Shown: positions 1 to 64,000 of the stretch, piece by piece
How the letters are laid out: each line of letters begins with the position of its first letter
Position numbering within the stretch: the first letter of the stretch is position 1
DNA from: Lachnospiraceae bacterium
GTDB lineage: Bacteria > Bacillota > Clostridia > Lachnospirales > Lachnospiraceae
DNA length: 64,000 bases
Assembly: GCA_017500935.1 (NCBI GenBank)
Contig: JAFVXW010000015.1
Location: forward strand, 38,416-102,415
Direction of reading: 5' to 3'
Made by a program: the position numbers and the translations under genes
The notes under the pieces: model-generated
Databases searched by the model: none
Told to the model about the DNA's origin: nothing
The model's input: only the letters and a program-made list of their open reading frames with translations

Positions 1-4
1 CATT

Positions 5-967
5 TTATCTGGTAAGCCAGCCCTCCGGCAGCTCTTTGAGCGCTTCCGGCAGGTTTATCTTTTTGCCGATCTTTGCAAATTCTTCTGCCAGATTGTCGTC
101 CACAAGACCGTTGGGAGCGGGAGACAGATTCAACATAAAGTTGATATTCATAGGGAAATAACCATTCATTTTTTCAATCGCCCAATCTGCAGAAACCGGA
201 GGAGTCACTCTGTCCTCATCCCGCCAAAACCAGGTGGGAGTCAGCTTGTTGCAGGACACACCGGGACCAGAAAAAGCACCTTCCACTTCCTGTCCGGCTG
301 CATTTTCATAAAATACAACATCCGTTCCGCTCAGTCCGTCTGAGCATCCGATATTCATGAGCAGACAGTCAGGCTGCAGCGCTTTTACCAGGCTGTCCAG
401 CTCTTCAAAGGGAAGGACCTCATAAGAAGGACCGCCCCAGGGCGCACTCCAGCCATCCACGATCAAAAACGGAATTTCACCGTAATTGGTCAAAAGTTCC
501 GTGATCTGGCCTTTGATCATTTCTTTCTGTGCTTCTGTACAGCTTTTTCTTCCGATTCCCGCTGTCAGATCCAGCACGGAAAAATAAAGACCTGCTGTAA
601 TGCCTTCCTTCCGGAATGCCTCCAGATATTCAGCCACCACATCACGTTTGCATGATGCATTTTTTACACAATGTTCTGTATAGGCAGAGGGCCACAGATC
701 AAAGCCTTCATGATGCTTGGTGGTCATGGCCGCAAACTGGCAGCCTGCACTTTTGGCGATTTTTGCCCACTGGCTGCAGTCCAGATCTGCAGGATTCCAG
801 TCCTTTTCATCGAAAGGATATAATCTGGGAACACCTGCATTTTCATGGTCGATTTCCCAATCTTCAATTTCGTGTGCATGAAACTGCACGGTGGCACTGT
901 TAAAGTGGATAAAAGTTCCAAGACGCAGATTGATAAATTTCATCTGATTTTCAATAAGTCTGTTCAT
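5..967 (-). CDS. GH29 alpha-L-fucosidase, short form
   Basis: Predicted alpha-L-fucosidase of glycoside hydrolase family 29, which releases terminal L-fucose from glycans by a retaining mechanism. The 320 residues are little more than the (beta/alpha)8 catalytic domain. The family-typical TKHHEGF stretch lies at about residues 83-89, and the Asp of FLIVDGW (about residue 171) is the likely nucleophile. Many family members exceed 450 residues because of C-terminal beta domains that are absent here. There is no signal peptide, so it should act in the cytoplasm on imported fuco-oligosaccharides. The start is supported by GGAGG 6-7 nt upstream. A GH95 fucosidase is encoded nearby on the same strand. 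Family assignment is firm; substrate linkage is not known. Confidence 0.85.
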   Translation of the reverse strand: MNRLIENQMKFINLRLGTFIHFNSATVQFHAHEIEDWEIDHENAGVPRLYPFDEKDWNPADLDCSQWAKIAKSAGCQFAAMTTKHHEGFDLWPSAYTEHCVKNASCKRDVVAEYLEAFRKEGITAGLYFSVLDLTAGIGRKSCTEAQKEMIKGQITELLTNYGEIPFLIVDGWSAPWGGPSYEVLPFEELDSLVKALQPDCLLMNIGCSDGLSGTDVVFYENAAGQEVEGAFSGPGVSCNKLTPTWFWRDEDRVTPPVSADWAIEKMNGYFPMNINFMLNLSPAPNGLVDDNLAEEFAKIGKKINLPEALKELPEGWLTR

Positions 968-1177
968 AAATACCTCCGGCCGCAGCAGCGGAATCTTTAG
1001 TATATTCTAAGTCTATTTTACGCACTGCTGCATCATTTTGTCCATAGAATAAATTGCAAAGAAACAGCAAAGAAACAGAAACTTGTTTTCTTTTTTCATT
1101 CCTGTTAAACTAAAAAAAAACGCTGTATAAATCAGCATTTTTAAAAGAAATACTATGAAGGATACGGAGGATTTCCC

Positions 1178-2098
1178 ATGAAATATCTGGTTATCGGAGC
1201 CGGCGGTACAGGCGGGGCCATCGGCGGTTTTATGACAAAAGCAGGAAAGGATGTTACTCTGATCGCCCGCGGCTCTCATCTTGCTGCCATGCAAAAAAAC
1301 GGACTTAACTTTGATACTCCTGACGGCAAATATACGGTTTCCCCGATCAAAGCCTGCACAATGGAAGAGTATGCAGACACGCCTGACGTTATTTTTGTCT
1401 GTGTCAAAGGTTATTCCCTGGAAGATACCATTCCCTTTATCCGCCGTATTGCAGGTGCCCATACCGTGGTGATCCCGATTCTCAACATTTATGGAACCGG
1501 CGGCAGAATGCAGAAAGAGCTTCCTGAACTTATCGTCACAGACGGCTGTATCTATATCGCATCCGAGATCAGTGAACCCGGCTCTTTATTCCTTTCCGGC
1601 AAGATTTTCCGTGTGGTATACGGTCTGCGCAAAGGCACACCGGCAGATATCGAACAGGAAGTACAGCCTGTGCTGACCGAAGTAAAAAAAGATCTGGAAG
1701 AGAGCGGAATTGAAGTTCTTTTTTCCAACCAGATCGAAGTGGATGCCCTGCAGAAATTCTCCTTTGTATCTCCGATGGCAGGTGTAGGAGCTTACTACAA
1801 TACCCAGGTTTTTGCATTTCAGGTAAAAGGCCAGATGCGCTCCACCTTCTTTTCCATGGTACGTGAGATTAAGGAACTGTCCGATGCTATGGGTGTAAGT
1901 CTTCCTGACAATATCGAAGAGATCAATGAAAAAATTCTGGACAACCTTGCGCCCACCGCAACTGCATCCATGCAGCGCGATATCCGCGACGGAAAACCCT
2001 CAGAGATTGACGGTCTGATCTTTGAAGTTATCCGTCTTGGCAAACAGTACGGTGTGGAAACCCCTGTTTATGAGATGATAGCGGAAAAATTCCGGTAA
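1178..2098 (+). CDS. Ketopantoate reductase (PanE/ApbA) family oxidoreductase
   Basis: NAD(P)-dependent oxidoreductase of the 2-dehydropantoate 2-reductase family. The N-terminus begins with the Rossmann motif GAGGTGGAIGG (residues 7-17), and a VCVKGYSLEDT segment (about residues 74-84) matches the family's conserved Lys region after beta-strand 4. The C-terminal half is helical, and the conserved Glu/Ser region is represented by KPSEIDGL. At 306 residues the length is normal. The start is set by GGAGG eight bases before ATG. It stands alone, convergent with GH95 across a shared terminator. No other pantothenate gene is nearby, so it may reduce a different 2-keto acid; the symbol panE is therefore withheld. 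Confidence 0.8.
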   Translation: MKYLVIGAGGTGGAIGGFMTKAGKDVTLIARGSHLAAMQKNGLNFDTPDGKYTVSPIKACTMEEYADTPDVIFVCVKGYSLEDTIPFIRRIAGAHTVVIPILNIYGTGGRMQKELPELIVTDGCIYIASEISEPGSLFLSGKIFRVVYGLRKGTPADIEQEVQPVLTEVKKDLEESGIEVLFSNQIEVDALQKFSFVSPMAGVGAYYNTQVFAFQVKGQMRSTFFSMVREIKELSDAMGVSLPDNIEEINEKILDNLAPTATASMQRDIRDGKPSEIDGLIFEVIRLGKQYGVETPVYEMIAEKFR

Positions 2099-2136
2099 TA
2101 TAAAGAAAACCGCTGTTTATAGACCATTATAAAATC

Positions 2137-2198
2137 AAAAAGGCAGACATCCCACTATGTAACATGCTCTCAATGCAGTGGATTGTCTGCCTTTTATT
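2137..2198. terminator. Bidirectional terminator between the PanE-like gene and GH95
   Basis: Arms AAAAGGCAGACA and TGTCTGCCTTTT form a long hairpin extended by CC(A)CT/AGTGG pairs. It is flanked by A-rich sequence on the left and T-rich on the right, so it can end both convergent transcripts. Confidence 0.8.
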
Positions 2199-2231
2199 CT
2201 TAATGGATTTTTTCTTGCTCTTGTGCTGATC

Positions 2232-4523
2232 TTAAGCTTCCAAAACAAACTTCTTTTCAATCCGGATCAGGCGTTTTTCTTCTCCGGGCAAATTCAGTGT
2301 TATCTCAGTGGGATTGTCGGAGGTCAATTCAGCCCATATCACTTTTCCGTTCTCCCACTTTGCAGATACTGTAATGCCGCCGCGGGCACGAAGGCCGTTA
2401 AACTCACCGTCCAAAAACTCAGGAACTGCCGGCAGAAGCGTGATCGCGCCGTCATGGCTCTGCAGCAGCATTTCTCCAATACCGGCTGCACCTCCAAAAT
2501 TGCCGTCAATCTGGAAAGTCATGCCTTCCGTTCCCTGTGCTCCCAAAAAACCTTCCTCTGTATGCGGCCAGGGATGTGTATCAAACAGGTTGCAGTAGGT
2601 GGAATTGGTTAAAAGCGCGCGGACATTGTCATACGCTTCCTGTCCTTTATGCAGACGCGCAAACAGATTGATCAGCCATGCCCTCGACCAGCCGGTATGG
2701 CCGCCGCCGAAGGAAAGACGTCTTTGCAGTGTTTTTTCAATGGCCTGATACAGCTTCGGTGTATTCTGCGTGATCTGTGCTGCCGGATACAGACCGAAAG
2801 CATGGGAAATATGTCTGTGTCCGGGTTCTGCTTCGTCATAATCCTTCTGCCATTCCATCAGCTGTCCGTGTTTGCCCACACGAAGCGGCAGCAGTTTTCC
2901 ACGCATCTGCTTTGCCAGACGGCCGTTATCCACATCAACCTGCAGAATTTCCTCACATTCTGCGTAAAAGTCCAGTAATCCGCCGATGATCTGCAGATCC
3001 ATGGTAGGAGACATAGCCAGAAAGACTTCTTTTGGTTCTCCATCCACATCCACAAGATATCTGTTTTCCGGTGAAGTGGAAGGTCCTGTATGCAGATATC
3101 CGTCTACTCCTTCCTGCAGATTATCCATGAAAAACAACGCACATTCCCTGATATAGGTATAAGCAGTATCCCGCAGGAACTCTTTATCTTCTGTATACAG
3201 ATAATGCTCCCACATATGATAAGCAAGCCATGCACCGCCCAAAGGCCACATACCCCAAAGTCCGTCAGCGGCAGCCGCAAACTGATAAATATCCGACAGA
3301 TGATGCACCACCATACCTCGGGTTCCATAGTTTTCCTGTGCTGTCTTTTTGCCGCCGGGAAGCAGCTGGTTATTCATATAATCAAACAGTGCTTCTGTAC
3401 ATTCACTGATATTGGCCTGTTCAGCCTGCCAGTAGTTCATCTGCAGATTGATATTGGTGTGATAATCGGCATTCCAGGGTGTTTTTATGCCATATGCCCA
3501 TACCCCCTGCAGATTTGCAGGCAGTGTGCCGGGGCGGCTGGAACCGATCAGCAGATATTTTCCGTATGCAAAATAAAGAGACATCAGTCCGGGGTCCTTT
3601 GCATCCGGATCTTTTTTCAGGCGTAAAAGCCGCTTGTCCAGCGAAAGCTCATTCAGCTGCTGTTCTGTCAGGCCATCTGCACCGCAATCTGTTGTTTTTG
3701 CAAGTGTGAGCTTCACATCAGACTTATGCATCAGGCCGCTGTGGTCTTTTACATGTTCTGCCAGTATACTGTCCCAGTCTGTATCGGACCAAAGGATTCC
3801 AACTGCAGAATCAGCCTTCCATCCGGGATTTTTATATTCTGTTTTGATCTGTATGTAGATTTCCAGCTTGTCTGCATTTTTCACAGAAATACCTGTTTCA
3901 TCCGCTGCAGTCTGACCGTCTGTGACAAGCCTTGCAGCAACCAGAAAACGGTTTTCAGTCTTTGCGGTATAGCATACAGCTGTAAATCCATTTTTCTGAT
4001 AATTTGCGGAAAGCATGTTAATGCGGTCAAACTTAAGCTTTGCATCAAATTTCTGATCAGCACAAACTCTGGTACAGATCATATTGGCCGGATAGGAGGC
4101 GAAGGTTTCTCTTTTGTATCTGATGCCGGCTTTTTGATAAGTTACCGTACAAATCCCGGCTGTCAGATCCAGCTGCCTTCTGTAATCTGTACAGATATTG
4201 TCTTCATGAAGACCGATCAGCAGATCCCCCGCATATTCATAAGCCTTTATCTCATGAAAAACATCACCCATATTGGCAATCGCCCACTGATCTGCCTCGT
4301 ATTCTTTTCCCTCTAAAAAAAGCTGACGGATATGCGCCAGTTTCTTGGCATAATCCTCCGATTTTGTATCCATCGGACCGCCGTCCCAGATGGATTCTTC
4401 ATTCAGCGTGATCTTTTCTTCTGCAATACTGCCGCAGACCATGGCGCCCATGGCACCGTTACCTACCGGCAGTCCGTAACACCACTGATCTGTGGGTGAA
4501 TCCAGATGCATAATGTGTTTCAT
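2232..4523 (-). CDS. GH95 alpha-L-fucosidase
   Basis: Predicted inverting alpha-L-fucosidase of family GH95, active on fucosylated oligosaccharides such as alpha-1,2-linked fucose. From the chosen start the protein has 763 residues, matching the usual 750-800. The N-terminal domain begins with GLPVGNGAMGAMVCG, followed by NEESIWDGGP. The (alpha/alpha)6 barrel carries NYWQAEQANI and the family-typical DGNFGGAAGIGEMLLQS near the end. The frame stays open for 111 further codons upstream, but that stretch belongs to a different protein family. An excellent ribosome site (AGAAGGAG) lies directly before ATG at 4523, so translation probably starts there. There is no signal peptide, so the enzyme is likely cytoplasmic and shares a pathway with the GH29 and GH38 enzymes. 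Confidence 0.88.
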   Translation of the reverse strand: MKHIMHLDSPTDQWCYGLPVGNGAMGAMVCGSIAEEKITLNEESIWDGGPMDTKSEDYAKKLAHIRQLFLEGKEYEADQWAIANMGDVFHEIKAYEYAGDLLIGLHEDNICTDYRRQLDLTAGICTVTYQKAGIRYKRETFASYPANMICTRVCADQKFDAKLKFDRINMLSANYQKNGFTAVCYTAKTENRFLVAARLVTDGQTAADETGISVKNADKLEIYIQIKTEYKNPGWKADSAVGILWSDTDWDSILAEHVKDHSGLMHKSDVKLTLAKTTDCGADGLTEQQLNELSLDKRLLRLKKDPDAKDPGLMSLYFAYGKYLLIGSSRPGTLPANLQGVWAYGIKTPWNADYHTNINLQMNYWQAEQANISECTEALFDYMNNQLLPGGKKTAQENYGTRGMVVHHLSDIYQFAAAADGLWGMWPLGGAWLAYHMWEHYLYTEDKEFLRDTAYTYIRECALFFMDNLQEGVDGYLHTGPSTSPENRYLVDVDGEPKEVFLAMSPTMDLQIIGGLLDFYAECEEILQVDVDNGRLAKQMRGKLLPLRVGKHGQLMEWQKDYDEAEPGHRHISHAFGLYPAAQITQNTPKLYQAIEKTLQRRLSFGGGHTGWSRAWLINLFARLHKGQEAYDNVRALLTNSTYCNLFDTHPWPHTEEGFLGAQGTEGMTFQIDGNFGGAAGIGEMLLQSHDGAITLLPAVPEFLDGEFNGLRARGGITVSAKWENGKVIWAELTSDNPTEITLNLPGEEKRLIRIEKKFVLEA

Positions 4524-4856
4524 ACTTTTCTCCTTCTGTGTCTGATCCAACTGTTCCTGCTGCCATATCATCTGCTTTTGCTGTTCATCAATAATTCTCT
4601 GATTTTCCTCAATCATCAATTTCACTGTGTTACGGTCCATTTCAGTTAACTCTCTTGAAAACATATGCATTGTCCTTTCTGTATCCAGACACATATCATA
4701 GAGCGTTTGATACATAGCTTTAAACTGAGGATAAACCGTTATCAATTCTATTATTTTATCGGGTTTATCTTCACTCAAAAACGTTAACCACGCTTCTAAT
4801 TTATTCTCTACAGTTTTATTTTGCATACACTTTTTAAAGATGTCAAGCGGTATCAT
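4524..4856 (-). pseudogene. 3' remnant of an Rpn/PDDEXK_2-type transposase gene, in frame with GH95
   Basis: These 111 codons encode KLEAWLTFLSEDKPDKI, then YPQFKAMY, then MFSRELTEMDRNTVKLMIEE and a Gln/Glu-rich coiled tail. This is the characteristic C-terminal part of Rpn-family recombination-promoting nucleases (PD-(D/E)XK nuclease family transposases), which are abundant in Lachnospiraceae. The N-terminal nuclease domain is missing: only 81 bp separate this piece from the divergent MBL gene. The fragment runs into the GH95 reading frame without a stop. Whether a fused protein is ever made is unclear; the downstream ribosome site suggests GH95 is translated independently. Confidence 0.7.
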
Positions 4857-4900
4857 AACGTAATTCTACAACATATTTTTCTTTCTTCTCATCCCATATG

Positions 4901-4930
4901 TGCTATACTGATAACATAAATCCGGAGGTG
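4901..4930 (+). promoter_or_regulatory. Extended -10 promoter and RBS for the MBL-fold gene
   Basis: TGCTATACT (4901-4909) is an extended -10 element, and no good -35 is visible. It is followed by the ribosome site CCGGAGGTG (4922-4930), eight bases before the ATG at 4938. Confidence 0.5.
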
Positions 4931-4937
4931 TATCACC

Positions 4938-5729
4938 ATGAAACTTACCACACTCATTGAAAATACCACCTGTAACCCTGCCCTGACCAAAGAACATGGT
5001 TTAAGCCTTTTTCTGGAAACCAAAGGCAAACAAATCCTGTTTGACACCGGTCAGACAGCCGCCTTTGCATCCAATGCGGCTGCACTTGGAATCAACTTAT
5101 CAGAAACTGATATTGCCATTCTTTCCCACGGTCATTATGATCATGGCGGAGGTCTGAAGACTTTTCTGGAACAGAACAAAATTGCCCCTGTTTATATCAG
5201 CCGGCATGCTTTTGGGGAATTTTATAATGGTACTGAAAAATATATAGGTCTGGATCCTGCATTGAAATTTTCTGACCGGCTTTGTTTTGTGGAAGAAAAG
5301 CAGGAAATTACGCCGGGTCTGACGCTGTATTCCTGTAATGATAAAATAAGCGGAAAACAGGAGTCTTCTCAGGGTCTTACACAAAAGACCGGTGACTTAT
5401 TTGAGCCAGATATGTTTCTTCATGAACACTACCTGCTGATCGAAGAAAATAACAAAAAAATCCTGATCAGCGGCTGTTCCCACAAAGGTATTGCTGACAT
5501 TGTTTCCTGGTTTACCCCAGACATTTTAGTGGGAGGATTTCACTTGAAACATCTGACCACGGAAGGAAAGGATGCCAGGATTCTCAAACAGCTGGCAGAG
5601 ACACTTCTTTTTTATCCCACAGAGTATTACACCGGGCACTGCACCGGAAAGGAGCAGTTTTCTTTCCTGAAAAACCTGATGGGAGAGAGGCTGCATGCCA
5701 TCTCAACCGGACAGGTATTGGAATTGTAA
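4938..5729 (+). CDS. MBL-fold metallo-hydrolase
   Basis: Cytoplasmic metallo-beta-lactamase-fold hydrolase of 263 residues. The metal-binding HxHxDH motif appears as SHGHYDHGGG (about residues 62-71), and ISGCSHKG and YTGHCTGKEQF supply later histidines. The layout, with DTGQT before the first motif and a C-terminal YTGHCTG, resembles the branch often annotated as 7,8-dihydropterin-6-methyl synthase-like hydrolases. The true substrate cannot be read from sequence. The gene is monocistronic, with its own extended -10 promoter and a strong terminator immediately downstream, and it diverges from the GH95 region. Confidence 0.8.
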   Translation: MKLTTLIENTTCNPALTKEHGLSLFLETKGKQILFDTGQTAAFASNAAALGINLSETDIAILSHGHYDHGGGLKTFLEQNKIAPVYISRHAFGEFYNGTEKYIGLDPALKFSDRLCFVEEKQEITPGLTLYSCNDKISGKQESSQGLTQKTGDLFEPDMFLHEHYLLIEENNKKILISGCSHKGIADIVSWFTPDILVGGFHLKHLTTEGKDARILKQLAETLLFYPTEYYTGHCTGKEQFSFLKNLMGERLHAISTGQVLEL

Positions 5730-5751
5730 GATATCTTTGTATAAAAATGGA

Positions 5752-5797
5752 AAAAGCATGCAAAATCCAATTTTTCTAGATTTTGCATGCTTTTTTT
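5752..5797 (+). terminator. Intrinsic terminator after the MBL-fold gene
   Basis: Perfect 16-bp hairpin, AAAAGCATGCAAAATC paired with GATTTTGCATGCTTTT across an 11-nt loop, followed by a T run. Confidence 0.85.
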
Positions 5798-6049
5798 AGT
5801 GTTTTTTTCTGGTCATTGCGCTCTTTTTTTCAATTTTTTCAAATTTGAATGCTCATTTTTCCTTGTAAAGCATTCAAATTTTCAATTTTGAATTTTTTGA
5901 ATGATTTTTCTTTCTATTTTTTCATTCATTTTTGCCTTTTTTGAAAATTTGAATGAATTTCCATCAAGAGCAGGCTTATTTGAGCATGCAAAAACAAGAA
6001 ATTTTAATTTTTGAATGCTCAAGGCAGAAATATCAAAAATTCTTCTCCA
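5798..6049. repeat. T-rich intergenic region with inverted and dispersed GAATGCTC-like repeats
   Basis: This 250-bp gap is extremely AT-rich and holds no plausible gene. A perfect 13-bp inverted repeat, AAATTTGAATGCT (5841-5853) and AGCATTCAAATTT (5869-5881), encloses a 15-nt loop. Related GAATG words recur throughout (for example near 5898, 5951 and 6013), and GAGCATGCAAAA echoes the neighbouring terminator stem. It is the 3' flank of the leftward GH38 gene, and some of the structure may terminate that transcript. No promoter was convincing. Confidence 0.5.
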
Positions 6050-8884
6050 TTATCTGTAAATCTTCACCTGTGCAATGCAGTAAGGATCTACGGTAAACTT
6101 CACAGCACCGTCTTCCACAGCTGCCTGTGCAAGTTCTTCTTCGTTCAGATTTGTCAGAACTGCCTTAACAGGAGCAAAAGGAGTACGGATCACGATTTCA
6201 TCTGCTTCACCTGCATTCTCATAAAGACGTACAGTCAGAGCATCGTCTGCAGACATCTGTACGCTGGTGAGTACGGAATGTGCCGCATCAAAGCCAAGTA
6301 AAGAAGCCTTTGCAGCCATTTTACCGGGATGACAGCCGGTGGGAACACCAATCATAGGACGTATCAGACATTCGCCTGCACGTTTTAACTGGGTAGGGCA
6401 GCCTTCTGTCAGTGCCGCAAACAGCTTGATCGCATGGATGCCGCGTTCCGGATAAGGATCGGGATCAAAGGAAGTATTGATCAGGGAGTAGGTCAGGGTA
6501 TTGTCAGCAAAACGTACACCGTACTTGCAGTCGCTGATCAGGGCAACTGTTGTTCCTTCTGTCACTGCACATACACCGGTAAGAGCAGGAACGTCCATCT
6601 GTTTCTGATTACGGAATGCAGTACCCGCAGGAACATCTGTCATGATCATGTCAGATCCCTTCTTAAGAGGCATACGGTAGGTCAGAAGAGGGATGTATTC
6701 CTGATTATTGCGGGCTTCCTTCCAGTCTACGGTAAAATTGTAAGCCAGAGCATCTGCACCTGCATCCAGAGATACATTCACAGTTACTTCAGAGCTCATT
6801 ACTTTCTGCTTAAAGGTTACGCTGTTCTGCAGATTTCCTTTGGAAACTTCCACTTTCCAGGTATCCACAACAGGTTCAACTTTCAGGTAACGGCCGATGG
6901 ACCATGCAGTCATGCCGCCGTCTTCGGTATGTACAAGATGCAGACCTGCGGGACCGGAGAGCATTTCTTCCCCTGTCTTTTTGTCGATGAGGGACTGAAG
7001 CATACCGCTTCCGGTATCAAAGGTTGCACACAGCTTTTCGTTTTCAAGTACGATCGCTTCCTTGGGATATTCTTCGTGTTCATTCTGCTGCAGCCATACA
7101 GGATACTGGGTAATCTCTTTTTCACATACTGCACAGGTTGCATAACCGAATGCCGGAACTTCGATTTCCACAAGAATGCGCACATAGCTGTGATCCCAAT
7201 AACTCTGAGGTTCTTTGTCTTTTACCTGGAATGCCAGCTTCTTTCCTTCGCTGTCGATGACTTCCAGACGATTCATCACGCCGGTGTAATCCCATACAGT
7301 CAGTTCCACAACTTCTTTTCTGTCCATTGCAGAAGGATTAAATACAGTATAAATACGATGCTTACCCGCGCCTCTTTCGGGATTGGGAACGCCTGCATAG
7401 TTGGCGATGCCGTAACCTACACCGGCACCCTCTGCACGTTCAAATGCAATGTCATCGTCATTGGGGAACATGGTGGTATCCACGTTCTGGGAGATTGCTT
7501 CCATGGCAGCAGACTGTTCAGACTGTGCATGTGCGATCGCCTCTGAAAATTTACCCATCGCATATTCTCTGGTTTCCTGTACGCCGGAGCCGGTCAGAAT
7601 ATCATGGAAATGGTTAAACAGCACATTCTGCCAGGATTTTGTATATCTTTCAGGTGCATATTCAGTATCCAGCACGCAGTGAGTCAGTGCACTCAAACGC
7701 TCGGAATCCAGAAGTCCTGCTTCTGCACGGCGGTTGCCAAGCTTTACGCGGCTCTGGGTTGTATAGCAGCCGGTAAAGATCGCATTCAGTTCATGATCCA
7801 CAACGGGCAGACCTTCGCGGACTTTTTCCGCTTTTTCAAAGAATTCGTGAAGAGTACCGAATTTGAAGGTGGGGAAGATCGGCCACTGCATCATTTCCGT
7901 GATGGTTTCAATATCGCGTCTGGTAGGGCCGCCGCCGTGGTCACCGACACCGTAAACCACCAGGGCAGTCTTTAAGCCGTTGCAGCGTTTTTCCATTTCA
8001 AATACAAATACGCCGTTTTCGTGGTTGGCACCGCTGTTGTACCAGTAAGGCTCCTTATACATCAGCACTTCCTTGCCGGAGGGTGCTTTATAGCGGTATA
8101 AAGTAACTTCTTCCTGCAGACCGCGGCAGTGGTAATAGTAAGGCACGCTGCCGAAATTGTTGATTTCGGGAACAAAACGGCTGTGACCAAAGGTATCGGG
8201 AGAAAAGTCTACTTTTACGCCTTCAACGCCCCATACATCACGCAGATAATCACGGGTCAGCTTGATGTGACGGATCAGGGATTCGGTATCAGGCATATTT
8301 TTATCGGTTTCAACCCATGCATTTGCAGTTACTTCCCAGCGGCCTTCCGCAATACGCTGCTTGATTTCTTCCATCATGGAAGGACGGTATTCTTCCACAA
8401 TCTTGTATACAGAAGCCTGAGACTGCGCATAGGTAAAATCAGGATATTCTTTCATCAGATTCAGGATGGTACGGAAAGTGGAAAGAGTGACTGCCACGGT
8501 TTCCTGCCAGCCCCACATCCAGTTCATATCGATATGAGCATGGGAAACAAAAAGAACTTCATATTCTTTTGCCGCATCCTTTAAGGGCATCAGAATTTCT
8601 TCCGCCTTCATGCATGCAGTTTTGGTAAGAACACTTTCTTCCTCCATGCAGTTTTCCAGTACAGTCAGTGCTGCATCGATCTGGGCATCATATTTGCCTT
8701 CAAAACGTTCAGACAAATGCAGGGCAAAATGCAGTTCGGATAAAATGCGGTGATTTGCTTTTGCCGGTCTGGTGATGCGAAACTTGTCTTCATGCGGAAT
8801 TGCAGATGAATAATTGTACTCGTAATACTCACGGTTGCCGCCAACTTTTCTTTTCAGTTTTTCATAGCGTGCTGCCAAATTCAT
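6050..8884 (-). CDS. GH38 alpha-mannosidase
   Basis: Predicted alpha-mannosidase of glycoside hydrolase family 38, a zinc-dependent retaining enzyme that trims mannose from N-glycan-type oligosaccharides. The 944-residue length fits the bacterial family. The N-terminal catalytic domain contains SHAHIDMNWMWGW, with the His-x-Asp zinc ligands (about residues 109-121), and SPDTFGHS, whose Asp is the nucleophile. A central helical domain and a long C-terminal beta-sandwich follow. There is no signal peptide, so it is cytoplasmic and dependent on imported oligosaccharides. The start is supported by AAAGGAG upstream. A GAAAAC-GTTCTC dyad close to the start suggests control by a LacI-type regulator. 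It diverges from the UroD-like pair. Confidence 0.9.
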   Translation of the reverse strand: MNLAARYEKLKRKVGGNREYYEYNYSSAIPHEDKFRITRPAKANHRILSELHFALHLSERFEGKYDAQIDAALTVLENCMEEESVLTKTACMKAEEILMPLKDAAKEYEVLFVSHAHIDMNWMWGWQETVAVTLSTFRTILNLMKEYPDFTYAQSQASVYKIVEEYRPSMMEEIKQRIAEGRWEVTANAWVETDKNMPDTESLIRHIKLTRDYLRDVWGVEGVKVDFSPDTFGHSRFVPEINNFGSVPYYYHCRGLQEEVTLYRYKAPSGKEVLMYKEPYWYNSGANHENGVFVFEMEKRCNGLKTALVVYGVGDHGGGPTRRDIETITEMMQWPIFPTFKFGTLHEFFEKAEKVREGLPVVDHELNAIFTGCYTTQSRVKLGNRRAEAGLLDSERLSALTHCVLDTEYAPERYTKSWQNVLFNHFHDILTGSGVQETREYAMGKFSEAIAHAQSEQSAAMEAISQNVDTTMFPNDDDIAFERAEGAGVGYGIANYAGVPNPERGAGKHRIYTVFNPSAMDRKEVVELTVWDYTGVMNRLEVIDSEGKKLAFQVKDKEPQSYWDHSYVRILVEIEVPAFGYATCAVCEKEITQYPVWLQQNEHEEYPKEAIVLENEKLCATFDTGSGMLQSLIDKKTGEEMLSGPAGLHLVHTEDGGMTAWSIGRYLKVEPVVDTWKVEVSKGNLQNSVTFKQKVMSSEVTVNVSLDAGADALAYNFTVDWKEARNNQEYIPLLTYRMPLKKGSDMIMTDVPAGTAFRNQKQMDVPALTGVCAVTEGTTVALISDCKYGVRFADNTLTYSLINTSFDPDPYPERGIHAIKLFAALTEGCPTQLKRAGECLIRPMIGVPTGCHPGKMAAKASLLGFDAAHSVLTSVQMSADDALTVRLYENAGEADEIVIRTPFAPVKAVLTNLNEEELAQAAVEDGAVKFTVDPYCIAQVKIYR

Positions 8885-8904
8885 AAAAGTGCTCCTTTCT
8901 TAAG

Positions 8905-8916
8905 GAAAACGTTCTC
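8905..8916. promoter_or_regulatory. Possible LacI-family operator upstream of GH38
   Basis: GAAAACGTTCTC is a near-perfect 12-bp dyad centred on CG, the shape bound by LacI/CcpA-type regulators. It lies 20 bp before the GH38 start codon, overlapping the leader, where binding would block expression. No regulator gene is adjacent. Confidence 0.3.
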
Positions 8917-9005
8917 TTTTCTGCTGTCTATGCAAACAGCAGATTCTATTAAAATTGTATGTTTGAAATTCCCTGCCGTCAAGCACAATAAATGCCATTT
9001 CCCCA

Positions 9006-9034
9006 TTTTCAACCATTTAAAATTATCATATAAT
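9006..9034 (+). promoter_or_regulatory. Candidate promoter for the UroD-like pair
   Basis: TTTTCA (9006-9011), a 17-bp spacer and TATAAT (9029-9034), placed 39 bp before the ATG at 9074. The -10 is perfect and the -35 weak. Confidence 0.45.
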
Positions 9035-9073
9035 TACTGATATAAAAATGTCATTTTCTGAAAGGAGTTTTCC

Positions 9074-10168
9074 ATGGAAAAAATCATAAAATGTCCTGAA
9101 ACCATGTCTTCCCGCGAGCGTGTGATCAGAACTTTCAACTATGAAAAAACAGACCGCGTGACCATCGGTTATCATGCAAATCCCGGCATCCATCAGCGTT
9201 TAAAGGATGCTCTGGGTGTTGTCACAGATGAACAGCTTTTTCAGGCGCTGGGTGTAGATGACAGAAGTATTTCTGCTCCCTACACAGGTCCTCAGATTTT
9301 TACCGCACCTCCCAACAGAAGAGTGGATCCTTTAGAAGGCTGTCTGATGCGCAAAGTGGAGCATGACACCGGATACTACTGGGATTTCTGCGATTTCCCG
9401 CTGCAGGATGCGGAAGATGAGGATTTTGAAAAATTCCCGGTTCCCAATCCCGATCATTTTGACTATGACCAGGCACTTGCACAGGCAAAATCCTATGAAG
9501 GAAAATACGGTTTATATGTAGGAAATGCCGGAACTCCCGACATTATTAATTCAAACGGCCGCATCATGGGTATGGAGGACATACTCTGCCATCTTTTAAC
9601 CAATGATCCTGCTGCAATGGCTTTTGTAAACCGCCGTGTAGATTTTCAGTTTGGCATGATGGAACGTCTTTTAGACAAATGCAAAGGCTATATTGACTTT
9701 ATGTGGCTTGGAGAAGATCTTGGTACCCAGATCGGTCCCATGATCAGTCTGGAACTTTACCGTAATACCTTAAAACCCATCCATAAAAAATTTGCGGATC
9801 TGGCTGCTGCTTACAACATTCCTTCCATCATCCATACCTGCGGCAGCTCCAGCTGGGTGTATGAAGATTTCATTGAGATCGGTATCAAGGGTGTAGATAC
9901 CCTGCAGCCTGAAGCAGTCAATATGTCACCGTCTTACCTGACAGAGCATTTTGGCGGCCGTTTGAATTTCCGCGGCTGTATTTCCACCGCAGGTCCTCTG
10001 GCTTACGGCACACAGGAAGATGTCTGGAACAATTGTAAGGAAACGCTGGAGATCATGATGCCTCACCGCGGTTATCATTTTGCACCGACCCATGAGATTC
10101 AGGACAATACTCCCACTGAAAATGCCATCGCCATGTATCAGGCGGCACATACGCTGGGCAGATATTGA
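9074..10168 (+). CDS. Uroporphyrinogen decarboxylase-fold (MtaA/CmuA-like) protein 1
   Basis: Member of the uroporphyrinogen decarboxylase superfamily, 364 residues. It opens with SSRERVIRTFNYEKTDRV, the standard start of the non-heme branch, and carries IIHTCGSSS (about residues 255-263). The His-x-Cys there resembles the zinc site of methylcobamide:thiol methyltransferases (MtaA/CmuA), in which this fold moves methyl groups instead of decarboxylating porphyrins. A later Cys (RGCIST) may be a further ligand. No corrinoid protein or heme gene is nearby, so the methyl donor is unknown. It is followed after 32 bp by a second member of the same superfamily, so the two probably form one transcription unit. 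Confidence 0.75.
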   Translation: MEKIIKCPETMSSRERVIRTFNYEKTDRVTIGYHANPGIHQRLKDALGVVTDEQLFQALGVDDRSISAPYTGPQIFTAPPNRRVDPLEGCLMRKVEHDTGYYWDFCDFPLQDAEDEDFEKFPVPNPDHFDYDQALAQAKSYEGKYGLYVGNAGTPDIINSNGRIMGMEDILCHLLTNDPAAMAFVNRRVDFQFGMMERLLDKCKGYIDFMWLGEDLGTQIGPMISLELYRNTLKPIHKKFADLAAAYNIPSIIHTCGSSSWVYEDFIEIGIKGVDTLQPEAVNMSPSYLTEHFGGRLNFRGCISTAGPLAYGTQEDVWNNCKETLEIMMPHRGYHFAPTHEIQDNTPTENAIAMYQAAHTLGRY

Positions 10169-10200
10169 TTTTTTCATACCATGCTGAATTGGAGAAACTT

Positions 10201-11274
10201 ATGATGACTGCAAGAGAACGAGTTTTAAAGGCCCTGCATTTTGAAAAACCCGACAGAATGCCCTTTGAGATCAGCTGGGGCGCTTTTACACCCTCTTTGA
10301 TGAAAGTATATCAGGAGCAGACCGGCAGTGATCTGGATCCTGCTGATTATTTTGATTTTGATACCAGATCTGTCGCGCCCGGTCCGACCCGGAAAAATAC
10401 CGATTTTTCCAAATATTATTCCTGTCCCATCCCGGAAAATGCCACATTTAATGAATGGGGCATCGGTTTTGTTCCCGGATCCACGGAACATTTTGTGGAA
10501 TTTAAGTTTCACCCGCTTTCTTTTTGCACGACAGCAGAAGAGGTAAAAGCATTTGAATGGCCGGACATTGATGCCGATTACCGCTACGAAGGCTTAAAAG
10601 AGCAGATTGAAGCTTACAAAAAAGCCGGATATGCTGTGACAGGAGACATGGTCTGTACCATTTTTGAGACTGCCTGGCAGCTGCGCGGGCTGGAAACCTT
10701 TCTGATGGATATGTACGAAGAAGAGGAGATTGCAGAGGCCATCTGTGAAAAACTCTGTGAACTGCGGATCAATCAGGCAAAAAAACTGGCCGGACTTGGC
10801 GTGGATATCCTTCGTCTTGGAGACGATGTGGCAACCCAGAACGGTCCCTTGATGAGCCGTGAACATTACGGCAGATTTTTTAAGAAATATATGAAACAGA
10901 TCATTGATGCCGCCAGAGAAGTCAATCCTGATATTCTGATATTCCGGCACTGTGACGGCAATGTGATGGATCTGATTGATGATTTTATTGAGGAAGGCAT
11001 CGATATTCTCAATCCAGTGCAGCCTGAATGCAATGATCTGGCACTCATCTATGAAAAGTACGGTGACAGACTCGCATTCTGGGGCGGTATCGGCACCCAG
11101 AGCACCATGCCCTTTGGCAGTTCTTCTGATGTTGAAAAAGCAGTTCTGGAAGTTCAAAAACTGCTCGGCGGCCGCGGTGCGCTTGTCATTGCTCCCAGTC
11201 ATATTCTGGAACCCGAAGTTCCCTGGGAAAATGTGACTGCCTTTGTGGAAACGGTTAAAAAATCCTTTTATTAG
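10201..11274 (+). CDS. Uroporphyrinogen decarboxylase-fold protein 2
   Basis: Second UroD-superfamily protein, 357 residues from the chosen start. It begins MMTARERVLKALHFEKPDRMPFE, the typical N-terminus, and GGAGA lies 6 nt before ATG at 10201; an alternative ATG follows directly at 10204. The site equivalent to HTCG in its neighbour reads FRHCDGNV, so the cysteine is shifted by one and the chemistry could differ. Only moderate similarity to gene 1 is visible, so this is not a recent duplication. The pair may work as a heterodimer or on two related methylated substrates, but that is inference. Confidence 0.72.
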   Translation: MMTARERVLKALHFEKPDRMPFEISWGAFTPSLMKVYQEQTGSDLDPADYFDFDTRSVAPGPTRKNTDFSKYYSCPIPENATFNEWGIGFVPGSTEHFVEFKFHPLSFCTTAEEVKAFEWPDIDADYRYEGLKEQIEAYKKAGYAVTGDMVCTIFETAWQLRGLETFLMDMYEEEEIAEAICEKLCELRINQAKKLAGLGVDILRLGDDVATQNGPLMSREHYGRFFKKYMKQIIDAAREVNPDILIFRHCDGNVMDLIDDFIEEGIDILNPVQPECNDLALIYEKYGDRLAFWGGIGTQSTMPFGSSSDVEKAVLEVQKLLGGRGALVIAPSHILEPEVPWENVTAFVETVKKSFY

Positions 11275-11287
11275 TACAATTTTGTCA

Positions 11288-11316
11288 TTAACAACTGCAG
11301 AAAAATAGATTATAAT
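11288..11316 (+). promoter_or_regulatory. Sigma-A promoter for the EamA transporter
   Basis: TTAACA (11288-11293), a 17-bp spacer and TATAAT (11311-11316). A hairpin with arms TTAGGGAAAA and TTTTCCCTAA follows at about 11319-11354 in the leader. It lacks a T run, so it looks like an mRNA-stability or regulatory structure more than a terminator. Confidence 0.65.
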
Positions 11317-11382
11317 CGTTAGGGAAAAGCGGATTTTGTCTGTTTTTCCCTAATCTTTAATTCCGGAAAGGATAATCGTCTT

Positions 11383-12321
11383 ATGGAGTACATTTATTTA
11401 CTGATTGCCTGTACGTTCTTTTCCCTGCAGTTTATTTTCCAGAAACTGTTTGAACGTCGTACCATCGGCGGTCTTGGCGTCTGCCTCTGGAACATGATCG
11501 TCTGCTGTACCATCGGTTCCATTTTCCTGGTGATCAAATCAGGATTTCCCACACAGTTTACCTGGGGTGCTTTTATTCTTGCGTTTCTGACAAGCGCCTG
11601 CGGTATCATCTGTACCGTATCCACCATCACTGCCATGAGCTACGGCAAAGTTTCCGTTGTCACAACCTTCTGTCTTGCCGGCGGCATGATCGTACCTTTT
11701 GTATTCGGCATTGCAGCACTCAATGAAACAGCAGGACTTTTCAAATGGATCGGTATGGCAATCCTGTGCATTTCCCTGATTCCCGCACTGATCCAGAAAG
11801 GAGACAGTGCCGTTGAGAAAAAGGGTAATCTTAAATTTATCATCTGCAACATCCTGATTTTTATGACCAACGGTATCATCAGTGTCTTTTCCAAGATTCA
11901 CCAGATTTCTGATTTTGCCGTGGACGAAACCAGTTATCTTTGCACCAGTGCGGCAATCCGCTTGGTGACATCCATTCTGATCCTTCTTCTGCTTGCATTT
12001 GTAAAGAAAAACAAAGGCGATGCTGCTCCCATTAAAAATACCCTCTGGGAAATCGGCAGAGAGAAGATGAATATGAAGCTTTATATTTATCTGATCGTGG
12101 TTTCCGGTACATACGCAGTCTGCAACACCCTTGGCGAAACCTTTAACCTCTACTGCATGAAGACCATGGATGCCTCCATCCAGTTCCCTGTATTGAGCGC
12201 AGTTGTCATCATCATGGGCGCGATCTTCGGAAGACTGTTCTTTAAGGAAAAGATAACCAAATCATCTGCTTTAAGCCTGATTTTATCCGTGATCGGTATT
12301 GGGTTGTTTATGATTCAGTAA
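11383..12321 (+). CDS. EamA/DMT-superfamily transporter
   Basis: Integral membrane protein of 312 residues, with about ten hydrophobic segments in two five-helix halves (residues 1-140 and 150-312) joined by a charged linker (KGDSAVEKKGNLK). This is the drug/metabolite transporter plan. Such proteins export or import small metabolites; the substrate cannot be told from sequence. It is monocistronic, with its own consensus promoter and a terminator shared with the convergent SGNH gene. Gene order after the UroD-like pair hints at a related metabolite but does not prove it. Confidence 0.75.
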   Translation: MEYIYLLIACTFFSLQFIFQKLFERRTIGGLGVCLWNMIVCCTIGSIFLVIKSGFPTQFTWGAFILAFLTSACGIICTVSTITAMSYGKVSVVTTFCLAGGMIVPFVFGIAALNETAGLFKWIGMAILCISLIPALIQKGDSAVEKKGNLKFIICNILIFMTNGIISVFSKIHQISDFAVDETSYLCTSAAIRLVTSILILLLLAFVKKNKGDAAPIKNTLWEIGREKMNMKLYIYLIVVSGTYAVCNTLGETFNLYCMKTMDASIQFPVLSAVVIIMGAIFGRLFFKEKITKSSALSLILSVIGIGLFMIQ

Positions 12322-12324
12322 AGC

Positions 12325-12372
12325 AAACAGGCATACATAATCAGTAAAACCTGATCTTGTATGCCTGTTTTT
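12325..12372. terminator. Bidirectional terminator between EamA and SGNH genes
   Basis: 13-bp stem AAACAGGCATACA / TGTATGCCTGTTT with a further TCA/TGA pairing inside. T-rich on both outer sides when read from each strand. Confidence 0.8.
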
Positions 12373-12379
12373 ATCATTT

Positions 12380-13072
12380 TCAGCCTTTTTCTATTTCTTC
12401 CAGAATTCTTCTGCATTTCTCAAAGTCCAGCACAACCGGTACTTTTTCTTTTTCTTCCACAAAGACAGGATGTTCAAAGTCAATCTCAAGTCCTCCGATA
12501 AAATCCTGTCCCATACCGATGATTTCCTCAGAAACTGTTCCTGTCAGTGCTTTGCACATCACGGCAGCGATCAGAAAATCGCCGTAGAGTCCCGCATGTT
12601 CCCCATCTGTAAAAAAAAGGTCTATATCATCATACTTATTGATGACGCTCTGCCAGACTCTTCCCACCGGTGCAAGCAGCGCTCCATTATCTGCCGCCAG
12701 CTTCTCGCAGGTATCGATCATTTTCTGCTGGTTTTCGGGATAGGCTTTTTCTGCCCAGGTCATATAGATTACAGGTTTTACCCTGCAGCGATGGCAAAGT
12801 TCTATGATGTCTTTTCCCCAGAATAACGTTTCCTCAACAGGCGGATAAGGATGTGCAGCCTGCTGGATGATACAATAATCATAACCGCCGTACATCAGAT
12901 TAAAACGCAGCGCAAAATACTCTTTTCTATGCCATTCCAGCGTTCTTCCGGAATAGGAAAGCATGGTTACATCGGGCTTTTGTCCCGTAGTTTTTAACAC
13001 AAAACGGGCAAAAAGCTCCGGCATATCATTAAAATAAGTATGGCTGTTGCCTAAAAATAATACTTTCATCAC
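12380..13072 (-). CDS. SGNH/GDSL-type hydrolase
   Basis: Small (230-residue) cytoplasmic hydrolase of the SGNH type. Block I appears as LFLGNSHTYFND (residues 5-16), with the nucleophile Ser at about residue 10. Block V appears as FFTDGEHAGLYG, supplying an Asp-x-x-His pair. There is no signal peptide. Substrates in this superfamily include acetylated sugars and short esters, which would suit a glycan-degrading region, but specificity is not visible. It lies 13 bp downstream of the membrane protein gene on the same strand and probably belongs to its transcript. Confidence 0.65.
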   Translation of the reverse strand: MMKVLFLGNSHTYFNDMPELFARFVLKTTGQKPDVTMLSYSGRTLEWHRKEYFALRFNLMYGGYDYCIIQQAAHPYPPVEETLFWGKDIIELCHRCRVKPVIYMTWAEKAYPENQQKMIDTCEKLAADNGALLAPVGRVWQSVINKYDDIDLFFTDGEHAGLYGDFLIAAVMCKALTGTVSEEIIGMGQDFIGGLEIDFEHPVFVEEKEKVPVVLDFEKCRRILEEIEKG

Positions 13073-13085
13073 TGTCTCCCCAAAT

Positions 13086-13724
13086 TTATTCCAGATCCAC
13101 GCCGCCGGTTTGTCCGATACGGATCAGCACAACTGCCGCTGCGATTGCCAGATACCATAAATAGCTTTGGCCTGCCATTGCCAGACCAGCTGTACAGATA
13201 CAGAAAAATCCAAATCCCACGTCATAAATAGCCCAGAAAATTCCAAGAATCTTATATTCCTTCAGATATCGTCTGGCAGTCAGAAGGGGCATAATCGCAA
13301 TAAATAAAAACAATGCACCAAGCCAGATCGGATCAAATCCTGCCTGCAGATACTCTGAAAGCCAATGGAATCCTTCTTCTGTAAAAGAAAATTCCCCTTC
13401 CACAGCAGAAGTCAGAAGCTTTGCCTGCGCGATAAACTGCGGCAGAAGCCATCCGCACATTACCATCAGTACCGTACAGATAAAATCCATCATTTTTCTT
13501 CCAAAATCAGAAAAACATTTCTGTTTTTTTGTAAAATGCATAATCAGGGAAATGACTGCTGCAATTCCATAAAGAACCATGTAATAAAACAGATACTCCG
13601 GAAGTTTAGCAGCCTTTTGTTCTGAAAATCCCAAAAGTCCTGTCACAAAGGTATCCGGCCAGGTATTGGTTTTTAAGCCTTCCACCAGGGATTTCATACC
13701 GTCAACAATCAACGCATAATCCAT
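13086..13724 (-). CDS. Unknown integral membrane protein
   Basis: I do not recognise this 212-residue protein. It has about five hydrophobic segments: around residues 43-62 (LFYYMVLYGIAAVISLIM), 78-97, 132-147, 160-178 and 185-202. A hydrophilic loop of about 35 residues after the second segment ends in SEYLQAGFDP. The N-terminus (MDYALIVDGMKSLVEG) is amphipathic and no signal peptide is evident. It sits between a flavoprotein gene and an SGNH hydrolase gene on the same strand with short gaps (27 and 13 bp), so the three are probably co-transcribed. Confidence 0.6.
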   Translation of the reverse strand: MDYALIVDGMKSLVEGLKTNTWPDTFVTGLLGFSEQKAAKLPEYLFYYMVLYGIAAVISLIMHFTKKQKCFSDFGRKMMDFICTVLMVMCGWLLPQFIAQAKLLTSAVEGEFSFTEEGFHWLSEYLQAGFDPIWLGALFLFIAIMPLLTARRYLKEYKILGIFWAIYDVGFGFFCICTAGLAMAGQSYLWYLAIAAAVVLIRIGQTGGVDLE

Positions 13725-13751
13725 ATCCAGTTCCTCCTGCGTGCAAATAAT

Positions 13752-15098
13752 TTATTTTTTATCCTGCAGTACTTTTTTATAGGGAGCAAGCATACCCTCA
13801 TTCATGGCATTGCCCATCTTGGCTTTTACCTTGGGAGAGGAGATCAGTGCACCGACAAGATACATTTTCAGCATGGTTCCCCAGCTTTTCTGCGGGAAAT
13901 CGTACTGTCCGTGGGCTTTGTAGAATTTGTGGTCTGCCTTCATCATACCCTGCATGATCCAGATCAGATCACGGAAAATCTTCATGCCGCCCACACCATA
14001 GAAGTTCTGGGGCTGTTCATAGCGATTGACAATGGCATATTCCAATTTTGCTGCCATTTTATCGATCTCACCGTCAGGATCGTTTTCATCTGTTGCCACG
14101 CCTGCCAGATAATTGCATCCCACCTGGCTGCGCCCTTCGATAATGGCCTGCAGATTTGCTTCCTGACTGTAATTGCCGGTGATAAGATAACCAAAGGGCA
14201 TACCCATGGTAACGGTACGGTGGCCGTTGCAGAACTGTCTGTCGTCATACATTTTAAATTTTGCGCCCATGGAATGGTCTTTGACAGAAAATGCATAGAC
14301 AATGGATTCACCGCTCTGGATCTCATTGCGCAAATATTCATCAAATCCGTCTTTGTAGATACATTTGCCGGTAACTGCACAGTTAAAGCAGCCCAGACAT
14401 CCGCCCTGGAAAGGATATTCGCGCAGATTGATCACGCGGGTTTTTCTGGGAAATACCGCACGGAAACGGTCTATCATATTTTGAAGCTGCTCATTATCAG
14501 TTTCACAGTCTGTGACGATCACCACATCACCGGGCTTTTCGCTGATCACTTTATCAGAAGCAGGAATTGTCACCGGATGATGGATGGCCGGTGCACAATG
14601 ATAGGTAAATGCCTCATAAATATCATTTTCTGTGCACCAGGTCACAAATGACATGAAATCCAGGGCATCTTTCTGTCCTTTTTCCTTTAACAGATCATCC
14701 ATATCGGCAGAAAGTCCGCGGATGTATTTCATGCCCATATCCTGACAGTTTTCCCGGATATAATTGTGTGCGGTCACATCATAAAAATGCTTGGAGGTAG
14801 TGATCTGTGTGGCAAATTTACCGGATATCTCCACTCTGTTTTCTTTCATCAGTTCGATAAAACGATGCAGCTGACAGGGAGCAATAAAGGTATAAACCGG
14901 ATAGGAAAACAAAAGCATATCCGCCTTATTGATGGCTTCAATGGCAGGAGAGAAGTCTTTTTCCAGAACTTTAATACGCTGACCGGCATGCAGAATTTCA
15001 AAAGTATGCTGCGGAAAATTTTTTTCAAGATAGAGAACTGTCTGTAAAGTAATGCTGTAACTGCCCTTGGGGCTGCCGTTTATCACGAGAATATGCAT
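13752..15098 (-). CDS. Tandem flavodoxin-fold NAD(P)H oxidoreductase
   Basis: Predicted FMN-binding oxidoreductase of 448 residues that seems to contain two flavodoxin-like domains. The first starts HILVINGSPKGSYS (residues 2-15), a phosphate-binding loop of the NAD(P)H-dependent FMN reductase family, and continues to about residue 180. The second starts near residue 193 (VVIVTDCETDNEQLQ) and carries GGCLGCFNCAVTGKC, the cysteine cluster found in iron-sulfur flavoprotein-type reductases. A C-terminal helical tail (about residues 370-448) is of unknown role. It is cytoplasmic, with redox partner and substrate unknown. Domain boundaries are estimates by eye. Confidence 0.65.
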   Translation of the reverse strand: MHILVINGSPKGSYSITLQTVLYLEKNFPQHTFEILHAGQRIKVLEKDFSPAIEAINKADMLLFSYPVYTFIAPCQLHRFIELMKENRVEISGKFATQITTSKHFYDVTAHNYIRENCQDMGMKYIRGLSADMDDLLKEKGQKDALDFMSFVTWCTENDIYEAFTYHCAPAIHHPVTIPASDKVISEKPGDVVIVTDCETDNEQLQNMIDRFRAVFPRKTRVINLREYPFQGGCLGCFNCAVTGKCIYKDGFDEYLRNEIQSGESIVYAFSVKDHSMGAKFKMYDDRQFCNGHRTVTMGMPFGYLITGNYSQEANLQAIIEGRSQVGCNYLAGVATDENDPDGEIDKMAAKLEYAIVNRYEQPQNFYGVGGMKIFRDLIWIMQGMMKADHKFYKAHGQYDFPQKSWGTMLKMYLVGALISSPKVKAKMGNAMNEGMLAPYKKVLQDKK

Positions 15099-15143
15099 GG
15101 TAAATCTCCTGGTTCATTTTAATAAATACATACTTATCGTACA

Positions 15144-15168
15144 GAAAACGCCCACAAATGCGGGCGCT
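15144..15168 (-). terminator. Terminator after gyrA
   Basis: Read leftward, a CGCCC/GGGCG stem with inner GCA/TGT-type pairing is followed by TTTTC. It lies just beyond the gyrA stop codon. Confidence 0.6.
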
Positions 15169-15192
15169 TTCGTTTCCTGCGCTCACAGCGCA

Positions 15193-17742
15193 TTATTTTT
15201 CTTCTTCTTCCTTGGGAAGGGTTACTTCTTCTTCGACCTGATCAGCTGCAATTTCTTCCATTGCCTCTTCCACATCTTCAAATTCTGTATTGCCGTCAGA
15301 TACCTTTTCACGTACTTTGGCAATCTGTGCTACTGTCACACCGGGATCCAGATTGATCAGTTTGACACCTGATGTGATACGGCCCAATGTGGAGACATCG
15401 TCCATACGGATCTGGATAATGATGCCTTCTGTGGTGATCATCATGATCTCATTTTCATCCGTTACTGCCTTCACACCGATGACAGTTCCGGTTTTTTCTG
15501 TGATCTTATAGCATTTTACACCTTTGCCGCCGCGATACTGCGTGGAGAATTCTTCCATGAAGGTTCTCTTGCCCATACCGTTTTCAGACACGATCAGCAG
15601 GGAATCTCCCTGATGGTCAAGCTGCATGCCCACCACTTCATCATCATCTGTCAGTGTCATACCGATAACACCCATGGAGGTTCTGCCGGTTGCACGCACA
15701 TCTGTCTCCTTGAAGCGGATACACATACCTTCTTTTGTCACCAGGAAGATATCATTTTCCTTATTGGTGATCTTAACTTCGATCAGTTCGTCATCCTCAC
15801 GTAGATTTATGGCAGCAAGACCGTTTTTGCGGACATTGCTGTATTCCATGACGGAAGTTTTCTTTACGATACCTTTTTTGGTTACCATAAACAGATTCTG
15901 GTCTTCCTCATAATCCTGAATGGGAATGATGGCAGAAATCTTTTCTTCCGGTGCCAGCTGCAGAAGATTTACAATGGCAATTCCGCGGGCTGTACGGCTT
16001 GCTTCGGGAATTTCATAAGCTTTGAGTCTGTATACACGTCCAAAATTGGTAAAGAACATCACATAATGATGGGTCGTGGTCATCAAAAGATCAGCAATGA
16101 AATCTTCGTCGATAGTAGACATTCCCTTGATGCCTCTGCCGCCGCGGTTCTGGGATTTGAAATTGTCAACGGTCATACGCTTGATATAACCAAGATTAGT
16201 CATCGCAATGACGGTATTTCCTCTGGGAACCATATCTTCCATGGAAATATCATCTTCGTCAATGCCGATACGGCTTCTTCTGTCATCGCCGAATTTTTCT
16301 TTGATGATAAGAAGTTCTTCGCGGATCACGCCAAGAAGCTTTTTGCCGTCTGCCAAAATTGCTTTTAATTCCGCAATACGGACAAGCAGTTCCTGGTGTT
16401 CTGCTTCCAGTTTTTCTCTTTCAAGACCGGTCAGCGCACGCAGACGCATATCAACGATCGCCTGTGCCTGCATTTCGGTCAGGCCGAATCTTTCGATCAA
16501 ACGCTCTTTTGCGATTGGTGTATTCTGGCTGGAACGGATGATGGAGATCACCTCATCAATATGATCCTGCGCGATCAGCAGACCCTGTAAAATATGGTCT
16601 CTTTCCTCTGCCTTGTTCAGTTCATACTGGGTTCTTCTTCTTACCACATCTTCCTGATGCAGAATATAATATTTGAGCATATCCAGAAGATTCAAAACAC
16701 GGGGCTCATTGTTTACCAGAGCCAGCATGATCACACCGAAGGTGTCCTGCATCTGGGTATGTTTGTAAAGCTGATTTAAAATAACATTGGCATTGGCATC
16801 ACGTCGAAGCTCAATCACCACGCGGGTACCTTCGCGGTTGGATTCGTCGCGCAGATCGGTAATGCCATCGATCTTTTTATCTTTGTGCAGTTCCGCGATC
16901 TTTTCGATCAGTCTTGCCTTGTTTACCATATAAGGCAGCTCTGTCACAACGATCTGACTCTTGCCGTTTGCAAGTGTCTCAATATCAGTGACAGCGCGCA
17001 CGCGCACCTTGCCGCGGCCGGTACGGTAAGCTTCTTCCGCGCCTCTGGTGCCTAAAATGATGCCGCCGGTAGGAAAGTCAGGCGCTTTTACGATCTCCAT
17101 GACTTCCTCGATTCTGGTGTCTCTGTCTTCCAGAATGCGGTTGTCCATAACCTTTACCACCGCATCCACCACTTCACGAAGATTGTGAGGCGGAATATTG
17201 GTAGCCATACCGACTGCGATACCGGAAGTTCCGTTTACCAAAAGATTCGGATAGCGGGAGGGCATTACAACAGGCTCTTTTTCGGTTTCATCGAAGTTGG
17301 GAATGAAATCAACTGTATTTTTATTGATATCCGCAAGGATTTCCATGGAAATTTTTGAAAGTCTTGCTTCTGTATATCGCATTGCCGCAGGACCGTCACC
17401 GTCTTCGGAACCGAAGTTTCCGTGACCGTCAACCAGAGGATAACGGGTATTCCATTCCTGCGCCATATTTACCAGCGCACCATAGATGGAGCTGTCACCG
17501 TGGGGATGGTATTTACCCATGGTGTCACCGACGATACGCGCACATTTACGGTGCGGCTTATCGGGACCGTTATTTAACTCTATCATGGAAAACAGAACTC
17601 TTCTTTGTACCGGCTTTAAACCGTCGCGCACATCCGGAAGGGCTCTGGATGCGATTACGCTCATGGCATAGTCGATATAGGAAGTTTCCATTTTTTTCTT
17701 TAAGTCAACTTCTTCTATCCTGTCAAAAATATTTTCTTCCAT
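15193..17742 (-). CDS. gyrA: DNA gyrase subunit A
   Basis: Subunit A of DNA gyrase, which cuts and rejoins DNA to introduce negative supercoils with GyrB. At 849 residues it is full length: the winged-helix/tower breakage-reunion domain lies in the first 500 residues, and a beta-pinwheel C-terminal domain contains the GyrA-box-like QNRGGRGIKG. The catalytic Tyr is Y123 in AMRYTEARLS. The quinolone-resistance region reads HPHGDSSIYGALV, with Ser84 kept but glycine at position 88, where many bacteria have Asp or Glu. It ends in an acidic Glu-rich tail. It lies 13 bp after gyrB and is the last gene of the leftward dnaA-gyrA series. Confidence 0.98.
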   Translation of the reverse strand: MEENIFDRIEEVDLKKKMETSYIDYAMSVIASRALPDVRDGLKPVQRRVLFSMIELNNGPDKPHRKCARIVGDTMGKYHPHGDSSIYGALVNMAQEWNTRYPLVDGHGNFGSEDGDGPAAMRYTEARLSKISMEILADINKNTVDFIPNFDETEKEPVVMPSRYPNLLVNGTSGIAVGMATNIPPHNLREVVDAVVKVMDNRILEDRDTRIEEVMEIVKAPDFPTGGIILGTRGAEEAYRTGRGKVRVRAVTDIETLANGKSQIVVTELPYMVNKARLIEKIAELHKDKKIDGITDLRDESNREGTRVVIELRRDANANVILNQLYKHTQMQDTFGVIMLALVNNEPRVLNLLDMLKYYILHQEDVVRRRTQYELNKAEERDHILQGLLIAQDHIDEVISIIRSSQNTPIAKERLIERFGLTEMQAQAIVDMRLRALTGLEREKLEAEHQELLVRIAELKAILADGKKLLGVIREELLIIKEKFGDDRRSRIGIDEDDISMEDMVPRGNTVIAMTNLGYIKRMTVDNFKSQNRGGRGIKGMSTIDEDFIADLLMTTTHHYVMFFTNFGRVYRLKAYEIPEASRTARGIAIVNLLQLAPEEKISAIIPIQDYEEDQNLFMVTKKGIVKKTSVMEYSNVRKNGLAAINLREDDELIEVKITNKENDIFLVTKEGMCIRFKETDVRATGRTSMGVIGMTLTDDDEVVGMQLDHQGDSLLIVSENGMGKRTFMEEFSTQYRGGKGVKCYKITEKTGTVIGVKAVTDENEIMMITTEGIIIQIRMDDVSTLGRITSGVKLINLDPGVTVAQIAKVREKVSDGNTEFEDVEEAMEEIAADQVEEEVTLPKEEEEK

Positions 17743-17755
17743 ATTTGCTCCATTC

Positions 17756-20781
<3,026 letters not shown>

Positions 20782-20799
20782 GTTTCACCTGATAGTTAA

Positions 20800-21006
20800 T
20801 TACTGAATCTTTAATGTCTGTCCATTAAAAGTGATCACATCCCCGGGCACGATCTTTTTGCCGCGCTGGGTCTCAACTTCACCGTTTACTTTTACCAAAC
20901 CGTCCTGAATGACAAATTTGGCATCTACGCCGCTTTCCACCAGTCCGGCAGCTTTGAGCGCCTGACCAAGTTTGATAAAGTCATCTTTGATCTTGTATGT
21001 CTGCAT
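20800..21006 (-). CDS. yaaA: S4-domain RNA-binding protein YaaA
   Basis: Small S4-domain protein (68 residues) conserved between dnaN and recF in Firmicutes. The S4 fold is visible as IKLGQALKAAGLVESG, then VIQDGLVKVNGEVETQRGKK and IVPGDVITFNG, the RNA-binding loop pattern of the superfamily. Its role is linked to ribosome assembly in Bacillus, though evidence in Clostridia is thin. I start it at ATG 21006, which has GGGAG eight bases upstream; an in-frame ATG seven codons earlier has no good site. A hairpin separates it from dnaN. Confidence 0.88.
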   Translation of the reverse strand: MQTYKIKDDFIKLGQALKAAGLVESGVDAKFVIQDGLVKVNGEVETQRGKKIVPGDVITFNGQTLKIQ

Positions 21007-21076
21007 AAAAAATCTCCCAAATTTCAATCAGGTCTGCACACATGCTGCGCGGACCGTGAGAACGTGATACAAGTGT

Positions 21077-21119
21077 GCAAAAATCCCATCGCCGCAGGCG
21101 ATCTGAAATGGATTTTTGC
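21077..21119 (-). terminator. Hairpin between dnaN and yaaA
   Basis: Perfect 10-bp outer stem (GCAAAAATCC / GGATTTTTGC) with an inner TCGCC/GGCGA stem. Read leftward it ends in TTTTTGC, so it may terminate or attenuate dnaN transcription before yaaA-recF-gyrBA. Confidence 0.55.
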
Positions 21120-21133
21120 GGCAACCGTTAATT

Positions 21134-22243
21134 TTAATTAACAGTTGTAAAGTTTACAGGCAGAATCAGGTAAACATAACTGTTGTCATCATTTCTGATA
21201 AAGCAGGGTGCCTTGGGATTTACCAGGTACACAGAAATCTGCTCATCGTCAATGACTCTGAGTGCATCGATCAAAAACTTGGGATTAAAACCGATCATCA
21301 GATCGCGGCCAAGCTTTTCAATATCGATCTGCTCGTTCATGCTGCCCACGGTGGAATTGATCTTTAATTCCATGGAACCGTCAGTGATATTGATGATGAT
21401 GGGCTTTTTGTCGCCTTCTTTTACCAGAAGGGTAGCACGGTCTATACAGCTTAAAAATTCTTTTTTATTGATGATAACCTTGGTTTCGTAATCGTTGGAA
21501 AGCATCTGGTCGATGCGGAAATATTCGCCTTCGATCAGTCTGGAAACAACGGTGGTCTGGTCAAATTCAAATACCACATGCTTGGGTGTAAAGAACAATG
21601 AAACATCCTTGTCTGCATCACCGGAAAGAATTTTGCTGATTTCGTTTAAGGTCTTGCCGGGGATGACAACCTTTTTGGGATTATAGCTGTTCTTTAAGGC
21701 GATCTTGCGGATAGAGATTCTGTGACCGTCAAGGGAAACCACTTTCAGCTCCTCACCGTTAATCTCAAATAATTCACCTGTCATCAGACGGTTGTTGTCG
21801 TTGTCAGCAATGGAAAAAATGGTCTGTCTGATCACTTCCTTTAAGGTGAACTGGGAAACAATGACAGAATCATTTCTTTCAATCTGGGGAAGATAAGAAA
21901 AATCTTCACCGGATTTGCCGATAATATTGAATTTTGCCTTTTCGCAGGTAATGGTAGTCTTTAAATTGCTGTCGGAAGCAACCGTGATATCGTTGTCGGG
22001 CAGCTTTCTGATGATTTCCAGAAAGATTTTTGCATCCAGGGCGATGATGCCTTTTTCGATGATATCACCTTCGATGATGGTTTCAATGCCAAGTTCCATA
22101 TCATTGGCAGTCAGTTTGATCTGACCTTCGGTACAGTCAACCAGAATGCATTCCAGAATGGACATGGTGGTTTTGGAAGGTACCGCTTTGGATACAACCT
22201 GAAGACCAGCCAGAAGGTTTGACTTAGCGCATATAAATTTCAT
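21134..22243 (-). CDS. dnaN: DNA polymerase III beta subunit (sliding clamp)
   Basis: Beta sliding clamp that tethers DNA polymerase III to DNA. From ATG 22243 the protein has 369 residues and begins MKFICAKSNLLAGLQVVSKAV, the usual clamp N-terminus; AAAGGAG lies 10 nt upstream. The frame extends 15 codons further upstream without a ribosome site, so the longer start is rejected. Three repeats of the clamp fold are present, and the C-terminus ends AYLILPV-type (YVYLILPVNFTTVN). It follows dnaA after a 240-bp gap carrying DnaA boxes. Confidence 0.97.
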   Translation of the reverse strand: MKFICAKSNLLAGLQVVSKAVPSKTTMSILECILVDCTEGQIKLTANDMELGIETIIEGDIIEKGIIALDAKIFLEIIRKLPDNDITVASDSNLKTTITCEKAKFNIIGKSGEDFSYLPQIERNDSVIVSQFTLKEVIRQTIFSIADNDNNRLMTGELFEINGEELKVVSLDGHRISIRKIALKNSYNPKKVVIPGKTLNEISKILSGDADKDVSLFFTPKHVVFEFDQTTVVSRLIEGEYFRIDQMLSNDYETKVIINKKEFLSCIDRATLLVKEGDKKPIIINITDGSMELKINSTVGSMNEQIDIEKLGRDLMIGFNPKFLIDALRVIDDEQISVYLVNPKAPCFIRNDDNSYVYLILPVNFTTVN

Positions 22244-22280
22244 GTGAAGGACTCCTTTCTTAAAAAACGGATTCGTCCTG

Positions 22281-22495
22281 TTATCCACAGTGACGAAAGT
22301 AAATTACGGCAGTGGTTTGCAAAGGGTGGGCGGATGCCCGAAGATATAAATATATAAAGTAATCCGTAATCTTTGTAGTAGGGGATGTGAATATGTGGAT
22401 AACCCCTTCAATTATACTATTTATCAGCAAAAATGGGAATGCTTATGTTGTGAAAAACCTATGGATAACATGGGAAAACTCAAAAGTTATACACA
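22281..22495. other. oriC part 2: DnaA-box cluster between dnaA and dnaN
   Basis: Perfect DnaA boxes TTATCCACA at 22281-22289 and TGTGGATAA at 22394-22402, plus one-mismatch boxes at 22460-22468 and 22487-22495 (TTATACACA, overlapping the dnaA stop codon). A leftward -10 TATAAT reads from 22416 to 22411, with TTCCCA 17 bp upstream (22439-22434), a candidate dnaN promoter next to a box. Together with the cluster upstream of dnaA this gives a bipartite origin. Confidence 0.8.
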
Positions 22496-23848
22496 GATCT
22501 TTTTCTTGATTGTCTCAATCTTGCTTCTCAGTTCTTCGTTGATTTCTATTTCATCCACAATTTTATTCACACCGTGGATAACTGTAGTGTGGTCTTTTTT
22601 CCCCAGCATTTTACCGATATTGACAAAGGAAGTCGCGGTAAGCTGACGGCATAAGTACATCACAACCTGTCTGGGCTGTACAAATTCGGAGTTGCGCTTT
22701 TTGGAGGTGATATCGTCTGCGGATACGCCGAAATGCTCAGCAACTACTTCTATAATAAGAGCAGGAGTGATTTCCTTTGGCTTATCCGGGTTGATAATGT
22801 CTTTTAAAGCGTCTTCTGCCAGGGACAGTGTGATCTCAGACTGATTTTCAATCTTGGATTTGGCGATGATGCGGTTAAAAGCACCTTCCAGCTCACGGAT
22901 ATTGGACTTGATATTGGTGGCAATATACTGGAAGATCTCATCGTCTATCTTCTTATTGTAATAGTCAGCGTTTTTCTTTAAGATCGCCATACGTGTTTCG
23001 TAGTCGGGAGCCTGGATATCTGCGATCAGACCCCAGTCGAAACGGGAACGGAAGCGCTCTTCCAAAGTTTCCATTTCCTTGGGAGGTTTATCGGAGGATA
23101 GCACAATCTGTTTGCCGGAGGAATGCAGTACATTAAAGGTATGGAAAAATTCTTCCTGTGTACTTTCCTTACCTATAATAAACTGAACGTCATCGACCAT
23201 AAGTACATCGACCGTTCTGTATTTTTCACGCAGTTTGGTCATGGCTGTGGCATTACCGCTTCGGATGGATTCGATTACCTCGTTGGTAAAGGATTCGGAG
23301 GTAACATAAAGAACCTTCATCGAAGGATTCTGCTGCAGAATGAAATGTCCGATGGAGTGCATAAGGTGCGTCTTGCCAAGACCGGGGCCGCCATAGATAA
23401 ACAGAGGATTGTAGGCTGTTCCGGGGGATTCCGCAACCGCAAGGCAGGCAGAATGCGCAAACTTATTGTTATTGCCGACAACGAAAGTATCAAACATATA
23501 CTTTTCGTTCAGATTGGCCTGCTCATAATTGATATTATGTGTGTTGTTGGCAGGAGATTTTAAGTCTGCTTCACTGCTTTTGACAGCATTATCTTCTATA
23601 ATAAAGGAAACATCATAATTGTGATCAAACATTTCAGAGATGGTTACCTTAAAATAGGTGCTGTATTTGGAAGAAATATATTTAATTGCATGAGACAGCT
23701 TGGTGGGGATCAGGATGTAAACAATATTGTCTCTGACTTCAAAAAATTGCAGGGGCTCGATCCAGGTAATATATGAAATATTGGAAAGATCATATTCTGT
23801 ATGGATGACCTGCTTGATCGTTTCCCATTGTTCCTCGATTATGTGCAT
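22487..23848 (-). CDS. dnaA: Chromosomal replication initiator DnaA
   Basis: DnaA, the AAA+ initiator that melts oriC. From ATG 23848 it has 453 residues, with GGAGG five bases upstream. A Met four codons earlier lacks this spacing. Domain I is WETIKQVIHTEYDLSNISYITWIEP-like, followed by a variable linker. The AAA+ domain shows Walker A GGPGLGKTHLMHSIG and Walker B VLMVDDVQFI. Domain IV ends with the DNA-recognition signature KKDHTTVIHGVNKI. A candidate promoter at 23884-23912 overlaps a DnaA box, consistent with autorepression. Confidence 0.98.
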   Translation of the reverse strand: MHIIEEQWETIKQVIHTEYDLSNISYITWIEPLQFFEVRDNIVYILIPTKLSHAIKYISSKYSTYFKVTISEMFDHNYDVSFIIEDNAVKSSEADLKSPANNTHNINYEQANLNEKYMFDTFVVGNNNKFAHSACLAVAESPGTAYNPLFIYGGPGLGKTHLMHSIGHFILQQNPSMKVLYVTSESFTNEVIESIRSGNATAMTKLREKYRTVDVLMVDDVQFIIGKESTQEEFFHTFNVLHSSGKQIVLSSDKPPKEMETLEERFRSRFDWGLIADIQAPDYETRMAILKKNADYYNKKIDDEIFQYIATNIKSNIRELEGAFNRIIAKSKIENQSEITLSLAEDALKDIINPDKPKEITPALIIEVVAEHFGVSADDITSKKRNSEFVQPRQVVMYLCRQLTATSFVNIGKMLGKKDHTTVIHGVNKIVDEIEINEELRSKIETIKKKICV

Positions 23849-23883
23849 AACTACCTCCATAAAACGGAAATTTCATCTATTTT

Positions 23884-23912
23884 ATAATAAACGATATCCA
23901 CAAAAATGGCAA
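23884..23912 (-). promoter_or_regulatory. Candidate dnaA promoter overlapping a DnaA box
   Basis: Read leftward, TTGCCA (23912-23907), a 17-bp spacer and TATTAT (23889-23884). The near-consensus DnaA box ATATCCACA at 23894-23902 lies within the spacer, so DnaA binding should block RNA polymerase. Confidence 0.55.
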
Positions 23913-24275
23913 ATACAAAAATTAATACACAGGTTATCCACAATGTATGTGGAAACAGGTATGAAAAACAAGTTATGCACCATAGTTATCCCATGTTGTG
24001 TGGATAAGTGAAATACACATATACACATTGATAAATCAAGGGTTTGGAGGTGGTTTATGTGGAATAAAACTGTTTTTATCCACAATATATCCACATTTTG
24101 TGGATAATGTTATGTAAATCAAAATGGCTGTGGACAGCAAAATCCACAGGTGTTGACAAGCTATATGTAGTAGTGAGAAGTCGAAAAATGTCACAAGATA
24201 TTGTATTGTTCAAAATAACGATTTTTTCGCATTTTTTCCGGTAAAATTATATCTGATAAAATCGCGCAAAACCGC
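23891..24275. other. oriC part 1: origin region upstream of dnaA
   Basis: Perfect DnaA boxes lie at 23934-23942, 23999-24007 (inverted), 24076-24084 and 24099-24107 (inverted), with one-mismatch boxes ATATCCACA at 23894-23902 and 24087-24095. Weaker TGTGGACAG and AAATCCACA words follow around 24130-24150. Next come TAGTAGTGA at 24168-24176, which resembles a DnaA-trio, and an AT-rich run (24185-24275) suited to unwinding. Gene direction switches here: dnaA points left and rpmH right. No protein gene fits this gap. Confidence 0.92.
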
Positions 24276-24304
24276 TTGACTTCTGGGTTTTTAGCCGATA
24301 TAAT
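24276..24304 (+). promoter_or_regulatory. rpmH operon promoter
   Basis: TTGACT (24276-24281), a 17-bp spacer and a perfect TATAAT (24299-24304), 76 bp before the rpmH start. Confidence 0.85.
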
Positions 24305-24379
24305 AACATAGATATTTTCCGATACGATGAATATCAACCTTGATGATAGATTAAGGTATGAAAGGGAGGTGTATCGTTC

Positions 24380-24514
24380 ATGAAAATGACATTTCAGCCT
24401 AAAAAGAGACAGCGTTCTAAAGTTCACGGTTTCAGAGCAAGAATGAGCAGTGCTGGTGGTAGAAAAGTATTAGCAGCAAGAAGAGCTAAAGGTAGAAAAG
24501 TTTTATCCGCATAA
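24380..24514 (+). CDS. rpmH: 50S ribosomal protein L34
   Basis: Ribosomal protein L34, 44 residues, very basic. It begins [20 protein letters not shown] and continues [20 protein letters not shown], which is near the universal L34 sequence. GGGAGG lies 13 nt upstream of the ATG. It is the first gene right of oriC, driven by a consensus promoter and followed by a hairpin that probably lets only part of the transcription continue into rnpA. Confidence 0.97.
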
Positions 24515-24527
24515 GCCGCAAAAATTG

Positions 24528-24562
24528 AGGTTGCTGTTGACTCAGACAGCAACCTATTTTTC
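24528..24562 (+). terminator. Terminator/attenuator between rpmH and rnpA
   Basis: 10-bp stem AGGTTGCTGT / ACAGCAACCT followed by ATTTTTC. It would reduce read-through from the strong rpmH promoter into rnpA. Confidence 0.75.
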
Positions 24563-24620
24563 TCTTCTGAAAGGAGATCGCAGGTGTGAATTATAAAGCA
24601 GCTGCGGAGAGGGAATAAAT

Positions 24621-24968
24621 ATGAGGTTTACGGAGTCTTTAAGAAAAAACCGACAGTTCCAGGAAGTTTATAAGACCGGTAAAAGCCGGGCCAACAAATA
24701 TTTAGTAATGTATGTATCGGAGAATCATCAGGAAAAGAACTATCTTGGAATTTCTGTCAGTAAAAAAGTAGGCAACAGCGTAGTCAGGCATCGTGTGAAA
24801 CGGCTCGTAAAAGAAAGCTATCGATTACACGAGGATATATTTAATAGTGGTTTAATTATAGTAATCACAGCGCGGGCTTCAAGCGCATCCATAACTTATC
24901 AGGAAATGGAAAGCGCAGTATTACATCTGGGAAAGCTTCATGGGATCACCATGAAGAAATCTGAGTGA
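24621..24968 (+). CDS. rnpA: Ribonuclease P protein component
   Basis: Protein subunit of RNase P, which with the rnpB RNA matures tRNA 5' ends. The 115 residues contain [24 protein letters not shown] near the N-terminus and the RNR-type motif as [18 protein letters not shown] (about residues 50-67), the RNA-binding signature. Length is normal. A possible 10-codon GTG leader ORF (24586-24618) ends two bases before the rnpA ATG. The downstream yidD start follows the stop after one base. Confidence 0.96.
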
Positions 24969-24969
24969 T

Positions 24970-25182
24970 ATGTTGAAAAAAATTTTGATAGCCATGATTC
25001 TTTTTTACAGAAAATATCTGTCACCGTTAAAAAGCACCAAATGTCCGTATATCCCGACCTGTTCGGAATACGGGCTTGAGGCGATTGAAAAGTATGGTGT
25101 TTTCAAAGGAGGGTTATTGGCTGTCTGGAGAATTTTAAGATGCAATCCTTTTTCAAAAGGAGGATATGATCCGGTTCCGTGA
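24970..25182 (+). CDS. yidD: Membrane protein insertion efficiency factor YidD
   Basis: YidD, a small (70-residue) membrane-associated protein that helps YidC-dependent insertion. The signature [20 protein letters not shown], then [16 protein letters not shown] and [14 protein letters not shown], is complete. The conserved cysteines are present. It sits between rnpA and yidC, the standard order, one base after rnpA. Confidence 0.95.
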
Positions 25183-25212
25183 TCAGAAGCATCTTAACTG
25201 GAGGAAAGATAA

Positions 25213-26544
25213 TTGAATACTATTTTGTTGACACAGTATGATGGAGCGATCCTTGGCCCTATCGCTAAGGTGTTGGGACTGATCCTGGACGGTATCTTCT
25301 GGGTACTGGACAAGGTTGGTTTACCTAATATCGGTCTTTCCATTATTCTTTTTACCATCGTTATTTATCTTTTACTTATGCCTCTTACCATCAAGCAGCA
25401 GAAGTTCTCCAAGCTGAGTGCAAAGATGAACCCTGAGCTGCAGGCAATTCAGGCAAAATATAAGAATAAAAAAGATAACGAATCCATGATGGCAATGAGT
25501 GCGGAACAGAAGGCAGTTTACGCAAAATACGGCGTATCTCCTACAGGCAGCTGCGTACAGCTTTTGATTCAGATGCCTATTCTGTTTGCACTGTACCGTG
25601 TACTGAGCAATATTCCCGCATATGTAGGACAGGTTAAGGATGCTTTTTATCCTCTCGTTGAAAAACTTGCCAATACAGCAGGAAGTGCAGAATTTTTAAA
25701 CAGTACCGAGCATTTCAAAAATTCTGCTCTGTATGCAAAACAGTTTACATCAGAAGCATTCCTTGCTGGAGATCCTGTCACTGTACAGAATACCTTTATT
25801 GACGTACTTAATAAGGCATCCACAGCTGAATGGGCAAATCTTGCAGAACAGTTCCCTGCTCTTGCTGAGGAAATTAATACCACTGCAGCTACCATGCAGC
25901 AGTACAACAATTTCCTTGGTCTGAACATGGGCAATACCCCTTCCTTTATGGTACAGGAGGCATTTGCACAGGGCGCATATCTTATGGTAATCGGTGCACT
26001 GATGATCCCGCTTCTTTCTGCGGCTACTCAGTGGCTCAATACCAAGCTGATGCCCCAGCCTGAAACCAAAAAGGATGCAGGCGACAACCCTATGATGCAG
26101 TCCATGCAGACAATGAATACCGTAATGCCTCTTATGTCTGCATTCTTCTGCTTTACCATGCCTGCAGGTCTTGGTCTTTACTGGGTTGCCGGTGCAGTGG
26201 TAAGAAGTATTCAGCAGGTAGCGATCAATAAGTATATTGATAAGATGGACATCGAAAAGCAGATCGAAGCAAATCTTGCAAAATATGATGTAAAGCAGAA
26301 AAAGAATGCTGCTGCACAGGAAAGATTGAACGAATATGCCAAGATGAGCACCAAAAATGTACAGACAAAGGCACCTTCCATGGCTGAAAAAGCAAAATCT
26401 GCACCTGTTATGACACAGGAACAAAAGGATGAAGCTATGAAGCAGGCTACCGAATATTACAATAAAAATGCTGCAAAGCCCGGAAGTATGGCTGCAAAAG
26501 CAAATATGGTAAGGGATTATAACGAACGCAACAACAAGAGGTAG
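25213..26544 (+). CDS. yidC: Membrane protein insertase YidC/SpoIIIJ/Oxa1
   Basis: YidC-family insertase of 443 residues that places proteins into the cytoplasmic membrane. The start is TTG at 25213 with GGAGGAAAG just upstream; no in-frame ATG fits. Hydrophobic segments occur at about residues 14-34, 39-60, 115-135, 255-275 and 300-330. The cytoplasmic SAKMNPELQAIQAKY hairpin and SCVQLLIQMPILFALYRVL match the family. A periplasmic-side insert of about 110 residues between helices and a long basic/Ala-rich C-terminal tail make it larger than Bacillus SpoIIIJ. Such a tail is usual in Clostridia and may bind ribosomes. Confidence 0.95.
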   Translation: MNTILLTQYDGAILGPIAKVLGLILDGIFWVLDKVGLPNIGLSIILFTIVIYLLLMPLTIKQQKFSKLSAKMNPELQAIQAKYKNKKDNESMMAMSAEQKAVYAKYGVSPTGSCVQLLIQMPILFALYRVLSNIPAYVGQVKDAFYPLVEKLANTAGSAEFLNSTEHFKNSALYAKQFTSEAFLAGDPVTVQNTFIDVLNKASTAEWANLAEQFPALAEEINTTAATMQQYNNFLGLNMGNTPSFMVQEAFAQGAYLMVIGALMIPLLSAATQWLNTKLMPQPETKKDAGDNPMMQSMQTMNTVMPLMSAFFCFTMPAGLGLYWVAGAVVRSIQQVAINKYIDKMDIEKQIEANLAKYDVKQKKNAAAQERLNEYAKMSTKNVQTKAPSMAEKAKSAPVMTQEQKDEAMKQATEYYNKNAAKPGSMAAKANMVRDYNERNNKR

Positions 26545-26555
26545 GAGGAGTTGTG

Positions 26556-27179
26556 ATGGATTTTCAGAAATTTACTGCCAAGACAGTAAGTGACGCTGTC
26601 ACTGCTGCTTGCCAGCATTTTACTGTTACCAGTGATAAGCTGGAATATAATGTAGTAGAAGAAGGTTCTACCGGATTTTTAGGTTTCAATGCAAAACCCG
26701 CTGTGATCATGGCACGCATCATGGAAACAGTTGAAGATAAGGCTAAGATCTTTCTGGCTGATGTATTTGCTGCAATGAACATGACTGTTGTGATCGACGT
26801 AAAATATGACGAAGAAAACAGATACATGGACATTGATTTAAGCGGCGACGAAATGGGTGTTCTGATCGGTAAGAGAGGACAGACTCTGGATTCCCTGCAG
26901 TATCTGGTATCTTTAGTTGTAAACAAGGAAGTGGAAGACTACATCCGTGTTAAGCTTGATACCGAAAACTACCGCAAGAGAAGAAAAGATACTCTTGAAA
27001 ATCTTGCAAAGAACATCGCTTATAAGGTAAAGAGAACCAGAAGATCCGTATCTTTGGAACCCATGAATCCTTATGAGAGAAGAATCATTCATTCCGCTCT
27101 ACAGAATGACAAGTACGTAACCACTCATAGTGAAGGCGAAGAACCTTTCAGACATGTAGTTGTTACCATTAAGAAATAA
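26556..27179 (+). CDS. jag: RNA-binding protein Jag/KhpB
   Basis: Jag (KhpB), an RNA-binding partner of KhpA that is linked to cell-envelope and division control. The 207 residues show the N-terminal Jag domain (GSTGFLGFNAKPA), a KH domain with VLIGKRGQTLDSLQYLVSL, and a C-terminal R3H domain (NPYERRIIHSALQND...VTTHSEGEEPFRHVVV). A GTG one codon upstream is an alternative start; both share the GGAGGAG site. It follows yidC immediately, as in most Firmicutes, and ends before a strong terminator. Confidence 0.95.
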   Translation: MDFQKFTAKTVSDAVTAACQHFTVTSDKLEYNVVEEGSTGFLGFNAKPAVIMARIMETVEDKAKIFLADVFAAMNMTVVIDVKYDEENRYMDIDLSGDEMGVLIGKRGQTLDSLQYLVSLVVNKEVEDYIRVKLDTENYRKRRKDTLENLAKNIAYKVKRTRRSVSLEPMNPYERRIIHSALQNDKYVTTHSEGEEPFRHVVVTIKK

Positions 27180-27190
27180 AAATGATCATT

Positions 27191-27230
27191 AAAAAAACCC
27201 GGTGTTTGTAAAAAAATACCGGGTTTTTTC
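27191..27230. terminator. Terminator after jag
   Basis: 12-bp stem AAAAAACCCGGT / ACCGGGTTTTTT with a 14-nt loop, T-rich on both sides. Confidence 0.85.
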
Positions 27231-27239
27231 ATATGTTGG

Positions 27240-27269
27240 TTGTTATATACCTGAGCGAAGTGTTATAAT
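27240..27269 (+). promoter_or_regulatory. Candidate promoter for mnmE
   Basis: TTGTTA (27240-27245), an 18-bp spacer and TATAAT (27264-27269), 41 bp before the ATG at 27311. Confidence 0.6.
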
Positions 27270-27310
27270 ATTGTAGCTGATTATGCATTGATTTAAAAGT
27301 GAGAGGCGTT

Positions 27311-28702
27311 ATGAAGACTGATACGATTGCTGCAATCGCAACTGCTCTTTCTGAATCCGGAATCGGAATTATCAGAATAAGCGGACCGGAAGCGATTGAA
27401 GTTGCTGACAGAATATTTGTTACAAAATCCGGAAAAAGAATTTTAAAGGACTGTGAAACCCATACGATTCATTACGGTTTTATCAAAAATAAGGATGAGA
27501 TTGTAGATGAAGTTATGGTATCTTTAATGCGTGCGCCCAGAAGTTACACCACCGAAGATACGGTTGAAATAAACTGCCACGGCGGTGTTCTTTTGATGCG
27601 GAAGATTCTGGAAACAGTATTGGAAAACGGTGCGCGGATGGCAGAACCGGGAGAATTTACAAAAAGAGCATTCTTAAACGGACGAATTGATCTTTCAAAA
27701 GCGGAAGCAGTTATGGATCTGATCCATTCAGGCAATGATTTTGCAATGCGTTCTTCCATCAAGCAGTTAAGAGGTGCTGTTTCTGAAAAAATCAAAAGTC
27801 TTCGCGCGGCAATTTTGTATGAAATTGCGTTTATCGAATCTGCGCTGGATGATCCTGAGCATATCAGTACAGAAGGATATACAGAAAAACTGACCGGAAT
27901 CAATCACACAATGCTGGCAGAATTAAAAAAGCTGATCGCCTCTGCTGATAACGGAAAGATGTTAAAAGAAGGTATCCGGACAGTAATCGTGGGAAAACCC
28001 AATGCAGGAAAATCTTCTCTTTTAAATCTGATGGTCGGCGAAGAAAAGGCGATCGTAACCGATATTGCCGGAACAACCCGTGATGTGCTGGAAGAATCCA
28101 TCAGAATGCGCGGCATCGGACTGAACATTATCGATACTGCAGGTATTCGTGCAACCGATGATGTGGTAGAACGGATCGGCGTGGAAAGAGCCAAAAAATC
28201 AGCGCAGGATGCAGACCTTTTGATCTATGTGGTAGATACTTCCGTACCGCTTGATGAAAGTGACTATGAAATCATGGACATGATCCGGGATAAGAAATGT
28301 ATCGTATTGTTTAATAAAACAGACCTTACCCCTGTTGTAGATGAAGAAACATTTTGGAAAGAATTTGGAGAAAACGGCGGATTTGTAAAAGTTGTCAGAA
28401 CCTCAACCAAAGAAAAAACAGGCATGGATGATCTGGAGGATGTGCTGGAAGATCTGTTTTTCCAGGGAAAGATAAAGTCCAGTGATGAAGTGGTGATTAC
28501 CAATTTAAGACATAAAGAAGCACTGCAGGATGCATACAGAAGTCTTTTGATGGTAAAACAAAGCCTGGAAGATGAGATGCCAGAAGATTTTTATTCCATT
28601 GATCTGATGAGTGCCTACACTTCTCTTGGTTTTATCATTGGAGAAGAAGTCGGGGATGATCTGGTAAATGAGATTTTTTCCAAATTCTGTATGGGTAAAT
28701 AA
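27311..28702 (+). CDS. mnmE: tRNA modification GTPase MnmE
   Basis: MnmE (TrmE), the GTPase that with MnmG installs the (carboxymethyl)aminomethyl group on wobble U34 of certain tRNAs. The 463 residues begin MKTDTIAAIATALSESGIGI, the usual start; a GTG four codons earlier is less likely. The G domain lies at about 220-380, with Walker A GKPNAGKSSLLN, IAGTTRD, DTAGIR and FNKTDL (an NKxD motif). The C-terminus ends FSKFCMGK, the invariant Cys-x-Gly-Lys. It is followed 19 bp later by mnmG, its complex partner. Confidence 0.97.
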   Translation: MKTDTIAAIATALSESGIGIIRISGPEAIEVADRIFVTKSGKRILKDCETHTIHYGFIKNKDEIVDEVMVSLMRAPRSYTTEDTVEINCHGGVLLMRKILETVLENGARMAEPGEFTKRAFLNGRIDLSKAEAVMDLIHSGNDFAMRSSIKQLRGAVSEKIKSLRAAILYEIAFIESALDDPEHISTEGYTEKLTGINHTMLAELKKLIASADNGKMLKEGIRTVIVGKPNAGKSSLLNLMVGEEKAIVTDIAGTTRDVLEESIRMRGIGLNIIDTAGIRATDDVVERIGVERAKKSAQDADLLIYVVDTSVPLDESDYEIMDMIRDKKCIVLFNKTDLTPVVDEETFWKEFGENGGFVKVVRTSTKEKTGMDDLEDVLEDLFFQGKIKSSDEVVITNLRHKEALQDAYRSLLMVKQSLEDEMPEDFYSIDLMSAYTSLGFIIGEEVGDDLVNEIFSKFCMGK

Positions 28703-28721
28703 ATAGAAAGTAAGTGAAAAT

Positions 28722-30632
28722 ATGACACAGATTAGAGAAAAAATTGACGTTTGTGTGGTAGGCGCAGGACATGCCGGATGTGAAGCAGCACTGGCTTGTG
28801 CCAGAATGGGACTTAGAACAGTTATTTTTACCGTCAGTGTAGACAGTATTGCGCTGATGCCCTGCAATCCCAATATTGGCGGATCTTCAAAAGGACATCT
28901 TGTACGTGAAGTGGATGCTCTTGGCGGCGAAATGGGCAAAAATATTGATAAAACCTTTATTCAGTCAAAAATGCTGAACCAGTCAAAGGGCCCTGCTGTT
29001 CATTCACTGCGCGCACAGGCTGATAAATCGGAATATACAAGAAGCATGCGTATGGTGCTGGAAAATCAGGAGAATCTGATCATCAAACAGGCCGAAGTGT
29101 GCGAACTTTTAACAGAAGAGATTGCAGATGCCAAAGAAGGCGAATATGAAAAGAAAATTACCGGCGTAAAGATTTATACAGGTGCGATTTATGAGGCAAA
29201 AGCGGTCATTCTTTGTACCGGTACTTACTTAAAGGCAAGATGTCTTTGCGGTGAAGCAATCACACATACAGGACCTAACGGTCTGCAGGCAGCAAATCAT
29301 CTGACAGAATCCCTTTTGAATCTTGGAATTGAATTAAGAAGATTCAAAACAGGTACTCCTGCCAGAATGGACAAGAGAAGTATTGACTTTTCAAAAATGG
29401 AAGAACAGTTCGGCGATGAAAAAGTAGTTCCTTTTTCTTTTTCCACCGATCCTGAAAGTGTACAGATCAAGCAGGATTCCTGCTGGCTGACCTACACCAA
29501 TGAAAAAACCCATGAAATTATCCGTGCGAATCTGGACAGATCTCCGATTTATGCAGGTATCATCGAGGGAACCGGCCCCAGATACTGCCCTTCCATTGAA
29601 GATAAAGTGGTAAAATTTTCTGATAAAGACAGACATCAGGTATTTTTGGAGCCCGAAGGCAGATATACCAATGAAATGTATGTGGGCGGTATGTCCTCTT
29701 CCCTTCCAGAAGATGTGCAGCTTGCCATGTACAGAACAGTTCCCGGTCTGGAAAACTGCCGCATTGTAAGAAATGCCTACGCGATCGAATATGACTGCAT
29801 CAATGCAGAACAGCTCTATCCGACACTGGAATTTAAGAAAATTGCCGGTCTTTTCTCTGCCGGACAGTTTAACGGAAGCAGCGGCTATGAAGAAGCTGCT
29901 GCACAGGGCATTCTGGCAGGCATCAATGCCGGTCTGATGTGTCAGGAAAAAGAACAGATCATCATTGACCGTTCTGAAGGATATCTTGGTGTACTTGTAG
30001 ATGACCTTGTAACCAAAGAAAATCTGGAACCTTACAGAATGATGACTTCCAGAGCTGAATACAGACTGCTGCTTCGTCAGGATAATGCAGACATCAGACT
30101 GCGTGAAAAGGGTTATTATGCAGGAATTGTTTCTCAGGAACAGATGGATCATTTGAAAAATAAAAAAGAAATGATACAGAGTGAAATTGCGAGACTGAAA
30201 AACGTAGTGATCGGTGCATCAAAGGATAATCAGAAGTTCCTGGAGGAACATGAAAGTTCAACCTTAAAAACAGGTACTACACTTGCAGAACTGATGTGCA
30301 GACCGGAACTTTCCTATGAAATTCTTGCACCGCTTGATCCGGAAAGAGAAAAGCTTCCTGATGAAGTGATCGAACAGGTTGAAATAGAAATCAAATATGA
30401 GGGATATATCACAAGACAGTTAAGACAGGTAGAACAGTACAAAAAGATGGAAAAGAAAAAAATACCTGTTGATCTGGATTATGACGATGTACCCAGCCTG
30501 CGGCTTGAAGCAAGACAGAAGCTCAAAAAATACCGTCCGGTATCTGTGGGACAGGCATCCAGAATTTCAGGTGTTTCTCCTGCAGACGTATCTGTACTGC
30601 TGGTATATCTGGAACACGCAGCAAGGCAATAA
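28722..30632 (+). CDS. mnmG: tRNA uridine-5-carboxymethylaminomethyl modification enzyme MnmG
   Basis: MnmG (GidA), the FAD-dependent partner of MnmE in U34 tRNA modification. It is full length at 636 residues. The FAD-binding motif is [19 protein letters not shown], followed by [27 protein letters not shown] and [13 protein letters not shown]-type regions. The C-terminal domain carries [22 protein letters not shown]. All three genes mnmE-mnmG-rsmG are consecutive, as commonly seen next to Firmicutes origins. Confidence 0.97.
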
Positions 30633-30654
30633 ATTAAAGGAGAACATATGTTCT

Positions 30655-31380
30655 ATGAATAATATGGAACAATTCAGAAAAGACTGCAGAGAACTTGGCG
30701 TAGAATTAAGTGAAAAGCAGATACAGCAGTTTATGCAGTATTATGAATTGCTGGTAGAATGGAATTCTTTCATGAACCTGACTTCTATCACAGAATTTGA
30801 GGAAGTCTGCAAAAAACATTTCGTTGACAGCATTTCTTTGATAAAAGCGCTGCCGGATATGACTGATAAAGAATACAAAATCATCGATATCGGAACTGGC
30901 GCCGGTTTTCCGGGACTTCCTTTGAAAATTGCTTTTCCGCAGATTGAAATCACTCTTTTAGATTCCTTACAAAAAAGAGTTAAATTTTTAAATGAAGTGA
31001 TCGAAAAGCTTGGACTGGAAAAAATCGATACTGTGCATGGCAGAGCTGAAGATTTTGCAAAGCCCGATAAGCTTCGTGAAAAATATGATCTCTGCGTTTC
31101 GAGAGCGGTTGCCAATCTTTCAACACTCAGCGAATTTTGTCTTCCTTTTGTAAAAGAAAATGGTTGCTTCATTTCTTATAAATCTGAAAAGATTGTAGAG
31201 GAAGCAAAGGCTGCCGAAAACGCAATCGGAATACTTGGCGGTAAGGTTGAAAATCAGGTTGAATTTCAGTTACCCGAAAGTGATATTTACAGAAATCTGT
31301 TTATGATAAGAAAGGTAAAAGCAACACCTAAGAAATATCCCAGAAAAGCCGGACTTCCTGCGAAAGAACCTTTGAAGTGA
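30655..31380 (+). CDS. rsmG: 16S rRNA (guanine527-N7)-methyltransferase RsmG
   Basis: RsmG (GidB), which methylates G527 of 16S rRNA using SAM. From ATG 30655 the protein has 241 residues. The SAM-binding motif is IIDIGTGAGFPGLPLKIAFP, with an acidic loop TLLDSLQKRVKFLNEV, then CVSRAVANLSTLSEFCLPF and the Lys-containing FISYKSEK. The ribosome site AAGGAG is 12 nt from this ATG but only 5 nt from another ATG (30648) that opens a four-codon ORF overlapping the rsmG start. This may couple translation. Confidence 0.95.
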   Translation: MNNMEQFRKDCRELGVELSEKQIQQFMQYYELLVEWNSFMNLTSITEFEEVCKKHFVDSISLIKALPDMTDKEYKIIDIGTGAGFPGLPLKIAFPQIEITLLDSLQKRVKFLNEVIEKLGLEKIDTVHGRAEDFAKPDKLREKYDLCVSRAVANLSTLSEFCLPFVKENGCFISYKSEKIVEEAKAAENAIGILGGKVENQVEFQLPESDIYRNLFMIRKVKATPKKYPRKAGLPAKEPLK

Positions 31381-31416
31381 AAAATATAAACATTAGAAAA
31401 TAAGTAAATCAGTAAA

Positions 31417-31459
31417 TAAAAAAATGAGCTGTTATGGATAATAACGGCTCATTTTTTTT
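31417..31459 (+). terminator. Terminator after rsmG
   Basis: AAAAATGAGC...GCTCATTTTTTTT hairpin with an inner TTAT/ATAA pairing and a long T run. Confidence 0.85.
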
Positions 31460-31491
31460 ATATGATAGAAAACTTCGTTTTTTATCATATA
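31459..31491. repeat. Hairpin next to parS
   Basis: 15-bp inverted repeat with one mismatch, TATATGATAGAAAAC / GTTTTTTATCATATA around a TTC loop, lying between the rsmG terminator and the first parS site. Function unknown. Confidence 0.6.
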
Positions 31492-31496
31492 AAAAA

Positions 31497-31512
31497 TGTT
31501 TCACGTGAAACA
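31497..31512. promoter_or_regulatory. parS site 1
   Basis: Perfect palindrome TGTTTCACGTGAAACA, the consensus centromere bound by ParB/Spo0J, 202 bp upstream of parA. Confidence 0.95.
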
Positions 31513-31548
31513 TTTTTTAGTGAAATACCGAGAGCGTGAATTGGAAAA

Positions 31549-31564
31549 TGTTTCACGTGAAACA
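31549..31564. promoter_or_regulatory. parS site 2
   Basis: Second perfect TGTTTCACGTGAAACA, centred 52 bp from site 1. Both lie in the parA upstream region, so ParB may also influence parAB expression. Confidence 0.95.
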
Positions 31565-31713
31565 TTTTCGCAGACTCACAGAATAAATTTGAAACTTTTT
31601 CTTTAATTTGTGAGTTTTGATGATGGCAAAGAAATGAAAGAAGTGTTATAATCTATTCTACTAGAGAAAAACTAGAGAGATGTTTGAGGGTGTATGCAAA
31701 CGAAAGGTGTGTA

Positions 31714-32487
31714 ATGCATATGGGAAAAGTGATAGCGATTGCAAATCAGAAAGGCGGAGTCGGTAAGACTACGACTGCAATCAATTTATCTGCATCACTT
31801 GCTGCCAAAGGACAAAAAGTTCTTGTTATCGACATGGACCCGCAGGGAAACACTACCAGCGGATTGGGTATCGATAAGAATGAACTGGAAAACACAGTGT
31901 ATGAACTGATTTTAGGAGAATGTTCTGTTGAAGAATGCCTCATAAAGGATGTAATTGAAAATATCTCTGTAATTCCTTCCAATGTCAATCTTGCCGCAGC
32001 AGAAATCGAACTGATTGGTGTAGAAAGAAAAGAATATATTTTGAAAAATGAAATCGACTGGGTAAAGGATCAGTATGCTTTCATTATTATTGACTGTCCT
32101 CCTTCTTTGAGTATGCTGACAGTCAATGCAATGACAACAGCAGATTCCGTATTGGTTCCGATTCAGTGTGAATACTATGCACTGGAAGGTTTGAGCCAGT
32201 TAATACATACGGTAAATCTTGTGAGAGAAAGACTGAATCCGACTCTGGATATCGAGGGAATTTTATTTACCATGTTTGACTCAAGAACCAATCTTTCCAA
32301 TCAGGTTGTGGAAAATGTAAAGAGTCATTTAAGTCATCATATTTATAAAACGATGATTCCCAGAAATATCAGGTTGGCGGAAGCTCCCAGTTATGGTATG
32401 CCCATTCATTTGTATGATCCAAAGTCTTCCGGTGCAGAAAGTTATATGGCATTGGCAGAAGAAGTGATTGCAAGAAAGGATATTTAA
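31714..32487 (+). CDS. parA: Chromosome-partitioning ATPase ParA/Soj
   Basis: Soj-type ParA ATPase that acts with ParB-parS in origin segregation and DnaA control. The 257 residues show the deviant Walker [15 protein letters not shown] right after the start, [13 protein letters not shown] (motif A'), and the Walker [18 protein letters not shown] start it at ATG 31714 (MHMGKV), which has AAAGGTG upstream; ATG 31720 is also possible. A -10 TATAAT occurs at 31647-31652. parB follows after 3 bp. Confidence 0.96.
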
Positions 32488-32490
32488 AAT

Positions 32491-33384
32491 ATGGCAGTAA
32501 AAAGGGGATTGGGAAAAGGAATTGATTCCTTAATACCTGCAAAACCGGTGGAAGAGAAAAAAGTGGAAGTAAAAGAAAATACAGAATCCTCTTCTGCCAA
32601 GAACGGTTTTATAAATGTAAAGCTTTCTATGGTTGAACCGAATCGGAAACAGCCGAGAAAGGTATTTAATGAAGATAAGCTGCAGGAACTTGCAGATTCT
32701 ATCAAACAGGTTGGATTTTTACAGCCGATTCTTGTTCAGGACAGAAAAACTTATTATGAAATCATTGCCGGTGAGCGCAGATGGAGAGCTGCAAAACTCC
32801 TGGGATTAAAAGAAGTGCCTGTCATTGTAAAAGAACTGAGTGAACAGGAACAGTTTGAAATTTCTTTGATTGAAAATATTCAGAGAGATGCGCTGAATCC
32901 AATTGAAGAAGCAAATGCGTATAAAAGTCTTTTAACGGAATATAATCTGAAACAGGATGAGCTGGCAGAGAGAGTATGTAAGAGCCGTACTGCTGTTACC
33001 AACTCCATGAGATTATTAAAGCTTTGTGATGAAGTGCAGAAAATGGTTATGGATGAGATGATCACAACCGGACATGCACGTGCGCTGATCAGTGTGGAAG
33101 ATCCGCAGGAACAGTACATGCTGGCACAGAAGATTTTTGATGAAAAACTGAGCGTGCGCGAAGTGGAAAAAATGATCAAAAACCTTCATAAGCCTGAAAA
33201 AACCAAAAAAGTGGAAAATGAATCACTGAAAGCTGTTTACAGTGATATTTCAGAAAGACTGCGTCAGTCACTCAGTACCAAGGTATCCATCAATGCAAAA
33301 GGTAACGGCGCGGGCAAGATTGAAATTGAATTTTATAATCATGAAGATCTTGAACGACTGTTGGAACACTTAAGCAGATCCTAA
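32491..33384 (+). CDS. parB: Chromosome-partitioning protein ParB/Spo0J
   Basis: Chromosomal ParB, the CTPase clamp that loads at parS. The 297 residues show an N-terminal ParA-activating stretch (KRGLGKGIDSLIP), the ParB/Srx CTP-binding domain with ETYYEIIAGERRWRAAKLLG-type sequence (AGERRWRAAK) and ENIQRDALNPIEEA, the helix-turn-helix KQDELAERVCKSRTAVTNSMRLL, and a C-terminal dimer domain. It forms an operon with parA; parS sites are 0.9-1.0 kb upstream. Confidence 0.96.
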   Translation: MAVKRGLGKGIDSLIPAKPVEEKKVEVKENTESSSAKNGFINVKLSMVEPNRKQPRKVFNEDKLQELADSIKQVGFLQPILVQDRKTYYEIIAGERRWRAAKLLGLKEVPVIVKELSEQEQFEISLIENIQRDALNPIEEANAYKSLLTEYNLKQDELAERVCKSRTAVTNSMRLLKLCDEVQKMVMDEMITTGHARALISVEDPQEQYMLAQKIFDEKLSVREVEKMIKNLHKPEKTKKVENESLKAVYSDISERLRQSLSTKVSINAKGNGAGKIEIEFYNHEDLERLLEHLSRS

Positions 33385-33402
33385 AAGAAGGGTGAAATAC
33401 GA

Positions 33403-33912
33403 ATGTCCAGTCCTTTATTTGAAATGATTGGTTTGGGAAATCTTGATATTGCCTGGCTTTTCATCGCATTATTTGTTATTATGATAACTGTGATTGTGAT
33501 GCTGGCAATTCAGATGTCCAAATTAACAAAATTAAAGAAAAAGTACGCCAAGTTTATGAAAGGAAGCAACGGAAAGAGTCTCGAAAAGGATATTTTGGCA
33601 CTGTTTGAAGAAAATAAAACTATCAGTGAAGAAAACGAGAAGAACCGGAAAGAAATCAAGGATCTTCAGAGACAAATTCAGTATTGTTATCAGAAGATAG
33701 GTCTGGTAAAATATGATGCGTTCAATCAGATGGGCGGCAAACTCAGTTTTTGCCTTGTACTTTTAAATGAAAAAAATAACGGATTCTTATTGAATTCTGT
33801 ACATTCCAGTGACGGCTGTTACTCTTATACAAAAGAGATTACAAAGGGCGAATGTGAACTTTCTCTTGGTGAAGAAGAACAGAAAGCTCTGGATATGGCT
33901 ATGAAATATTAA
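33403..33912 (+). CDS. DUF4446 family membrane-anchored protein
   Basis: A 169-residue protein with one N-terminal membrane helix (about residues 13-36, IAWLFIALFVIMITVIVMLA-like), a coiled coil (about 40-95) and a conserved globular end containing VKYDAFNQMGGKLSFCLVLL and NGFLLNSVHSSDGCYSYTKEI. These features match DUF4446, found beside parAB in many Firmicutes. The function is unknown; a role near the origin or division machinery is only suggested by position. It lies between parB (18 bp) and serS (26 bp). Confidence 0.85.
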   Translation: MSSPLFEMIGLGNLDIAWLFIALFVIMITVIVMLAIQMSKLTKLKKKYAKFMKGSNGKSLEKDILALFEENKTISEENEKNRKEIKDLQRQIQYCYQKIGLVKYDAFNQMGGKLSFCLVLLNEKNNGFLLNSVHSSDGCYSYTKEITKGECELSLGEEEQKALDMAMKY

Positions 33913-33938
33913 TATGATCGATTGAGGAGGAAAATAGA

Positions 33939-35225
33939 ATGATCGATATCAAATTTTTAAGAGAAAACCCTGAAGTGGTAAAAGAAAATATCCGTAAGAA
34001 ATTCCAGGATGCAAAGCTTCCTTTGGTTGACGAAGTGATCGCACTGGATATCGAAAACAGAAATGCACAGAAAGAAGCTGACGAACTTCGTGCAAACAGA
34101 AACAAGATTTCCAAGGAAATCGGCGCACTGATGGCACAGGGCAAAAAAGAAGAAGCTATGGCTAAGAAGGCAGAAGTAGCTGCCGGCGCAAAACGTCTTG
34201 CTGAACTTGAAAAACTGGAAGAACAGCTGCAGGAAAGAGTAACTACCATCATGATGACCATCCCTAACATCATTGATACTTCTGTTCCGATTGGTAAAGA
34301 CGATTCCGAAAACGTAGAAGTAACCAAATACGGCGAACCTGTTGTTCCCGAATATGAGATTCCTTATCATACTGAAATTATGGAAAAATTCGACGGTATT
34401 GATCTGGAAGCAGCCGGTAAAGTAGCAGGTAACGGTTTCTATTACCTGATGGGCGATATCGCAAGACTGCATTCTGCAGTGATCAGCTATGCAAGAGATT
34501 TCATGATCAACAGAGGTTTTACTTACTGCATTCCTCCTTTCATGATCAGAAGCAATGTAGTTACCGGCGTTATGAGCTTTGCTGAAATGGATGCCATGAT
34601 GTACAAAATCGAAGGCGAAGACCTTTACCTGATCGGTACTTCCGAACATTCCATGATCGGTAAATACATTGATACCATTATTCAGGAAGATAAGCTTCCT
34701 CATACCCTGACCAGCTATTCTCCCTGCTTCAGAAAGGAAAAAGGTGCTCACGGTATCGAAGAAAGAGGCGTATACAGAATTCATCAGTTTGAAAAGCAGG
34801 AAATGATCGTTGTATGTAAGCCTGAAGATTCCATGATGTGGTTCGATAAGCTGTGGCAGAATACAGTTGATCTGTTCCGCTCTCTGGATATTCCTGTTCG
34901 TACTCTGGAATGCTGCTCCGGTGACCTGGCTGACCTGAAAGTAAAATCCTTCGACGTAGAAGCATGGTCTCCCCGTCAGAAGAAATACTTCGAAGTAGGC
35001 AGCTGCTCCAACCTTGGTGATGCTCAGGCAAGACGTCTGAAAATCCGCGTAAACGGTGAAAAGGGCAAATATTTTGCACATACTCTGAATAATACTGTAG
35101 TAGCTCCTCCCAGAATGCTGATCGCATTCCTGGAGAATAACCTGCAGGCAGACGGTTCCGTTCTGATCCCTGAAGCATTACAGCCTTACATGGGCGGACA
35201 GAAAGCACTGACCCCTAAGAAATAA
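33939..35225 (+). CDS. serS: Seryl-tRNA synthetase
   Basis: Class II seryl-tRNA synthetase, 428 residues. The N-terminal tRNA-binding coiled coil spans about residues 30-100. The catalytic domain has motif 2 FRKEKGAHGIEERGVYRIHQFEKQE-type (FRKEKGAHG) and motif 3 NGEKGKYFAHTLNNT...PPRMLIAFLENN. All residues expected for serine and ATP binding appear intact. The 26-bp upstream gap leaves no room for a T-box, so it is probably transcribed with the parAB-DUF4446 genes. Confidence 0.97.
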   Translation: MIDIKFLRENPEVVKENIRKKFQDAKLPLVDEVIALDIENRNAQKEADELRANRNKISKEIGALMAQGKKEEAMAKKAEVAAGAKRLAELEKLEEQLQERVTTIMMTIPNIIDTSVPIGKDDSENVEVTKYGEPVVPEYEIPYHTEIMEKFDGIDLEAAGKVAGNGFYYLMGDIARLHSAVISYARDFMINRGFTYCIPPFMIRSNVVTGVMSFAEMDAMMYKIEGEDLYLIGTSEHSMIGKYIDTIIQEDKLPHTLTSYSPCFRKEKGAHGIEERGVYRIHQFEKQEMIVVCKPEDSMMWFDKLWQNTVDLFRSLDIPVRTLECCSGDLADLKVKSFDVEAWSPRQKKYFEVGSCSNLGDAQARRLKIRVNGEKGKYFAHTLNNTVVAPPRMLIAFLENNLQADGSVLIPEALQPYMGGQKALTPKK

Positions 35226-35256
35226 TAGGCAGCTAAATAAATAGTTTTAAAATCAG

Positions 35257-35290
35257 CGGGGAAACGTTGTGTAAGCAGCGTTTCCCTTAT
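35257..35290 (+). terminator. Hairpin after serS
   Basis: GGGAAACG(T)TG / CAGCGTTTCCC stem without a clear T run; a possible weak terminator or processing site before the DUF3881 gene. Confidence 0.4.
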
Positions 35291-35322
35291 CAAAAATTAA
35301 AAAAGATTTACAGGAAGATGAG

Positions 35323-36219
35323 GTGAGATTCCTGCATAAATATTTGCGTGCCATCGGTTTCAGTCAGTTTACCGAGAAAAAACAAGTGCAAAAACTGGTA
35401 AGAGAGATTATCCTGCAGTCAGATGAGAGAAGTTATCTGGCAAAAGGCGAAAAAGGTCTTTATGCTGAATTTATCAGGAATTTTTCTGATGATATAGGAA
35501 TTGCCGTTTGCGGAGAATTTGACGAAGAAGACAACTATAGCTTTTCCTATTATTATCCTTTTCTGAAATCTGATATCATCAGTACTTCGGAAGAAGTCAG
35601 CGTGGAAAGACATGCAGCGAAAGAATCCTATGCCGGATTATGTGAAGATCCCAAAGTAGGCGTATCCCTTATTTTTTATCTGCAGAATATGATTCCATAT
35701 CTTAAAATGAGAGATGGAGATTTTAATTTCTTAAGAGGTGCAACTACAAATCTTTCCGCATTGTCTTGCCAGGGAACTGTTTTGATGCCTATCTATAAAT
35801 CTGAGGAACAGAAGCTCAAAATCCGGAAAGATATGCTTCACCGAAGCAAGCTCATTCAGGCAGCCCGCGGCGGTGACGAGGAGGCAATAGAAGATCTGAC
35901 GCTGGACGATATGGATACCTACACTTCCATATCAAAAAGAATTACCAACATGGATATCTATACACTGGTGGATTCCTATTTTATGCCTTATGGTATGGAG
36001 TGCGATCTGTATTCCATGCTGGGGGAAATTACCGAATGCCAGACAGTTGTCAACTCCCTGACCAAAGAAGAGGTCTGCATCATGACTGTCTGCTGCAATG
36101 ATATTCTGATCCGGACCTGTATTAATAAAAAAGACCTGATCGGAGATCCAAAACCCGGAAGAAGATTCAAGGGGAATATATGGCTGCAGGGATTTGTGAA
36201 TTTTGCTGCAGAAAATTGA
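35323..36219 (+). CDS. DUF3881 family protein
   Basis: A 298-residue cytoplasmic protein that I assign to DUF3881, a family largely confined to Lachnospiraceae. It starts at GTG (35323), with an AGGAAGATGAG ribosome site, as MRFLHKYLRAIGFSQ. No catalytic motif is evident: acidic stretches (EDNYSFSYYYPF, GGDEEAIEDLTLDDMDTY) and a conserved-looking MPYGMECDLYSMLGEI region dominate. The function is unknown. It is the last chromosomal gene before the tRNA locus and ICE. Confidence 0.75.
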   Translation: MRFLHKYLRAIGFSQFTEKKQVQKLVREIILQSDERSYLAKGEKGLYAEFIRNFSDDIGIAVCGEFDEEDNYSFSYYYPFLKSDIISTSEEVSVERHAAKESYAGLCEDPKVGVSLIFYLQNMIPYLKMRDGDFNFLRGATTNLSALSCQGTVLMPIYKSEEQKLKIRKDMLHRSKLIQAARGGDEEAIEDLTLDDMDTYTSISKRITNMDIYTLVDSYFMPYGMECDLYSMLGEITECQTVVNSLTKEEVCIMTVCCNDILIRTCINKKDLIGDPKPGRRFKGNIWLQGFVNFAAEN

Positions 36220-36224
36220 TAAGG

Positions 36225-36253
36225 TTGACAAGAGAGAAGATAAATACTATAAT
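36225..36253 (+). promoter_or_regulatory. Consensus promoter of the tRNA locus
   Basis: Perfect TTGACA (36225-36230), a 17-bp spacer and perfect TATAAT (36248-36253). Transcription should start near 36260, at the 5' end of the tRNA-like RNA. Confidence 0.88.
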
Positions 36254-36259
36254 ATATAG

Positions 36260-36371
36260 GCGTTCTCTTAGTTAAATGGATATAACGGGGTCCTCCTAAG
36301 TGGGAACCATGGTTCTCCCCTGGTGGCAAAAGGAAAAAAGAACTTTGAGTTCGAATCGTACAGGAGAGTGC
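36260..36371 (+). ncRNA. Atypical tRNA-Arg(CCT)-like RNA with expanded variable region
   Basis: The 5' half reads as a tRNA: acceptor strand GTTCTCT, TA at positions 8-9, D arm GTTA...TAAC, and anticodon loop CTCCTAA (anticodon CCT). The 3' half has a T-loop-like TTCGAAT (36350-36356) and an acceptor partner GGAGAGT(GC). A nine-pair closing helix including G-U pairs can form. About 38 extra nucleotides lie between the anticodon and T arms, including a GGGAAC/GTTC-TCCC hairpin, and the anticodon stem does not pair normally. It is either a damaged tRNA pseudogene or a functional tRNA-like RNA; the perfect promoter favours expression. Confidence 0.5.
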
Positions 36372-36520
36372 TTCCTGGAGCTAATAAAAAGTTTTAGTTC
36401 TCATGTACGCATAGAACGAATGTTCGTGACTGATAAACAGGAAATTATGAATTAACGGTTACCGGTTGCCGAAGGCAAAAAGGCTGAAAAAGCCCGTAAA
36501 TAAGCCAAAAATCGGCATTT

Positions 36521-36594
36521 GTTTCCGTAGCTCAGTTGGATAGAGCGTCCGCCTCCTAAGCGGAAGGTCGTGGGTTCAAATCCCGTCGGGAACA
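36521..36594 (+). tRNA. tRNA-Arg (anticodon CCT)
   Basis: Complete 74-nt cloverleaf: acceptor GTTTCCG/CGGGAAC, D arm GCTC/GAGC, anticodon stem TCCGC/GCGGA with loop CTCCTAA, T arm GTGGG/CCCGT with loop TTCAAAT, and discriminator A. CCA is not encoded. It is transcribed from the promoter at 36225 and followed by a terminator. The ICE begins right after it, and tRNA 3' ends are common integrase targets, so its 3' part is the likely attachment core. Confidence 0.95.
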
Positions 36595-36599
36595 TGAAT

Positions 36600-36649
36600 A
36601 AGCGGAAATGTGTAGTTGAAATTACGTCAACTATGCTTCCGCTTTTTTC
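36600..36649 (+). terminator. Terminator after tRNA-Arg
   Basis: AGCGGAA / TTCCGCT outer stem with an inner TAGTTGA / TCAACTA stem, followed by TTTTTTCTTTT. Confidence 0.85.
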
Positions 36650-36677
36650 TTTTGTTGGAATGAAAATCCTGAAAAGC

Positions 36678-36920
36678 TGCCACCAAATGTTGGCAAAATT
36701 CATGATTTCAGCTAACAAAAACAGCAAATTGCCACCAACTTTTTTAGAGGTGATTTGCCACCAATCGGGGAGAACTATCTGTTCGACTCTGATAAAGGAT
36801 GTAAATAGTGGAAAAACATAGTAAAAACTGGATTTTTTGATTCGATTTTCGAAATCTATTCGGATCTATGCCAGCAGTAATTAGCAAAAACAATATCGGT
36901 TTTGGTGGCACTGCCACCAC
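36678..36920. repeat. TGCCACCAA repeat cluster at the ICE left end
   Basis: TGCCACCAA occurs at 36678-36686, 36730-36738 and 36756-36764, an inverted TTGGTGGCA at 36902-36910, and TGCCACCAC at 36912-36920. The last two make the palindrome GGTGGCACTGCCACC (36904-36918). The 340-bp stretch has no gene. The repeats could be arm sites for the integrase or excisionase, or a centromere for the adjacent partition genes. Confidence 0.6.
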
Positions 36921-36930
36921 AGCAACGGAG

Positions 36931-36977
36931 TGCCCGTTCTGATCAGATAAATAAATCTGATTGGAGCGGGCTTTTTT
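36931..36977 (+). terminator. Hairpin with T run upstream of the ICE parB1 gene
   Basis: GCCCG / CGGGC plus ATCAGAT / ATCTGAT stems followed by TTTTTT, 20 bp before the parB1 start codon. It looks like an attenuator, or a terminator of a short leader transcript. Confidence 0.7.
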
Positions 36978-36997
36978 GATTTTTGAAAGGAGAGTCT

Positions 36998-37873
36998 ATG
37001 ACAGATGAAAAAACTTCGATGATGATCGAGGAAAAAGAAAAAGTGATCGAATTGGACATTGAAAGATTAAGAACGTTCAAGGATCATCCGTTCCGGGTAG
37101 AAGCGGATGGAAAAATGGCAGAGTTAAAGGAGAGTATTGAAAAGTTTGGAATCATCAATCCTCTGATTGTGCGGCCGATGAAGGATGGAAGTTATGAAAT
37201 CATTTCCGGTCACAGAAGAAAGTACGCAGCAGAGCAGCTTGGATACAAAAAGGTTCCTGTCATTGTAAGAGTAATGGAAGATGGCGATGCCATCATTGCA
37301 ATGGTGGAGTCTAATCAGCAAAGAGAGTTCATATATCCCAGTGAAAAGGCTTATGCATATCGGATGAAATATGACGTTATGAAAAGACGCCAGGGCAGAA
37401 AGAAAAGAGGTCAAGTGATCTCTAATTATACAGGCAAGAGAACTGTTCAGATCCTGGCAGAAGAATTTGGAGACAGTCCAAAACAGGTACAGCGGTATTT
37501 GAAAATCTCACAGCTTATCCCCGGACTGATAAAAAAGTTGGATGAAGGGATGCTTTCCGTGAATCCTGCTGTTGAGCTGGCTTTTATGAAAGAAGCAGAT
37601 CAGCGGATCATGTTGGCAGTATTAGATGAAACAGAGTTGGTTCCGTCTTTGTCACAGGCACAGAGATTGAAACAGATGAGTTATGATAATTGTCTCTCAA
37701 AAGAAACCGCTGTTCAGGTATTGGGAGAAATAAAAAGAGGAGCAATAAGCCGGGTAGAATTTAAAAACGAACAGCTTTACAGATTTTTCCCAAGGTGGTA
37801 TTCCGCAGCGGAAATGAAAAGAGAAATAATTGAGATATTGAAAATCTGGACAGATAAGAAAATGAATTCATAG
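36998..37873 (+). CDS. ICE ParB-like partition protein 1
   Basis: ParB/RepB/Spo0J-family DNA-binding protein of 291 residues, starting at ATG 36998 behind GAAAGGAGAG. The ParB nuclease-like/CTP domain shows FKDHPFRVE, IISGHRRKYAAEQLG and ESNQQREFIYPSEKA. A helix-turn-helix region (ILAEEFGDSPKQVQRYLKIS) follows. The C-terminal YRFFPRWYSAAEMKREIIEIL matches its paralogue downstream of ParA. It probably stabilises the excised element with the adjacent ParA. The hairpin just upstream may regulate the whole par-rep operon. Confidence 0.88.
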   Translation: MTDEKTSMMIEEKEKVIELDIERLRTFKDHPFRVEADGKMAELKESIEKFGIINPLIVRPMKDGSYEIISGHRRKYAAEQLGYKKVPVIVRVMEDGDAIIAMVESNQQREFIYPSEKAYAYRMKYDVMKRRQGRKKRGQVISNYTGKRTVQILAEEFGDSPKQVQRYLKISQLIPGLIKKLDEGMLSVNPAVELAFMKEADQRIMLAVLDETELVPSLSQAQRLKQMSYDNCLSKETAVQVLGEIKRGAISRVEFKNEQLYRFFPRWYSAAEMKREIIEILKIWTDKKMNS

Positions 37874-37885
37874 GAGGAAAGACAA

Positions 37886-38671
37886 ATGTGTAAGGTTATC
37901 GCAGTGGCAATGCAGAAAGGCGGATGTTCCAAGACGAATGTGTCCGTAAACTTAGGAATCGGCCTGGCACGGGCTGGAAAAAGGGTTCTTTTGATCGATA
38001 ATGATCCCCAGGGATCTCTGACAGCAAGCTTAGGATATGATGATCCGGATGGAATGAGTGATACTCTGGCATCCATTATGATGAATGTGATCAACGAGGA
38101 AGAGATGGTACCTGGATATGGAATCCTGCATCAGAGAGAAGAAGTGGATCTGATACCTGCCAACATTGAATTATCCGGTCTGGAGGTCCTGATGGCTAAC
38201 GTGATGAGCAGGGAAAATATCATGAAAGAATATCTTGATGTGGTGAAAAAGAATTATGACTACGTGGTAATTGACTGTGCCCCGTCATTGGGAATGATGA
38301 CGATCAATGCACTTGTAGCTGCAGATTCAGTTCTGATACCGGTACAGGCAGCATATCTGCCGGTAAAAGGTCTGCAGCAGCTAATAAAAACAGTGGCGAT
38401 GGTCAAGAAGCGGCTTAATAAGAAAATCAAAGTTGAAGGTATTCTTATCACGATGGTAGATTACAGAACTAATTATGCAAAAGATATTTCGTCAAAGCTG
38501 AAAGAAACATATGGATCAACGGTTGGTGTATTTGATGCTTATATTCCCATGTCAGTAAAAGCTGCAGAATGCAGTTCGCAGGGAGTCAGCATCTTCGTAC
38601 ATGAACCGAAAGGGAAAGTAGCGGATGCATACAGAAGATTAACAGAGGAGGTTTTGGCACATGAGAACTAG
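37886..38671 (+). CDS. ICE ParA-like partition ATPase
   Basis: ParA-family ATPase of 261 residues. The deviant Walker A reads MQKGGCSKTNVSVNLG, keeping both lysines but with Ser for the usual Gly before the second Lys. DNDPQGSLTASLG (A') and VVIDCAPSLGMMTINALVAADSVLIPVQ (Walker B region) are normal. It lies 12 bp after parB1 and overlaps parB2 by 11 bp, so the three genes are one operon. It should act in segregation of the circular ICE; whether the Walker change lowers ATPase activity is unknown. Confidence 0.9.
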   Translation: MCKVIAVAMQKGGCSKTNVSVNLGIGLARAGKRVLLIDNDPQGSLTASLGYDDPDGMSDTLASIMMNVINEEEMVPGYGILHQREEVDLIPANIELSGLEVLMANVMSRENIMKEYLDVVKKNYDYVVIDCAPSLGMMTINALVAADSVLIPVQAAYLPVKGLQQLIKTVAMVKKRLNKKIKVEGILITMVDYRTNYAKDISSKLKETYGSTVGVFDAYIPMSVKAAECSSQGVSIFVHEPKGKVADAYRRLTEEVLAHEN

Positions 38672-39563
38672 ACCAGGACAGAAATTGAAATTGACTTCGG
38701 TTGAGGAACTGTTAAAGGTTCCTACTGAAGAGATGGCAACAGAAATAGAAATCAATCAGATTCATAGTTTCAAAGATCATCCTTTTAAGGTGTTAGATGA
38801 TGATAGAATGGCCGATCTTGTTGAAAGTATAAAGGAGAACGGAGTTCTTTCACCGGTACTGGTAAGACCTGACGGAGAAGACAGCTATGAGATGATCTCC
38901 GGTCACAGAAGAATGCATGCGGCACAGCTTGCTGGATTGGAAGTAATACCTGCAATCATCAGGGAGCTGACGGATGATGAAGCTGTGGTGTACATGGTTG
39001 ATTCGAATATCCAGAGAGAAGAGCTGTTGCCGAGTGAAAAGGCTTTTGCTTATAAGATGAAAATGGATGCTATGAAGCATCAAGGTGAAAGGTCAGACTT
39101 AACTTTGGGACAAAATGTCCCAAAGTTCAAGAGAACGACAGAAGCAATTGCTCAAGGTTCGGGAGAAAGTTATAAACAGGTTCAGCGATACATCCGTCTC
39201 ACCGAACTAATTCCCGAACTTCTTGATCTGGTTGACAACAAGCGCCTTCAATTTACAGTCGCTGTAGAGATATCTTACGTGGACAAAGCAATACAGCGAT
39301 GGATAAACGAATATATCCATGAAAATGGTTGTATAAAAAAAGAGCAGATTGATGCGCTGCGTCAAAGGATGTGTGCTGGAGCTGTTACCCAGGAGTTTGT
39401 TATTGAAATCTTGAACAGGTACAGTACAAACCGGAGTTTCAAGAAAAAAGTAACTTTATCAGAAAATAAATTAAAGAGATATTTTCCGCCACATTATTCT
39501 GCGTTGGATATGGAAGCGGTCATTCTTGAACTTCTGGAAGAATGGAGAGAACAAAACAACTAA
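38661..39563 (+). CDS. ICE ParB-like partition protein 2
   Basis: Second ParB-family protein, 300 residues, paralogous to the first: FKDHPFKVLDDDRMADLVES, MISGHRRMHAAQLAG, DSNIQREELLPSEKAFAYKMKMDAM, and a C-terminal LKRYFPPHYSALDMEAVILELLEEW. The helix-turn-helix zone is near QGSGESYKQVQRYIRL. It starts inside the end of parA (ATGAGAAC at 38661), which implies translational coupling. Two ParBs around one ParA is unusual; they may bind different sites or form mixed clamps. Confidence 0.88.
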   Translation: MRTRPGQKLKLTSVEELLKVPTEEMATEIEINQIHSFKDHPFKVLDDDRMADLVESIKENGVLSPVLVRPDGEDSYEMISGHRRMHAAQLAGLEVIPAIIRELTDDEAVVYMVDSNIQREELLPSEKAFAYKMKMDAMKHQGERSDLTLGQNVPKFKRTTEAIAQGSGESYKQVQRYIRLTELIPELLDLVDNKRLQFTVAVEISYVDKAIQRWINEYIHENGCIKKEQIDALRQRMCAGAVTQEFVIEILNRYSTNRSFKKKVTLSENKLKRYFPPHYSALDMEAVILELLEEWREQNN

Positions 39564-39574
39564 AGTAAATTATG

Positions 39575-39607
39575 GTTTCAGAAGTTCATTTTTTGGACTT
39601 CTGAAAC
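39575..39607. promoter_or_regulatory. Inverted repeat upstream of repA, matching the repA iterons
   Basis: GTTTCAGAAGT (39575-39585) and ACTTCTGAAAC (39597-39607) form a perfect 11-bp inverted repeat in the 67-bp gap before repA. The right arm, read on the other strand, gives TTTCAGAAGTCC, identical to the end of iteron 4 inside repA (40126-40137). This suggests that RepA binds its own leader for autoregulation. Confidence 0.7.
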
Positions 39608-39630
39608 AGCAAAACAAAGGAGAAGATTGA

Positions 39631-40689
39631 GTGAATGAAAAGATAATGTTCCAGTATTACTACGGTAATGAAGCGGAACAATACAGTTTTTTTAAAATAC
39701 CCAAACTTCTGATGACACATTCATATTTCAAAGAACTGTCAAATGATGCAAAGATCCTGTATGGTCTTTTGCTGGATCGGATGTCATTGTCAAAGAAAAA
39801 TGAATGGTTTGACGAAGAAAACAGGGCATATATCGTTTTCAGTATCGAAGAAATAGCTGAAAACTTAAATTGCAGCCGCGGAAAAGCAATTAAATCATTA
39901 CAGGAACTAGATTCTGAGAAAGGCATCGGGCTTATCGAAAAGCGCCGTGTCGGTCAGGGCAACAATACTGTAATCTATGTGAAGAATTTCATGATCAAAG
40001 AAGATGTTAATTCGCAGCAATCGAATGCTGAAGATAAAAGCAGTCGGAAAACCGGCTGTATTACAGGTGGAAAACCGACCTTAAGTGAGCCGGAAAACCG
40101 TCCGTCAGAAGGCCGGAAAACCGACTTTCAGAAGTCCAAAAAACGGACTTCCAGAAGTACAAATTTTAGACTTCTAGAAGTACAAAATTTGGACCCTAAT
40201 AATACTAATATAAATAATACTGAATTAAATAATACTGAATTAAATAATACTGATCCTATCGTATCTAAGGTAAATAACAATAAAAAAGAACAATACGATG
40301 CACGATGCGATGAGATTGAAATAACTGCAGAAGATTATGCTGAGCTTGTCAGGGATAATATTGATCTTGATGCTTTGATGGAATCGAATCCATCAGACAG
40401 AGAAGTAATCCAGGGAATCTATGACCTGATCGTGGAAACACTTGTTGGGAGCAATGAAAAGATCCTGATCGCCAGTGACTGGTATCCTGCATCATTGGTC
40501 AAGAGTAAGTTTAGCAAGCTTAATGATCTGCATGTTCAGTATGTTGTTGATACGCTCAGGAGTAACACATCTAAAATCCGGAATATCAAGAAATATATTC
40601 TGGCTGCACTGTTCAATGCACCCAACACAATGAGCAGTTATTTCCAGGCAGAAGTAAATCATGATTACCCGGCATATGCAGGAAAGTGA
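39631..40689 (+). CDS. RepA_N-type replication initiator
   Basis: Replication initiator of the RepA_N family, 352 residues, starting at GTG 39631 behind AAGGAGAAG. The N-terminal winged-helix domain carries FFKIPKLLMTHSYFKELSNDAKILYGLLLDR-type sequence (FKIPKLLMTH; DAKILYGLLLDRM) and EEIAENLNCSRGKAIKSLQEL. The middle (about residues 135-215) is low-complexity because it overlaps 23-bp iterons and an AT-rich tandem repeat. The C-terminal domain (about 240-352) looks like the DUF6017 type. It should replicate the circular ICE intermediate from an origin inside its own gene, as known for RepA_N plasmids. Confidence 0.88.
   Translation: MNEKIMFQYYYGNEAEQYSFFKIPKLLMTHSYFKELSNDAKILYGLLLDRMSLSKKNEWFDEENRAYIVFSIEEIAENLNCSRGKAIKSLQELDSEKGIGLIEKRRVGQGNNTVIYVKNFMIKEDVNSQQSNAEDKSSRKTGCITGGKPTLSEPENRPSEGRKTDFQKSKKRTSRSTNFRLLEVQNLDPNNTNINNTELNNTELNNTDPIVSKVNNNKKEQYDARCDEIEITAEDYAELVRDNIDLDALMESNPSDREVIQGIYDLIVETLVGSNEKILIASDWYPASLVKSKFSKLNDLHVQYVVDTLRSNTSKIRNIKKYILAALFNAPNTMSSYFQAEVNHDYPAYAGK
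40046..40183 (+). repeat. Six 23-bp iterons inside repA (putative ICE oriV)
   Basis: GGAAAACCG occurs at 40046, 40069, 40092 and 40115, at exactly 23-bp steps. Two further degenerate units follow at 40138 and 40161 with the same period. The second halves of units 3-6 share (T/C)(C/T)AGAAG, becoming the palindrome ACTTCTAGAAGT in unit 6. Because 23 is not a multiple of 3, the repeats encode different peptides, so selection is on DNA. This matches in-gene iterons of RepA_N replicons. Confidence 0.85.
40184..40280 (+). repeat. AT-rich 15-bp tandem repeat next to the iterons (putative unwinding element)
   Basis: TAAATAATACTGAAT is repeated at 40211-40225 and 40226-40240, with most of a third copy at 40241-40253, within a long AT-rich stretch. 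It encodes LNNTE repeats in RepA. The position directly beside the iterons fits a DNA unwinding element. Confidence 0.65.
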
Positions 40690-40714
40690 TGCTTCACACA
40701 GAAAGGAGACTTTT

Positions 40715-41062
40715 ATGATGCGATTATTCAAGAAATATGTAGTACCGGTGGTAATGGCAATCATTTTACTGATGTTGTTCAATCCAGTGTACTGCAACGA
40801 ACAGGGGCTAAATTATCTTTTGATATGGATCCTGATTGGTCTGCCATTTGGAATCAGTACAATGCGCTTTTGGATGGTTCCACACAAAATGGACTTGTCC
40901 GGCAGTTTGGGTGTTATGGCATTTGATGTTATCATTGCCGGGCTGATTGGTGGGTTCGTGGCAATATGGTATCTATTAGAGATCACGTTGAATATAACAT
41001 GGTTACTTTTAGGAAGTTTGTTTAAAAGAAAGAATTTTTGTTATGGTGGAGGAAAATACTAA
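40715..41062 (+). CDS. DUF6050-like small membrane protein
   Basis: A 115-residue integral membrane protein starting at ATG 40715 (a second ATG follows) behind GAAAGGAGAC. It has three to four hydrophobic segments: PVVMAIILLMLF (about residues 9-21), LLIWILIGLPFGI, then LGVMAFDVIIAGLIGGFVAIWYLL with the last helix running toward a basic tail. I relate it by pattern to DUF6050, a family seen in Clostridia ICEs after repA. The function is unknown. Its stop codon overlaps the next start (TAATG). Confidence 0.65.
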   Translation: MMRLFKKYVVPVVMAIILLMLFNPVYCNEQGLNYLLIWILIGLPFGISTMRFWMVPHKMDLSGSLGVMAFDVIIAGLIGGFVAIWYLLEITLNITWLLLGSLFKRKNFCYGGGKY

Positions 41063-41349
41063 TGATCTTAGAAAAACTTTTTGGTGAAGAATTCAGACCG
41101 GGTGAAATGGCGGTGCCCAAAAATGAAAGATATAAAGAACTTGTGGATGAAGTCAGTAATCTACAGGTAAAATTAAGACAAGAATTATCGGAAGAGCAGT
41201 ATGCAGAGGTTGAAAAGCTGCATGACGGAGTTTCAGAGTTAGGTTCCATAGATGCTGAGGAATATTTCAAATATGGTTTTTCGTCGGGAGTAGTGTTAAT
41301 GATTGAAATCTATCAATTGTTAGGGGAGCAGAAAGAAAATCGTGCATAA
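41062..41349 (+). CDS. DUF6809-like ICE protein
   Basis: A soluble, mostly helical 95-residue protein starting MILEKLFGEEFRPGE, translationally coupled to the previous gene through TAATG. The pattern MLEKLF...(V)PK(N)..Y and a C-terminal FKYGFSSGVVLMIEIY resembles DUF6809, a small accessory family of conjugative elements. No enzymatic motif is seen. Its role is unknown. Confidence 0.6.
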   Translation: MILEKLFGEEFRPGEMAVPKNERYKELVDEVSNLQVKLRQELSEEQYAEVEKLHDGVSELGSIDAEEYFKYGFSSGVVLMIEIYQLLGEQKENRA

Positions 41350-41407
41350 GAGAAGTAAGATAAAATAGAAATGAATAATATTATGTAAACTAGTAAAGAG
41401 AGGATGG

Positions 41408-41605
41408 ATGATGATGAATTATAAATTTGAAGTATTCGGTAATTGCGGAGGAGCATTATTCTTGACAGAAGAGGATGCAATATCAACTTTATGGCTTTTG
41501 GGTCAATATCATGACTTGGATATTGACAAGAACATAGTAAAGAGAGCTTTAAAAAAAGATGGTTACTACGAAGCATTTCCGTTAGTTATCAAAGCGATAA
41601 GCTGA
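41408..41605 (+). CDS. Small hypothetical protein
   Basis: A 65-residue protein, MMMNYKFEVFGNCGGALFL then EEDAISTLWLLGQYHDLDI, which I do not recognise. GAGAGG lies before a run of three possible in-frame ATGs (41408, 41411, 41414). It is followed by a hairpin with a T run. It is probably real given the ribosome site and position in the accessory block, but has no assignable role. Confidence 0.5.
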   Translation: MMMNYKFEVFGNCGGALFLTEEDAISTLWLLGQYHDLDIDKNIVKRALKKDGYYEAFPLVIKAIS

Positions 41606-41636
41606 AAAATATTTATTTCCTATTTTATAATTTGTT

Positions 41637-41676
41637 AAAGCAGAGGATCTGGAAGGGTTTTCTGCTTTTTCTTTTT
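41637..41676 (+). terminator. Terminator closing the par-rep accessory operon
   Basis: AAAGCAGA / TCTGCTTT stem followed by TTCTTTTT. Confidence 0.7.
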
Positions 41677-41799
41677 GTCTAATTTCAAATCAAAAAAATT
41701 TTTCATAAATTTTTCAACTTTTTTCAATTTTACCCGGCCCAAAACTCGATTTTTTCTCCCCATTACTATTTATGAAGGGGTTAATAAAAATCCCCTCAA

Positions 41800-42105
41800 C
41801 TGAATAGTCAGCATTCCAATTACGTTCCGTATAAATGGAGCAACACATATTCCGGCGCGAAGTCATCTGACAGATGATGCGATCAACGGAGATATGAAAC
41901 AGGTCAAAAGGTAAGATCTGATTGCCAGGATATTTGTACGAGATAATGATACTCCTGTCCAGCCACAGTTATCGCAATGGGGACAGCCCGGTGAGATCCA
42001 CGGGGAGGTGAGAAGCCTGTGATGCATGTACCAGATGCAGGTTGGAATGTTCCCAGCACGATCAGGGAGCGAGCGGCAAATATGATCGAATGTTTGAAAT
42101 ATTAA
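41800..42105 (+). pseudogene. Protein-like sequence spread over three frames; possible decayed gene
   Basis: The gap between 41606 and 42216 has no long gene. Its middle reads as protein-like segments in successive frames: one ending DDAINGDMKQVKR at the TAA 41912-41914, a second reading DLIARIFVRDNDTPVQPQLS and ending GEVRSL, and a third reading MHVPDAGWNVPSTIRERAAN, ending at 42105 and preceded by GGGGAGGTG. This is either a frameshifted remnant or overlapping tiny ORFs. A GGGG/CCCC hairpin lies near 41776-41800. No family is recognised. Confidence 0.35.
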
Positions 42106-42113
42106 CAGTGAAA

Positions 42114-42168
42114 ATATGTGGCAGAGTCTGCCTTGATTCTGCCATATCGTTTTGCTGTTAAGCAAAAT
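42114..42168 (+). other. Two hairpins upstream of the 42217 gene
   Basis: ATATGTGGCAGA / TCTGCCATAT (42114-42147) followed by TTTTGCT / AGCAAAA (42151-42168). The first is followed by CGTTTT and could be a terminator of the upstream transcript. Together they form a structured leader for the next gene. Confidence 0.45.
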
Positions 42169-42216
42169 CCGGGTGTATGAACATTCGAATATCAAGAAAA
42201 ATGGAGGAAACGAAAA

Positions 42217-42567
42217 ATGAGAAAAGGTATTTTGTGTGTAAACAGAAGATGTGTAGAGAGTGTGATCATGACAGGGGATTCCTATATGGTGGTTGAACTG
42301 AATGATGGTTCTGAACGTATCTTTCCTTTTAGCGCTTTGAATTGCGATCAGATCATTGATGCAGTGGTAATGGAAGACGGTGTTGGATCCTGGAATTCAA
42401 ACAGAATAGAAAATATCAGAGATATTCATTTGGCTGTATTTTATGAAAAAGAAAAAGTTGTCAGACCGATCAGCTTGGATGGTGAGTTTCCGGAATTCGT
42501 AGATAAATATGATGATTTTGTTGGTGGTGTTATCTTACCAAATAGTATTTTGAGGAAGCTTTCATGA
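42217..42567 (+). CDS. Hypothetical ICE protein
   Basis: A 116-residue soluble protein with good GGAGG-led initiation. It is rich in beta-type sequence (MVVELNDGSERIFPFSAL) and acidic residues. I do not recognise a family. Its last codons overlap the start of the next gene by 4 bp, so the two are coupled. It is located between the replication and conjugation blocks. Confidence 0.5.
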   Translation: MRKGILCVNRRCVESVIMTGDSYMVVELNDGSERIFPFSALNCDQIIDAVVMEDGVGSWNSNRIENIRDIHLAVFYEKEKVVRPISLDGEFPEFVDKYDDFVGGVILPNSILRKLS

Positions 42568-42803
42568 GTACAGTCAGATATGCAAAAGACAAACCGAAGG
42601 AATGTAAATATTGTTACTGGTGGGATTGCTACAAAAAGATCTGCGTCAGAGGTGAGGAAAAGTGTTACTACATTCTTCCTGAGAAGAAAGAGGATCCTAA
42701 AAAGAAATCGCCGTGTTATGGCTGTCCATATGGGAGAACTTCTCCTTGTGTGGGCGTCTGTTTGCAAAAACTGATGAAAAAGAAAGAGAGGTCAGAGAAA
42801 TGA
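42564..42803 (+). CDS. Small cysteine-rich ICE protein
   Basis: A 79-residue basic protein with ten cysteines. The spacing CKYCYWWDCYKKIC then CYGCPYG...CVGVC suggests one or two zinc-binding knuckles. It overlaps the preceding gene by 4 bp. It could be a DNA- or RNA-binding regulator of transfer genes, but no named family was recognised. A short 15-codon ORF starting at 42804 lies just after it and is not called. Confidence 0.5.
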   Translation: MSTVRYAKDKPKECKYCYWWDCYKKICVRGEEKCYYILPEKKEDPKKKSPCYGCPYGRTSPCVGVCLQKLMKKKERSEK

Positions 42804-42873
42804 AATGGCTCAGAAACGAGGTGTATCCACCTTAGAAAAGACAGAATCATAGAGGAAGGGAGGTTTAAACGAA

Positions 42874-43368
42874 TTGCAGGATGAGATCAATACAAAGGTT
42901 GTTGCGTTGATCATTAGGACCGGAAGCCAGTCGGTAAGGCTGACAAGCCATGTGTTGAAAGAAGCTATGAAAAAATTTATAGAACAGACTCAGCATCATA
43001 GAAATGAGCAGTCAGGGATTCGTCATGGAAAACAGACTGTAGGACAACTGATGCGGCAGAATACAGGTCTTACCAATCTGGAAATCACTGATCAGAACAT
43101 AAAATCTTTTGAACGGATTGCCAGAAAGTACAATATCGATTTTGCTCTGCAGAAGGACAAGGATTCACCAACACCTAAGTATCTGGTATTTTTCAAGGCC
43201 AGAGATGTGGATGTAATGAAAACAGCTTTCAAAGAGTACTTTAGTCTGCAGATGGGAAATGAACAAAAACCTTCTGTACAAAAAAAGCTGGAGATCATGC
43301 GTGACAGACTGATCAGACAAAGACACCATGAAAAAGTAAAGGAAAAAGAGAGGGGGATGCAGAGATAA
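42874..43368 (+). CDS. PcfB/DUF3801 family conjugation protein
   Basis: Protein of 164 residues with features of the PcfB (DUF3801) family, which helps bring the relaxosome to the VirD4 coupling protein in Gram-positive conjugation. VGQLMRQNTGLTNLEITDQNIKSFERIARKYNIDFALQKD and YLVFFKARDVDVMKTAFKEY (quoted in parts) are typical. It starts at TTG 42874 with GGGAGG ten bases upstream; no in-frame ATG is suitable. The gene directly precedes virD4, as in other elements. Confidence 0.8.
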   Translation: MQDEINTKVVALIIRTGSQSVRLTSHVLKEAMKKFIEQTQHHRNEQSGIRHGKQTVGQLMRQNTGLTNLEITDQNIKSFERIARKYNIDFALQKDKDSPTPKYLVFFKARDVDVMKTAFKEYFSLQMGNEQKPSVQKKLEIMRDRLIRQRHHEKVKEKERGMQR

Positions 43369-43394
43369 GTACAGATGTAAAAAAGCAGGTTCTG

Positions 43395-45119
43395 ATGAGT
43401 CTGCCGTATGCAGCAATCTGGTATGTTGCTGATTAGATTACCAGATTGTTCAGAAAGTCGAGGGGAGATGACTTTGGAGAGAAATTTCTGAACGCCTTCC
43501 TGAATATTGAAAAGGCTTTTGAAAACATCATCCCCAGCTTTCATCCGGTGGATATGCTGATAGGTATTGTTGCAGCATTGATCATTTTTCTGGTCATTCA
43601 GGAAAAAAAGAAGAATGCCAGGCAATTCCGGCATGGAGAAGAGTATGGATCAGCCAGATGGGGAAATGCCAAAGACATCAAACCTTTCATGGATCCTGAG
43701 CCGGATCAGAATATCATTCTGACTCAGACAGAAGGAATCACGATGAACAGTCGGCCGAAAGATCCTCGCTATGCCAGAAACAAAAATATTCTGGTGATCG
43801 GGGGATCCGGTTCCGGAAAGACACGTTTCTTCGTAAAACCTTCTCTGATGCAGCTGCACAGTTCTTATGTGGTAACAGATCCTAAGGGAAGTCTGGTCGT
43901 TGAAACCGGGAATATGCTCTTGAAAGCAGGGTATGAGATAAAGATACTGAATACCATCAATTTTAAGAAGTCCATGAAGTACAATCCATTCCAGTACATC
44001 CGGTCTGAAAAAGATATCTTGAAGCTGGTTAATATCATCATGACCAATACAAAGGGGGAGGGAGAAAAATCAAATGAAGATTTCTGGTCGAAGAGCGAAC
44101 GCTTATATTACTCCGCGCTAATCGGATACATCTGGTATGAAGCGCTGGAAGAAGAAAAAAATTTCATCACATTGCTGGAAATGATAAACGCTTCCCAGGC
44201 AAGAGAAGATGATGAAAATTATAAATCTCCGGTAGATATGATGTTTGAAGATCTGGAAAAGAAGGATCCTGAACATTTCGCAGTCAGACAGTATAAAAAA
44301 TACAAACTGGCTGCCGGCAAGACAGCAAAATCCATTTTGATTTCCTGCGGTGCCAGATTATCACCCTTTGATATCAGAGAACTGCGGGAACTGATGGAAT
44401 ATGACGAGATGGAGCTGGATACGCTCGGTGACAGAAAAACAGCATTGTTTTTGATCATGAGTGATACAGATTCCACTTTCAATTTCGTCATTGCCATGCT
44501 GCAGAGCCAGTTGTTTAACCTGCTGTGTGATAAAGCAGATGATGTTTATGGGGGAAGACTTCCCATACATGTCAGGTGTCTGCTGGATGAGTTTAGTAAC
44601 GTGGGCCAGATACCACAGTTTGAAAAGTTAATAGCAACCATTCGAAGCCGGGAAATCTCGGCTTCTATTATTTTACAGTCACAGTCGCAGCTGAAAGCAA
44701 TCTATAAAGATCACGCTGACACCATCATAGGTAACTGTGACTGTACTTTATTTCTGGGTGGAAAGGAAAGCACCACCTTAAAAGAAATGTCGGAGATGCT
44801 GGGAAAGGAAACCATCGATCTTTACAATGTTTCGGATACGAGAGGGTCCAATCGCAGTTATGGCATCAGTTATCAAAAGACTGGTAAGGAGCTTATGACA
44901 AAGGATGAACTTGCTGTAATGGATGGCGGGAAATGTATCCTGCAGGTAAGAGGTGTCAGACCTTTTTTGAGCAGCAAATATGACATCACAAAACACAAGC
45001 GTTATTGCCAGCTTTCTGATAGTAACCCAAAACTGGCTTTTGATATTGAAAAATATTTAGAGCACCATCTGCGACTTCACAAAGACCAGGTCGTGGATGT
45101 ATATGATGTTGGTCTTTGA
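43395..45119 (+). pseudogene. VirD4/TcpA-type coupling protein, interrupted by an in-frame amber codon
   Basis: Type IV coupling protein that feeds DNA-relaxase complexes to the conjugation channel. The body is intact: Walker A GGSGSGKTRFF, Walker B CLLDEFSNVGQIP and the TraG/TraD-type C-terminus. The first membrane helix is encoded upstream (MSLPYAAIWYVAD from 43395), but TAG at 43434-43436 stops this frame immediately before ITRLFRKSRGDD. The remaining open frame can start only at TTG 43446, without a ribosome site, giving 557 residues that retain the second helix (about residues 36-51). The expected start codon position near 43365 reads ATA. Transfer may be impaired unless the codon is suppressed. 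Confidence 0.8.
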
Positions 45120-45132
45120 GAAGGAGGAGTGT

Positions 45133-45348
45133 ATGGAACTGTTTGCAGCAATGATGAATGTGATCCAGACAGCCATCATTGCCATCGGTGTAGGTCTCTC
45201 CCTTTATGGAGGAATCAACCTGATGGAAGGATATGGCGGAGACAATCCGGCATCCAAATCCCAGGGAATCAAGCAGATGATGGCAGGCGGCGGTATTGCG
45301 CTGATTGGGTCTGTAGTTGTTCCAATGTTATCGGGCTTGTTTGGATGA
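45133..45348 (+). CDS. Maff2 family pilin-like protein
   Basis: A 71-residue membrane protein with two hydrophobic helices (IQTAIIAIGVGLSLYGGINL and GGGIALIGSVVVPMLSGLF) separated by a short loop with GYGGDNPASKSQGIKQM. This is the Maff2 pattern, a small VirB2-like component between the coupling protein and the VirB6-like gene. It begins at ATG 45133 behind AAGGAGGAG. It probably lies in the membrane as part of the channel. Confidence 0.82.
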   Translation: MELFAAMMNVIQTAIIAIGVGLSLYGGINLMEGYGGDNPASKSQGIKQMMAGGGIALIGSVVVPMLSGLFG

Positions 45349-45417
45349 TTGGAAACAATGATTGGATCTGCCCGCGCATAGAGCGGGCGGATCAAATGAA
45401 AAAGAGAGGTGAGAAAG

Positions 45418-46287
45418 GTGTTTGATCTATTTGAGACGATCGAACAGACAATACGTGAGATTCTGATCAATTTTATCTCAGGAAACTTAAATTCCATGTT
45501 CACAGATGTTAATGAACGTACCATTGGAATCGCAGGTGAAGTCAGTCAGACACCTCAGCAGTGGAATCCGGGTATCTTTTCCATGATCCAGGCATTATCA
45601 GAAAATGTCATGATACCGATAGCGGGAATGATCATTGCCTTTGTCCTCTGTTATGAACTGATCACTATGATCACTGAAAAAAATAACATGCAGGATATGG
45701 ATATCGCGATCCTGCTGAAATGGTGTTTCAAAGTGATGGTAGCTGTATATCTGGTAAACAATGCCTTTGTTCTTGTGATGGCAGTATTTGATGTGGGACA
45801 ACATCTTGTCAGATCGGCAGCGTCTGTAATAAATCAGGATACCTATCTGAATGCTGACGCGACCATTGGCATGATGCAGGGAATGATAGGAGCAATGGAG
45901 ATAGGCGAACTCTTACAGTTAGCGTTGGAAACAATGGTTGTTTCATTATGTATGAAGATCATATCTATTCTGATCACTGTGGTTTTATACGGAAGAATGA
46001 TAGAGATCTTTTTATATGTGTCAGTGGCTCCGGTTCCTATCGCAACTGTCACGAACCGTGAATGGGGACAGGTAGGAACCAATTATGTAAGAGGGCTTGC
46101 AGCACTTGGGTTTCAGGGATTCTTCATTATGGTAATCATAGGTATTTACTGTGTATTAGTAAATCAGATGACTGTATCTGCAAATGTTCATTCAGCATTG
46201 TTTTCGATTGCAGCCTATACAGTAATCCTGTGTTTTGCATTGTTCAAGACAGGATCGGTATCCCGGTCTATCATGAATGCCCATTGA
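45418..46287 (+). CDS. VirB6/TrbL-like conjugation membrane protein
   Basis: Polytopic membrane protein of 289 residues, probably the VirB6-like inner-membrane channel component. It starts at GTG 45418 (MFDLFETIEQTIREIL) after GAGAGGTGAG; a GTG three codons earlier is an alternative. About five or six membrane helices lie between residues 60 and 280. A family-typical stretch reads VSVAPVPIATVTNREW followed by NYVRGLAALGFQGFFIM. Gene order Maff2-VirB6-PrgI-VirB4 is standard for this ICE class. Confidence 0.82.
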   Translation: MFDLFETIEQTIREILINFISGNLNSMFTDVNERTIGIAGEVSQTPQQWNPGIFSMIQALSENVMIPIAGMIIAFVLCYELITMITEKNNMQDMDIAILLKWCFKVMVAVYLVNNAFVLVMAVFDVGQHLVRSAASVINQDTYLNADATIGMMQGMIGAMEIGELLQLALETMVVSLCMKIISILITVVLYGRMIEIFLYVSVAPVPIATVTNREWGQVGTNYVRGLAALGFQGFFIMVIIGIYCVLVNQMTVSANVHSALFSIAAYTVILCFALFKTGSVSRSIMNAH

Positions 46288-46306
46288 TGAGAGGAGAGAT
46301 TAAATT

Positions 46307-46687
46307 ATGGCATTTGTACCTGTACCAAAGGATCTTACCAGAGTGAAGAGTAAGATCCTTTTTCATCTGACTTTAAGACAACTGGTATGCTTTAGCGCCG
46401 GTGCTGCTGTGAGTGTCCCTGTTTACCTTCTGGCCAAAGGCAGTATCGGTACCACGTATGCCTCTATTCTGATGATCCTGATCCTGCTTCCGTTTCTGGC
46501 GTTTGCTTTGTATGAAAAAGATGGAATGCCGTTGGAAGAGGTCATTCGGATCATGATCAGGCAAAAATGGATCCTGCCGGGAGTCAGACCTTATCAGACA
46601 AGAAATCTTTATGAGATCTTGCAAAAAAGTGAAGAAAATGGAGAGGAGGATATCGTTGAAGGAAAAGAAAAAAGAGAAGACCGATGA
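46307..46687 (+). CDS. PrgI family conjugation protein
   Basis: A 126-residue protein of the PrgI (VirB3-like) family, starting MAFVPVPKDLTRVKSKILFH. Two hydrophobic segments (about residues 30-43 and 51-66) anchor it in the membrane. The C-terminal part is basic, then acidic. PrgI partners with VirB4 in the transfer machine. Its end overlaps the virB4 start by 32 bp, suggesting coupled translation. Confidence 0.88.
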   Translation: MAFVPVPKDLTRVKSKILFHLTLRQLVCFSAGAAVSVPVYLLAKGSIGTTYASILMILILLPFLAFALYEKDGMPLEEVIRIMIRQKWILPGVRPYQTRNLYEILQKSEENGEEDIVEGKEKREDR

Positions 46688-49130
46688 AGCTGTCAGGGCT
46701 GGAACCGGAAGAGGAAATGGATCAGTACTCTCCGGTGAACAGAAAAAGAGGCTGGTCAAAGAGAAACTGCGGGAAAAGAAAAGAAAGAAGAAAGTGCCAA
46801 GAATGGCATACAATGAGGTGAAAAGAAAGAAAAATGTGCCATATACAGCACAGGAGAGTATTCCATACAGGGAAATGTACAAAGATGGGATCTGTCGGGT
46901 GACGGACAGGCTTTATACGAAAAGCATCCGGTTCGGTGATATCAATTATCAGTTGGCACAGAATGATGAAAGAGCGTCATTATTTGAAGCATGGTGTGAT
47001 TTTTATAATTACTTTGATCCAAGTATAAGTCTGCAGATCACATGTGTGTGTCATTATGCAAATCCTGAGGAACTGGAAGCCGCGATCCATATTCCTGAAA
47101 AAGATGATGCGTTCAATGAGATCAGAAAGGAATATGCCAAAATGCTTCATGATCAGATGGCAAAAGGAAATAATGGGCTGGTCCGAGCAAAATATGTGAC
47201 TTTTGGTATAGAAGCGGATGACATCAGGGCGGCAAGACCGAAGTTGGAGCGTATCGAAACGGATATCAGAAACAACCTGCGGACAATGGGAGTTTCCTGC
47301 CACAGCCTTTCAGGGTATGACAGGCTGAAAGTGCTTTTTACAGCATTGAATCCGGGAACAAGAGAACCGTTTTTGTTCAACTATGATATGGTTGCAAGAA
47401 CGGGACTTTCAACGAAGGATTTTATTGCTCCTACCGGATTTGATTTTAGGGAATCCCGATATTTCAGGATGGGAAGTACAGTTGGAGCTGTGTCTTATCT
47501 GCATATCCTGGCGTCAGAGCTTTCTGACAAGATGCTGGCAGAGTTTATGGAGATGAACAATGCAATAACCATTAATCTTCATGTAAGAAGTATCGACCAG
47601 GGACAGGCAATCCGGATGCTTAAGAGTAAGATCACAGAACTGGACAGAAGTAAGATCGAGGAGCAGAAACGGGCCGTCAGATCAGGATATGATATGGATG
47701 TGCTGCCGTCTGATCTTGTCCTGTATGGAGATGATGCAAAGAAGTTTTTGGATGGTCTGCAGAACCAAAATGAAAGAATGTTCCTGGTAACGGTTCTGGT
47801 AATGAATGTGGCTCCTTATAAAAGAAAGCTGGATAATATCATCTTTCAGACAGAGGCTATCGCCCAGAAATATAATTGCCCTCTTCGCCGGCTGGATTTC
47901 TTACAGGAAGCCGGACTGATGAGCAGCCTTCCTATCGGTCAGAATCTGATCAACATTAATCGAGGGATGACCACGGCTTCAACGGCTGTGTTCGTACCTT
48001 TTACAGCAGAGGAATTGTTTCAGGGTGGAGAAGCTTTATATTATGGATTGAACGCCGTCAGCAATAACCTGATCATGGCAGACAGAAAACTGTTGAAAAA
48101 TCCAAACGGGATCATTCTGGGAACTCCCGGATCAGGAAAATCCTTTGCGGCAAAAAGAGAGATCGTCAATGCGTTTCTGATGACTGATGATGATATCATC
48201 ATTGCAGATCCGGAGGCAGAATATAAGCCTTTAGTAGAAGCACTTGGAGGACAGGTGATCAGGATCGCGTCCAACAGCCCGCATCATATCAATCCGTTGG
48301 ACATCAACGTCAATTATTATGAAGATGATGATCCGGTATCTTTGAAGGCAGAATTTATTCTGTCTTTGTGTGAACTGATCCTTGGTCCCAATGGAAGGAT
48401 AACTCCGAAGGAAAGAACGATCCTGGACAGATGTACAGGGATCATCTATCGGAGATATTTTGAAGATCCGGTACCGGAAAAAATGCCTATCCTTGAAGAT
48501 CTGTATAATGAGATCTTATTACAAAAGGAACCGGAGGCAGAAGGACTTGCTACTTCTTTGGAAATTTACGTGAAAGGATCCTTGAAACTGTTCAATCACC
48601 GTACAGATGTGGATGTGATGAACAGGGTGATCTGCTTTGATATCAAAGATCTGGGAAAACAGCTTAAAAAACTGGGAATGATGGTGGTACAGGATGCGGT
48701 GTGGAACAGGGTTACACAGAACAGAGGCCGCCACAAAAATACCAGATATATGATCGATGAATTTCATCTTCTTTTAAAAGATGAACTCACAGCATCCTTT
48801 TCAGCGGAAATCTGGAAGAGATTTCGTAAATGGGGTGCGATGCCTACAGCTGTGACTCAGAATGTGGCAGATCTATTAAGGTCCCCGGAAATCGGCAATA
48901 TACTGAACAATTCGGATTTTATCCTGATGTTGGATCAGAGAGGCGCAGACAGAGAGATACTGACTGAACACTTAAATATCAGTCCACACCAGTTGGAATA
49001 TGTGTCAAATTCCAATGAAGGTGAAGGGCTGATTTTTTATGGGAATATGATCATTCCTTTTAAGGACAAATTTCCCAGAGATACAAAACTGTATCAATTG
49101 CTTACAACAAAACCTGCAGAAATGGCATGA
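46656..49130 (+). CDS. VirB4-type conjugation ATPase
   Basis: VirB4-family ATPase that powers assembly of the conjugation channel, 824 residues. It starts at TTG 46656, six bases after GAGGAGGA, inside the end of the PrgI gene. The N-terminus is strongly basic (KEKKKEKTDEAV... KKRLVKEKLREKKRKKK). The C-terminal motor has Walker A GTPGSGKSFAAKRE, IIIADPEAEYKPLV, Walker B RYMIDEFHLLL and the motif C region PTAVTQNVADLL. All ATPase motifs appear intact. Confidence 0.93.
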   Translation: MKEKKKEKTDEAVRAGTGRGNGSVLSGEQKKRLVKEKLREKKRKKKVPRMAYNEVKRKKNVPYTAQESIPYREMYKDGICRVTDRLYTKSIRFGDINYQLAQNDERASLFEAWCDFYNYFDPSISLQITCVCHYANPEELEAAIHIPEKDDAFNEIRKEYAKMLHDQMAKGNNGLVRAKYVTFGIEADDIRAARPKLERIETDIRNNLRTMGVSCHSLSGYDRLKVLFTALNPGTREPFLFNYDMVARTGLSTKDFIAPTGFDFRESRYFRMGSTVGAVSYLHILASELSDKMLAEFMEMNNAITINLHVRSIDQGQAIRMLKSKITELDRSKIEEQKRAVRSGYDMDVLPSDLVLYGDDAKKFLDGLQNQNERMFLVTVLVMNVAPYKRKLDNIIFQTEAIAQKYNCPLRRLDFLQEAGLMSSLPIGQNLININRGMTTASTAVFVPFTAEELFQGGEALYYGLNAVSNNLIMADRKLLKNPNGIILGTPGSGKSFAAKREIVNAFLMTDDDIIIADPEAEYKPLVEALGGQVIRIASNSPHHINPLDINVNYYEDDDPVSLKAEFILSLCELILGPNGRITPKERTILDRCTGIIYRRYFEDPVPEKMPILEDLYNEILLQKEPEAEGLATSLEIYVKGSLKLFNHRTDVDVMNRVICFDIKDLGKQLKKLGMMVVQDAVWNRVTQNRGRHKNTRYMIDEFHLLLKDELTASFSAEIWKRFRKWGAMPTAVTQNVADLLRSPEIGNILNNSDFILMLDQRGADREILTEHLNISPHQLEYVSNSNEGEGLIFYGNMIIPFKDKFPRDTKLYQLLTTKPAEMA

Positions 49131-49146
49131 AAGAAAGGAAGAAAAA

Positions 49147-49617
49147 ATGGAACAGAATAATAAGAATTTATTTGTATGTATGACAAAAGAAAAGTATGAG
49201 CAGATGGTAAGGCATGAAGATCATCTCAAAAATATGATCACGGAGTTGATCAAGCTGCATGAAGAAGAGACCAGGTTAAAACGCCATCATCGGGCATATC
49301 TGCATGTACGTGATTATATCAATGTAGTATGTGATGCAGATAAGCTCCTTCTTGAAAAAATGCAGGAGGAAGCAGTTAAGATGCCTTCTGTGGTTTTAAG
49401 TTCATGTGATTGTGCAGGCGTGAATAACCCATGTGATCATCAGGAAAGCAGCTGCAAAGGTTGTTGCGAAAGTTGTGAAGCATGTGAAGAATGCGGTGAG
49501 TGTGGCAAATGTGATGATAATGACATATTCTCTGATCTGGAACTGCTAAGTTTCCTGGATAAAATATTTATCACGAAGCTGGTTACCGACATTCTAATAA
49601 AAGATTCAAAAGAATGA
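49147..49617 (+). CDS. ICE protein with a cysteine-rich centre
   Basis: A 156-residue protein: a helical N-terminus (about residues 1-75), then a cluster of 12 cysteines within about 36 residues (CDCAGVNNPCDH, then CKGCCESCEACEECGECGKC), then an amphipathic LELLSFLDKIF tail. The cluster could bind several metal ions or an iron-sulfur cofactor, or form disulfides if exported, but no signal peptide is present. Position between virB4 and CD1108 implies a transfer role. No family recognised. Confidence 0.6.
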   Translation: MEQNNKNLFVCMTKEKYEQMVRHEDHLKNMITELIKLHEEETRLKRHHRAYLHVRDYINVVCDADKLLLEKMQEEAVKMPSVVLSSCDCAGVNNPCDHQESSCKGCCESCEACEECGECGKCDDNDIFSDLELLSFLDKIFITKLVTDILIKDSKE

Positions 49618-49653
49618 TCCTGAGTATACTGCCGGCAGGGGAGGAGGAGATGG

Positions 49654-51372
49654 ATGGAAAGAACATCGCAAAGTCGCTTAAAACAGATCCGACGTCTTGA
49701 AAAAAGGGCGCAGGCTGCCAATGAAGATCTGGAAAAAGCCCAGCGGAAACTTTCCGATAAAAAAAGGATCGTCCGGCAGCGGATCTATGATGAAGAAAAG
49801 AAAAAAACAGTTACCAGATTGCGGTTTGAAACTGTTGAAAAGCGACAGGGATACTCTGATAACAGATTAACCAGAACTGTCGGAAGTGTATCCCAAACAG
49901 CCGTAAGAAAAATGGATAACGAGCTGCATGGAAAGATTCAGGAAGTAGAAGATGAAAATCTTGGTGTGAAAGCAGCTCACCATACAGAAATGACTGCTGA
50001 AACTGCAGTCAGAGATCTGAGCAATACCATATCTTCTATTAAAAGAAGTCCTTACAGAAAAGAAGAGGCAGCAAGGAGCAGGGCAGAACGCGCAAATACC
50101 AGATTGCTTCTTCAAAGGTCTGTTCAGGAGGAACCGGATATCCGGAAAGCCCGCATGGCAAGATATTATCAAAAGCGGGAAATCAAAAGAAGATATGCAA
50201 ATGCATATCGAGCCACAAAAAACGGGGCTCAGGCAGCTGCAGCCACTTCCACACAGATAGCGCCCACGGCACTTAAGATAGCAGCAATGGAAAGAAAGGT
50301 GGCTGGATTTGCAAAGCGGCATGTCGGTGTAATAGTAACAGCAGCGGTGGCTGGTATGTTTTTGTATCTGTTCATATCCGGTATTTTCCTTACAGGGTCT
50401 GTCTTGCAGGAGTCGGGCAGCGCGTTGGTGGGTTCTACTTATTTAAGTTCAGATACAGATATCCTTTCAACAGAGGAAAGGTATGTGGAACTGGAAGATG
50501 GTCTGCAGGAACAGATAGATCATATCCAGAATAGTTATCCAGGATACGATGAATATCAGTATCAGATCGATGAGATCTCTCATGATCCTTATGTACTGAC
50601 GTCTTATCTGAATGCCCGATACGGAAATTTCAGGTTTCGGCAGATTGAAGCTGAACTGGAAAACCTGTTTCAGCAACAGTACCGGCTGAATATCTGGGAT
50701 GATGTGGAGATTCGGACAAGGATCGTGGAACATCGTTATACGGATCCGGAAACGGGAGAGGAGATAATCGATACTTATGAAGAAGAGTATGAAGTGACTG
50801 TTCTTCATGCACAGTTAAGCAATCGCGGACTGGAAGTTGTTGCGGATGAAAATCTGAATCATAACCAAAAGATCCATTTTCAGACTTGTAAGGCTACTTT
50901 GGGCAACCGCTCTTATCTGTTTGGTGAGAATATCCATATCGGAAATCCTTCACAGGGAGGAATTGATTATGAGGTGCCTGAGGAAGCTTTGGACGATACT
51001 GTTTTTGCCGCCCTTCTTGCGGAGGGAGAAAAATATCTTGGTTATGCATATGTATGGGGAGGATCTACCCCCGAAACATCGTTTGACTGTTCCGGGTTTA
51101 TCTGTTGGATCGTAAACAGTACCGGTGTGGCAGATGTGGGAAGGACAACGGCAAACGGTCTCTGGAATGCATGTAATACAGTACCTTCAACACAGGCAAG
51201 TCCCGGAGATCTGGTATTTTTTGAAAACACATATAATACGCAGGGAGCAAGTCATGTTGGCCTGTATGTTGGAAACGGTATTATGCTCCATGCAGGCAAT
51301 CCAATCCAGTATACCAGTATCGAGACACCATACTGGCAGCAACATTTATTAGGGTTTGGCCGTATCTGGTAA
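49654..51372 (+). CDS. CD1108-family peptidoglycan hydrolase (NlpC/P60)
   Basis: VirB1-like cell-wall hydrolase of the CD1108 mobile-element family, 572 residues. A long basic, coiled N-terminal part (about 1-220) is followed by one membrane helix (HVGVIVTAAVAGMFLYLFIS, about 223-246). Outside lie a charged domain and a C-terminal NlpC/P60 peptidase with the catalytic Cys in FDCSGFICW and His in SHVGLYVGNGIMLHAG. It should open the peptidoglycan locally for the conjugation channel. Confidence 0.88.
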   Translation: MERTSQSRLKQIRRLEKRAQAANEDLEKAQRKLSDKKRIVRQRIYDEEKKKTVTRLRFETVEKRQGYSDNRLTRTVGSVSQTAVRKMDNELHGKIQEVEDENLGVKAAHHTEMTAETAVRDLSNTISSIKRSPYRKEEAARSRAERANTRLLLQRSVQEEPDIRKARMARYYQKREIKRRYANAYRATKNGAQAAAATSTQIAPTALKIAAMERKVAGFAKRHVGVIVTAAVAGMFLYLFISGIFLTGSVLQESGSALVGSTYLSSDTDILSTEERYVELEDGLQEQIDHIQNSYPGYDEYQYQIDEISHDPYVLTSYLNARYGNFRFRQIEAELENLFQQQYRLNIWDDVEIRTRIVEHRYTDPETGEEIIDTYEEEYEVTVLHAQLSNRGLEVVADENLNHNQKIHFQTCKATLGNRSYLFGENIHIGNPSQGGIDYEVPEEALDDTVFAALLAEGEKYLGYAYVWGGSTPETSFDCSGFICWIVNSTGVADVGRTTANGLWNACNTVPSTQASPGDLVFFENTYNTQGASHVGLYVGNGIMLHAGNPIQYTSIETPYWQQHLLGFGRIW

Positions 51373-51410
51373 AAGATATGGCCTTTTTTTGATGTAAGAA
51401 AGGAGAAGAA

Positions 51411-51722
51411 ATGAGTAAAAAGATTGAAAAAATCAGAGAAGAGATCCGTAAGGAGGAAGCCAGGATCCGGGATATGACAGAGCATTTAAAGACTCTGCGT
51501 ATGCAGGAAAAGCGGCTTGAAGATGAAGAAATCGTAAGACAGATTCGAGAGCTGGGCGGCAGGAATACAGATATTCTGGATACTCTGCGAAAGATTCAGG
51601 ATCAGAAAAGTCAAAATAAGGATCATATGGATCCGGATGAACAGGGCCAGAATGATCTTGTACCTGAAAACGGAGAAACTACACAGGATGAACCTGCAAA
51701 TTGTGAGTGGGAGGAACAATGA
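51411..51722 (+). CDS. DUF4315 family conjugation protein
   Basis: A 103-residue highly charged coiled-coil protein, MSKKIEKIREEIRKEEARIR onward, followed by an acidic tail. It matches DUF4315, always found beside CD1108 and DUF4366 in ICEs of this type. The family function is unknown. Its stop overlaps the next start region (TGATATG). Confidence 0.82.
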   Translation: MSKKIEKIREEIRKEEARIRDMTEHLKTLRMQEKRLEDEEIVRQIRELGGRNTDILDTLRKIQDQKSQNKDHMDPDEQGQNDLVPENGETTQDEPANCEWEEQ

Positions 51723-51723
51723 T

Positions 51724-52350
51724 ATGAGTATAAGTAAACACGGCCTGTTTCGCGGAATCATTGCACTGATCTTATGTCTGGCTACAATAGCTGCTATGAC
51801 CATTCCGGCTTTTGCTTATTCACCCTCTGATGATGGAAAAGGGGAACCGGTGATCGAAGCCAAAGAAGAACTTACCCTGACACCCGAAGGAAATATGGAA
51901 CTGGTTGATGATATCAGTGAAGAGGAAAGTGATCATCTGCAGTACATGACTGTTGTTACCAAGGATGGCAATTACTTTTATATCATTGTGGATCGCAGTA
52001 AAAATACTGATAATGTGCATTTCCTTAATAAAGTGGATGAACCGGATCTGATGAGCCTTATGGATGAAGAGGAACTGGAAGCATTCAAAGAGCCGGTGAT
52101 AGAACCCGAGACAGAAGCAGAAGAGACAGAATCAGTGGAAATGATCATCGAATCGGAACCTGAGCCGGTGCGAAAGAACAATGGTCCTGCTGTGCTGATG
52201 ATCATGCTTGCCCTTGGAGGCGGAGCTTTTGCGGCATATTACTTCTATAAAAAGAAAGCTGTCAATGCAGAGACTGAGCTGGATGAACTGGAATTCTATG
52301 ACGATGAAGGGTATGTGAACGAAGATACCGTGGAAGAGGATTCCATCTGA
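51724..52350 (+). CDS. DUF4366 family surface protein
   Basis: A 208-residue protein of the DUF4366 (CD1107) type. It has a signal peptide (residues 1-28, cleavage after AFA), an extracellular domain with EEESDHLQYMTVVTKDGNYFYIIVDRS-like sequence (TKDGNYFYIIVDR), an acidic Glu-rich linker, and a C-terminal membrane helix (AVLMIMLALGGGAFAAYYF) before a basic stop-transfer KKK. It is a type I membrane protein; GGAGG lies before ATG 51724. It is presumably part of the transfer apparatus on the cell surface. Confidence 0.82.
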   Translation: MSISKHGLFRGIIALILCLATIAAMTIPAFAYSPSDDGKGEPVIEAKEELTLTPEGNMELVDDISEEESDHLQYMTVVTKDGNYFYIIVDRSKNTDNVHFLNKVDEPDLMSLMDEEELEAFKEPVIEPETEAEETESVEMIIESEPEPVRKNNGPAVLMIMLALGGGAFAAYYFYKKKAVNAETELDELEFYDDEGYVNEDTVEEDSI

Positions 52351-52550
52351 TAAAGGAGACAGGAAAGTGAGAGTATGTTTTTGCAGAAGATTTCTACGGC
52401 AGATCAGACCTCCGTAGTAATATGATTCCAGGAATTGAATCAAAAAGAAAACTGAATATGGATACTAAAAAAATGGCAACCAATCGTTATGAAAATATAA
52501 AACATGACAGTTGGTTGTTTTTGATTACAAAAGAAAGAGGAGAAAACGAT

Positions 52551-55500
52551 ATGAATTTTATGAATGAAGAATACAGAGAAAATGAGATGGAACAGAACAA
52601 TGATAAGAAAGGCGGCAAGGGACTGATCGTAGGAGGTTCGATCCTGGCTGCAGCTCTGCTGATCGGCGGCATTAGTCTGATCGGAAGTTGTTCCGGTAGA
52701 AACAGTGAAAGAATGGAGAATGCCGATAGTGTATCCGGTAATGGAACAGGTATCAGCACCTCTGACAGCGTTGTATCCAGAGAAATGCTGAAAGAGGAGT
52801 TAAAGGCAATCTCTGAACAGCTGACAAAACTGGATAAAGAAGTGATCAATAACCAGACCACCCTGCAGCAGGTATTAAGCAGCGGTGAAGAGGGTGACGT
52901 AGATGGTATGAATGGGATCATCATTGGTGGATCTGATGGCGTAAATGACGAATACATGACTCTGGTAACAAAAGAGCTTTCTTCTATCAAGAATGTATAT
53001 GATCAGCTGCTGGAAAAGGTGACAAACCACGAGAATCTTTTTAACACCTATCTGGAAAATTATGTAGCTGTGACCGGTGGTAATCAGAATGCCATTGTAG
53101 ATCTGCAGGCTTCCCTGACCGAAACCAGAGAAATGATCTCTGTTACCAATCAGAGTATCAATGAAACTCTTGAAATGCTTACCAATAAGCAGGAAGTTAA
53201 CCAGAATAAGCTGCTGGAACAGTTTTCTAATGTCAAAAACGACATTCTGAAAACGGAAACCATGATTCTGGAAGCGCAGAAAGATCTTACCGATACTCTG
53301 GATGATATGGATGAGTCCTTAAAAGAAAATAATTCTGAACTGATCGGTTCCATGAATGCAATGCAGGAGAGTTTTGAAAAGGCTCAGGCAGAGGAACTGG
53401 AAATCGTACAGGAAAATTTCGCACAGTTAAACACCTATCTGGAAGCTGCTTTTTCTGCACAGACTGAGAATTTCACCCTGCAGCTGGAAACTGTTTATGG
53501 ACAGCTGCAGGAACAGATCGGAGGCGTGGATGAACTTCTTGGAAAAGCGGAAGACACCCTGAATTCTTTTTATGAAGAATATCAGGCAGATACCAAAGAA
53601 CAGACCGATGCGTTAAGGGCTCTGGATACTTCTGTTGCCGATGCAAAGCAGCAGATGACAGATGTAAAACAGGAGCTTTCTGATACCCTTGCACAGATGG
53701 AATCTGGAAATGCAGAACGTCAGGAAGCGCTGGATCAGAAACTGGACACTGTGAAAACAGCCGTGGATGAAGTAAAGGAACAGCTTGTTGGTGTAAGTGA
53801 AAATATCACCGGCCTGCTGGATAACATGAGCAAACAGCAGAAAGCGGAACATGAAACTGTGATCAACACTTTAAATGAAGTACAGACAGAATTACAGGAT
53901 ACACTGGAGAACGGGTTTTCTGAGGTTTCTCAGACTCTGGATGGCATAGAGTCCAAACTGGATGAAAACAGGGAACTGATGGAAAGCAGATTTGCTGATC
54001 TGGATGAATCCATGAAAGCCGCTGCTACAGAAAAAACTGCCGAATTAAAAGCTGAGATGAAAGATATGCTCACAGTCATTCAGGAAGATTTTGACCATGT
54101 GGATGAACAGCTTTCTGACGCGAAAGTAATGTTTGATACTTTTAAAACTGAGTACAGAGAAGATATTGAAGCTTCCGGTATGAAACTGGATCAGATCGAG
54201 AGCGCGATCACAGCTGCTTTTGGTCAGATGGCGGAAAGCGAAAAGAATATCACTGACGCATTAAGCAGAATGGAAGGAAATGCTGAGGTTCACCATGAGG
54301 AACTGATTGCTTCTCTGGATCAGATCAGAGAATCCATTGTTACTTCTCAGAATCAGATCATTGAGGTGAGCGGTGCCATCAATGAAACACTGGAACGTAT
54401 GAGCAAGCAGCAGAAAGCGGATCATGAGGAACTGGCAGCTGCTCTTGCTGATATGGAAGTTTCCATTATGGATGGTATGGAATATCACTTTACCGTGATG
54501 GGGCAGGATCTTGCTGCCATGCAGGAAAAGATGGAATCCGAGTTTATGATCATGCAGGAAACTTTCGGTGAAGGTGTGAATGTACTGCAGGGTCAGATGA
54601 CTGATATTCATTCCCAGATTGCGGCTACTCAGGATGAGATCAAAGAACTTATGATCTCTATTGATGAAAAACGTGATCTGCAGTATGAGGATGTGATGGA
54701 AGCCATTGAAAATGCGGTGGATGACATCAATTCTGAAATGAACAGTGCTCACAATAATCTGCAGGGACTGATCCGTGTACTGACTGCTGATGTTGCCATG
54801 AATCATAGAGATACACTGGATACTCTGGAAGAAATGGAAGGCAGCATGTCTGATACACTTGCCGACAACATGGAGCAGATCAATGATTCTTTCAGCGGCC
54901 TGACCAGCACTCTGGAAGAGCAGTTCAAACAGGTGCAGGAGAATCAGAATGCAGCCCAGGATGCTCTGGATACGGTTGTTGAGGAACTGGGTACTGACCT
55001 GACAGAAAACCAGCAGGTGATCCTTGAAAAGCTTAAAGCGCATGATGCTGCCAATACAGCAGGTCAGGAGTATATCAAACAGACCATTGAGAATCACAAT
55101 AATGACATGCATCTGGAAAGTGCAGAGATCAAGGGTGATATCGAGGAACACAATACAGGGATCCTTTCCGCACTTGAGGGATTTGTAAATACCATTGAAC
55201 AGAAGCTTGATTCGGTTTTTACATTTGTGAGTAATGGTAAGAAAAAACTGGCATCCGCATTACTCACTAAAAACGTTACTGTAAACGAGGATGCCACCTT
55301 CCAGGAGTTTGCAGATGCGATTCTTAACATTCCCCAGGAGATTGTGATCGGTGTGCAGCAGCTCCCCGGCGAGATTGAATATGAGTACCACTATCACACG
55401 GATGGTTCCGGTAATACCCTGCATAAAGAATCCAATTCTGCATCAGGAGGATGTTACACGGTTCCTACTTACCATCAGCATACCAGTGCCTGCAACAGCA

Positions 55501-56237
55501 GCACAAGGTGTGGGGGCAGTGTTTCTTATAAGACAAGCTCTACACATTGGAAATGCAGTTCTACTCTTGATTGTGCGGAACATGGATGCTGGTGGGAAGA
55601 TCCCAATGCCATGTACCCTTCCGGCTGCTGGCATTGTTATTGTCCTGAGGAAACCTACACAGAATGTAATTCCTGCGGAGCTACCAATTCCGGTTCTCCC
55701 TGTGGAAGAACTGTGACAAAACAGACTTGTGGAAAGAGCACCAGTACCGTGGAAGGCTATAAGGCAGGATGCGGTCTGACTGACGGCCAGATAATCGGCG
55801 CTCATATCGTATATAGTGGTGCGGCCGCGAGCAGTATGGCGATCAGTACCATGAGTCTGGAGATGCCCGAAGAGGAAGTGATGGAGGAACCTGTTATGGA
55901 AGAATGGGAAACTTATCCTCAGATTGAACTTCCCGAAGGCGCAGCTATTGACAGAGGAGAATCTGAAACTGTAACAGAGGAGCAGGAGAACGCAGAAACA
56001 GTTCCTGAAGAAACGGAAAATGTCGAAATGGATCAGGAAGAAGCAAAGGAAGTCGAAATGATTCCGGAAGAAGTCGAAGACAGTTCCGAGATCGATGCAG
56101 CCGATCCTGTTGAGACTGAAACAGATGCAGAATATGTTTTTTCTGAGACAGAGGAAGAGTTCGAATCTGTGACGGAAACTGTGGAAACAGAAATGGAAAC
56201 AGAAAACATATCCGAAGATGCTGACAGTGATATTTGA
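52551..56237 (+). CDS. Giant coiled-coil surface protein with Cys-rich C-terminal domain
   Basis: A 1228-residue ICE protein starting at ATG 52551 behind AAGAGGAG. After a short charged N-terminus comes a membrane helix (about residues 25-46, LIVGGSILAAALLIGGISLI). About 850 residues of heptad-rich coiled coil follow, with repeated segments such as MSKQQKAxHE at two places 191 residues apart. Near residue 905 a KKKLASALLTKNVTV...ATFQEFADAI stretch resembles a phage-tail-type motif. A compact Cys/His-rich domain (about 965-1075) and an acidic Glu/Thr-rich tail end the protein. It is probably a surface fibre or mating-contact factor; no named family was recognised. Confidence 0.7.
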   Translation: MNFMNEEYRENEMEQNNDKKGGKGLIVGGSILAAALLIGGISLIGSCSGRNSERMENADSVSGNGTGISTSDSVVSREMLKEELKAISEQLTKLDKEVINNQTTLQQVLSSGEEGDVDGMNGIIIGGSDGVNDEYMTLVTKELSSIKNVYDQLLEKVTNHENLFNTYLENYVAVTGGNQNAIVDLQASLTETREMISVTNQSINETLEMLTNKQEVNQNKLLEQFSNVKNDILKTETMILEAQKDLTDTLDDMDESLKENNSELIGSMNAMQESFEKAQAEELEIVQENFAQLNTYLEAAFSAQTENFTLQLETVYGQLQEQIGGVDELLGKAEDTLNSFYEEYQADTKEQTDALRALDTSVADAKQQMTDVKQELSDTLAQMESGNAERQEALDQKLDTVKTAVDEVKEQLVGVSENITGLLDNMSKQQKAEHETVINTLNEVQTELQDTLENGFSEVSQTLDGIESKLDENRELMESRFADLDESMKAAATEKTAELKAEMKDMLTVIQEDFDHVDEQLSDAKVMFDTFKTEYREDIEASGMKLDQIESAITAAFGQMAESEKNITDALSRMEGNAEVHHEELIASLDQIRESIVTSQNQIIEVSGAINETLERMSKQQKADHEELAAALADMEVSIMDGMEYHFTVMGQDLAAMQEKMESEFMIMQETFGEGVNVLQGQMTDIHSQIAATQDEIKELMISIDEKRDLQYEDVMEAIENAVDDINSEMNSAHNNLQGLIRVLTADVAMNHRDTLDTLEEMEGSMSDTLADNMEQINDSFSGLTSTLEEQFKQVQENQNAAQDALDTVVEELGTDLTENQQVILEKLKAHDAANTAGQEYIKQTIENHNNDMHLESAEIKGDIEEHNTGILSALEGFVNTIEQKLDSVFTFVSNGKKKLASALLTKNVTVNEDATFQEFADAILNIPQEIVIGVQQLPGEIEYEYHYHTDGSGNTLHKESNSASGGCYTVPTYHQHTSACNSSTRCGGSVSYKTSSTHWKCSSTLDCAEHGCWWEDPNAMYPSGCWHCYCPEETYTECNSCGATNSGSPCGRTVTKQTCGKSTSTVEGYKAGCGLTDGQIIGAHIVYSGAAASSMAISTMSLEMPEEEVMEEPVMEEWETYPQIELPEGAAIDRGESETVTEEQENAETVPEETENVEMDQEEAKEVEMIPEEVEDSSEIDAADPVETETDAEYVFSETEEEFESVTETVETEMETENISEDADSDI

Positions 56238-56253
56238 TCTGTCATAACACAAA

Positions 56254-56283
56254 GAGGGCTGCCATAAATATGTGGCAGCTCTC
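56254..56283 (+). other. Hairpin upstream of the topoisomerase gene
   Basis: GAG(G)GCTGCCA / TGGCAGCTCTC stem without a T run, in the 68-bp gap. It may be a processing or stability element. Confidence 0.4.
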
Positions 56284-56305
56284 GTAACTTAAGGAGAAAA
56301 GGAAA

Positions 56306-58408
56306 ATGAAGTTAGTAATTGCTGAAAAGTACAGCGTTGCAGCGCAGCTGGCTAAAGTGATTGGCGTAGATATAAAGAGAGAAGGATATTTTGAAGGAAA
56401 AGAATATCTGGTGAGCTGGTGTGTCGGTCATCTGGTGGAACTGGCAGAGCCGGGATATTATGGAGATCATCTGAAAAAATGGAAGTACCAGTATCTTCCT
56501 ATCTGCCCGGAAAAATGGGCGTACAGGGTAAAGAGTACCAGTAAGAAACAATATGAAACCTTAAAGAAACTGATGCTGGACAGAGAATTTTCGGTTCCTA
56601 TGGAGAGTCTGATCTGCGCTACGGATGCCGGAAGAGAGGGGGAATTGATCTTTCGGCTTTTGTACCAACAGGCAGGATGTACAAAGAAGGTAGAAAGATT
56701 ATGGCTGTCTTCCCTGGAGGATGAAGCGATCCGGGAGGGGTTTCGCAATCTTCGTCCCGCATCAGCGTATGACAATCTGTATCAATCAGCACTGTGCAGG
56801 CAGCATGCAGACTGGCTGGTGGGAATTAACTGTACCCGGCTGTTTAGCATTTTATATGGTGACAGTCCTTTGAAAATAGGCAGAGTACAGACACCGACTC
56901 TGGCAATGCTGGTGGAAAAAGAGGAGCAGATCAAAGCTTTCAAAAAAGAAAAATATTATGTGGCTCATGTAATAACCGGTGGGATCGATGCAGCATCTGA
57001 AAAAATTAAGGATATCAAGACGGCAAGAGAACTCTGTGAAAAATGTAAGGGAAAGCCGGTCAAAGTGATCTCTGTGAAAAAAGAGAATAAGGATCAGCAG
57101 CCTCCTTCTCTTTATGATCTGACAACTATACAGCAGGATGCCAACAAGATTTATGGCTATACAGCCAGCGATACTCTTGAATATCTGCAGCAGCTGTATG
57201 AGAAAAAGCTTTGTACTTACCCCAGAACGGATAGCAGATATCTGTCTGAGGATATGGAGGCCAACGCGGAAAGGATGTATAGGATCATAAGAGGTGTGTA
57301 TCCATTTTTGCAGTTAGAAGAGATAAAACCAGATCTGAGCCGGATCTTAGACAGTAAGAAAGTAACGGATCATCATGCGATCATCCCGACCAGAGAGATT
57401 GATAAAGCAAAGATAGAAAACCTTACAGAAGCGCAGAGAAATATTCTGCATCTGTTGTCAGTCCGATATCTGTGTGCGGTAAGCGGAACGTATCAGTATG
57501 AAACAGTTGCTGTGGAACTGGAATGTGAAGGAGTAAGTTTTTTCGCAAAAGGAAAAACGGTGCTGGAACCCGGATGGAAGGAAATCTATCGCACATACCG
57601 TGATCTATTATCACCCGGAAAAGATTTAACAGAGGAGGAATTTGTACTTCCAGATCTGCAGGAGGGTATGGTTTTGCCAGGGGCAGATACCAAAAGTAAT
57701 GAACACTGGACGATGCCACCCAAAAGGTACACAGAAAGTGCTTTGCTTGCGGCAATGGAAAGAGCCGGAAAGGATGAGATGGAAAATGATGTGGAGAGAA
57801 AAGGTCTGGGAACACCTGCCACCAGAGCGCAGATCATCGAGAAGTTGGTACAGGATGGGATGGTAATAAGGGATAGAAGACAGATGATCCCTACGGAAAA
57901 AGGGATGCAGCTGATACAGCTTGTTCCGGAACAGATCAAATCTCCTATGCTGACAGCGGAGTGGGAAAATGAACTTTTAAGGATATCAAAGGGAGAATCT
58001 GTCCCGGAAGCATTTATGGAACAGATCAGAAACATGGTTGAGGATCTGGTCAGAAGCTATAAAGACGTATACAGAGAGAAAGAGGAGAATGAAATGCGAG
58101 AAAAACTGGGAAGCTGCCCTAATTGCGGGGCGGATGTGCTGAGCGGCAAATATGGCGCTTATTGTGCTGAAAAATGTGGAATGAAGCTGAACCGTGCCAG
58201 AAAAGTTGAACTGACAGATGAGCAGGTGAAAGATCTGCTGAATGGACGCAGGATTTTTTTGAAAAATCTCCCCGCAAAAAGCGGAGGGACCTATTCTGCC
58301 TATTATGTTCCGGATGGGGTTGAAGAATACTCTTATGAGGGAAAGGACGGAAAACATTATTCAGGAAAACAGTTTAAGATACGGATCGAATTTCCGGACA
58401 GTGATTAA
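56306..58408 (+). CDS. Type IA DNA topoisomerase (TopB/TraE-like)
   Basis: Topoisomerase III-type enzyme of 700 residues, common in this ICE class and thought to resolve DNA intermediates during replication or transfer. The TOPRIM domain starts MKLVIAEKYSVAAQLAKVIG and contains CATDAGREGELIFR. The active-site Tyr is in CTYPRTDSRYLSE (about residue 312). GLGTPATRAQIIEKL is the conserved late motif. A C-terminal zinc-binding piece (CPNCGADVLSGKYGAYC) precedes a short extra domain. All residues for strand passage look intact. Confidence 0.93.
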   Translation: MKLVIAEKYSVAAQLAKVIGVDIKREGYFEGKEYLVSWCVGHLVELAEPGYYGDHLKKWKYQYLPICPEKWAYRVKSTSKKQYETLKKLMLDREFSVPMESLICATDAGREGELIFRLLYQQAGCTKKVERLWLSSLEDEAIREGFRNLRPASAYDNLYQSALCRQHADWLVGINCTRLFSILYGDSPLKIGRVQTPTLAMLVEKEEQIKAFKKEKYYVAHVITGGIDAASEKIKDIKTARELCEKCKGKPVKVISVKKENKDQQPPSLYDLTTIQQDANKIYGYTASDTLEYLQQLYEKKLCTYPRTDSRYLSEDMEANAERMYRIIRGVYPFLQLEEIKPDLSRILDSKKVTDHHAIIPTREIDKAKIENLTEAQRNILHLLSVRYLCAVSGTYQYETVAVELECEGVSFFAKGKTVLEPGWKEIYRTYRDLLSPGKDLTEEEFVLPDLQEGMVLPGADTKSNEHWTMPPKRYTESALLAAMERAGKDEMENDVERKGLGTPATRAQIIEKLVQDGMVIRDRRQMIPTEKGMQLIQLVPEQIKSPMLTAEWENELLRISKGESVPEAFMEQIRNMVEDLVRSYKDVYREKEENEMREKLGSCPNCGADVLSGKYGAYCAEKCGMKLNRARKVELTDEQVKDLLNGRRIFLKNLPAKSGGTYSAYYVPDGVEEYSYEGKDGKHYSGKQFKIRIEFPDSD

Positions 58409-58417
58409 GGAGGTAAC

Positions 58418-58729
58418 ATGACACAGATTGAATTTCAGGATATTTTCATGAAACAGATGAAAGCATGTGAGGATACCCTGCAGAAGAAGAAAAAGGAATA
58501 TGCCGGAAATGGGACTGACAGATTGGGAGCTTTTAAAACCGCAGCCAGTCTGCAGAAATGTTCAGCAAAAGAGGCTCTGGCAGGGATGTTTGCCAAGCAT
58601 GTGGTATCTATTTATGAGATGTGCGGGACAAAGGGAGCACCTTTTCCGGTGCCGGTATGGGAAGAAAAGATTACAGACAGTATCAATTATCTGATCTTGC
58701 TGCGGGCATTGGTGGAGGAAGAAAAATGA
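58418..58729 (+). CDS. MazG-like all-alpha nucleotide hydrolase candidate
   Basis: A 103-residue all-helical protein: KKKKEYAGNGTDRLGAFKTAA, AKEALAGMFAKHVVSIYEM and WEEKITDSINYLILLRALVEE. The pattern, an acidic-Lys helix and a late E-x-x-D-x-x-N-Y, resembles all-alpha NTP pyrophosphohydrolase relatives (DUF1599/MazG-like). Its neighbours encode a ThyX-like enzyme (overlap ATGA) and dUTPase, which supports a role in nucleotide pools. It could cleave a non-canonical dNTP. Assignment rests on pattern and context only. Confidence 0.5.
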   Translation: MTQIEFQDIFMKQMKACEDTLQKKKKEYAGNGTDRLGAFKTAASLQKCSAKEALAGMFAKHVVSIYEMCGTKGAPFPVPVWEEKITDSINYLILLRALVEEEK

Positions 58730-59505
58730 GGGAGATTCGGGTAAAGGTCCTTAACTGTTCTGCTGTAGAAGAGGCGGAAAAGAACATGGTTTTTGCGGCA
58801 AGACTGACTCAGCGGGGGCATCAGATAAGCAATATGGAATCCCTGATGGATCTGTATGAAAGGTCATTTTCAGAAGAAACCGTATCCAGGATAGGGCATC
58901 TGCCTCATCCTACTTTACAGAAATTTTCAATGATCACAGTCGCTGTTGTGGGTGCAAGCAGAAGATTTCTTTCACAGATCATTCGTCACCAGAATGAAGT
59001 GAAATATATGAGTGCATCCCTGCAGTACAGTGATTATTGCGGAAAAGCTGCTTTCGTGATCCCCTATGAGATCTTAAAGTTCGGGGGAGAGATCAAAAGA
59101 GTGTATGAAGAAAGCTGCATGTCTGATATGGTCTGTTATGAAAAGCTCCGCAGTTTTAAGATCAGCAATGATACTGCCGGTTATGTGACTCCTCAGGGGC
59201 TTCGGAATGTACTTTTGATCAGCGCTACACCATATCAGTGGAAGCATATGATCAGCCAGAGAACCTGCAGGAGAAATACGGATGAAACCAGGATCGTAAT
59301 GTTGAAAATATGGAAAGAGCTTTATGAACTGAGCCCTGTGATGTTCGCACCGGATATCACGGGGCCTTTTTGTATGAAGGGAAAGTGTCTGGAAGGAAAC
59401 ATGAGTTGTCAGGTTCCATTAGATGGAAAACTGCTTCCGGCACAGATTCTGGATCAGGATTATCCGGTGCTGAAGAAGGGGTTAGATGAAGGTAAGAATG
59501 ATTGA
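58726..59505 (+). CDS. ThyX-like flavin-dependent thymidylate synthase
   Basis: Protein of 259 residues related to ThyX, which makes dTMP from dUMP with FAD and methylene-tetrahydrofolate. The signature region reads RRFLSQIIRHQNEVKYMSAS followed by LQYSDY, where classical ThyX has RHRxxSxNExSxRYS, so the third residue and spacing differ. PQGLRNVLLISATPYQWKHM and RTCRRNTDETR match the C-terminal substrate region. Start ATG 58726 overlaps the previous stop, behind GGTGGAGG. Activity is uncertain because of the changed signature. Confidence 0.75.
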   Translation: MREIRVKVLNCSAVEEAEKNMVFAARLTQRGHQISNMESLMDLYERSFSEETVSRIGHLPHPTLQKFSMITVAVVGASRRFLSQIIRHQNEVKYMSASLQYSDYCGKAAFVIPYEILKFGGEIKRVYEESCMSDMVCYEKLRSFKISNDTAGYVTPQGLRNVLLISATPYQWKHMISQRTCRRNTDETRIVMLKIWKELYELSPVMFAPDITGPFCMKGKCLEGNMSCQVPLDGKLLPAQILDQDYPVLKKGLDEGKND

Positions 59506-59899
59506 CTTTGGATTGCCAAAAGGAAATGAACCTATACGCGCTCACGTAAATGACGCGGGTGCGGATGTGTACATGCCATATGACTGTTTTATTACACCGG
59601 GAGAAACTGTACGTATTCCTTTGGGATTTGGTCTGGAACTGCCGGATGGGTATGCGGCCTATGTATTTCCAAGAAGCAGTATGGCAGTAAAAGGTCTGGT
59701 ATGTGAACTGCCGCCTATTGATTCCGGTTATAGGGGAGAAATCCATGCCATAGTCAGTAATGTGAGCAGTAAAGGACAGCTTCTGCAAAAAGAAACAAGA
59801 ATCGGGCAACTGGTGATCACCCCTGTTGTGATCGCAGAATTTGTCCGGAAAACAGGAGAAAAAAGAGGAACAGGTGCCTTTGGCAGTTCCGGAGAGTGA
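59486..59899 (+). CDS. dut: dUTP diphosphatase
   Basis: Trimeric-type dUTPase, 137 residues, converting dUTP to dUMP. All five motifs are present in order: NDAGADVYMP, PRSSMAVKGL, PIDSGYRGEIHA, IGQLVITPV and the C-terminal RGTGAFGSSG. It overlaps the ThyX-like gene by 20 bp. With ThyX it would supply dUMP and then dTMP during element replication, and keep uracil out of transferred DNA. Confidence 0.93.
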   Translation: MKVRMIDFGLPKGNEPIRAHVNDAGADVYMPYDCFITPGETVRIPLGFGLELPDGYAAYVFPRSSMAVKGLVCELPPIDSGYRGEIHAIVSNVSSKGQLLQKETRIGQLVITPVVIAEFVRKTGEKRGTGAFGSSGE

Positions 59900-59910
59900 A
59901 AGGAGAAAAA

Positions 59911-60981
59911 ATGGATTTAAAAGAATTTGCGGAAAATTTGAAAATGTATATAGAAGATGGTTTGCCGGAAAGATTAGCGGATGCACAGGTGATCATTTTT
60001 CCTGTGAAGAAACTGAATACATCTTATCTGGGAATGAGTCTTAAGGGAGAAGGTATCACAGCGATGCCCACTTTAAACCTGAATGAATTGTTTCATGCTT
60101 ATGAGGAACGCCCCGGAAGACTGCCGAGGCTTGCGGAATATGCCGTGGATACCTTATGTAATAATACTCTTGACTTAGATGTAAGTAAACTTCTGGATTA
60201 TGACTATATAAAGGATCACCTTTTTGTCAGAGTGAGTAATCTGGACAAGAATACAGAGATTTTAAGATCGGTACCTTATCGGGAGGAAGCTGGACTTGCG
60301 ATCACTTATCATATTTTGGTCGGTGAAGGTGAGAACAATGTTTCTTCCACGATCCTGAAAAATGAATTATTACAGAATTGGGGAATCACAAAAGAGAGAC
60401 TCCATGAAGATGCCGTGAAAAGTTCGCAGGTTCTGTTTCCTGTCAGGGTAGCTCCTATGAAAGAGATCATGGCAGAGAACATGATCGCGGAAGGTGTAGA
60501 TCCGGAGTTTGTGGAAATGATGGTCAACAGTATGGAGCAGGAGTCAAAAACGCAGCTTTACATCGTTACAACAAAAGGAAGTCTCACAGAAGCATCGGCA
60601 CTGTTTTATCCTTCTGTTATGGATGAATTGGCGGAAAAGGTTGGATCTGATCTCATTATTTTTCCTTCATCCACCCATGAATTTCTTGTAATCCCTGATG
60701 ATGGTGAGCATGATATCGAAGAATTGAAAGCTTTGGTAAGCATGATAAATGAGACAGAAGTGGAACCGGAAGAACGACTGGCTGATGATGTGTTTCATTA
60801 TGATACCAAAGAAAAGGTGTTTGAACGGGCAGAAGATTTTGCGACCAGAAAACAGATGAAAGAGCTGGAAGGGACACAAAAAGAATCTGTTATGGATAAG
60901 ATGAAAGAAAAAAAGGAACAGGCGAAAGGTTATATTCCGCAAAAGAAAGAGTCAGGTAAAGACCTGGGCCCTGTTCTGTAA
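59911..60981 (+). CDS. DUF5688 family ICE protein
   Basis: A 356-residue soluble protein that I place in DUF5688, common in Firmicutes conjugative elements. It starts at ATG 59911 behind AAAGGAG. Visible features are VIIFPVKKLNTSYLGMSL, PTLNLNELFHAYEERP, a central YREEAGLAITYHILVGEGE, and DLIIFPSSTHEFLVIPDDG near the end, followed by a basic low-complexity tail. The function is unknown. A hairpin with a T run follows. Confidence 0.78.
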   Translation: MDLKEFAENLKMYIEDGLPERLADAQVIIFPVKKLNTSYLGMSLKGEGITAMPTLNLNELFHAYEERPGRLPRLAEYAVDTLCNNTLDLDVSKLLDYDYIKDHLFVRVSNLDKNTEILRSVPYREEAGLAITYHILVGEGENNVSSTILKNELLQNWGITKERLHEDAVKSSQVLFPVRVAPMKEIMAENMIAEGVDPEFVEMMVNSMEQESKTQLYIVTTKGSLTEASALFYPSVMDELAEKVGSDLIIFPSSTHEFLVIPDDGEHDIEELKALVSMINETEVEPEERLADDVFHYDTKEKVFERAEDFATRKQMKELEGTQKESVMDKMKEKKEQAKGYIPQKKESGKDLGPVL

Positions 60982-60991
60982 AAAAAATATG

Positions 60992-61037
60992 AATGGCAAA
61001 GATGGGTGTAAAAGCTTATCTTTGCCATTTTCTTTTG
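60992..61037 (+). terminator. Terminator after the DUF5688 gene
   Basis: 12-bp stem AATGGCAAAGAT / ATCTTTGCCATT followed by TTCTTTT. Confidence 0.75.
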
Positions 61038-61058
61038 AAATTCAGGAAAGGAGGCATT

Positions 61059-62096
61059 ATGGTAAAAAACAACCAATATCAGAAAGTGGTAGAGATCACA
61101 GAAAAACTGGAGCAGGGGATCAAAGACTTGTTTGATTCAGAAAAATACAGAGAATTTCTGAACACAATGAGTCGATTTCCCTCCTATAGCTTAAACAACA
61201 ATTTACTGATCGCTTTTCAGAAACCGGATGCAACGCTGGTAGCTTCTTATACCACCTGGCAGAAAGAGTTTGGCAGGCAGGTGAAAAAGGGAGAAAAAGC
61301 AATCCGGATTCTGGCACCGGCGCCATATAAACAGTTGGTCGAAACTGACAGGATCGACCCGGTTACTCAGAAAGCGGTTATCGGACCCGATGGGAATCCG
61401 GAAAAAGTTACACAGGAAGTTAGCCGGATGTTTTTTAAGGTGGTCAGTTGTTTTGATGTAAGTCAGACAGAAGGAAAGGAACTTCCTTCTATCGGTGTGG
61501 ATGAGCTGACAGGAGAGGTACGGGAATATGAGGATTTCTGGAATGCCCTGACAGCTATATGTCCGGTACCGGTTGCATTTGAGGTGATCTATGGCAATGC
61601 GAAAGGATATTATCACCAGTTGGAGCAGCGGATCGCGATCAGGGAAGGGATGAGTCAGATCCAGAATATCAAAACACTGATCCACGAGATGGTGCACGAA
61701 CGCCTCCATGCCATTGATCCGGAGCAGAAAATGACTGCTATACAGAATACAACACGAAGTACAAAAGAAGTGGAAGCAGAATCTGCGGCTTATACAATCT
61801 GTCAGCATTATGGGATCGAAACATCAGAATATAGCTTTGCGTATATTGCGGGTTGGTCACATGGAAAGGAAACTCCGGAGTTAAAGGCTTCTTTGCAGAC
61901 AATCCGAAAAACTGCCAATGAGATGATCACAGCGATTGACGAAAAGCTGCAGGAACTTCGAAAAGAAAGAGAACGGGGAGATAAGGAACAATATGGTATA
62001 AAGCCATCTATCAGATCGGTACTGAAAAATAACAGCATGGAAGCGCAAAAAGTAGCTGGCGTAGAAAAGAAAAAGGAGAGGGAATTATCATTATGA
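61059..62096 (+). CDS. ArdC-like antirestriction/ssDNA-binding metallopeptidase
   Basis: Protein of 345 residues with an N-terminal ArdC ssDNA-binding domain (NNNLLIAFQKPDATLVASY...WQKEFGRQVKKGEKAIRIL) and a zinc-peptidase-like domain carrying HEMVHERLH (about residues 212-220) with a later Glu in EVEAESAAY. It is related to ArdC/LtrC proteins, thought to protect incoming single-stranded DNA from restriction after conjugation. It starts at ATG 61059 behind AAAGGAGG. The following gene overlaps by 4 bp. Confidence 0.85.
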   Translation: MVKNNQYQKVVEITEKLEQGIKDLFDSEKYREFLNTMSRFPSYSLNNNLLIAFQKPDATLVASYTTWQKEFGRQVKKGEKAIRILAPAPYKQLVETDRIDPVTQKAVIGPDGNPEKVTQEVSRMFFKVVSCFDVSQTEGKELPSIGVDELTGEVREYEDFWNALTAICPVPVAFEVIYGNAKGYYHQLEQRIAIREGMSQIQNIKTLIHEMVHERLHAIDPEQKMTAIQNTTRSTKEVEAESAAYTICQHYGIETSEYSFAYIAGWSHGKETPELKASLQTIRKTANEMITAIDEKLQELRKERERGDKEQYGIKPSIRSVLKNNSMEAQKVAGVEKKKERELSL

Positions 62097-62311
62097 GATT
62101 AAACGTAGAAGAAATCAATCTGCTGTGCATGGTGGACGCAGCCAGCAGAGAAAAGGCAATTCAGGGGCTGCAGGAGCTTGTTTCTATGACAGACAATGAA
62201 GAATTGCAGGATATCTGTAAGCAGACTGCCAGAAAATTGGAAGGTATGACAGCGGAAGAATTTTCAGAATATGATTTTACTGCTTATGCGGGTGAGTTTG
62301 AAGCAGAATGA
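62093..62311 (+). CDS. TTRAP-type transposon-transfer assisting protein
   Basis: A 72-residue acidic helical protein, MRLNVEEINLLCMVDAASRE then MTAEEFSEYDF, matching the putative transposon-transfer assisting (TTRAP) family by pattern. It overlaps the ArdC-like gene and the next gene by 4 bp each, so all three are translated as a coupled unit. The molecular role is unknown. Confidence 0.72.
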   Translation: MRLNVEEINLLCMVDAASREKAIQGLQELVSMTDNEELQDICKQTARKLEGMTAEEFSEYDFTAYAGEFEAE

Positions 62312-62670
62312 ATGGACGAGAACTGAAAAAAAACGAAAAAGTTAAGATCAATAAGCTGGTAGCAAAACACTGTGCCAGTTTTGATGAGGAATATGGATGT
62401 TTGCCACTGGACGGTGAATGTTATATGAAGACAGTCGGTTTTAATGACAGTCCGATGTGTAAATATTTTCAGCAGTCAGTTCTTCCTTTGGATGCAGAAG
62501 TGCAGAAGATCTTTTATGGCGGTGAGGTGGAAGTATGCAGGTATTGTGGGAAAATGTTTTCTAAAAATGGAAAACGCCAATATTGTTCTGATCATTGTAA
62601 CTATAAGGCACGCCGGAACCAGGTTAGGGATGCCAATTTTAGATACCGGCATAAGAGGGATAAAACGTGA
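62308..62670 (+). CDS. Cysteine-rich VLP-domain protein
   Basis: A 120-residue protein with a central CKYFQQSVLPLD, the conserved VLP region, and a C-terminal zinc-ribbon-like CRYCGKMFSKNGKRQYCSDHC followed by a basic tail. It matches the Cys-rich VLP family of ICE proteins. Eight cysteines can bind zinc; it may be a nucleic-acid-binding regulator. Starts within the stop of the previous gene. Confidence 0.78.
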   Translation: MNGRELKKNEKVKINKLVAKHCASFDEEYGCLPLDGECYMKTVGFNDSPMCKYFQQSVLPLDAEVQKIFYGGEVEVCRYCGKMFSKNGKRQYCSDHCNYKARRNQVRDANFRYRHKRDKT

Positions 62671-62805
62671 TCATTTTCTATTCTGGAAGCCTTGATTTAT
62701 GAGGCTTCCAGAGCTCAAAAATGAGGGAGACGATAGTTTATACTATTTCCTCAAAAATGGAGTAGAAACTGATCACGCTGATGAGAAAATTGAAATGGAG
62801 GAGAC

Positions 62806-63369
62806 ATGGAAGAAGCATTATATTTGGTCGATGATCATATGTATTTGTACCTTAAGGAAGTGCAGCATGGATTTGAGTATACCGTGTATGAAAAGAAAAC
62901 AGCGGAACAGGTGTTAAAGAGCACTATTTTGTGGGTCGAAATGGAAGGCAGTCCAATCATGGATCCCATTGCCTGTGCGAGAAGTCTTGCGTTGGAAGAG
63001 GCGGGACTGGATGGCAGAGTTGTGGAGAATGTTCCACTGAAATTGTTAAAAGAGATTCCTTTGGAAAAGCCAAAGCTTTTGGTATTAAAGGTTGACCCGG
63101 ACCAGAAACCTTATGAAAAAATAGTCGAAGACGGGTATGAAGCATTACAGGAAGAAGTGGGCGGATTGTTTCAATTTATTTATCCTTTTGAAGATCCGGT
63201 TGCAATTGTCTGTAATGATGAGGCGAAACTTTTTGGAATGCCATTAAATCGGGCAATGAAAACGGAAGACGGAGAAGTATACGATATTATTGCCGGTTCA
63301 TTTTTGATCGTGGGTATAGATGGGCCGGATTGCTGCAGTCCCGTCTCGCGCTCTTTATTTTTGCCGTAA
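62806..63369 (+). pseudogene. LPD28/DUF3846 protein, 3'-truncated
   Basis: The ICE protein combines an N-terminal LPD28-like part (LYLVDDHMYLYLKEVQHGFEYTVYEKK region) with a DUF3846 domain: PKLLVLKVDPDQKPYEKIV, EALQEEVGGLFQFIYPFEDP, CNDEAKLFGMPLNRA, YDIIAGSFLIVGIDG. After GPDCCS the sequence departs from the family and ends with SPVSRSLFLP. The usual 25-30 C-terminal residues are missing. It starts at ATG 62806 behind GGAGGAG. The break near 63330 suggests an insertion or deletion joining foreign DNA. Confidence 0.65.
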
Positions 63370-63393
63370 ACTTAAGGGTTTACGGCATTTTTC
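63362..63393 (+). terminator. Terminator at the DUF3846 junction
   Basis: Perfect 10-bp stem TGCCGTAAAC / GTTTACGGCA followed by TTTTTCTTTT. The stop codon of the truncated gene lies inside the stem. Confidence 0.85.
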
Positions 63394-63395
63394 TT

Positions 63396-63415
63396 TTGCA
63401 TTCAGTTGCATTCAC
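63396..63415 (+). repeat. Short tandem direct repeat
   Basis: TTGCATTCA occurs twice in tandem with one intervening base, directly after the terminator at the suspected junction. Confidence 0.5.
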
Positions 63416-63505
63416 CTATCTATTAGCTCTAGGTATTGAGAATATTCCCCTTTTTTAGCTTTTCTGTACGAGTACACGCATCTGTCACATCTTTGATGTA
63501 ATCCC

Positions 63506-63808
63506 ATGTCTGCTGTGAAATTACAGGAAGAAGAAAATGAAAGAACACTTTTACAAGAGCGTTTACGGATGAAAAAATCTTTGGAGAAATACAAAGAAAA
63601 ATGGATTGCTGAATATAAGAATAAACTTGAGGCTGATTTTCAAGTTTTACAAGATGAACTAGAGGCACAAAATAAAGCAATACTTGATGAAAAACTCAGA
63701 GAACAAGTTTCAGATGTTCAAGACTATAGGCAATACAAAAGGTCTAAATCGAGTAATATAGTTTCTGTGATTGCTGATAATACATTGAACTTTAATCAGT
63801 TTATGTAG
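63506..63808 (+). CDS. Coiled-coil hypothetical protein, possibly a gene remnant
   Basis: A 100-residue charged coiled-coil protein (LQEEENERTLLQERLRMKKS ... DELEAQNKAILDEKL) ending SVIADNTLNFNQFM. No ribosome site precedes the ATG and the region is much more AT-rich than the ICE backbone. It may be the 3' remainder of a longer gene or a real small cargo gene. No family recognised. Between 63416 and 63505 nothing else convincing is seen. Confidence 0.35.
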   Translation: MSAVKLQEEENERTLLQERLRMKKSLEKYKEKWIAEYKNKLEADFQVLQDELEAQNKAILDEKLREQVSDVQDYRQYKRSKSSNIVSVIADNTLNFNQFM

Positions 63809-63931
63809 AATAAAACATTCGGATGTTGATGTTCTATTTGTTAAACAATTACGCAGTTGCTGTGGTAACATAGTTCTATATGATTTCATTTTTCAAAACA
63901 ATAACAAAATTAAAAAATAATGATAAAATAC

Positions 63932-63962
63932 TTGACTCTGCACTAGGTGAAGGCTTTATAAG
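63932..63962 (+). promoter_or_regulatory. MerR-type promoter with 19-bp spacer
   Basis: TTGACT (63932-63937), a 19-bp spacer and TATAAG (63957-63962). The spacer contains an imperfect dyad CT-CAC-N3-GTG-AG (63938-63952). Over-long spacers with a central dyad are the hallmark of MerR-family activated promoters. AAAGGAA (63983-63989) and ATG 63997 follow, so a gene starts at the very end of the window and runs off it. Confidence 0.6.
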
Positions 63963-64000
63963 TGTCTTATGATAACTAGTAGAAAGGAATTAAAGTATGA

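Follow-up and report, generated by a model that had tools for sequence, protein, structure and literature searches.

The repA gene of a Tn1549-type conjugative element probably contains a RepA_N-type theta origin within its own coding sequence, and a further box in the repA leader is presumably an operator through which RepA would regulate its own synthesis; judged from the sequence, we consider this reading about 80% probable. In the window, by which we mean the whole stretch of 64,000 nucleotides (64 kb) analysed here, an array of palindromic 23-bp boxes is present inside repA and a single such box in its leader. The period of the array is conserved among related repA genes, and the constraint behind it acts on the DNA.

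The repA gene and its product

The repA gene (39631..40689, plus strand) encodes an initiator that consists of a RepA_N DNA-binding domain, a linker encoded by the repeats and a C-terminal DUF6017 domain. The RepA_N domain was recognised at residues 19-93 (Pfam PF06970, E 6.5e-27), and the N-terminal domain also matched the solved RepA domains 4pt7, 5kbj, 4pql and 4pta in the PDB by sequence (E down to 8e-19). Such an N-terminal domain is a trait of RepA_N replicons, as are a box array in the central region of that gene (here at 40038-40198) and boxes that are semi-palindromes converging on an A-tract, a form seen across 118 distinct boxes and strongly palindromic in two of the seven boxes of the window itself. 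RepA_N replicons also have a DnaD-like C-terminal domain that contacts DnaG. The DUF6017 domain of the present protein was assigned to residues 233-346 (Pfam, E 2e-34); a profile of this domain gave no convincing match in the PDB (best E 0.056, to an unrelated protein), and DUF6017 was not met in our literature search of open-licence papers. Two more RepA_N-like open frames of 174 and 183 aa (loci L002 and L003, G000:C12) occur in the same genome outside the window.

A palindromic 23-bp array inside repA

The presumed origin is made up of seven contiguous 23-bp palindromic boxes (40038..40198, plus strand), putative RepA-binding sites that start at 40038, 40061, 40084, 40107, 40130, 40153 and 40176. 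The first-pass annotation had reported GGAAAACCG four times in exact 23-bp steps, and these copies were indeed found, starting at 40046, 40069, 40092 and 40115; TRF returned a period of 23 in three overlapping rows that cover 40069-40194. The unit has the palindromic form AGAAGT-N11-ACTTCT, with the two arms converging on an A-tract. Two units to the right of the four copies had been described as degenerate members of the same period. The period holds for them, but they are more than degenerate copies, as the units at 40130 (7/8 pairs) and 40153 (6/8 pairs) are more palindromic than any other in the array; the four GGAAAACCG units pair at 1, 2, 2 and 4 of the 8 positions and the last unit at 3/8. 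The same annotation was correct in placing an array within the gene, but it missed an isolated unit ahead of repA (39580-39602).

At loci L005, L024, L026, L033 and L053 an extra box lies 43 bp ahead of the first unit of the array (gene positions 377-407), and a lag-43 signal in the self-match test agrees with it; no box with this offset is among those listed for the window. The number of boxes is 4, 7 or 10 at 20 of 30 loci. We do not claim that it steps by three, since the proportion of differing pairs that are multiples of three varied from 15/32 to 117/310 with the identity cut-off, the box counts at some loci over-run into the A+T stretch, and the arithmetic of the reading frame would by itself be a sufficient explanation.

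Conservation of the period and constraint on the DNA

Self-match scores were compared with those of 100 synonymous-codon shuffles per gene in 46 repA genes, namely that of the window, 16 from genome contigs and 29 from family genomes, several of them near-copies. For the repA gene of the window the score at lag 23 was 63, whereas the 100 shuffles averaged 7.9 and reached 18 at most. With near-copies included, the top lag was 23, 46 or 69 in 36 of the 46 genes (23 in 32 genes; 46 or 69 in four, L011, L019, L028 and L034), and the lag-23 score exceeded all 100 shuffles in 39, the exceptions being L015, L031, L035, L039, L040, L042 and L045. Ten genes had neither 23 nor a multiple of it as their top lag (L015, L030, L031, L035, L039, L040, L042, L045, L048 and L049), and some of these had top lags of 45-47, 24, 17/34/51 or 15. 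A loss of the period among related repA genes, which would have spoken against the origin reading, was thus not seen, the period being kept in most relatives.

For the box set, 16 near-identical loci were dropped by eye and weak arrays were also dropped, which left 30 loci with 126 boxes, 118 of them distinct. When the phase was chosen for each array by the most complementary arms, the same frame, AGAAGT...ACTTC, was obtained in most lineages. The arms were complementary in 66.2% of cells (118 distinct boxes, kinship ignored), whereas 1000 shuffles of the right-hand columns averaged 55.5% and never exceeded 59.0%. Sliding the arms by 1-3 positions left only 14-32% complementary, a control that leans in favour of the palindrome because the phase was picked for palindromy. 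The central positions 10-13 of the distinct boxes were mostly A. Box starts fell on the three codon positions in the proportions 48/43/35 (126 boxes, 30 loci); with starts in every one of these positions, the constraint acts on the DNA. It had been argued beforehand that a period not divisible by three implies repeats conserved as DNA and not as protein, and both the shuffle test (39/46) and the codon positions bear this out.

Directly after the boxes follows a presumed unwinding element with 87% A+T and a 15-bp repeat (40199..40253, plus strand); the A+T-rich 15-bp tandem repeat that had been noticed behind the 23-bp units was recovered by TRF at 40198-40253. Its self-match score at lag 15 was 35 in the repA gene of the window, whereas synonymous shuffles averaged 23.2 and did not go above 31. 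The lag-15 score exceeded all 100 shuffles in only six of the 46 genes (the window, L014, L017, L020, L024 and L046) and, as the period is moreover divisible by three, the 15-bp repeat for the most part cannot be separated from the coding sequence, which is rich in Asn and Thr.

A single box in the repA leader

An isolated palindromic box, presumed to be an autoregulatory operator, lies between parB and repA at 39580..39602 (no strand assigned), 51-29 bp ahead of the start codon of repA. A repeat search found 39581-39606 to be 92% complementary to 40126-40151. Exact AGAAGT-N11-ACTTCT sites occur twice in the 64-kb window, at 39580 and 40153, compared with an expected number of 0.01, and a weight matrix built from all boxes, those of the window included, ranked 39580 second in the whole window. 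At 19 of 61 loci the motif, which was defined on the same data after the leaders had been read, lies in the 75 nt that precede repA, compared with a single occurrence in 282,816 nt elsewhere outside repA. Sixteen of these 19 sites belong to six lineages within the clade of the window (L005-L010 with L023; L024, L025 and L065; L026 and L027; L053 and L066; L033; and the window). The other three (L015, L035 and L036) are equivocal: as read by eye they overlap the end of parB, and a period of 23 is absent from the arrays of these loci. Other clades (e.g. L014, L016, L019, L032 and L041) had no leader site.

In a blind self-match test of array and the 300 nt ahead of the gene, the score surpassed each of the 60 shuffles at only 7 of 40 loci (the window, L025, L026, L027, L033, L053 and L061), the signal of L061 lying at another place, and for the L005 group the match of array to leader was not significant. 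Positions 7 and 17 are G and C in both the leader and the array of L026 and L053, and elsewhere a pyrimidine or A with a purine; this covariation comes from two related lineages and perhaps reflects one event. No leader copy of the array was found in the seven RepA_N plasmids with upstream sequence, and promoters near the leader box were not in excess (10 found, 11.8 expected). Among the matches listed from the open-licence literature, we found no published description of a leader RepA box in RepA_N systems.

The element and its genomic setting

Upstream of repA are genes for a parA-like partition ATPase (37886..38671, plus strand; AAA_31 1.3e-55) and, directly next to repA, for a parB-like partition protein (38661..39563, plus strand; ParB_N 3.7e-24, TIGR00180 6.4e-33). 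Further downstream, the conjugation genes that are a trait of Tn1549-type ICEs were found, encoding a VirD4-like coupling protein of the CD1115 family (43446..45119, plus strand; NF045973 1.3e-172, above cut-off) and a VirB4-like ATPase of the CD1110 family (46611..49130, plus strand; NF045971 1064.9 bits, above cut-off). A tRNA-Arg(CCT) gene (36520..36595, plus strand; ARAGORN) is a possible left attachment site. Using a 21-bp probe, we found no second copy of the 3' end of this tRNA in the assembly that could serve as attR, and no integrase or right end was seen up to the window's end, where the contig stops. DnaA boxes near repA were not in excess (5 found, 5.5 expected). The window also contains dnaA (22487-23860, minus strand) with dnaN, recF and gyrB (17756-22288), so that an element with a putative origin of its own would lie ~16 kb from what is presumably the chromosomal oriC. 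ParB-domain genes are located on both sides of parA at the element's left end (36983-37873 and 38661-39563), and a strong terminator-like hairpin of 17 pairs with a T-tail (36932-36971) stands just before the first of them.

Comparison with other RepA_N systems

The control set comprised eight RepA_N plasmids, three staphylococcal, four from lactobacilli and one from Lactococcus. The staphylococcal plasmids (L070, L071 and L077, the last with trsA) have a period of 23 at gene positions about 409-499, compared with 408-568 in the window. In those from lactobacilli (L072, L074, L075 and L076) the period is 54 or 63, and the plasmid from Lactococcus (L073) has no clear array. Since 23-bp arrays occur in the staphylococcal plasmids and other periods elsewhere, the design is common to the staphylococcal type but not universal. 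The likeness to RepA_N plasmid origins that had been suggested at the outset is thereby supported by the period, the palindrome with its A-tract and the position in the gene. RepA_N iterons have been described as semi-palindromes converging on a poly-A tract, and the unit of the window type corresponds to the iteron as described there (PMC7145576).

Origins of the pSK41 type share with the window a RepA_N N-terminal domain and Rep boxes in the central part of the rep gene; the likeness in period and position is drawn from the three staphylococcal plasmids, pSK41 itself being compared by description. In pSK41 the RepA_N boxes within the rep gene number four (PMC5703833), whereas the window has seven. 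The C-terminal domain there is of another family than the DUF6017 found here, and antisense RNA control has been reported for the pSK41 type, whereas the window has a leader box.

Among the plasmid or virome relatives, 10 of 11 had 23 or a multiple of it as their top lag with a clear score, while L057 was weak. The most telling relative, pAPRE01 of Anaerococcus prevotii, is a circular conjugative plasmid record of 115,566 bp that resembles the window in its related RepA N-domain and its 23-bp boxes of nearly the same sequence, and the window's module in its CD1115/CD1112/CD1110/CD1107 conjugation genes and topoisomerase III. Its RepA is the sole annotated initiator within 1-50,000 and 58,113-115,000 of the 115,566 bp, according to a gene table that is incomplete. 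This RepA is of the 258-aa class, with the DUF6017 stretch absent from the tblastn match and a gene for an ATP-binding protein located after it, and, unlike in the window, no leader box was found. pAPRE01 may itself be integrative, because recombinase genes are present.

With regard to integrative elements, RepA_N and ParA are present in many Tn1549-type ICEs, and replication has been implicated in the maintenance of TnGBS (PMC4701971). TnGBS1, TnGBS2 and the Tn1549/Tn5252-type ICEs resemble the window in that a RepA_N initiator and partition genes are combined in a conjugative element (PMC4701971; TnGBS by description), but an origin inside repA, as proposed for the window, is not described in the passages of PMC4701971 considered here. 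The PLE satellite of Vibrio cholerae likewise has a RepA_N initiator and palindromic iterons with a poly-A centre, which are bound there; these iterons lie in a noncoding region, whereas those of the window are inside the initiator gene (PMC7145576).

Small human-gut contigs labelled 'Bacteriophage sp.' that carry such a repA were dropped as support because their circularity is unproven (no terminal direct repeat of 10-299 nt in 8 of 8 viewed whole), and so was the 518-kb Monoglobus 'plasmid 12' record, which may be a mislabelled chromosome. The scan of viral contigs gave one locus only.

Alternative roles of the boxes

The repeats might be nothing other than an ordinary low-complexity protein linker with no role as DNA, as the richness of the linker in Asn, Ser, Thr and Lys, the in-frame 15-bp repeat and the mere six of 46 genes in which lag 15 beats the shuffles would allow. 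Such a linker would, however, not be expected to keep a period of 23, which is not divisible by three and surpasses all 100 synonymous shuffles in 39 of the 46 genes, or to retain palindromic arms in boxes that begin in every codon position. We regard this explanation as very improbable, and a pure protein repeat is rejected on the shuffle test together with the codon-position spread. The boxes could instead be protein-binding sites without a working origin, RepA_N having been turned to a centromere-like role with ParAB or to a transfer step; Weaver et al. 2009 speculated on other roles for RepA_N of conjugative transposons (reported in PMC7145576). The parAB genes directly upstream of repA fit this explanation, an origin is not strictly required in the integrated state, the 23-bp period is absent in 10 of the 46 genes, and replication is here read from sequence. 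Nevertheless, the architecture of the array is that of plasmid RepA_N origins and is kept in many ICE-type relatives, and the array is also present in the plasmid record pAPRE01, whose conjugation module is of the same type. In our judgement this second explanation is improbable.

As for the leader palindrome, the main rival is that it forms an RNA hairpin, acting as an attenuator or in translation control, and is not a RepA operator. As RNA, the leader does fold into a strong hairpin (-20 kcal/mol, z -3.2) directly ahead of the ribosome-binding site, and repA of staphylococcal RepA_N plasmids is controlled by leader RNA structures and antisense RNA (PMC8129170, PMC5703833). However, the leader site matches a box beyond a mere stem, in its 23-nt length and its A-tract as well. 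Moreover, either orientation occurs (a T-tract in the window, an A-tract in L005 and L026), and the G/C at positions 7/17 is common to leader and array in the L026 and L053 groups, two related lineages that may represent one event. The hairpin therefore appears unlikely to us, though it deserves serious consideration.

A model for replication and its control

If the boxes constitute an origin, as we prefer to read them, the N-terminal domain of RepA, probably as dimers or higher oligomers, would bind the seven palindromic boxes, the adjoining A+T-rich stretch would open, and host replication proteins would be recruited by the DUF6017 domain. We infer that the excised element replicates autonomously; with parAB adjacent to the origin, the circle would be a plasmid throughout its excised state. 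By means of the single leader box RepA would repress its own synthesis, leaving the origin quiet during integration. A working theta origin, located ~16 kb from dnaA, would then be silent in the chromosome and become active once the element is excised, and the ICE would be a facultative plasmid. Speculation by Weaver et al. 2009 (as reported in PMC7145576) left it open whether RepA_N of conjugative transposons still drives replication or has other functions. An origin that is kept at the DNA level in many elements of this kind would make plasmid-like replication the default expectation, and its exact sites are given here.

Antisense RNA and leader structures control staphylococcal RepA_N members (PMC5703833, PMC8129170), and as far as the relevant passages of PMC5703833 go, such control is seemingly absent from RepA_N plasmids of other genera. 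As a RepA operator, the leader box would fill this control gap and represent a copy-control principle distinct from staphylococcal antisense RNA. We tentatively suggest, at somewhat less than even odds, that the RepA_N elements of this ICE clade have swapped antisense-RNA copy control for an initiator-operator loop, with the arms of the leader box following those of the array.

Directly upstream of repA, 9 of the 61 loci, from six lineages (L011, L020, L022, L030, L031, L033, L063, L064 and L067), have an open reading frame of about 115-130 aa that encodes little more than a RepA_N DNA-binding domain; at L020 it extends into repA, though in a different frame. Its product could be a dedicated competitor or repressor. 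RepA_N proteins of ~100 aa occur in IMEs (PMC5357655).
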